A DNA stretch of 25,063 nucleotides from a virus, in the IMG/VR virus record IMGVR_UViG_3300033153_002968, positions 1 through 25,063 of that record. One strand, given 5' to 3'. The notes under the pieces are model-generated. The model saw only the letters and a program-made list of their open reading frames with translations, was not told the DNA's origin and made no database searches. Positions 1 through 25,063 of the stretch are shown here, piece after piece. Each line of letters starts with the position of its first letter. Position 1 is the stretch's first letter. A program made the position numbers and the translations under genes.

Positions 1-130
1 TCAACCAATCCCATGATGTATGGTATTGTAGTGTATTACCTATGTGAAGTCCATCCGCGTTGTAGTATTGATTCTCGTCATCATGGAATACTACCCCCAT
101 AAATTCTGCTATTAGTTTATTATAGTTCAT
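1..130 (-). CDS. conserved phage hypothetical protein, cut by left edge
   Basis: The minus-strand reading frame starts at ATG 130-128 and runs off the window after 43 codons. It begins MNYNKLIAEFMG and the visible part ends YHTSWDWL. The pattern KLIAEFMG...YHxSWDWL is one I recognise from small uncharacterised proteins of Bacteroidota phages, where it is usually followed by more sequence, so the C-terminus lies outside the window. The start codon overlaps the stop of the upstream 38-aa gene as ATGA (130-127), a layout typical of translational coupling. Function unknown. Confidence 0.75.
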   Translation of the reverse strand, partial: MNYNKLIAEFMGVVFHDDENQYYNADGLHIGNTLQYHTSWDWL

Positions 131-243
131 TTGTTCTGAAGATTAATGATTTCAAGGTCAACGCTCGATGCGTATGACCATGCTAGGATAAATAGAATGG
201 CGCATATAAAATATATACATGCTTGTTTTGTGTCTTGAGACAT
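127..243 (-). CDS. small single-pass membrane protein, 38 aa
   Basis: ATG is at 243-241 and TGA at 129-127, and the 38-residue product begins MSQDTKQAC. Residues about 9-24 (CIYFICAILFILAWSY) form one hydrophobic segment long enough to cross a membrane, followed by a short polar tail. The gene overlaps the next gene by 4 nt (ATGA) and lies about 50 nt downstream of the full-consensus minus promoter at 294-325, with the leader hairpin 262-281 in between. It has no recognised family. Placement, coupling and the membrane segment make it a likely real gene. Confidence 0.6.
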   Translation of the reverse strand: MSQDTKQACIYFICAILFILAWSYASSVDLEIINLQNK

Positions 244-261
244 TTGAATTGAGATTGTGGA

Positions 262-281
262 ATGTGTCCTTGAAGACACAC
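262..281 (-). repeat. dispersed hairpin element, copy 1
   Basis: On the minus strand the RNA GTGTCTTCAAGGACAC (279-264) folds with five Watson-Crick pairs plus a U-G pair (274/269) around a UCAA loop. Flanking pair 280/263 and a G-U pair 281/262 extend it. It lies between the stop at 327 and the start at 243, inside the leader of the transcript expected from the 294-325 promoter. There is no T-tract behind it, so a leader element or RNA stabiliser is as likely as a terminator. Confidence 0.6.
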
Positions 282-293
282 CCCTGATTTATA

Positions 294-325
294 CAAAGAT
301 AGTACAAAAGATGTACACTTCCAAA
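294..325 (-). promoter_or_regulatory. Bacteroidota-type promoter, full consensus
   Basis: Read on the minus strand, TTTG (325-322) is followed after 20 nt by TATCTTTG (301-294), which matches the Bacteroidota primary sigma factor consensus TTTG-N19/20-TAnnTTTG. It would transcribe the 38-aa membrane protein and the partial gene at the left edge. The spacer holds the palindrome at 302-316. Confidence 0.75.
302..316. promoter_or_regulatory. operator-like palindrome GTACA-N5-TGTAC, copy 1
   Basis: GTACA (302-306) and TGTAC (312-316) form a perfect 5-bp dyad with a 5-bp centre. The site sits exactly between the -7 and -33 boxes of the minus promoter, where a bound protein would block RNA polymerase. 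The same dyad with a different centre occurs at 2861-2875 upstream of the other minus promoter. The binding protein is unknown. Confidence 0.5.
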
Positions 326-326
326 T

Positions 327-470
327 TTATTTTTTAAACACGTCTATGATTTTATCACCTGACGCATTCACTTTGTCGTACCAACGTGAGAAATGTAACT
401 CGTTGTTGAACGTCTTAGTCTTACATATGTAGCGATTGCCCCGCTTGATTGAGATGTCATACACTATCAT
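327..470 (-). CDS. small phage protein, 47 aa, unknown function
   Basis: I place the start at ATG 470-468, giving a product that begins MIVYDISIKRGNRYIC and ends GDKIIDVFKK. The frame is open upstream to 518, but that longer version would overlap the preceding gene by 52 nt. The 470 start instead overlaps its stop as ATGA. The pattern KxGNRYICKTKTF...HFxxWYxKVxASGDKII resembles small uncharacterised proteins of Bacteroidota phages. No catalytic motif or membrane segment is visible. The promoter for the next transcription unit begins right after its stop. Confidence 0.6.
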   Translation of the reverse strand: MIVYDISIKRGNRYICKTKTFNNELHFSRWYDKVNASGDKIIDVFKK

Positions 471-622
471 GATTCCTTCATTTGCTTGATGTAGAACCAT
501 AGGTATGAACCCTGACACCTCTCGGTGGTGTACTTACTCTCACCTCTGAGAGATTTCTTCAACTCGTTTGACCAAAAGTCAACCTTGTCTTGGTATCCGT
601 TAGAATATGTTCGTCTTGACAT
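467..622 (-). CDS. small phage protein, 51 aa, unknown function
   Basis: The product beginning MSRRTYSNGYQDKVDFW starts at ATG 622-620 behind an A/T-rich leader. In-frame alternatives are ATG 646-644 and GTG 649-647, which would add 8 or 9 residues. It is basic and polar with no recognised domain. It is the first gene after the hammerhead motif at 665-716, so ribozyme cleavage would give it a new 5' end about 89 nt upstream of the chosen start. It is coupled by ATGA to the following 47-aa gene. Confidence 0.5.
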   Translation of the reverse strand: MSRRTYSNGYQDKVDFWSNELKKSLRGESKYTTERCQGSYLWFYIKQMKES

Positions 623-664
623 AATAATTTTGATGGTAGGTAACATCACCCGTTAATTAAATTT

Positions 665-716
665 CCGTTTCGACTCTTTTGAGTCATCATCAGCATCGGC
701 ACACACCGATGGACGG
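665..716 (-). ncRNA. hammerhead ribozyme, type III arrangement
   Basis: All positions are on the minus-strand RNA. Stem III 5' arm is CCG (716-714). The cleavage dinucleotide UC follows (713-712). Stem I is CAUCGG (711-706) paired with CCGAUG (699-694) around a UGUGUG loop. The core CUGAUGA is at 693-687. Stem II is GACUC (685-681) paired with GAGUC (676-672) around an AAAA loop. GAAA is at 671-668, and stem III closes with CGG (667-665). The only departure from consensus is one extra U (686) between the core and stem II. An extra nucleotide at this junction is known in the hammerhead of chrysanthemum chlorotic mottle viroid. Stem III is short (3 bp plus the A-U core pair). Predicted cleavage is after C712. 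Confidence 0.8.
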
Positions 717-717
717 T

Positions 718-745
718 GGAAGTGTGTCCTTGAGGACACACTCCC
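718..745 (-). repeat. dispersed hairpin element, copy 2 (longest minus-strand copy)
   Basis: On the minus strand, 745-734 pairs with 729-718 as a 12-bp stem with a single G-U pair (743/720) around the loop UCAA (733-730). The central nine pairs (721-729 with 734-742) are perfect. It starts 7 nt after the amidoligase stop codon and ends one nucleotide (A717) before the hammerhead at 665-716. It therefore probably caps the 3' end left by ribozyme cleavage. No T-tract follows. Confidence 0.8.
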
Positions 746-752
746 ATTGCGC

Positions 753-1667
753 TTACCATCCGTTACGTTGAAGGTCTCTATCCCACTCGTCCTCACGTCT
801 TCTGCGCTCATCCAACCATTGCACACACTCACGGTTCATCCGTCCGCTACGTAAGGCTTTGTTGAAGGCTAACGATAAGGTCTCAATCATAGTAACCTTA
901 TCCTCGTCACCGTTGTACATGGATTTCACGATTGGCTTCACTGCCTTCAGGAACGTCTTGAAGGATGCGTTAGGACGGTTAACTGCGAAGTCAAGCATCG
1001 TGTAGCATAACTCGTAACGTCTCATCAACTGCTTCACCGATTGTACTCGGCTAGGTAGCCTAAACTCAACCCTATCGCCCTTATTCAGGCACACTTGGTA
1101 ACGTCCGCTACCGCTACACTCCATCGCCCAATTACCATTGCAGTAACTGTTACCTAACCGCTTACGGAACAAAGCATACATAACACCGCTAAACTTCTTT
1201 AGTCTTGGTATTAACTCGTCTGCATCCATCCCTTGAACCGCTAGAGTAATATGCCCTCCACACCTTAAATCAGATGGTGAATAGCTGTCTTCGATGATGC
1301 GCTTCGCTTCGAACATCATGCTGAAGACCTTGTTACGCCATACTCCCGATGGTAGCAAAGGAAGGATGTGAGTAATAGCTTCGTAACCACATGAACTGTC
1401 ACGTTCAAATCCCGCGAATAACGAACTGTGACGAACTGCGCCACGATGAAACCTAGTCTTCTCGATTTCAAATCCGATAGTGAATCGGCTGTCATAGTCA
1501 CCGTTACCTAGGTCAACTAAGTTACGTTTCTCTGCGCTCTTAAGAGTAGAAATGTCACTGCTCTTAGCACCTTTACCTAAGTGATTAGGAGATGGTGAAT
1601 TGTGGTAACCTTGGACGCTATTGCGTCTATGTTCACCGCTTGGTTGATACTGAATTCCTTGTGTCAT
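753..1667 (-). CDS. amidoligase-like enzyme (putative COOH-NH2 ligase)
   Basis: This 304-aa protein starts at ATG 1667-1665 (MTQGIQYQ). The frame is open to 1727, but that would overlap the hairpin and the preceding gene. The order of conserved blocks matches the amidoligase family related to glutamine synthetase-like COOH-NH2 ligases: GFEIE at residues 65-69, FERDSS at 87-92, CGGH at 136-139 and EFRLPSR at 201-207. In that family the acidic residues and the histidine bind ATP and metal to join a carboxyl to an amine, for example in peptide tags or cell-wall modification. The substrate here is unknown. The first 60 residues are polar and probably disordered. A repeat hairpin lies on each side, and a hammerhead follows the downstream one. 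Family call moderate, function inferred. Confidence 0.65.
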   Translation of the reverse strand: MTQGIQYQPSGEHRRNSVQGYHNSPSPNHLGKGAKSSDISTLKSAEKRNLVDLGNGDYDSRFTIGFEIEKTRFHRGAVRHSSLFAGFERDSSCGYEAITHILPLLPSGVWRNKVFSMMFEAKRIIEDSYSPSDLRCGGHITLAVQGMDADELIPRLKKFSGVMYALFRKRLGNSYCNGNWAMECSGSGRYQVCLNKGDRVEFRLPSRVQSVKQLMRRYELCYTMLDFAVNRPNASFKTFLKAVKPIVKSMYNGDEDKVTMIETLSLAFNKALRSGRMNRECVQWLDERRRREDEWDRDLQRNGW

Positions 1668-1681
1668 TGTATTGAGTTTTT

Positions 1682-1697
1682 GTGTCCTTGAAGACAC
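1682..1697 (-). repeat. dispersed hairpin element, copy 3
   Basis: The minus-strand RNA GTGTCTTCAAGGACAC (1697-1682) is identical to copy 1: five Watson-Crick pairs, one U-G pair and a UCAA loop. It begins 2 nt after the stop of the 104-aa gene and ends 14 nt before the amidoligase start codon. It is thus an intercistronic hairpin in a position to set mRNA stability or block initiation. Confidence 0.65.
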
Positions 1698-1699
1698 GA

Positions 1700-2014
1700 T
1701 TAATATACTTTTTGGATTAATATGCAATTTTGATTGATAAAGTTTTCTACGTCACCTTCAGCATACACAATCATAACTGCCGTTACTTTATTGTAGTCAA
1801 CTAAAGAATAGTCGTATGAACTTGTCGTTACGATTTTCTTCATTCCGAATTCGACAACCTCTGACCAATCGATGTTGTGAGTGTCACAGTCAACACGTAC
1901 ATTGTCTTCGGTGACAAGAAGCGCAGTAGTATCGGTAGTGACTAGGATTTCATGAATGTCATCACGCATGAACATCGATGTGATGTCTTTGTTATTAATT
2001 ACTAGTTTTTTCAT
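1700..2014 (-). CDS. hypothetical protein, 104 aa
   Basis: ATG at 2014-2012, TAA at 1702-1700. The product begins MKKLVINNKDITSMF and is acidic, with several beta-prone segments (for example HEILVTTDTTALLV). I recognise no family, membrane segment or catalytic motif. It is the first gene after the type I hammerhead: cleavage after C2040 would leave a 25-nt leader with a 5'-hydroxyl upstream of this start codon. A hairpin element follows its stop immediately. Confidence 0.65.
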   Translation of the reverse strand: MKKLVINNKDITSMFMRDDIHEILVTTDTTALLVTEDNVRVDCDTHNIDWSEVVEFGMKKIVTTSSYDYSLVDYNKVTAVMIVYAEGDVENFINQNCILIQKVY

Positions 2015-2033
2015 AGGTATTAAATTTTAATTT

Positions 2034-2083
2034 GTAATAGACGTCTCACGACGTTTCGACCATTCAGGTCTCATCAGTATTAC
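2034..2083 (-). ncRNA. hammerhead ribozyme, type I arrangement
   Basis: All positions are on the minus-strand RNA. Stem I 5' arm is GUAAUA (2083-2078). The invariant core CUGAUGA is at 2077-2071. Stem II is GACC (2070-2067) paired with GGUC (2061-2058) around UGAAU. GAAA is at 2057-2054. Stem III is CGUC (2053-2050) paired with GACG (2045-2042) closed by the GNRA loop GUGA. The cleavage dinucleotide UC is at 2041-2040, and stem I closes with UAUUAC (2039-2034), a perfect complement of the 5' arm. Every core nucleotide and all three helices of the hammerhead are present. It begins on the last base of the 222-aa gene's TAG stop and ends 19 nt before the 104-aa gene's ATG, so cleavage after C2040 would separate the two messages. 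Confidence 0.93.
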
Positions 2084-2751
2084 TACGCAGTTAATGATGC
2101 ATTGATTAGTGCTAGAACTTGAACTATCTCGTCAACACTGTTACGAGTATGCATTGCACCGTCAACGTCTAAACGGTAAGCTACGTTGTCACCATCAGGA
2201 TTGCGGAAAGCAAGTGTTATCATGGTATTGCTCTCCTCACGTTGTGGAACGTCAGCACCTTCAACGGCAGTCTCAATTGCTTCAGTCAATTGCTCTTCGG
2301 TAGCTTCGTCAGGTAACTCACTAAGGTCAATGTTGCGACCAAATTCGTCGAGACCTGCAATGGTACGCTTGGCTTGGTCACCAAGTTCGTCACACTTGGT
2401 CATGAATGCCGATACGATACGACTGTCTAAGCTACCACATCTACGTACCTTGTGAAAGTATGATTTTTTCCATCCAAAGACCTTTTGACTGAAATCGTCA
2501 ATAGTCCATGATAGACCTTGCTCACGAAATGCTTCTTTGCCTTCGTCACTTGTGAACCATTCATACGATGCTACAACGTGAGTAGCTAGAGTTAAGGAAT
2601 GCTCGAACTTGCGTTTCTGAGCATTGCCGATGTTACGTTGTCCTCTGCGTATGTCGTTAAGGTTCAACGCTGTCTTGATTGCAGGATTGTTTAGGAAATC
2701 CTGTTCGATTGGAAGTAATGTTATATTACTCATTAATGTTATATTACTCAT
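2083..2751 (-). CDS. possible DNA-binding phage protein, 222 aa
   Basis: The first gene after the minus promoter at 2823-2830 begins with a duplicated hexapeptide, MSNITL twice, so ATG 2751 and ATG 2733 are both possible starts. Residues about 30-110 are basic and look helical. The segment WTIDDFSQKVFGWKKSYFHK could be a helix-turn-helix of the kind seen in ParB-like or replication-associated proteins, but I cannot name a family. The middle (about 135-170) is acidic and low-complexity, and the C-terminus from about 175 looks like a separate small beta domain. A role in regulation or replication is inference. The type I hammerhead begins on the last base of its TAG stop. Confidence 0.65.
   Translation of the reverse strand: MSNITLMSNITLLPIEQDFLNNPAIKTALNLNDIRRGQRNIGNAQKRKFEHSLTLATHVVASYEWFTSDEGKEAFREQGLSWTIDDFSQKVFGWKKSYFHKVRRCGSLDSRIVSAFMTKCDELGDQAKRTIAGLDEFGRNIDLSELPDEATEEQLTEAIETAVEGADVPQREESNTMITLAFRNPDGDNVAYRLDVDGAMHTRNSVDEIVQVLALINASLTA
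2716..2751 (-). repeat. 18-bp tandem duplication over a start codon
   Basis: Positions 2716-2733 and 2734-2751 are identical 18-bp copies. Each encodes MSNITL in frame with the 222-aa gene, giving two consecutive ATG starts with the same downstream context. It is probably a recent slippage duplication. Confidence 0.9.
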
Positions 2752-2767
2752 GATTTTGATGTATTGT

Positions 2768-2780
2768 GCTGATTATCAGC
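2768..2780. promoter_or_regulatory. 13-bp palindrome in the leader of the 222-aa gene
   Basis: GCTGAT and ATCAGC flank a central T, a perfect 13-bp dyad. It lies about 17 nt upstream of the first start codon of the 222-aa gene and downstream of its promoter. It could be an operator or a small RNA hairpin near the translation start. No second copy was seen. Confidence 0.35.
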
Positions 2781-2822
2781 GATTTATGTTGAATATGGGA
2801 GGTCTTTTTCTCTCCCCTTGTA

Positions 2823-2830
2823 CAAATATA
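2823..2830 (-). promoter_or_regulatory. -7 box of the minus-strand cluster promoter
   Basis: On the minus strand the box is TATATTTG, matching TAnnTTTG. No good TTTG is found at the usual upstream spacing. It would start transcription near 2817 with a leader of about 65 nt before the 222-aa gene. GTAC occurs on each side of the box at 2820-2823 and 2831-2834, the same 11-bp spacing as in the two palindromes. Confidence 0.6.
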
Positions 2831-2860
2831 GTACATTTCGTTCATGCATCCTAATTTAAT

Positions 2861-2875
2861 GTACACAATCTGTAC
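2861..2875. promoter_or_regulatory. operator-like palindrome GTACA-N5-TGTAC, copy 2
   Basis: GTACA (2861-2865) and TGTAC (2871-2875) repeat the dyad of 302-316 with an unrelated 5-bp centre. It lies about 31 bp upstream of the minus -7 box at 2823-2830. Two copies, each linked to a minus promoter, suggest a shared regulator of the accessory cluster. Confidence 0.5.
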
Positions 2876-2911
2876 TATTGTTTATGTGGGTGAAATCGGT
2901 CACAGGGGTAA

Positions 2912-2939
2912 CACTTGTCTTCCTTGTGTCTGACAAGTG
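2912..2939. repeat. 8-bp inverted repeat, hairpin
   Basis: CACTTGTC (2912-2919) and GACAAGTG (2932-2939) are perfect complements separated by 12 nt. The element lies 13 bp before hairpin copy 4, so the two could form consecutive structures. No T-tract follows. Confidence 0.55.
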
Positions 2940-2952
2940 AGGATAGTATTAC

Positions 2953-2970
2953 CGTGTCCTCAAAGACACG
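2953..2970 (+). repeat. dispersed hairpin element, copy 4
   Basis: CGTGTC (2953-2958) pairs with GACACG (2965-2970). The inner C/A (2959/2964) is mismatched and the loop centre reads TCAA on the plus strand. The core of 16 nt at 2954-2969 is identical to the copy inside the terminase gene. It lies upstream of the plus-strand gene block, with no plus-strand gene before it. Confidence 0.6.
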
Positions 2971-3034
2971 TTGTCTTCGTTGATTGGGTGACGGTAGGAC
3001 GGGATGTCAGACCTAGCTAAGGGAGGGCGCGAAT

Positions 3035-3082
3035 GACGGACGTGTGACGGACGGACAGCACCGATTGAGACGGACGGACAGC
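3035..3082 (+). repeat. short direct repeats (iteron-like)
   Basis: GACGGACGGACAGC occurs at 3046-3059 and 3069-3082, start to start 23 bp, with a shorter copy GACGGACG at 3035-3042. Directly repeated short units in a gene-free region are typical of initiator-binding sites at replication origins, but no initiator gene is visible nearby to support this. Confidence 0.5.
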
Positions 3083-3199
3083 CCCGAACACAGCCCCAAA
3101 TAAAAACGGCAAAAATTCCGAACCGCCCCAAACGAAAATTACCCCCACCCCAAAAAAGAAAATCGGTTTCCCAAACCCGTGGCGGCGCGTGCAGCCCCC
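3082..3199 (-). other. strand-asymmetric C-run tract, potential G-quadruplex on minus strand
   Basis: The plus strand is strikingly poor in T and G for about 90 bp, with runs of four or five C at 3082-3085, 3094-3097, 3126-3129, 3142-3146, 3148-3151 and 3195-3199 separated by A-rich spacers. The minus strand therefore carries six runs of four or five G, which could form a G-quadruplex, although some loops are long (29-43 nt). The composition is unlike any other part of the window. Confidence 0.5.
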
Positions 3200-3237
3200 T
3201 ATAACCCAATCACTAAATACACCTAACAAAGTTTTTG

Positions 3238-3245
3238 TATCTTTG
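3238..3245 (+). promoter_or_regulatory. -7 box of first plus-strand promoter
   Basis: TATCTTTG matches the Bacteroidota -7 consensus; no TTTG at -33 spacing is seen. The next ATG begins at 3250, only 4 nt after the box, so the transcript would be leaderless or nearly so. It opens the plus-strand block. Confidence 0.65.
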
Positions 3246-3249
3246 CTTA

Positions 3250-3383
3250 TGGTCATAGAGATACAGAATCGTATTCAGATAGGCTTTGCTTTGGGGTTCT
3301 CATACTATGGGCCTGACGAGGTAGCTGACTATTCTGAGCTGATAATATATCTCGGGCTACTTAGTATACATTTTAAAAAATAA
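3250..3383 (+). CDS. small conserved phage protein, 44 aa
   Basis: The product begins MVIEIQNRIQIGFALGF and ends LGLLSIHFKK. Upstream in-frame ATGs would extend into the gene-free region and past the promoter, so I choose ATG 3250. The pattern IGFALGFSYY...DYSELIIYLGLxSIH resembles short uncharacterised proteins found in many Bacteroidota phages, where they are near-constant in length. It is moderately hydrophobic and may lie at a membrane. Function unknown. It is 4 nt from the next small gene. Confidence 0.75.
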
Positions 3384-3387
3384 CCTT

Positions 3388-3558
3388 ATGGACAAGTTTG
3401 GATGGCAAAGACCGAATATCGCACCCGGCGTAACGGGGATACAGGCTGCGTGCAGCGCAAGCAAAATGCGCAAGCGAGCAGAGAAAGTAGAATTAATTGC
3501 AGCGGGAAATGTTCTTGCGGAAGCTCGGGAGATAGAGTTAAAGAAGCTTAGTAAGTAA
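3388..3558 (+). CDS. hypothetical protein, 56 aa
   Basis: ATG 3388 to TAA 3556-3558, beginning MDKFGWQRPNIAPGVTG. The second half is a charged, probably helical stretch (KMRKRAEKVELIAAGNVLAE). It follows the 44-aa gene after 4 nt and reads in the operon direction. No family recognised; the call rests on position, codon pattern and a clean frame. Confidence 0.5.
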   Translation: MDKFGWQRPNIAPGVTGIQAACSASKMRKRAEKVELIAAGNVLAEAREIELKKLSK

Positions 3559-3585
3559 ATTCTTCTATTTCCTGTCGAGGTAATG

Positions 3586-3611
3586 CCGACTTATGTCGAC
3601 TTCCTGTCGAC
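3586..3611. repeat. 11-bp tandem repeats around GTCGAC
   Basis: TGTCGACTT occurs at 3594-3602 and again 11 bp on at 3605-3613, preceded by a degenerate copy (GCCGACTT) at 3586-3593. Each full copy contains the palindrome GTCGAC. The 11-bp period is about one helical turn, as in tandem protein-binding sites. This lies in the 85-bp gap before the interrupted reading frame at 3644. Confidence 0.35.
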
Positions 3612-3643
3612 TTTTAACTTCTAACTAATTGATTTTTAGAAGG

Positions 3644-3787
3644 ATGTCGAGAATGCCAAGAAAAAGAGTGAAATCTTATAGGGTTAAAAATAAAGAAGCA
3701 TAATACTACTACTACTACTATAGAGGATTAAAACCTGACATATGGTTAAAAGCAGGGAGAGTAACTAAAAAATATACCAAGAGATAA
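3644..3787 (+). pseudogene. interrupted small basic gene with in-frame TAA
   Basis: ATG 3644 opens a basic 19-codon frame (MSRMPRKRVKSYRVKNKEA) stopped by TAA at 3701-3703. The same frame then continues for 27 codons, starting with YYYYYYRGLKPDIWLKAGR and ending KKYTKR, to a TAA at 3785-3787 that overlaps the next ATG as TAATG. The downstream half has protein-like composition and ends with the coupling seen throughout this operon. This suggests one original gene of about 47 codons with a nonsense change (one base from CAA, GAA or AAA). The codons after the stop are (TAC)5TAT. Readthrough is possible, but TAA ends many normal genes here, so it is not globally reassigned. Confidence 0.5.
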
Positions 3788-4077
3788 TGGCTACCAAATC
3801 AAAGATGAAATGCAACCGTGTTGTTCCATCCGATAGAGCGGGGAAGAAGAAGATGGTTAAGGCGTGTGAAGGAGGTAAAGAGAAGCTTATACATTTCGGA
3901 GCTAAGGGTTACGGTCATAACTACTCTGCTGCAGCTAGGAAATCTTTCAGGGCTAGGCATAAGTGTGGTACAGCTAAGAGTAGGTTAACGGCACGTTATT
4001 GGGCATGCAAAAAACTATGGGCCGGAAAGGGTGGTTCAACTAAAAGTTCTCCTTCGAGTAGGAAAGGTAAGTATTAA
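3787..4077 (+). CDS. small basic Cys-containing phage protein, 96 aa
   Basis: A strongly basic protein beginning MATKSKMKCNRVVPSD. The central pattern KACEGGKEKLIHFGAKGYGHNYS, followed by a K/R-rich segment with ARHKCGTAKSRLTARYWACKK, matches a family of small uncharacterised proteins common in phages and some large viruses. Its role is not established. Cysteines at about residues 9, 29, 60 and 75 could bind a metal. The tail is Ser/Gly/Lys-rich. It starts within the stop of the interrupted frame upstream (TAATG) and is followed by the groEL promoter. Confidence 0.75.
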   Translation: MATKSKMKCNRVVPSDRAGKKKMVKACEGGKEKLIHFGAKGYGHNYSAAARKSFRARHKCGTAKSRLTARYWACKKLWAGKGGSTKSSPSSRKGKY

Positions 4078-4083
4078 ATTTCG

Positions 4084-4091
4084 TATATTTG
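4084..4091 (+). promoter_or_regulatory. -7 box of the groEL promoter
   Basis: TATATTTG lies between the stop at 4077 and the groEL ATG at 4114 and matches TAnnTTTG. The expected leader is about 17 nt and A/T-rich. No -33 TTTG was seen, and nothing like a CIRCE heat-shock operator is present, so the phage copy looks independent of host heat-shock control. Confidence 0.7.
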
Positions 4092-4113
4092 CATTAATCA
4101 AATCAATATTTTA

Positions 4114-5706
4114 ATGCAAGACTCAGGATTTACACCCAAGAAATTAGAATTTAGTGACGTTGCGAGGGAGAAACTCGTTATCGGTATTAATAAAATCGCA
4201 GATGCGGTTGGCAGTACATTAGGCCCTGCGGGTCAAACTGTCCTCATTGAATCCCCCCATCATACTCACGGCATCACGGTCACCAAAGATGGTGTTACTG
4301 TGGCTAAGGCTATTGACCTTATGGATGCTACGGAGAACTTAGCGGTTCGCATCATGAAGGAGGCTGCTGAACGCACGGCTACTACGGCGGGTGACGGCAC
4401 TACTACTTCTATCGTTCTCACCCGCGCACTTGTCGAAGCGGGCGGTGAGTATATCGGCCCTGACGATGACAAGACGGAGGTTCTTCGTGAGCTTGACAGG
4501 TTATGCTCTGACGCGGTGAGCTTCTTACGTACTCAGTCTCGTGCTGTTACCAAGGGGAAATTAAAGGATGTAGCTACTATCTCTTCTAATAATGACGCGG
4601 AGCTCGGGGAGGTTATCTCTAAGGTATATAAGGAGGTTGGGAAAAACGGTATCGTTACGGTTGACAAGTCTATGACGAGCGACACGTACTTTGAGACTAC
4701 TAAGGGGATAAAGGTAGACCGTGGGTATAGCTCTCCGCTATTTATCAACGACCAAAAAAAGGACGAGTGTATCCTTGAGGATACGCATATCTTAGTCTCT
4801 GACGTTGACATATCGAATATCTTACAGATAGAGAATATCCTCAAGCCTGTTATCTCTGAGAATAAGAAGATTCTTATTATAGCTCCCTGCTCACCCAATG
4901 TGGTGAATACTATCGCGGCGAATGTTATGAAGCGTGATATGAAGATATGCATCATCCCCCCTCCGAATTTCGGTTACCGACAGAACGAGCTTATGCAGGA
5001 TATTGCTTTGAGTGTTGGGGCGACATACTTCTCCGCAGGTACAGGCGACGACCTTTCTATGATACAGATGTCAGACCTTGGCCATGCGGAGCGTGTTATA
5101 GTGGGCCGCGACTCTTCTGTTATCCTTAAGGATGAGAAGAGCCAAAACCAAGACGCTATAGACGAGAGGGTCAAGCAGCTCCATGGAGCGATTAAACTTT
5201 CCAAGAAGAAGGGTGACAAAGACTTCTTACTTGAGCGCATAGCTTCTCTCACGGGAGGGATAGGCGTTATCTATGCAGGTGGGAATACTGACCTGCAGCA
5301 GAAGGAGCTGTACGATAGGATTGACGATGCGGTATGTGCGGTACGTTCCGCCCTTGAGGAAGGTATCCTTCCGGGTGGAGGGGTAGCTCTATATAACTAT
5401 GCTAAGAAAAAATTATTCCATCCCCTTACTATAGCTGAGAAGATATTTGAGCAGGCTCTTCACTCTCCCTTTGAGCAGATTATTGAGAACACAGGGTTAC
5501 AAGGAATTGATATATGGAGTGGTAATGAGGATGAGACATATAGCTACGGGTACAATATCAAAACGGGGAAGTACGGAGATATGTATGAGATGGGTGTTAT
5601 AGACCCTCTTAAGGTTACACGCAGCGCTTTAGAGAACGCGGTTAGTGTAGCCACTACTATCCTCTCTACTAATGCTATCATAACAATGGCTAGGACATAT
5701 GAATAA
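4114..5706 (+). CDS. groEL: GroEL-type chaperonin, phage-encoded
   Basis: At 530 residues this is a near full-length group I chaperonin subunit, which folds proteins inside an ATP-driven double ring. Visible landmarks are KDGVTVAK near residue 57, the nucleotide loop GDGTTT at 93-98, the catalytic aspartate in RIDDAV (D405, matching E. coli D398), EEGILPGGGVAL just after it, and YGDMYEMGVIDPLKVTRSAL near the C-terminus. The usual GGM-rich C-terminal tail is missing; the protein ends TMARTYE. Chaperonins occur in some phages (for example Pseudomonas phage EL), where they probably fold capsid or other structural proteins. groES follows 54 nt downstream, the reverse of the usual bacterial order. 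Its own promoter lies at 4084. Confidence 0.97.
   Translation: MQDSGFTPKKLEFSDVAREKLVIGINKIADAVGSTLGPAGQTVLIESPHHTHGITVTKDGVTVAKAIDLMDATENLAVRIMKEAAERTATTAGDGTTTSIVLTRALVEAGGEYIGPDDDKTEVLRELDRLCSDAVSFLRTQSRAVTKGKLKDVATISSNNDAELGEVISKVYKEVGKNGIVTVDKSMTSDTYFETTKGIKVDRGYSSPLFINDQKKDECILEDTHILVSDVDISNILQIENILKPVISENKKILIIAPCSPNVVNTIAANVMKRDMKICIIPPPNFGYRQNELMQDIALSVGATYFSAGTGDDLSMIQMSDLGHAERVIVGRDSSVILKDEKSQNQDAIDERVKQLHGAIKLSKKKGDKDFLLERIASLTGGIGVIYAGGNTDLQQKELYDRIDDAVCAVRSALEEGILPGGGVALYNYAKKKLFHPLTIAEKIFEQALHSPFEQIIENTGLQGIDIWSGNEDETYSYGYNIKTGKYGDMYEMGVIDPLKVTRSALENAVSVATTILSTNAIITMARTYE
4767..4786 (+). repeat. variant of the hairpin element inside groEL
   Basis: GTATCC (4769-4774) pairs with GGATAC (4779-4784) around TTGA, with a T-G and a G-C pair adding to the stem. 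It differs from the GTGTCC/GGACAC element at one position in each arm, and the two changes compensate. It encodes ILED in groEL, so chance or coding constraint could explain it. Confidence 0.35.
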
Positions 5707-5760
5707 TTATTGGACAACCACTACTACTTGGGGAGATTTCCCTGTTAACTATATTTTAAT

Positions 5761-6018
5761 ATGAAACCAATAGGGAAATATATCCTCATCACTCCTATCA
5801 ATGAGGAGATGGAAACGGAGTCGGGGCTACTTCTCACTACGGAAGATACGGCGGAGTTCCGATATAGGAAAGCCACTGTCGTTTCGGCAGGTACAGAGGT
5901 GGAGGCTATTAAGGGTGGGGACACTATCTTCTATGACAACCACGCGGGACATAAGATGATGATTAAAGATATTCAATATAGCGTCATTCGGGAGAACGAT
6001 GTCGTTGTTGTCGAATAA
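5761..6018 (+). CDS. groES: GroES-type co-chaperonin, phage-encoded
   Basis: This 85-aa protein begins MKPIGKYILITPINEE. It shows the family plan: an N-terminal beta strand, a mobile loop (residues about 19-34, TESGLLLTTEDTAEFR) that docks on GroEL, a central GDTIFYDNHAGHKM segment and the C-terminal IRENDVVVVE strand. It is slightly shorter than the usual 95-100 residues. It should cap the GroEL ring from the gene just upstream. Its last 35 bp overlap, tail to tail, the 3' end of the minus-strand winged-helix gene, so antisense interference is possible. No TAnnTTTG box lies in the 54-bp gap, so cotranscription with groEL is likely. Confidence 0.93.
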   Translation: MKPIGKYILITPINEEMETESGLLLTTEDTAEFRYRKATVVSAGTEVEAIKGGDTIFYDNHAGHKMMIKDIQYSVIRENDVVVVE

Positions 6019-6439
6019 AGGCATTCATCTCCTTGATATAGTTCCGGTATACCTTGTCCATATAGGGTCTGTTGTTTTTAAATAGGGGATTTACGGACGG
6101 GTGTTCGGGGAGTTCTTCTCCGTTTAGCTTCTTATATACTAGCCCTACTACCCTTCGAGCTTTATATGACAGCTCATATACTACTTTTCTATTCCCTTCT
6201 TTTTTCCTAAATACACTTATCCATTCCTCTTTCTTGAGCTTTTCAAAGCGCATCTTATCCCATGAGATAAGTTCGTTGAACTCGTCAAATTTATCTTTAG
6301 AGAAATATTTTTCTGAGTATAGGAACAGCAAAACATCCAAGTCTGCTTGGCTTAGGCCATACTTCGCTTTTATAAAATACCTCACTACTCTCCAATACTT
6401 TAGGTAATCTTGGGGTGGAGGTTTACGCCAATTCAACAT
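5984..6439 (-). CDS. winged-helix DNA-binding protein, probable phage regulator
   Basis: I place the start at ATG 6439-6437 (MLNWRKPPPQDYLKYW), giving 151 aa; the longer open frame would cross the divergent promoter at 6454. The N-terminal part (residues about 14-85) has the pattern of a MarR-like winged helix: a helix pair around KYGLSQADLDVLLFLYSE, a recognition region near DKMRFEKLKKEEWISVF, and a wing with R/K residues (RKKEGNRKVVYEL). Similar small winged-helix proteins recur in Bacteroidota phages with unproven targets. It is the only minus-strand gene in this part, divergent from the 6483 gene and overlapping groES at its 3' end. It is a candidate binder of the GTACA-N5-TGTAC sites, but that is speculation. 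Confidence 0.7.
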   Translation of the reverse strand: MLNWRKPPPQDYLKYWRVVRYFIKAKYGLSQADLDVLLFLYSEKYFSKDKFDEFNELISWDKMRFEKLKKEEWISVFRKKEGNRKVVYELSYKARRVVGLVYKKLNGEELPEHPSVNPLFKNNRPYMDKVYRNYIKEMNAFIRQQRHRSPE

Positions 6440-6453
6440 TAAATATATTTTAG

Positions 6454-6461
6454 TAAATTTG
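6454..6461 (+). promoter_or_regulatory. -7 box upstream of the 6483 operon
   Basis: TAAATTTG matches TAnnTTTG and lies 21 nt before the ATG at 6483, within the 43-bp gap shared with the divergent winged-helix gene. That protein could regulate this promoter, since its own start region lies on the same DNA. Confidence 0.6.
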
Positions 6462-6482
6462 TAGCGTAAAGTTACGAAACTT

Positions 6483-6653
6483 ATGGCCGCAAAGAAAAAA
6501 GATAATAGGATAGTTGATTTAAACGATGTTAACTTCCGCAACAAAGATGTTGTGAAGTGGAACACTCCTATCCCTACCTCTTCTGTTCCTTATAAAACAA
6601 ACAAGAACGGCCTTAAGAGCTTGCACACTATAACAAAAATTAAAAGATTATGA
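6483..6653 (+). CDS. small hypothetical protein, 56 aa
   Basis: ATG 6483 to TGA 6651-6653, beginning MAAKKKDNRIVDLNDVNF. It is basic, with two lysine-rich ends and no recognised motif. It is first behind the promoter at 6454 and overlaps the next gene by ATGA, so it is very likely translated. Function unknown. Confidence 0.65.
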   Translation: MAAKKKDNRIVDLNDVNFRNKDVVKWNTPIPTSSVPYKTNKNGLKSLHTITKIKRL

Positions 6654-6856
6654 AAAAGCAAGGTTACAATTCAAGACTCGATGAGTCTTTAGGCGCAAAG
6701 CACGGAAAGAAATCTCAGTCTATGAAATCTCGTAGAGATGAGTCTAAAGCTATGTCTAAGAAAGACTACGGTCATGCTTACGGCGGCGACCATGGTATGA
6801 AGTACGAACATATTAAAGCTGTCGGCAAGCACCTTGATGGATTAATCTCTAAGTAA
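6650..6856 (+). CDS. small basic phage protein, 68 aa
   Basis: Begins MKKQGYNSRLDESLGAKHGKK. The pattern KKQGYNxxLDESLGxxxGKKSQSxKxRRDES is one I recognise from many small phage proteins of unknown role, usually encoded near structural genes. It is highly charged with no hydrophobic segment, probably partly disordered, and could bind nucleic acid or be a minor virion protein. It overlaps both neighbours (ATGA before, TAATG after). Confidence 0.75.
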   Translation: MKKQGYNSRLDESLGAKHGKKSQSMKSRRDESKAMSKKDYGHAYGGDHGMKYEHIKAVGKHLDGLISK

Positions 6857-7056
6857 TGGCGGGTCGAACTAAAAAGGGAAAGTTTCCCGAAATAAAAAAA
6901 GCCGACCAAGGTAAGTTTACCTCGTGGGCAAAGAAAAACGGATTTAAAAATGCGTGTAGTGCAGCCTCTGCTGTAATGAAGAGTACAGATAAGTATTCTG
7001 ATGCAGTGGTAAAGATGGCTAACTACGCAAATAATTTTGGATGTAAAACAAAATAA
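6856..7056 (+). CDS. small basic phage protein, 66 aa
   Basis: Begins MAGRTKKGKFPEIKKADQGKF. The pattern GKFTSWAKKNGF...VVKMANYANNFGCK resembles short uncharacterised proteins of phages and algal viruses, often paired with the kind of protein encoded at 3787. It is basic and helical with two cysteines. It starts within the previous stop codon (TAATG) and belongs to the same short operon. Confidence 0.75.
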   Translation: MAGRTKKGKFPEIKKADQGKFTSWAKKNGFKNACSAASAVMKSTDKYSDAVVKMANYANNFGCKTK

Positions 7057-7058
7057 AT

Positions 7059-7217
7059 ATGGTAGAATTTATAACGGAAAATGCTGCGGCATTGGTTTTA
7101 GGTTTCATGGCCTTTGTGAAAATAATTGTAAACTTAACTCCTACAGAAAAGGATAACCAAGTCTTCGGATGGATTGATACGCTTATTGGAGCTATCATCC
7201 CTGACCGTAGGAAATAA
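7059..7217 (+). CDS. small membrane protein, 52 aa, holin-like possibility
   Basis: ATG 7059 to TAA 7215-7217, beginning MVEFITENAAALVLGFMAF. Residues about 9-26 are one hydrophobic segment; the rest, including NLTPTEKDNQVFGWIDTLIG and the ending PDRRK, is a pattern I know from a widespread family of short phage proteins. With one membrane segment and a basic C-terminus it could be an accessory holin or a small virion protein, but the role is unproven. A probable 3TM holin is encoded elsewhere (14016). It follows the 66-aa gene after 2 nt. Confidence 0.75.
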   Translation: MVEFITENAAALVLGFMAFVKIIVNLTPTEKDNQVFGWIDTLIGAIIPDRRK

Positions 7218-7221
7218 GTGT

Positions 7222-7229
7222 TATCTTTG
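7222..7229 (+). promoter_or_regulatory. -7 box of a near-leaderless promoter
   Basis: TATCTTTG lies 5 nt after a stop codon and 4 nt before ATG 7234. Transcription starting 5-7 nt after the box would begin at or inside the start codon, as at 3238/3250, so the transcript is probably leaderless. Confidence 0.6.
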
Positions 7230-7233
7230 TCAT

Positions 7234-7401
7234 ATGGGAATTAAATCTAAAGGTCTAGGTGATAGTATAGAAAAGATTACTCGAGCTACCGGAATTAAAA
7301 CGGTTGTCACTCAAGTAGCGAATGCTGTCGGAGCCGATGACTGTGGATGTAAAAAAAGAAGGGATGCTCTCAACCGAGTGTTCCCATATAATAAAGATTA
7401 A
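7234..7401 (+). CDS. small phage protein with DCGC motif, 55 aa
   Basis: I choose ATG 7234 (MGIKSKGLGDSIEKITRATG); the longer frame would run across the promoter. The helical half GLGDSIEKITRATGIKTVV and the Cys-containing DDCGCKKRRDALNRVFPY form a pattern common in small proteins beside structural genes of Bacteroidota phages. The CxC pair could bind a metal or form a disulfide. It begins the block leading into the adhesin genes and is 3 nt from the next one. Function unknown. Confidence 0.75.
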   Translation: MGIKSKGLGDSIEKITRATGIKTVVTQVANAVGADDCGCKKRRDALNRVFPYNKD

Positions 7402-7404
7402 AAA

Positions 7405-7893
7405 ATGGGATATCAAAAACTCCAAGTCGGTAGAGGTACTGACATGACAAATTTACTTAGTGTTACAGAAGATACTGTAAATCTAAACGACCCTATCGCC
7501 CTTACTAGCGACGCTCTTACTGCAGGCACATCGGGGGTTACGCTTGTAGATTCTAGCGCTACATATATTACTGATGGAGTTACCCCGGGTGACCTTGTAG
7601 TTAATACATCCTCAACTCCTAAAGTTAGTAGGGTTATAAGTGTAGATAGTGAAACACAGATTACAGTAAAGACTACGAGTCAGTTTTCTATAGGTGATAT
7701 TATAGAGATTTGGACACAGAGCACTGAGCCTGCCGTTCTATATATTGGAGGAGCAGGTAATGTTAATGTTACTACTATGGGTGGAGACACTGTTCTACTT
7801 TCCGGCATTTCTGCAGGTAGTTTCCTTCCGGTACAAGTTAAGGGAATAAGCACTACGAATACTACAGCTACGGGTATTATAGCCTTGTTCTAA
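7405..7893 (+). CDS. virion surface protein, short paralogue, 162 aa
   Basis: Begins MGYQKLQVGRGTDMTNLL and ends TGIIALF. It is beta-rich with a Thr/Ser/Val-heavy composition typical of phage structural or receptor-binding proteins. The whole protein aligns by eye with the first about 150 residues of the next gene: start G/AYQKLQxGR, middle VxPGDLVxN, later EPAVLxV and SG-x-(Y/F)LPVQ, and both proteins end ALF. It probably forms a small virion spike or baseplate decoration that the larger paralogue can replace or join. The next ATG follows directly on its stop codon. Confidence 0.65.
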   Translation: MGYQKLQVGRGTDMTNLLSVTEDTVNLNDPIALTSDALTAGTSGVTLVDSSATYITDGVTPGDLVVNTSSTPKVSRVISVDSETQITVKTTSQFSIGDIIEIWTQSTEPAVLYIGGAGNVNVTTMGGDTVLLSGISAGSFLPVQVKGISTTNTTATGIIALF

Positions 7894-10800
7894 ATGGCAT
7901 ACCAAAAGCTACAACCGGGACGAAGCCGTCCATATACTATCTCTACATTCTCAGATACTGTAGATAATGTAGCTCTTTTTGATAACCCTATCCTTGGGTT
8001 AACTGCAACTTCCGGTACTCCCGGAGTCCTCACTTCATTTACCCCGACGACTTTTATTCAAGATAAAGTCCAACCGGGCGATTTAGTACAAAACGCTACA
8101 CCCGCTTCCCGAGGGCAATCAACCCTTGTTAAGCAGGTAGTTAGTGATACGGAGCTTATCCTAGAGGATGCTGACGCTATTTTCTTTCCTAATAATGTTT
8201 TCCTTATCACTCCCCCTCCTAGCGAGCCTGCTGTTTTAAACGTCACACAATCTACCACCGGAGGTATATCTCTTAAAATAACCACTTCGGGAGGCGATGA
8301 CCTTACTTTCGTAGGGCTTCAGAGTGGAAGCTATCTCCCTGTTCAAACTACTCGTATATGGGAAACTGTAGGCGATAACCTTGTTGAGAACGGGAGTTTC
8401 CGTTCCGGGTCTAACCTTATACAGAACGGGAGCTTTAAAGAGATAGGCCCTGAGCTTATCACCAATGGTAACTTCACGGATATAAGCGAAGAGCTTATTG
8501 TAAACGGGGACTTTACTGCTACGGGAAGTGAGCTTGTAGTTAATGGAGATTTTGCTACAGATAGTGATTGGACTGAAATTAATGGTGCAAAAATTAGTGG
8601 GGGTAAAGCTAATATTGATGGGGATGGTACTTCTTTTACATCAATTTCACAAGCTTCTATTTTTACAGAAGGTAAAAGTTACAAAGTAACTGCTGATGTA
8701 ACAATAACAAGTGGTTTAGGATTGAAATTTCAAGATGGTGCTAACAATGAAAATATTGGTTTTGCAACAACATCAGGTTCATATACATTTTATTTTGTTG
8801 CTACAAGCAATGCAACTTTAGTTATAGGCAGAAGAACGGGAGGAACTGCTTTTAAATCATCAGTAGATAATGTTTCTGTAAAACAACTCGTAGACCATAC
8901 TGTTATAAGCGACGACCTTATCACAAACGGAGACTTTAGTGCAGCGAGTAGCAACCTTGTCACAAATCCAAACTTTACGGATACGGGAAGTGAAATGAAC
9001 GTGCTGACTTCTTCGGGAAGTGCGTGGAGTGACCATTATAGATTAGAGCCATATACAAACACAGTTTCTTATCTTGGAAATAATGTAACTGAATTAACAT
9101 ATTTTGATAATCCTGAATTAGGTTATCAATACTTCACTTCTGCATATAATCTCAATACAGCTACTTTAACAATCGGAAAGAGTTATAAGATAGAAGTAAC
9201 TTGTAAAGTAAATTCAGGTACGTTCAGCATAAGAACGGGAAGCGATATTGGTGCTTATTATACAACGGGGTTTGATAATACTGATTATGAAACTATTACC
9301 ATATATGCGTACTGCTCAGGCAACTCGCACAATTGGATAAAGTTTGACGATTTTGGAACGGGGCAAATATTATCAGTAAATAACATATCCGTTAAAGAAC
9401 TCGGAGAGGATTGGGGTGTTCAAGAACCTAGTGGACAATCGGTGGTTTTTAGCAATAATCAGTTGCACGTAACTTATGATTCAACAGCTACACAAGGTTC
9501 AACCGGTGTTAGTCAAGTAGCATTAGACTTTGACACATCATACAAAATTAGTATTGACGTTGCAGAAGTTTCGGGGCAGTTCAAAGTTCAAGTAGGAGCA
9601 AATTCTCAAACAATAAACACACCCGGAATACATACATTTTACAAAAAAACTATTGCAACTGCCGGAGGAGATACGCTTTATCTTGTACGGCTAACTAATG
9701 CAATCTCAACTGAATTTAAAATAAACAGTATCATAGTCCAAGAGCTTGGGGAGGATTGGGGCGTTAGTCAAGCAGGTTCAGTAGCTTATAATGAAAATGG
9801 GGCAACGATTACCTCAATTAATGGTGGGGCAGGTGAATATAAACTTTACCAAGACGATGTTACCACAAGTGGTAAGTCATATAAAGTTGTTTACACAATT
9901 TATGCAAATGGTATAACGGGTACAAATAGACTAAGATACTATGATGGTGCAAATTATTTAGTAGCAGATTCTTCAGTTGGAACTCATACTTTATATTTTA
10001 CAAGACTACCGCCAACTGATAGATGGTATTGGAATTTAACAACAGATGCCGGTAGTCCAACAACCGACTATGTAACAATAAGCAGCACCTCAGTAGAAGA
10101 AACCGTAAGTGATTGGAGTATAGAAATGTCTGACGGCTCAGCGCAAACAGCAACTAAGTATGCCGAAATTTTAGCATCGGGATGTAGAATTGTTTCCGAT
10201 GATACAGCTACACCTTATGTAATAGTTCAGCAAGCTGCATTAGAAACAGGTAAAAATTACAAAGGCTCAGTGTCGGTTACAAACTCCGACACCGGAGAAA
10301 TCCGTGTAAACTTTGGGGGTAGTAATAGTGGTAGTTTTATTGACGGCAGTAATACTTTTTATGCTTCTAACACCTCTTCTTCAAATATAACTTTTGTAAG
10401 GAATGCTAGTGACGTAGACACTACTTTTACTCACGTTTCTGCAAAAGAAGTCGGACAGGGGTGGTCGGTTCATGGTTCTGATGCAGACCATTTCGTTGAA
10501 TTCCCCGGCGTTGGAGCAAGGTATTATTCTTTAGACGCTAATGTTGTCTTAGAATTAAGACAACTCGCTATACCCGCAAGTGGCTATGGGAAGATTTTTA
10601 AAATAACGGCTAACTGTGCTTTCACTTCCGCCTCGGCTATTCGAGTGTATTCAGGGGGTCAGGATGTAGGTCTATTCACTGAAGGAGATAACACCTTATA
10701 CTTCATAGCGCAAGCTTCTGCATCCATACAATTTGTCAGAGAAGTTAATGCTCCCACAGATGTTTTAATCACTAATGTCTCAGTACAAGAAGTGGGACAG

Positions 10801-12351
10801 GATTGGTCGGTAGTACATTCCGATATGGAAGACCCCGACCCTCACGCTTACTACGTTAATTTCCCTACGGGGTATGCGCAGTTTATCGCGGCTACAGATA
10901 CTCCCGTCTTACAACTTCAGCAGAATGTTTTAGACGCTACAAGCTCGAAGAGCTATGAGATAAATTGTAATATTGATTATGGGCAAGGCCCTGACGTAGT
11001 ATCAAACGGAGATTTTAGTGCTACGGGAACGGAAGAAGTAACATATCCAAACTTCACAAACTCAGATATATCTCAATGGAGAATAGCTGAAGATGCCGGT
11101 ACTCCACGTGCTACAATGGAGTGGAACGCAAGTAAGTTTCTACACTTAGAATATGACACCGCATTAGGGGGGGCATTAAATTCAAACTCATTAGGTCAAG
11201 CATACGATACAAGCTACAAAGTGACTATGAGGGTTCGAGGTACTAAAGCAGATGGTGTGACTGCTCAAGGTAGCGCATTTGGTTCAATAGGTGAAAATGG
11301 TCAACTCGGTCAAGTTGTTTCAAATCCAACTCTTACTGCTGATTGGCAAGATTATGAGTTCTATGTGGTTTCTTTGGCAGCCACTTTCAGATTGTATTTA
11401 GCGAGTGCAGCAGTTGGTGACTTAGTTGATTTCGATAGTATTTCAATTCTACCACTCGGAGAGGATTGGACATTTTTTGCGGTTGATGCTACCAACACAA
11501 TCAGTATTGAAAGCGGAGGCGCAAGGGTTATCTCTGCGGGAGTAGATATCTCACTACGTCAGCCGTGTTTAGAACTTGGAAAGTTTTATAAACTAACTTG
11601 TGATACCACTATAACGACAGGTAAATTAGGTATAGCCAATACAACTACGGGAAGTGGAAATATAGATTTAGAGGAGGGTTATAACGAGAAGTATTTCACA
11701 GCAGCTTCAACACAATTAATTATTAAAAGAATAACGGGTGTGGAAAATGTTTTAATAGACAACATCACAGTCCAAGAGCTCGATAGCCCGCAGATAAAGA
11801 TAGGTTCAGGAGGACTTACTTTGCCAAAATTAGGGCAAGGCGATAACACCCAAACTATTACCGACTCTTCTGCTGCAAACTTCTACTTCTTAAGAGGGGG
11901 AGGGGGCGCTGTAGATTATAACGCTAAGATTACCGATGTAACTGTTCGTGAAACAGGAATGAATTGGGTGACCTATGGCTCTCAAGTGAATTTCTATAAT
12001 GGATATACCGAGTTAGTTATTGATTCATCAAATACTAATGTAGGAATTTATCAAGAGGATGTTTTCCAAAGTGGAGTGAAGTATAGAGTTGATGTAACTA
12101 TGAAAGCTACTGCATCTTTCGATGCAGAGATAGTAGAAAGCAATGGTGCTTCTACTATAACTAGCATAGGAACTCCTTCTCTTACTACCGAGTACCAAGA
12201 TTTTACCTACTACTTCACCGGGACAGGGAGCTATGACTTATTTATCCATAGATTATCTACTGCCTCTTCTGCAGATGAAACTATATATATCAAGTCTGCG
12301 TCTGTAAGACAGATGGCTGATGACACCATAACAGTAAACGCACTATTCTAA
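7894..12351 (+). CDS. giant repeat adhesin with jelly-roll modules, 1485 aa
   Basis: The N-terminal about 155 residues and the final ALF match the 162-aa neighbour; the about 1330 residues between are an array of roughly nine carbohydrate-binding-module-like units of about 110-120 residues. A typical unit runs from a W-containing start through GKSYK and FY/FVR strands to a linker such as VSVKELGEDW (module ends near 8890, 9415, 9757, 10113, 10464, 10806, 11466, 11781, 12351). Several are preceded by a LITNGDF head. Two units are cut: one breaks off near 10990 and restarts, and near 11785-11970 only the second half of one is present. Such tandem jelly-roll proteins bind sugars on host surfaces in many phages. 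Some modules, for example 8560-8890, look more A/T-rich than others, suggesting module exchange. Binding target unknown. Confidence 0.8.
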   Translation: MAYQKLQPGRSRPYTISTFSDTVDNVALFDNPILGLTATSGTPGVLTSFTPTTFIQDKVQPGDLVQNATPASRGQSTLVKQVVSDTELILEDADAIFFPNNVFLITPPPSEPAVLNVTQSTTGGISLKITTSGGDDLTFVGLQSGSYLPVQTTRIWETVGDNLVENGSFRSGSNLIQNGSFKEIGPELITNGNFTDISEELIVNGDFTATGSELVVNGDFATDSDWTEINGAKISGGKANIDGDGTSFTSISQASIFTEGKSYKVTADVTITSGLGLKFQDGANNENIGFATTSGSYTFYFVATSNATLVIGRRTGGTAFKSSVDNVSVKQLVDHTVISDDLITNGDFSAASSNLVTNPNFTDTGSEMNVLTSSGSAWSDHYRLEPYTNTVSYLGNNVTELTYFDNPELGYQYFTSAYNLNTATLTIGKSYKIEVTCKVNSGTFSIRTGSDIGAYYTTGFDNTDYETITIYAYCSGNSHNWIKFDDFGTGQILSVNNISVKELGEDWGVQEPSGQSVVFSNNQLHVTYDSTATQGSTGVSQVALDFDTSYKISIDVAEVSGQFKVQVGANSQTINTPGIHTFYKKTIATAGGDTLYLVRLTNAISTEFKINSIIVQELGEDWGVSQAGSVAYNENGATITSINGGAGEYKLYQDDVTTSGKSYKVVYTIYANGITGTNRLRYYDGANYLVADSSVGTHTLYFTRLPPTDRWYWNLTTDAGSPTTDYVTISSTSVEETVSDWSIEMSDGSAQTATKYAEILASGCRIVSDDTATPYVIVQQAALETGKNYKGSVSVTNSDTGEIRVNFGGSNSGSFIDGSNTFYASNTSSSNITFVRNASDVDTTFTHVSAKEVGQGWSVHGSDADHFVEFPGVGARYYSLDANVVLELRQLAIPASGYGKIFKITANCAFTSASAIRVYSGGQDVGLFTEGDNTLYFIAQASASIQFVREVNAPTDVLITNVSVQEVGQDWSVVHSDMEDPDPHAYYVNFPTGYAQFIAATDTPVLQLQQNVLDATSSKSYEINCNIDYGQGPDVVSNGDFSATGTEEVTYPNFTNSDISQWRIAEDAGTPRATMEWNASKFLHLEYDTALGGALNSNSLGQAYDTSYKVTMRVRGTKADGVTAQGSAFGSIGENGQLGQVVSNPTLTADWQDYEFYVVSLAATFRLYLASAAVGDLVDFDSISILPLGEDWTFFAVDATNTISIESGGARVISAGVDISLRQPCLELGKFYKLTCDTTITTGKLGIANTTTGSGNIDLEEGYNEKYFTAASTQLIIKRITGVENVLIDNITVQELDSPQIKIGSGGLTLPKLGQGDNTQTITDSSAANFYFLRGGGGAVDYNAKITDVTVRETGMNWVTYGSQVNFYNGYTELVIDSSNTNVGIYQEDVFQSGVKYRVDVTMKATASFDAEIVESNGASTITSIGTPSLTTEYQDFTYYFTGTGSYDLFIHRLSTASSADETIYIKSASVRQMADDTITVNALF
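8377..8568 (+). repeat. five tandem 13-residue NGxF repeats
   Basis: In frame within the 1485-aa gene, five units start at 8377 (36 bp), 8413, 8452, 8491 and 8530 (39 bp each). They read NLVENGSF, NLIQNGSF, ELITNGNF, ELIVNGDF and ELVVNGDF, each followed by five or fewer variable residues. Two more appear from about 8914 (LITNGDF, LVTNPNF) and another pair near 11000. They look like stacked heads of jelly-roll modules whose bodies have been lost. Confidence 0.85.
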
Positions 12352-12355
12352 CACC

Positions 12356-13156
12356 ATGCCAATAGCTATAGAAATAGGAAATATCGTAGGCGGGATGTCA
12401 GGGAGTGCTGCAGTAGCCCCTTCTCCCCGTCCTACTTCAGGGTTTAAGTTTTCTGTAGATACAAGGTTGCGCGGGTCAGCTAGTGACACCTTCGTTCTAC
12501 CCTTACAAGCTGCGGGAACTTATAACTTTGATGTCGATTGGGGTGATGGCACAACAGATACTATCACAACATTCAATCAAGCTGAGGCTACCCATGTTTA
12601 TAGCGCAGGCGGAGTATATACTATTGAATGTACAGGAACTTTAAAAATCTTCACTTTCACTAATGCAGGTGATAAGATGAAGATACACGAAATATATAAT
12701 TGGGGAGGGAGTAGTTTAGATTTAGGAGGTGGAACTTTTTCTTTTGCGGGATGCGCTAACCTATCTGTCTCTGCTACTGACAGTCCTGCTAACACAGGCG
12801 ATATAGCGGGAGCTTTTTACCTAGTCTCCTCTTCGGGATTTACAGGGGGGATATCAGCGTGGGATATGTCTAACACAGCTTCGTGTCAGTTCCTTTGTTA
12901 TAACTCACCAAACTATAATGAAGATATCAGCGGTTGGGATGTCTCTAGTATTACTAACTTCTCATTTGCTTTTACAGGTACAGCTATGAGTGTTGCGAAC
13001 TATGATGCTTTGCTTATCGCATGGTCTGCACAGACCGTACAGAGTGGAGTAACTTTTTCTACTTCTGCTCAATATACTGCAGGAGGAGCTGCCGCCGCAG
13101 CTAGAACTACTTTAATAGGTAAAGGATGGACAATGGTTGATGGAGGAAGCGTTTAA
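12356..13156 (+). CDS. PKD/BspA-like surface protein, 266 aa
   Basis: Begins MPIAIEIGNIVGG. Residues about 45-95 include DVDWGDGTTDTI and HVYSAGGVYTIEC, the hallmark of PKD-type immunoglobulin-like domains. Further on, ISAWDMSNTASCQF and DISGWDVSSITNFSFAF match the BspA-type leucine-rich repeat (DUF285) found in surface proteins of Bacteroidota and others. The C-terminal segment ANYDALLIAWSAQ and KGWTMVDGG is the usual end of such proteins. It is probably a virion adhesin or fibre component working with the upstream repeat protein, from which it is separated by 4 nt. Only two repeat units remain, fewer than in bacterial relatives. Confidence 0.75.
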   Translation: MPIAIEIGNIVGGMSGSAAVAPSPRPTSGFKFSVDTRLRGSASDTFVLPLQAAGTYNFDVDWGDGTTDTITTFNQAEATHVYSAGGVYTIECTGTLKIFTFTNAGDKMKIHEIYNWGGSSLDLGGGTFSFAGCANLSVSATDSPANTGDIAGAFYLVSSSGFTGGISAWDMSNTASCQFLCYNSPNYNEDISGWDVSSITNFSFAFTGTAMSVANYDALLIAWSAQTVQSGVTFSTSAQYTAGGAAAAARTTLIGKGWTMVDGGSV

Positions 13157-13167
13157 TAAAAAAAATA

Positions 13168-13386
13168 ATGAGTACAGAAATTTGCTACCCTAAAGAAGAG
13201 ACATGGTTTATATGTTTTACTACTGCTGAAAAGTTAGTGGTAACGGCGTATTCTTCATTTACTACAGATGAGTGTATGGAAACCCCATGGGAAACTATAG
13301 AGCAGTATACCGTACAGCAAGAGTGGAATGATAGATTAGCGGAGTATGGAATAACCCCATTACTTCCTCCAAATGAAGCAAGATAA
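13168..13386 (+). CDS. hypothetical protein, 72 aa
   Basis: Begins MSTEICYPKEETWFICF behind a very A-rich leader (a run of A then ATAATG), a strong initiation context in Bacteroidota. It has many aromatic and acidic residues and no recognised domain. It lies between the fibre gene and the lysis cassette and overlaps the next gene by one base (TAATG). A small tail protein or chaperone is possible, but nothing proves it. Confidence 0.6.
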   Translation: MSTEICYPKEETWFICFTTAEKLVVTAYSSFTTDECMETPWETIEQYTVQQEWNDRLAEYGITPLLPPNEAR

Positions 13387-13595
13387 TGGATATAACCGGA
13401 ATATATGAGATAGTAATCTTATCAGCAGGAATAGTGGGAGTATATGTCAGAATAAATAACGAAGTATCTAAGCTTAAGAATAGAGTATATACTCTCGAGC
13501 AGAACAGGCATGAGGTTACTGATATGTTAAGACAGCTTCAGGTAGATATTCAGGAGATAAAACTCCTCCTTGCTCGCAAACAGATTGACTCTTGA
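13386..13595 (+). CDS. membrane-anchored coiled-coil protein, lysis-associated
   Basis: This 69-aa protein has a hydrophobic N-terminal segment (residues about 5-21, GIYEIVILSAGIVGVYV) followed by a coiled-coil stretch (INNEVSKLKNRVYTLEQNRH onwards to the end). That architecture resembles phage lysis accessory proteins such as inner spanins or small holins. Its place before the amidase and holin supports a lysis role, but no outer spanin was found. The stop overlaps the amidase start as TTGA. Confidence 0.6.
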   Translation: MDITGIYEIVILSAGIVGVYVRINNEVSKLKNRVYTLEQNRHEVTDMLRQLQVDIQEIKLLLARKQIDS

Positions 13596-14035
13596 GAGAT
13601 ATAGATAAGTTAATAGTTCATTGTTCCGCTACTAGAGAGGGGCAAGATATTAGTGTAGATACTATCAGGGGGTGGCACGTAGTAGAACGGGGATGGTCAG
13701 ATATCGGGTATCATTATGTTATCTATTTAGATGGGACTATAATGCCGGGACGACCCGAAGAGATACAGGGTGCTCACTGCAAAGGTTATAATAAATCAAG
13801 TTTGGGGATATGCTATATCGGAGGCGTGGAAGTAGATGGTGTAACACCTAAAGACACCCGCACCTCGGAACAGAAATCAGCTCTTAAGGCTATGCTTTTA
13901 GAGCTTAAGTCAGTATATTGTAGTTCTGTGGTGCATGGTCACCGGGATTTTTCTTCTAAAGCTTGCCCAAGTTTTGATGCTACCGCAGAGTATAAATGGA
14001 TAAGCGAATACTACGATGCGGAAGAAGAGATTTAA
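13592..14035 (+). CDS. N-acetylmuramoyl-L-alanine amidase (T7-lysozyme type endolysin)
   Basis: This 147-residue zinc amidase cuts the bond between muramic acid and L-alanine in peptidoglycan. The zinc ligands of T7 lysozyme are visible as H10 in VHCSAT, H117 in HGHRDF and C125 in KACPSFD; K123 and the tyrosine in GYHY complete the active-site pattern. The start is TTG 13592: no ATG precedes the essential histidine and the TTG overlaps the upstream stop as TTGA. There is no signal peptide, so export needs the holin encoded just downstream, whose start overlaps this gene by 20 nt. Confidence 0.93.
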   Translation: MRDIDKLIVHCSATREGQDISVDTIRGWHVVERGWSDIGYHYVIYLDGTIMPGRPEEIQGAHCKGYNKSSLGICYIGGVEVDGVTPKDTRTSEQKSALKAMLLELKSVYCSSVVHGHRDFSSKACPSFDATAEYKWISEYYDAEEEI

Positions 14036-14462
14036 AGAAACAAAAATCGGGGGATGGCTAAAAGATAAAGCCCCGGAGATTTTAAATGCAGCAGGCGACC
14101 TATTGCCTGACGCAGGACTTCTCGGTATAGTAGGGAAAATGATTGATAGTTCTCAGCTTAGTTCTGAGGATAAGGCCCTTGCACATAAACAACTTACAGA
14201 GCTTTACCAACTTGAGGTAGAAGACCGAAAGAGTGCACGGAGGCTATACTCTACCGATAGCTCGGTTCAGAAAGTCTTAGCTATAGTCTTTACTATAGCC
14301 TACTTTTTACTTAGCTATATTATGTTTAAATATTTTATCGAAGAGGATATTTCTCTTGGGGAATTTGAGATAAGTTTTATCTCAACTATCTTTGGCGCTA
14401 TGAGCGCAAAGGTAAATACGGTAGTAGACTTTTTCTTTGGAGGCTCATCTAAAAAAGACTAA
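14016..14462 (+). CDS. holin of the 3TM family, probable
   Basis: A 148-aa protein beginning MRKKRFKETKIGGWLKD. It has a charged helical first half with ELYQLEVEDRKSARRLY, then two or three membrane segments (about 86-104, VLAIVFTIAYFLLSYIMFK; and about 115-141) and a short basic tail. The order E..DRKSAR, hydrophobic hairpin, FFFGGSSKKD closely resembles the GTA/phage 3TM holin family. It would form the membrane lesion that releases the amidase encoded just upstream. Confidence 0.8.
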   Translation: MRKKRFKETKIGGWLKDKAPEILNAAGDLLPDAGLLGIVGKMIDSSQLSSEDKALAHKQLTELYQLEVEDRKSARRLYSTDSSVQKVLAIVFTIAYFLLSYIMFKYFIEEDISLGEFEISFISTIFGAMSAKVNTVVDFFFGGSSKKD

Positions 14463-14473
14463 AGAAAAACCTG

Positions 14474-14481
14474 TATCTTTG
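14474..14481 (+). promoter_or_regulatory. -7 box between lysis and late structural genes
   Basis: TATCTTTG matches TAnnTTTG; it lies 12 nt after the holin stop and 22 nt before ATG 14504. The gene that follows starts behind an A/T-rich leader. No terminator separates it from the holin gene, so it may boost rather than start the unit. Confidence 0.65.
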
Positions 14482-14503
14482 TACAAACTTTAATTATACT
14501 ATA

Positions 14504-14737
14504 ATGAAAAAATTAACTACAGAAGAACTTAACGACGTTCAATCTTTCGTGGGGGAATTCAATACTCTCAAGATGAAAATCGGAGATGCTGTTCTCGCAC
14601 AATCTACTCTCGTAGGTCAAATAGACCTGTTGAAAGAAGAATACAACGCCTATGAGCTTAAGCTTATGGAGAAGTACGGGGAAGATGCAGTCATTAATGT
14701 TCAGACGGGAGATATTACGAAAAAAGAAAAAGAATAA
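14504..14737 (+). CDS. small coiled-coil phage protein, 77 aa
   Basis: Begins MKKLTTEELNDVQSFVGEF. The heptad-like middle (VLAQSTLVGQIDLLKEEYNA) and the ending KLMEKYGEDAVINVQTGDI match a common family of short phage proteins of unknown role encoded near virion genes. It is probably an elongated helical dimer. First gene behind the promoter at 14474 and 2 nt upstream of the next gene. Confidence 0.75.
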   Translation: MKKLTTEELNDVQSFVGEFNTLKMKIGDAVLAQSTLVGQIDLLKEEYNAYELKLMEKYGEDAVINVQTGDITKKEKE

Positions 14738-14739
14738 AG

Positions 14740-15369
14740 ATGTCAAAGATTAGTTCATACCCTATTATTGCAACTCCTGTAGTAGGAGATATTGTTATTG
14801 GAACAGATGTTTCAGATAGTAATAAAACAAAGAACTTCAAGGTAGAAGATATAGCAGCCCTTGCCGGAGGATATATTAACGTTCTTAAAGCGGCATCCAC
14901 TACTTCTGCCACAGATATATCTCCTGTAGACACCCCTATTCAAGTGGAGTTTGGCCCTGCTACAAAAGCGGCTTCCGACCCTGTTATGATAGACGCGGTT
15001 GGATTAATTACTTTTAACGAAGCCGGGACATATATCGTTGAGCCTGTAATACTTTTTGCACAAAGGGCAGCGTCGAAAACAACTAATACACAATTTGCAT
15101 TACAGTATAGCTCTACGGGAGGAGCCCCAACTGTAAACGTCAAAAATACACAGGTTATCGGGCAATATGATGAGCCGGCATTGAGGAAAACATGGTCTGA
15201 GCAATTTATTATAGACGCGGCGGCAGGTTCTACAGCCGTACTTAAAGTGTGTGCTAGTTCATCAGGCACTGCAACCGCGGATGCACGTCTTAACTCCTTT
15301 ACATCTTCAGGATTAGGAGATTTATCTACTGCACCTGCATCTAGCTTAGTGATATGGAAGACTGTTTAG
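14740..15369 (+). CDS. virion structural/fibre protein, 209 aa
   Basis: Begins MSKISSYPIIATPVVGDIVIGTD, a start shared by many tail-fibre or head-fibre-like proteins of Bacteroidota phages. The N-terminal about 45 residues probably attach it to the virion, and residues about 65-209 form an all-beta domain (VEFGPATK..., GTYIVEPVILFAQ..., LVIWKTV) resembling the trimeric C1q/TNF-like heads of fibres. This is inference from pattern. No catalytic motif. It is 2 nt from the preceding gene and 1 nt from the next. Confidence 0.7.
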   Translation: MSKISSYPIIATPVVGDIVIGTDVSDSNKTKNFKVEDIAALAGGYINVLKAASTTSATDISPVDTPIQVEFGPATKAASDPVMIDAVGLITFNEAGTYIVEPVILFAQRAASKTTNTQFALQYSSTGGAPTVNVKNTQVIGQYDEPALRKTWSEQFIIDAAAGSTAVLKVCASSSGTATADARLNSFTSSGLGDLSTAPASSLVIWKTV

Positions 15370-15370
15370 T

Positions 15371-15589
15371 ATGGATATACGTAAAGTTTCTATCGGCCCT
15401 GACTATAAGTCAGGCGCTATGCATTATATAGTAGGTCAGAGTGTTCTAAACGGAGATTATCGTATCCACCTTATACGCTCGGAGCAAGACGAGATAAAAA
15501 TTTGGATAGAGAGAGAGGGAGAGATTATCTTATGGAAGTCTTTTACATCTACTATGCCTATTTCAATTGAATATAATATCAACTTTTAA
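15371..15589 (+). CDS. conserved small phage protein, 72 aa
   Basis: Begins MDIRKVSIGPDYKSGAMHY. The pattern KVSIGPDYKSGAMHYIVGQ...IHLI...WKSFT-x-MPISIEYNI is one I recognise from small proteins in flavobacterial phages; the role is unknown. A 7-bp inverted repeat (15398-15404 with 15408-15414) lies over codons 10-15 and may be coincidental. Two bases separate it from the next gene. Confidence 0.75.
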   Translation: MDIRKVSIGPDYKSGAMHYIVGQSVLNGDYRIHLIRSEQDEIKIWIEREGEIILWKSFTSTMPISIEYNINF

Positions 15590-15591
15590 TT

Positions 15592-15768
15592 ATGGATATA
15601 GAATCTATAAAATCTCAAATTGAGAAACTAACTATAGCTAAAGAAAGCGCGTCAAGTTTTGATGAACGCCTAGGATTGCATGACCAAATACACACACTGC
15701 AGATGGAGTTGGATGGAGTTGCTCCGTCAGGGCATAATCCTATTGAGTGTATAGGCTGTGGGTCATAA
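15592..15768 (+). CDS. small helical protein with C-terminal CxxC, 58 aa
   Basis: ATG 15592 to TAA 15766-15768, beginning MDIESIKSQIEKLTIAK. Residues 1-42 are helical and charged; the end PIECIGCGS carries a CxxC pair that could bind zinc or iron. The stop overlaps the next start as TAATG, in line with the rest of the operon. No assigned family. Confidence 0.65.
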   Translation: MDIESIKSQIEKLTIAKESASSFDERLGLHDQIHTLQMELDGVAPSGHNPIECIGCGS

Positions 15769-16331
15769 TGAAATCTCCTTTCTATTTTATTACAAAACCC
15801 AAGGGTGGAACTCGATATAGCAACTCTGTTAATTGGGATGGTGTAGAGTTTATAACCAACACTTCTGAAGAAGACCATAGGTTTTCGAATCGTATAGCTG
15901 AAGTAATAGAAGTTCCGCTAGGTTATAATGGCCCAATAAAGGAGGGTTACCAACTACTTGTTCACCACAATGTTTTTAAGTTCTATAATGATATAAAAGG
16001 CAGACGTAAAAGTGGTAGGAGTTTTTTTAAAGACGATTTATATTTTGTAGATACAGAGCAATTCTTTATGTACCACGATGGTACAAAATGGCATGCCTAT
16101 GATAGATATTGTTTTGTTTCTCCTATACCTACGGAAGATTGTTTTCTATATAAACCCTTCAGTGAGGAACCCCTTATGGGTAAGATGCGTTATCCAAATG
16201 AGTATCTAAAAAATATCGGTATAGTAGATGGGGCAAAGGTATCCTTTACTCCCGATAGCGAGTATGAATTTGAAGTAGACGGAGAGAAGCTCTATCGTAT
16301 ATATGACCATCAGATAACTATGACCCTATGA
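15768..16331 (+). CDS. GroES-like fold phage protein, 187 aa
   Basis: I choose ATG 15768 (MKSPFYFITKPKGG), overlapping the previous stop as TAATG. The middle (RIAEVIEVPLGYNGPIKEGYQLLVHH) reads like a GroES beta-barrel (promoter of the value, then GD-like turn), and the end (VSFTPDSEYEFEVDGEKLYR) repeats the KVxF...EFxxDGExLYRI pattern seen at the end of GroES barrels. It is twice the length of GroES, so it may carry a duplicated or expanded barrel. It lies just upstream of the terminase genes. It might be a phage-specific co-chaperonin or an assembly factor. Family call is by pattern and tentative. Confidence 0.5.
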   Translation: MKSPFYFITKPKGGTRYSNSVNWDGVEFITNTSEEDHRFSNRIAEVIEVPLGYNGPIKEGYQLLVHHNVFKFYNDIKGRRKSGRSFFKDDLYFVDTEQFFMYHDGTKWHAYDRYCFVSPIPTEDCFLYKPFSEEPLMGKMRYPNEYLKNIGIVDGAKVSFTPDSEYEFEVDGEKLYRIYDHQITMTL

Positions 16332-16612
16332 GCTCTAAAGAAATTAAGCTAAAGATTATTGAGGCAGGCCATCGAGCTGTAGAGCAACTTATAAAAGTAG
16401 CTAAGGAGCAGATTATAAAACCTGACCCCGAAGATGACCTATCTGCGGATAAGTTAAAGAATGCAGCGGCTACTAAGAAGCTCGCCATCTTCGATGCCTT
16501 TGAGATTTTAAACCGCATAGAGTCTGAGAAGGAGACTATTGAATCGTTAGAGAGAGGTGACCCAAAAAATATCGATACTAAACAAGGATTTGCAGAACGA
16601 AGGTCAAAGTAA
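16328..16612 (+). CDS. terminase small subunit candidate, 94 aa
   Basis: Begins MSSKEIKLKIIEAGHRAVEQL and is predicted helical throughout, with KLKNAAATKKLAIFDAFEILNRI in the middle. It lies directly upstream of, and overlaps by 56 nt, the large terminase gene; the size and position suit a DNA-recognition subunit, but no helix-turn-helix is obvious. Its start overlaps the previous stop by ATGA. Confidence 0.5.
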   Translation: MSSKEIKLKIIEAGHRAVEQLIKVAKEQIIKPDPEDDLSADKLKNAAATKKLAIFDAFEILNRIESEKETIESLERGDPKNIDTKQGFAERRSK

Positions 16613-18797
16613 TATATTATATAGGATTGTAAAAGATTACATCCCTAAGCATGTCTTATCTAAAAAGAATAAAGCTAAGACGTGGAAGTATGGCTATGAT
16701 AAAAAATACGACCTTGTAATTATTTCTAAAGATGGGACGCTAGGAGAGGTCTATGAGATACAAAATCTCAGGATAGGATTGCCTAAAGCTCCTGATTCGT
16801 GTCCTCAAAGACACAGTAAAAAAGAAGAACAGTATTGGGAAAGGACGGAGTTACCTAAAGACTTGTCTAAGATTCAGTCTATATTCCATTGGAATGAAAA
16901 ACATAAAGATTTTAAAAGTAGATATGTAGATTATATAGAACAAGAGTTTATCTCTAGAGAAGAGGGCTTTTGGTATATGAACAACGGAGTCCCCACCTAT
17001 ATTACCGGGGCTCATTATATGTATTTACAATGGACAACCATTGATGTAGGATACCCTGACTTCCGTGAGGCGAATAGATTGCTCTATATCTTTTGGGAGG
17101 CAAGCAAAGCTGACGTAAGGAGTTTTGGTATGGTATATCTTAAGATACGTCGTTCAGGATTTTCTTTTATGTCTTCTTCAGAGTGCGTAAATACAGCAAC
17201 CTTAGCTCGAGATACACGCATAGGTATACTTTCCAAAACAGGTACTGACGCGAAGAAGATGTTTACCGACAAGGTAGTACCTATCAATAGTCGCCTTCCG
17301 TTTTTCTTTAAGCCTATAATGGACGGTATGGATAAGCCAAAGACGGAGCTTGCATATCGAGTCCCTGCTTCTAAAATTACAAAGAAGAATATGTTTGATG
17401 TTGAGGACGATGAGATAGACGGTCTTGATACAACAATTGATTGGAAGAATACTGACGATAACTCATATGACGGAGAGAAGCTCCTTCTCTTAGTTCACGA
17501 TGAGAGTGGAAAGTGGATAAAACCTAACAATATACTAAACAATTGGCGTGTAACTAAAACATGTCTACGTCTTGGAAGTAGAATTATAGGGAAATGTATG
17601 ATGGGTTCTACCTCAAACGCTCTTAATAAAGGTGGAGGCAACTTTAAAAAACTATATGACGACTCTAATGTCTTAAAGAGAAATAGAAATGGGCAAACGA
17701 AAAGCGGGCTATACTCGCTATTTATCCCTATGGAGTGGAATATGGAGGGATTCATTGATAGATATGGTATGCCTGTACTTCATAATCCCATCTCCGAAGT
17801 ACTCGGTATTGATAATGAAAGTATATATCAAGGTGCTGTGGACTATTGGGAAGCGGAGGTTGAATCGTTAAAGGGAGATGCTGACGCATTAAATGAATAC
17901 TATAGACAATTCCCTCGTACTACTTCGCATGCCTTTAGAGATGAGAGTAAGCAAGCTTTATTTAATCTTACCCGTATATATCAGCAGATAGATTATAACG
18001 ATACCTTAATAAAGGAACACCACATAACGCGAGGAAGTTTCAGATGGAAAGACGGGGTTAAAGATAGTGAGGTTATCTTCTCTCCCGATAAAAGCGGGAG
18101 ATTCCATGTTGGATGGATGCCTTCTAAGGGATTACAGAATAGGGTTATAAAGAAGAACGGAATTAAGTTTCCCGGCAACGACCATATCGGAGCATTTGGG
18201 TGTGACTCATATGATATATCCGGAGTAGTAGGAGGGGGAGGTTCTAACGGAGCTTTGCATGGACTCACTAAGTTTAATATGGATGACGCTCCTAGCAATG
18301 AATTCTTCCTCGAGTATGTAGCTCGCCCACAAACGGCTGAGATATTTTATGAGGAAGTATTAATGGCATGTGTCTTTTATGGGATGCCAATTCTAATAGA
18401 GAATAATAAACCAAGACTTCTATATCATTTTAAGAATAGAGGATACCGAGGGTTCTGTACTAATAGACCTGACAAAGCGTACAATAAACTTTCAAAAATT
18501 AAGCAATCGCATGCTTCTGCTGTTGAGTCTTATATAGAGAAGTATGTTGGTATGGATTTGGAGGGAACATTTAGAGATGCAGATGAAATGGGTATGATGG
18601 TTTTTAATAGAACCTTAGAGGATTGGGCTAAGTTTGATATTAATAATAGAACTAAGTTTGATGCTACTATTAGCTCGGGTTTAGCGATTATGGCATGCCA
18701 AAAACACCTCTATCAACCTGAGAAAAAAACTAATAAATTAAGCCTTACCTTTGCTAGATATAATAATAAGGGGACTTTAAGTGAACTGATTCGATGA
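16557..18797 (+). CDS. terL: terminase large subunit (DNA-packaging ATPase/nuclease)
   Basis: At 746 residues this is the packaging motor. The start is GTG 16557, the first plausible codon, overlapping the previous gene by 56 nt; no ATG is available before the conserved N-terminus (ILYRIVKDYIPKHVL). The ATPase region has KIRRSGFSFMSSSE (about 195-208) in the Walker A position, without the usual GK(T/S), and LLLLVHDESG (about 308-317) as Walker B with the catalytic DE. The C-terminal RNase H-like nuclease is suggested by GAFGCDSYDISG (about 544-555) and KFDATISSGLAIM (about 698-710), each with an acidic residue. A copy of the GTGTCC hairpin lies at 16799-16814 in a region reading DSCPQRHSKK. 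The gene ends in an ATGA overlap with the portal gene. Confidence 0.9.
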   Translation: MTQKISILNKDLQNEGQSNILYRIVKDYIPKHVLSKKNKAKTWKYGYDKKYDLVIISKDGTLGEVYEIQNLRIGLPKAPDSCPQRHSKKEEQYWERTELPKDLSKIQSIFHWNEKHKDFKSRYVDYIEQEFISREEGFWYMNNGVPTYITGAHYMYLQWTTIDVGYPDFREANRLLYIFWEASKADVRSFGMVYLKIRRSGFSFMSSSECVNTATLARDTRIGILSKTGTDAKKMFTDKVVPINSRLPFFFKPIMDGMDKPKTELAYRVPASKITKKNMFDVEDDEIDGLDTTIDWKNTDDNSYDGEKLLLLVHDESGKWIKPNNILNNWRVTKTCLRLGSRIIGKCMMGSTSNALNKGGGNFKKLYDDSNVLKRNRNGQTKSGLYSLFIPMEWNMEGFIDRYGMPVLHNPISEVLGIDNESIYQGAVDYWEAEVESLKGDADALNEYYRQFPRTTSHAFRDESKQALFNLTRIYQQIDYNDTLIKEHHITRGSFRWKDGVKDSEVIFSPDKSGRFHVGWMPSKGLQNRVIKKNGIKFPGNDHIGAFGCDSYDISGVVGGGGSNGALHGLTKFNMDDAPSNEFFLEYVARPQTAEIFYEEVLMACVFYGMPILIENNKPRLLYHFKNRGYRGFCTNRPDKAYNKLSKIKQSHASAVESYIEKYVGMDLEGTFRDADEMGMMVFNRTLEDWAKFDINNRTKFDATISSGLAIMACQKHLYQPEKKTNKLSLTFARYNNKGTLSELIR
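16799..16814 (+). repeat. dispersed hairpin element, copy 5, inside terL
   Basis: The 16-bp sequence GTGTCCTCAAAGACAC is identical to 2954-2969. GTGTC pairs with GACAC around a TCAA-centred loop. It lies in the terminase coding region, codons about 82-87 (CPQRHS), so it cannot act there as an ordinary terminator without cutting short an essential gene. Confidence 0.6.
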
Positions 18798-21229
18798 AAG
18801 ATGTTAAAATAGATATTTCATCTACAGGGTTTCCGAGTCAATTCGTGTCCGACAGTGAGAAAAACTCTGTAGAGTTTGGTCTTCAAGTTGGTCAAGCTAT
18901 TCAGTATGAGTGGTTTAGAAAAGACGGAGCTCAGTGTAGATTTTATGACCAATGGAGAAACTTCCATAGATTACGTTTATATGCGCGGGGAGAACAGCCT
19001 ATTGCTAAATACAAACAAGAACTCGCCATTGATGGTGACTTGTCTTATCTAAATTTAGATTGGACACCTGTTCCTATTTTGGCAAAGTTCGTTGACATTG
19101 TTGTCAATGGAATGTCAGATAGGTTATTTTCTGTTAAAGCATATGCTCAAGATGCTCTCTCTCAATCTAAGAGAAGTAAGTATCAGGACTTGATAGAGGG
19201 GCAGATGGTTGCTAAACCTTTATTAGATAAGATTCAAAAGGCTACAGGCGCAAATCCATTTATCAATAGCCCTGAAGACCTACCTCAAACTGATGAGGAA
19301 CTCTCTTTATATATGCAGATTAATTATAAGCCTGCTATAGAGATTGCTGAAGAAGAAGCTATCAATACTCTTTTTGAAGATAACCACTACATTGATTTAC
19401 GTAAAAGATTTGACTATGACCTTACGGTTTGTGGGATATCAGTAGCAAAGCATGAGTTCTTAAAAGGTAGCGGAGTACAGGTGTCATATGTTGACCCTGC
19501 TAATGTTATATATAGCTATACTGAAGACCCTCACTTTAAAGATTGTTTCTATTGGGGAGAAGTAAAGACGGTAAATGTAAATGACCTTCTTAAAATAGAC
19601 CCCACTTTAACTCGAGAACAATTAAAAGAAATTTCTTTACGAGGTCAGAGTTGGTATGATTACTTTAATGTAGCTCAGTATTACGATAATTCTATTTTCT
19701 ATCGTGATACCGTCACCCTTCTTTATTTTAACTATAAGTCTAGCAACTCTATAGTATATAAAAAGAAGGTGAATGATAATGGGAATATGAAAATGATTCC
19801 TAAAACGGATGAGTTTAACCCCCCAACAGATATGATGGAGGAGGGAGATTATGAGAAGGTAGAAAAGAAGATTGATGTATGGTATGATGGCGTAATGGTT
19901 ATGGGAACTAACTACGTCCTTAAGTGGGAGATGGCTAAGAATATGGTTCGCCCTAAGTCAGCTAGTCAGCATGCTATACCTAACTATGTAGCTGTAGCTC
20001 CTAGGATGTATAAAGGAGTTATTGAATCTTTAGTGCGCAGGATGATTCCATTCGCTGATTTAATTCAGATGACGCACTTAAAACTACAGCAAGTTATTGC
20101 ACGAACTGTACCTGATGGTGTATATATAGATGCCGATGGACTAAACGATGTCGACCTCGGTACGGGAAATGCTTATAACCCTGAAGACGCTTTAAGGTTA
20201 TACTTCCAAACAGGTTCTGTAATTGGCCGAAGTTATACGCAAGATGGTGAGTTTAATAACGCTCGCATCCCTATCCAAGAGCTTACGTCTAGTTCAGGCG
20301 CTTCTAAGACACAAATGCTTATAGCTAACTATAATCATTACTTAGATATGATAAGGTCTGTAACGGGCTTAAATGAAGCGAGAGACGGTTCTACACCTGA
20401 CCCTGACGCATTGGTGGGAGTTCAGAAGTTAGCGGCTTTAAATTCAAACACTGCTACGCGACATATCCTAAACGCAAGTTTATATATGTACCGAACCTTA
20501 GCAGAGGGATTGTCGTATCGTATATCAGATATCTTAGAGTATTCAGACTTTACTGATGAGTTTATTAATCAGATTGGAAAGTATAACGTAAGTATCCTAA
20601 GAGAAATTTCAGACTTATATATCTATGACTTTGGAATCTTTATTGAAGTAGCTCCTGATGAAGAGCAGAAAGCGCAGCTTGAACAAAATATTCAAATGGC
20701 CCTTTCTAAAGGAGATATAAACCTTGAAGACGCTATTGATATCCGTGAGCTTAAGAATCTTAAGCTTGCCAATCAGTTGCTCAAGCTTAAGCGAACACAG
20801 AAAGAAGAAAAGCAAGAGCAGATGATGCTACAAAAGCAAGCTATGGAAACAGAGAGACAGCTTAAGTCACAGCAGATGGCGGCAGGTGTAGCTATGGAGA
20901 AGCTTAAAGCGGAGACACAATCTAAGATGCAAGTTAAACAAGCGGAAGTAGCTTTTGAAATTGAGAAGATGAATAACGAAGCTAAATTAAAACAAATGCT
21001 TATGCAGCAAGAGTTTGATTATAACCAACAGCTACGTAATATATCAGAAACTGCACTTCAGCAAAGAGAAACTCAACGTGAGGGGGCTAAGTCTGACCGC
21101 ATAAGCCAACAGAATTCTGAGCAGAGTAAACTTATTAATCAACGTAAGAATAATTTACCACCACAAAATTTCGAATCAAATGAGGATAGCTTAGATGGGT
21201 TTGACCTAGCTGAGTTCTCCCCAAGATAG
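18794..21229 (+). CDS. portal protein, 811 aa
   Basis: It starts in an ATGA overlap with the terminase gene and begins MKDVKIDISSTGFPSQF. Size, position directly after the large terminase, and the pattern of a helical body with a long Gln/Lys/Glu-rich C-terminal coiled coil (about 630-790; for example KAQLEQNIQMALSKGDI and QQMAAGVAMEKLKAETQ) fit the portal, the dodecameric ring through which DNA enters the head. No catalytic motif is expected. The scaffold and capsid genes follow. Portal assignment is by context and overall organisation rather than a specific motif. Confidence 0.85.
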   Translation: MKDVKIDISSTGFPSQFVSDSEKNSVEFGLQVGQAIQYEWFRKDGAQCRFYDQWRNFHRLRLYARGEQPIAKYKQELAIDGDLSYLNLDWTPVPILAKFVDIVVNGMSDRLFSVKAYAQDALSQSKRSKYQDLIEGQMVAKPLLDKIQKATGANPFINSPEDLPQTDEELSLYMQINYKPAIEIAEEEAINTLFEDNHYIDLRKRFDYDLTVCGISVAKHEFLKGSGVQVSYVDPANVIYSYTEDPHFKDCFYWGEVKTVNVNDLLKIDPTLTREQLKEISLRGQSWYDYFNVAQYYDNSIFYRDTVTLLYFNYKSSNSIVYKKKVNDNGNMKMIPKTDEFNPPTDMMEEGDYEKVEKKIDVWYDGVMVMGTNYVLKWEMAKNMVRPKSASQHAIPNYVAVAPRMYKGVIESLVRRMIPFADLIQMTHLKLQQVIARTVPDGVYIDADGLNDVDLGTGNAYNPEDALRLYFQTGSVIGRSYTQDGEFNNARIPIQELTSSSGASKTQMLIANYNHYLDMIRSVTGLNEARDGSTPDPDALVGVQKLAALNSNTATRHILNASLYMYRTLAEGLSYRISDILEYSDFTDEFINQIGKYNVSILREISDLYIYDFGIFIEVAPDEEQKAQLEQNIQMALSKGDINLEDAIDIRELKNLKLANQLLKLKRTQKEEKQEQMMLQKQAMETERQLKSQQMAAGVAMEKLKAETQSKMQVKQAEVAFEIEKMNNEAKLKQMLMQQEFDYNQQLRNISETALQQRETQREGAKSDRISQQNSEQSKLINQRKNNLPPQNFESNEDSLDGFDLAEFSPR

Positions 21230-21246
21230 TATAAAATAAAATGTAT

Positions 21247-21254
21247 TACTTTTG
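21247..21254 (+). promoter_or_regulatory. -7 box upstream of the scaffold/capsid genes
   Basis: TACTTTTG matches TAnnTTTG and lies 14 nt before ATG 21269, in a 39-bp gap after the portal gene. It gives the scaffold and capsid genes their own promoter, consistent with high expression. Confidence 0.55.
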
Positions 21255-21268
21255 TAAAAATTAAATCT

Positions 21269-22390
21269 ATGGAAATTAAAGTACGCGAAGTCTCCGGGTC
21301 GGAGGAAAAATCGAAACAAGAAATTGAACAAGAGCTTCTTCAAAAACATGAAGAGCAACTTGAAGGGAATATAGGAATAGACACTTCTAAGTTAGAGGAA
21401 CCTCCTGCTCCCAAAGAAGAGGAGGTAGTTAAAGAAGAAACTATTGAATCGGAAGTTAAGTCAGAACTTTCTGACGAAGACGTTCTTTCATATATTAAAA
21501 ATAGGTATGATAAGCAGATAGACTCTGTAGACCAACTCTTCGAGGAGCGTAAGCAATCCGAAGATTTGCCTGAAGATGTAGCTGCATATCTTAACTATAA
21601 AAAAGAAACAGGTCGTGGCATCAATGATTACGTAAGTCTTAATAGAGACTTTAGTGAGATGAAGCCCGACAAAATACTTAGAGAGTACTTAGTCGCTACG
21701 GAAAGGGGACTTGATGCCGAGGACATTGATACACTTATGGAAGCATATGCGTATGATGAAGACCTCGATGACGAGTCTACTATCAAGAAGACTAAGCTCT
21801 CAAAGAAAAAAGCTATTGCTAAAGCTAAGGACTACTTTGAGTCTGAGAAAGAAAAATACAGGATGCCCCTTGAGTCAAGTGGGAGTTCTATTTCTAAGGA
21901 AGATTCTGAGAACCTCGAAGCGTATAGGCAATATGTTAAACAGACATCGGACTACGAAGAAGGTTTAAAAAGAAAGCAGGAATGGTTTCAAAAACAAACT
22001 AACGAAGTTTTCGGAAGTGAGTTCAAAGGTTTTGAGTTCACGCTTGACGAAGATAAGAAGGTTACTTTTTCACCGGGTGATGCAGTTGAATTGAAGAAAA
22101 TCCAACAGGATGCAAGCAACTTCGTAAAGAAGTTTATTGATGATGACGGATTAATTAAAGACGCTGTAGGATACCATAGGTCGATGGCTATCGCTATGAA
22201 TCCTGAGAAATTTGCCAAGTTCTTTTATGAGCAAGGTAAATCTACGCAGGCTGACGACACGATGCGCAAGATGAAAAACACAGATATGTCTATGCGTAAA
22301 GCGCCGGAGGTCACAAGCAAGGGAGGAATGCAGGTAAAGTCTTTGACACCTGACTCAGGTCGAGGATTAAAAATTCGGAGTCGTAAATAA
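21269..22390 (+). CDS. scaffold-like head assembly protein, 373 aa
   Basis: Begins MEIKVREVSGSEEKSKQE. It is highly acidic and charged, with a disordered N-terminal third (PPAPKEEEVVKEE), helical middle and a basic C-terminus (end RGLKIRSRK). Position between portal and capsid, and this composition, are typical of phage scaffolding proteins that template the capsid and then leave it. There is no protease motif and no cysteine. The role is inferred from context. Confidence 0.75.
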   Translation: MEIKVREVSGSEEKSKQEIEQELLQKHEEQLEGNIGIDTSKLEEPPAPKEEEVVKEETIESEVKSELSDEDVLSYIKNRYDKQIDSVDQLFEERKQSEDLPEDVAAYLNYKKETGRGINDYVSLNRDFSEMKPDKILREYLVATERGLDAEDIDTLMEAYAYDEDLDDESTIKKTKLSKKKAIAKAKDYFESEKEKYRMPLESSGSSISKEDSENLEAYRQYVKQTSDYEEGLKRKQEWFQKQTNEVFGSEFKGFEFTLDEDKKVTFSPGDAVELKKIQQDASNFVKKFIDDDGLIKDAVGYHRSMAIAMNPEKFAKFFYEQGKSTQADDTMRKMKNTDMSMRKAPEVTSKGGMQVKSLTPDSGRGLKIRSRK

Positions 22391-22411
22391 TAACTTTTAA
22401 GACTAAAAAAA

Positions 22412-23878
22412 ATGGCTTTAACAGCAGCAGGTATGGATTTGCAACCAAGTGCGCAGCAAATACCCGTATCTTCAAACTATATCAATAACTTTGATTTCTT
22501 GAATCAGTATCTTCCTGATACTTATGAGAAAGAATTCGAGCGTTATGGAAATCGCACTATCTCTTCTTTCCTCCGTATGGTAGGAGCAGAGATGCCCTCA
22601 AACTCTGACCTTATCAAGTGGACAGAGCAAGGAAGGCTACATACTAAATATGTACAAGTAGGAACGGCGGCAATTGTAGGGGCAGGAGCAGTTACACTTC
22701 CTCTTATCGTTAACGACACTCTCAATGTTGCAGGAACTACTACATCAGCTACAGGAGGAATCGCTCTTCGTAATAACCAAACTGTTATGCTTGTTTGGAA
22801 TAACGGAGCAGGTTCTAACAAAGCTATCGTTAGTAATGTAGATACTGCGGCGGGTACTTTTACTGCTAATTTGTACGAAGCGGCAGGTTCTGCTGCAGCT
22901 ACTACTGCAGGAGGAAATGACCTTACTGTCTTTATCTACGGTTCTGAGTTCAACAAAGGAGATGCCGGAATGTCGGGTTCTTTAGAGGCAGACGATTGGA
23001 TTTTCGATAATAAGCCAATCATCCTAAAGGACACTTACGAAGTAAATGGTTCTGATATGGCTCAGATTGGATGGGTAGAAGTAACTACTGAAAACGGTGC
23101 GGCAGGATACCTATGGTATCTTAAGTCAGAGCATGAGACACGTCTTCGTTTCGACGATTACTTGGAGACTGCTATGATTGAGGCTGTTCCTGCGGAAGCA
23201 GCTTCCGGTGCAGGTGACCTATTACAAGGCACAGCAGCAGGAGCATCAGTGGCTGACCTTAACGGTTCAGACGGTATCTTCTACGTAGTAAACAGTCGAG
23301 GAAATGTATGGGCAGGAGGAAATCCTACTACCCTTGCAGATTTCGATACAGTTATCTCTCGTCTCGATAAGCAAGGTTCTATCGAAGAGAATGTTCTCTT
23401 TGTAAACCGTGACTTCGGATTCGATATCGACGATATGTTAGCGGCCCAAAACTCTTACGGAGCAGGTGGTACTTCATATGGTCTTTTCGATAACGATAAG
23501 GAGATGGCTTTGAACTTAGGTTTCACAGGTTTCCGTAGAGGATATGACTTCTACAAGACTGATTGGAAATACTTGAACGACCCAACTATGCGTGGTGACT
23601 TGTCTTCAGTGGCAGGTAGCGGTGCAGTAAATGGTCTTCTTGTTCCTGCAGGTTCAACTACTGTATACGACCAAGTCCTTGGAAAGAACGCGAAGCGTCC
23701 ATTCTTACATGTACGTTACCGTGCGTCTGAGACTGAAGACCGTCGTTACAAGTCTTGGATTACAGGTTCTGCAGGAGGGGCTCAAACATCTGACATCGAT
23801 AAGATGCAGGTGAACTTCCTCTCTGAGCGTGCAGTATGTACTCTAGGAGCTAACAACTTTGTTATCTTTAATGCGTAA
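22412..23878 (+). CDS. major capsid protein, 488 aa
   Basis: It begins MALTAAGMDLQPSAQQI after an A8 tract directly before the ATG, a strong initiation context in Bacteroidota. The protein starts with a helical N-terminal segment (NFLNQYLPDTYEKEFERYG-like), followed by beta-rich Gly/Ala/Thr sequence, and ends ANNFVIFNA. Position, size and the strong terminator behind it identify the capsid shell protein, presumably with the HK97 fold of tailed phages, although the fold cannot be read directly. It is preceded by the scaffold-like gene, 21 nt away. Confidence 0.88.
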   Translation: MALTAAGMDLQPSAQQIPVSSNYINNFDFLNQYLPDTYEKEFERYGNRTISSFLRMVGAEMPSNSDLIKWTEQGRLHTKYVQVGTAAIVGAGAVTLPLIVNDTLNVAGTTTSATGGIALRNNQTVMLVWNNGAGSNKAIVSNVDTAAGTFTANLYEAAGSAAATTAGGNDLTVFIYGSEFNKGDAGMSGSLEADDWIFDNKPIILKDTYEVNGSDMAQIGWVEVTTENGAAGYLWYLKSEHETRLRFDDYLETAMIEAVPAEAASGAGDLLQGTAAGASVADLNGSDGIFYVVNSRGNVWAGGNPTTLADFDTVISRLDKQGSIEENVLFVNRDFGFDIDDMLAAQNSYGAGGTSYGLFDNDKEMALNLGFTGFRRGYDFYKTDWKYLNDPTMRGDLSSVAGSGAVNGLLVPAGSTTVYDQVLGKNAKRPFLHVRYRASETEDRRYKSWITGSAGGAQTSDIDKMQVNFLSERAVCTLGANNFVIFNA

Positions 23879-23886
23879 CAAAATAT

Positions 23887-23940
23887 AGGTAAGGAGGGGA
23901 GGCGTGTCCTCAAGGACACGTCTCCTACCTTATTTTTTTT
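23887..23940 (+). terminator. intrinsic terminator after capsid gene (hairpin element, copy 6)
   Basis: A 12-bp stem (23898-23909 with 23914-23925, one G-T) closes on loop TCAA; an outer 5-bp helix (AGGTA 23887-23891 with TACCT 23926-23930) follows a 6-nt bulge. A run of eight T (23933-23940) comes after. The stem core is GTGTCC/GGACAC, as in the dispersed hairpin family. It should end the capsid transcript 9 nt after the stop codon. Confidence 0.9.
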
Positions 23941-23958
23941 ATTAAATTATATCTAATC

Positions 23959-24711
23959 ATGAATCAGAAAAAAGACAAGTATGTCGACAAGACATACAAA
24001 CTCACAAGGGGAGCAGCACCCCTTTCCTTTATGCTGCCTACACGTAATAGCCGTCGCTCACCACTACTGTGGTTTGATGAAGAGCGCGGAGAGAATCGAG
24101 CATTGAGATATGCCCGCAATCAGAAATCTCCTTTTGAAGATGAACAGGATGGCAACGCTATCGTTGAGCCTGTAATTTTCGATGACGGCTTCTTACACGT
24201 ACCTAGAACGAATCAAATTCTCCAAAAATTCTTAGAGTATCATCCCCTTTATGGTAAGCACTTCGTGCAGGTCAATAAAGAAAAAGATGCATCTAAAGAG
24301 ATGGAGAGTTTAAATGTAGAGGTCGATGCGCTTATAGAGGCTCGACAGCTATCCTTAGAGCAGCTTGAAAATATTTGTCGTGTTATGTATGGTCGCAATA
24401 CAGACACCCTCACTACCGCTGAGATGAAGCGTGATGTATTGGTTGCCGCTAAGAATGACCCATCAGGATTTTTAAATATGCTCCAAGACCCTGAGTTGAA
24501 GTACAATTCTAATGTACAACGATTCTTCGATGCAGGACTATTGTCTACTCGCCGTCAGGATACGGAGGTGTGGTTTAGTACTGCTAATAATAAAAAGAAA
24601 ATGCTTACCGTTCCATTTGGACTAGGAGCTACACAGGCTGCTGCTTCGTTTTTAAAGAGCGATGATGGCATCGAAGCTTTAAAGATGCTCGAGTCTGTTA
24701 TAGAATCGTAA
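23959..24711 (+). CDS. head/neck-associated structural protein, 250 aa
   Basis: Begins MNQKKDKYVDKTYKLTRGAAP. The N-terminal half (SPLLWFDEERGENRALRYARNQKSPFEDEQ, then VEPVIFDDGFLHVPRTNQ) and the helical second half ending AASFLKSDDGIEALKMLE follow a pattern I recognise from a family of proteins encoded immediately after the capsid gene in Bacteroidota phages. A head-tail connector or neck role is likely by position; no biochemical activity can be inferred. It sits between two terminators. The start is preceded by an A/T-rich leader; no TAnnTTTG box is obvious. Confidence 0.7.
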   Translation: MNQKKDKYVDKTYKLTRGAAPLSFMLPTRNSRRSPLLWFDEERGENRALRYARNQKSPFEDEQDGNAIVEPVIFDDGFLHVPRTNQILQKFLEYHPLYGKHFVQVNKEKDASKEMESLNVEVDALIEARQLSLEQLENICRVMYGRNTDTLTTAEMKRDVLVAAKNDPSGFLNMLQDPELKYNSNVQRFFDAGLLSTRRQDTEVWFSTANNKKKMLTVPFGLGATQAAASFLKSDDGIEALKMLESVIES

Positions 24712-24724
24712 GTATTAAGATGGA

Positions 24725-24762
24725 AGAGAGAGAGAGAGGCAGAAATGTCTCTCTTTTTTTTT
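24725..24762 (+). terminator. intrinsic terminator after the neck gene
   Basis: AGAGAGA (24731-24737, or in an equivalent register from 24725) pairs with TCTCTCT (24748-24754) around a 10-nt loop and is followed by a run of T to 24762. It starts 13 nt or so after the stop at 24711. The low-complexity GA repeat allows several registers. Confidence 0.85.
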
Positions 24763-24765
24763 GTC

Positions 24766-24773
24766 TATATTTG
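24766..24773 (+). promoter_or_regulatory. -7 box of the right-end gene
   Basis: TATATTTG matches TAnnTTTG, directly after the terminator and 36 nt before ATG 24810. Terminator plus promoter makes this a transcription-unit boundary. The leader is A/T-rich with a T7 run. Confidence 0.7.
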
Positions 24774-24809
24774 CATAGATATTTTTTTCTAACGCATAAT
24801 TTTTTTAAC

Positions 24810-25063
24810 ATGCAAAAGTATATTAAAGTCACGGGCATAGCGACCCATGACACTATGATTCTTCCGGCCTTTAAGGTTAAGGAGGTTATTAAGGCCGGTT
24901 CATCACCGGCTAGTACATGCAAGGTTCAGTACATGAATAGTGATTCGGGAAATGATACTATGACAATTACCTATGCGAGCACAACAGACCTCGCGCAAGA
25001 TATTTATATGTGCAATTTTGTAAAAGACCTGCTCGTTAAGGTGCAGTCTAGCAGCTACACGTC
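24810..25063 (+). CDS. hypothetical, probably structural protein, cut by right edge
   Basis: ATG 24810 opens a frame of at least 84 codons that runs off the window, beginning MQKYIKVTGIATHDTMILPA. It is beta-rich with many Ser/Thr and no recognised motif; likely a head or tail completion protein by position after the neck gene. A strong GC-rich inverted repeat at 24864-24910 lies over codons about 19-34. Confidence 0.65.
   Translation, partial: MQKYIKVTGIATHDTMILPAFKVKEVIKAGSSPASTCKVQYMNSDSGNDTMTITYASTTDLAQDIYMCNFVKDLLVKVQSSSYT
24864..24910 (+). repeat. two mutually exclusive hairpins in the right-end gene
   Basis: CCGGCCTT (24864-24871) can pair with AAGGCCGG (24891-24898), and GCCGGT (24894-24899) can pair with ACCGGC (24905-24910). 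The two hairpins share bases 24894-24898 and cannot form together. They lie inside the first 35 codons. Whether this is regulatory or coding coincidence is unclear. Confidence 0.45.

Follow-up and report, generated by a model that had tools for sequence, protein, structure and literature searches.

What does a hammerhead ribozyme do when it separates two phage genes almost to the base? The question arises from IMG/VR record IMGVR_UViG_3300033153_002968, which was analysed over its entire length of 25,063 nt (the window) and in which a preceding sequence-only reading had pointed out a type I hammerhead with a suspected role in mRNA processing. The window encodes GroEL, GroES, an amidase, the large terminase, a portal and one structural protein. 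It belongs to the genome of a flavobacterial-type podovirus; a flavobacterium is the probable host, which we infer because the terminase is 73% identical to that of MW202828 and 45% identical to those of Flavobacterium elemoviruses. The genes next to the ribozyme, called like all others here by an ORF heuristic, are as follows.

2083..2751, minus strand: gene A, 222 aa, unknown function, kept directly upstream of gene B in relatives
1700..2014, minus strand: 104-aa gene, unknown function, homologs in L144, L141, L178 and L183
753..1667, minus strand: gene B, start ATG at 1667, about 304 aa, member of a conserved family without known function
467..646, minus strand: small ORF downstream of a second hammerhead (HHR-III, see below)

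Relatives of gene B were matched 260 times in viral contigs, of which the best 80 were retained, and genes A and B are adjacent in nearly all of these about 80 relatives. None were found in bacterial genomes, and therefore a prophage host could not be identified. Gene A and the 104-aa protein had no convincing match in Pfam or PHROG. Peptide patterns retrieved no relatives of the 104-aa gene from viral contigs; its four homologs come from ORF BLAST inside the relatives' loci. Farther downstream, a small protein at 327-518 (minus strand) is 87% identical to its counterpart at L055 6000-6146, whereas the GroEL proteins of the two phages are only 57% identical, a contrast suggesting that small genes were probably exchanged recently between them.

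The ribozyme between gene A and the 104-aa gene (HHR-I) reads, on the minus strand from 2083 to 2034, GUAAUA-CUGAUGA-GACC-UGAAU-GGUC-GAAA-CGUC-GUGA-GACG-UC-UAUUAC. Its elements and immediate surroundings are:

2034..2083, minus strand: type I hammerhead ribozyme (HHR-I), supported by sequence, fold, Rfam and phage covariance models
2083-2078/2039-2034, minus strand: stem I, GUAAUA/UAUUAC, 6 bp
2077-2071, minus strand: core CUGAUGA
2070-2067/2061-2058, minus strand: stem II, GACC/GGUC, 4 bp, loop UGAAU
2057-2054, minus strand: GAAA
2054-2050/2045-2041, minus strand: stem III, 5 bp, loop GUGA
2041-2040, minus strand: UC, predicted cut between C2040 and U2039
2084, minus strand: unpaired A directly 5' of stem I and middle base of the TAG stop; 81% of 93 phage type I hammerheads have A here
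2032..2033, minus strand: unpaired AA directly 3' of stem I, positions occupied by A in 76% and 81%, respectively, of such elements in phages
2015..2039, minus strand: predicted 25-nt leader, rich in A and U, with which the downstream message would begin after cleavage

The order of core residues is complete (C3 U4 G5 A6 N7 G8 A9, G12 A13 A14, A15.1-U16.1, H17), and the three helices of 6, 4 and 5 bp have no mismatch, with stems II and III closed and stem I open. Both the minimum free energy and the centroid structure are the hammerhead itself (-12.2 kcal/mol). The initial reading had listed all conserved type I elements, each of which is confirmed in place; of its helix lengths, those of stems I and II held, and that of stem III is corrected from 4 to 5 bp, as the A15.1-U16.1 pair (A2054-U2041) has to be included. 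A covariance model (R1) built from 55 other phage type I hammerheads, with the window and the near-identical L038, L055 and L069 left out, scored HHR-I at 66.2 bits (E 5e-21), the runner-up in the window reaching 9.5 bits; E-values of such home-built models are rough. The full three-stem descriptor had no match in 200 dinucleotide shuffles of the window. A chance match, considered very unlikely from the outset, is rejected on the basis of these shuffles and of the E-values of the phage and Rfam models.

The Rfam result deserves comment. The sequence-only reading had proposed a covariance search with RF00163 and would have taken the lack of a match over threshold as refutation. HHR-I is the sole Rfam match in the window and aligns over the full model (E-value 0.0015 against all 4227 Rfam families, 3.6e-7 in a single-model search), with 29.3 bits at a gathering score of 34, so that the refuting outcome has formally occurred. 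We hold the threshold and not the ribozyme to be at fault, because the gathering scores find one hammerhead only across 11 relatives that hold many. The segment 2083-2034 is thus a real, sequence-intact and canonical type I hammerhead; cleavage itself is not shown.

The first base of HHR-I is also the final base of the gene A stop, TAG (2085-2083), a one-base overlap, and the ribozyme ends 19 nt before the ATG of the 104-aa gene at 2014, both as originally described. All three flanking unpaired As that are common in phage type I hammerheads are present, as is the UNNNU pattern kept in their loop II. It is conceivable that the AA flanking stem I contacts loop II, an inference for which there are no contact data. 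No structure is predicted for 2039-2005 (0.0 kcal/mol).

A second ribozyme, overlooked in the sequence-only reading, follows gene B.

664..717, minus strand: type III hammerhead (HHR-III), found with a covariance model of relatives' type III hammerheads
716-713/668-665, minus strand: stem III
712/711, minus strand: predicted cut between C712 and C711
711-705/700-694, minus strand: stem I, loop GUGU
693-687, minus strand: core CUGAUGA
685-672, minus strand: stem II, GACUC-AAAA-GAGUC
671-668, minus strand: GAAA

The model, built from 34 type III hammerheads of relatives, gave 50 bits (E 3.6e-12). The core and three helices are present, and the open stem III defines the type. Like HHR-I, this element shares core, topology and stems with the Rfam families (RF00163, Hammerhead_1; RF00008, Hammerhead_3), but it is absent from the Rfam matches in the window. 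Only the covariance model detected it, whereas a descriptor scan without core variants missed it. HHR-III fails the requirement for G10.1-C11.1 directly after A9, as an extra U686 lies between A9 and stem II; L158 (5315) has the identical extra U and stem II. A viroid hammerhead with an additional base at this position has been described (De la Pena and Flores 2001; title in PMC6155905), and a U is reportedly tolerated there. We therefore regard HHR-III as a variant type III hammerhead. As a separate observation, U-U or A-A replaces the G10.1-C11.1 pair beside the core in many type III elements from relatives (CUGAUGAUUCCAAAAGGAUGAAAC, CUGAUGAAGCCAAAAGGCAGAAAC; L128 6974, L127 6549, L141 6976, L151 10196, L195 1938 and others), which keep the usual hairpin and spacing.

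HHR-III begins 36 nt past the gene B stop. The 104-aa gene and gene B are thus bracketed by two ribozymes about 1.3 kb apart, and the predicted cuts after 2040 and 712 would free a 1328-nt RNA carrying both genes.

The hairpins of this block, and the copies of a repeated hairpin in the window, are:

717..746, minus strand: 13-bp hairpin with UCAA loop in the gene B 3' UTR, abutting stem III of HHR-III
1682..1697, minus strand: intergenic hairpin GUGUCUUCAAGGACAC, a few nt past the 104-aa stop and before gene B
264-279, 724-739 and 1682-1697, minus-sense: copies of GTGTCYTCAARGACAC
2954-2969 and 23904-23919, plus-sense: copies of GTGTCYTCAARGACAC

The 41-nt 3' UTR that would be left on gene B after cleavage (752-712) folds at -23.7 kcal/mol. 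That a hairpin abuts the ribozyme is a general feature of type III elements: the 32 nt directly 5' of them fold at a mean of -13.3 kcal/mol, compared with -2.1 to -4.5 kcal/mol for sequence behind the remaining stops in these loci (p 3e-38 by Mann-Whitney test, versus gaps of at least 40 nt). All fold energies are predictions. The hairpin is equally strong in relatives (-13.6) and unrelated phages (-13.0), with differing sequences; about half are GUGUCYUCAARGACAC and the rest are unrelated, e.g. GGGGCUUCGGCCCC and GGGGCGAAAGCCCC. No U tract follows the hairpins 5' of type III hammerheads. For the hairpin 746-717, an intrinsic terminator was considered and rejected, there being no U tract, the CCGUC of the ribozyme coming next and a terminator scan making no call.

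In type I elements the hairpin in this position is the ribozyme's own stem III, whose end lies one base ahead of the cut; in L143 and L183 this stem includes the GUGUC hairpin itself. In L047, L198 and L203 we observed a different repeated hairpin, AGTCCGTTnnnnAACGGACT, within type I stem III; each phage apparently builds its own repeat hairpin into the ribozyme. As predicted from structure, in the absence of cleavage data, both topologies would place the cut immediately after a hairpin that the upstream RNA retains.

The GTGTCYTCAARGACAC hairpin recurs behind genes of this phage group (L001 and relatives), with or without a hammerhead. In the window, one copy lies 26 nt past the structural protein gene (stop 23878), and a sixth (16799) falls within the terminase gene. 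Since the same hairpins stand alone behind many genes, the hairpin does not need the ribozyme; it is likely an RNA 3'-end or stability element.

To see the position of the ribozymes relative to codons, we used 227 non-redundant phage hammerheads (129 type I, 98 type III), with gene ends from the ORF heuristic. For type I, the upstream stop ends between -10 and +2 of stem I in 83 of 129 cases (4.4% for randomly shifted positions), and an ATG opening an ORF follows 10-35 nt downstream in 85 of 129 (15% expected). The median distance from stop to cut is 44 nt (43 in the window) and from cut to ATG 25 nt, as in the window. For type III, the stop lies 20-40 nt upstream and mostly clear of the ribozyme; here the medians are 37 nt from stop to cut (window 41) and 67 nt from cut to ATG (quartiles 65-71; window 65). 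The cut-behind-hairpin layout accounts for why stops are spaced differently in type I and type III. The exact fit between two cistrons noted at the outset is thus not peculiar to this locus, as the stop lies in the stated range in 83 of the 129 type I elements. The most frequent type I stop offsets are -6, -1, 0 and -10, and in many cases the stop falls inside stem I or the core. These modes may mark the places where bases required by the ribozyme double as a stop codon; by inference, these would be the A at -1, a UAA in stem I and the UGA in CUGAUGA.

Compensatory changes show that the hammerhead structure is under selection in both types. Among 55 phage type I hammerheads, both partners vary in 12 of 15 pairs (score 0.815 versus 0.149 shuffled); for type III, they do so in 11 of 17 (0.668 versus 0.210). 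Sliding the pairing partners abolishes the signal in both alignments. Pairing in these alignments is inflated by the scan itself, which accepted only stems with 4 or more contiguous pairs. A pattern restricted to the core and stem II matched phage contigs 118 times, and 110 of these matches also had stems I and III, which occurred with shuffled flanks in 24 of 2500 cases (~1%).

Across 86 related loci, 0.99 Mb in all, there were 146 matches to the type III model and 38 to the type I model, including a few cross-matches of the same elements. Hammerheads are restricted to the sense strand: all model matches in these loci and in 24 whole records lie on the strand of gene B, and the descriptor gave 114 sense and no antisense matches. 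The counts from the scan of viral contigs represent a sample rather than a census. The site after gene B is conserved: of 63 loci that are less than 90% alike (gene B median identity 51%), 51 have a type III hammerhead no more than 80 nt past the gene, at a median of 34 nt from the gene B stop (35 in the window). After gene A the situation varies. A type I element in the same -1 register as in the window directly follows gene A in L143, L198 and L203, and a type III element is found there in L153, L164, L190 and L191. The closest relative, L124, has the gene B ribozyme but lacks both the 104-aa gene and a type I hammerhead after gene A; L144 has the gene order of the window (A, 104-aa gene, B) but no hammerhead after gene A. 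Conservation of HHR-I itself is therefore not borne out, and because of these two loci it is, individually, not essential to this type of phage.

Two cultured phages were also seen to carry one hammerhead each in an unannotated stretch: Cellulophaga phage phi18:3 a type I element (NC_021794 21904-21958, minus strand) and Flavobacterium phage elemoA a type III element (MT497017 19084-19138, minus strand). Independently of this, Cellulophaga phage Calle_1, whose terminase is related, has an annotated RtcB RNA ligase (NC_062744 49463-50866).

The best reading of these data, and in our view a likely one, is mRNA punctuation by a system of this phage group to which both ribozymes belong, i.e. the formation of hairpin-capped 3' ends without terminating transcription, together with a defined downstream leader; an mRNA-processing role, as initially suggested, is thus the best-supported interpretation, though without cleavage data. 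HHR-I would cut the leftward early transcript after C2040, between gene A and the 104-aa gene, and HHR-III after C712, the two cuts together releasing the two-gene RNA. Cutting would be co-transcriptional, with transcription continuing past the cut, and would take place 37-44 nt (medians) behind the stop codon, directly behind a stable hairpin, which is the ribozyme's own stem III in type I and a separate abutting hairpin in type III. The upstream message would then end in the hairpin and a 2',3'-cyclic phosphate, and the downstream message would begin with a 5'-OH and a leader of fixed length. The hairpin may shield the upstream 3' end from exonucleases, giving neighbouring early messages separate amounts or lifetimes. 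Cleavage in infection, 3'-end protection and separate amounts or lifetimes are inferred, as we have no RNA, 5'-OH or cyclic-phosphate data; the data themselves establish sequence and structure, covariation, strand, codon register, the abutting hairpins and conservation behind gene B. Besides the missing RNA evidence, the reading is weakened by the absence of HHR-I from L124 and L144, by the additional U in HHR-III, by the hairpins that occur without any ribozyme and by the heuristic gene calls.

Among the alternatives, an insulated cassette is a lesser possibility, compatible with punctuation. Here HHR-I and the small gene behind it would have entered together between gene A and the hairpin that precedes gene B, and self-cleavage, serving mainly this downstream gene, would free its leader from upstream sequence, as engineered ribozyme insulators do. 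This fits the order A-hairpin-B in L124 compared with A-[HHR-I and 104-aa gene]-hairpin-B in the window, the unstructured 25-nt leader left after the cut, the tight cut-to-ATG distances, and the occurrence of A-HHR-I-small gene-B also in L198 and L203. Against it, the 104-aa homolog of L144 occupies the corresponding site with no hammerhead beside it, HHR-I separates A from B in L143 in the absence of any small gene, and the upstream hairpin of type III elements is left unexplained. We consider it unlikely that cleavage is gated by translation, with a terminating ribosome masking the type I ribozyme such that cutting would be inhibited, or held back until the upstream gene has been translated. 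Stops within stem I or the core of many type I elements would agree with this, but type III stops are mostly clear of the ribozyme, the register modes may merely reflect bases doubling as stops in a compact genome, and at -1 or 0 only the ribosome footprint could interfere.

Still less probable is a selfish or relic element, carried by mobile DNA or decayed, without any role in mRNA processing. Type I elements are patchy at the gene A site, and eukaryotic mobile elements commonly carry hammerheads (PMC7761336); however, the core is intact, the pairs covary, the elements occur on the sense strand only and in fixed register, they persist after gene B in 51/63 diverged loci, and neither a repeat nor a gene for mobility came to notice there. 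Equally remote is ligation of the doubly cut RNA, with its 5'-OH and 2',3'-cyclic phosphate, into a circular or spliced RNA. Two sense-strand hammerheads do bracket the 104-aa gene and gene B, and such ends are RtcB substrates, but an RtcB gene was found in none of 25 records (that of the window and 24 whole relatives; host ligases were outside the search), and circular or spliced products were sought by Perreault et al. without any being found (PMC3088659). Circularisation by a phage-encoded RtcB is accordingly rejected.

The window ribozymes are new members of a published kind, a precedent that the sequence-only reading, like the hairpin element, had not taken into account. Perreault et al. 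(2011) described clustered hammerheads flanking prophage genes and proposed transcript processing; three sets of these tandem prophage hammerheads cleave in vitro and one in E. coli (PMC3088659). In both cases the ribozymes lie between phage genes, several per region, and are thought to cut long transcripts into gene-length mRNAs. That paper mentions neither stop codons nor terminators and reports no abutting hairpin or fixed register; the phages studied here differ in being a lytic-type flavobacterial group in which the hammerhead at one gene site is conserved throughout the family. Gut phages have theta ribozymes (PMC10879173), which are likewise small, self-cleaving and involved in forming phage RNA 3' ends, some of them in phages of Bacteroidota, but have an HDV-like fold and cut at tRNA 3' ends, not in mRNA. 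RiboJ synthetic insulators combine an engineered hammerhead with a hairpin to standardise the 5' leader; their hairpin is 3' of the ribozyme, whereas here it is 5'. In the open-licence literature searched, we found no paper on hammerheads in Flavobacterium phages and no report of the layout rule, the abutting hairpin or the family-wide conservation after gene B, which does not prove that these are unpublished.

Nearly all hammerheads in these phages escape the Rfam gathering thresholds, and therefore public annotation undercounts them. In a bolder reading, which we favour by a narrow margin and only as a whole, phages of several groups would use hammerheads for transcription-independent 3'-end formation, the fixed order of hairpin and cut behind the stop would divide one long transcript into separate hairpin-capped messages for every early gene or pair of genes, and the two topologies would be two solutions to one layout problem, type I leaving its own hairpins on the upstream message and type III borrowing a separate one. 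The function of hammerheads in phages and bacteria has been described as an open question in the field (PMC6155905). The layout rule of stop, hairpin, cut and fixed leader turns it into a specific, testable proposal, namely that hairpin-capped mRNA 3' ends would be made during ongoing transcription, and cultured phages with such elements (phi18:3 for type I, elemoA for type III) make testing practical.
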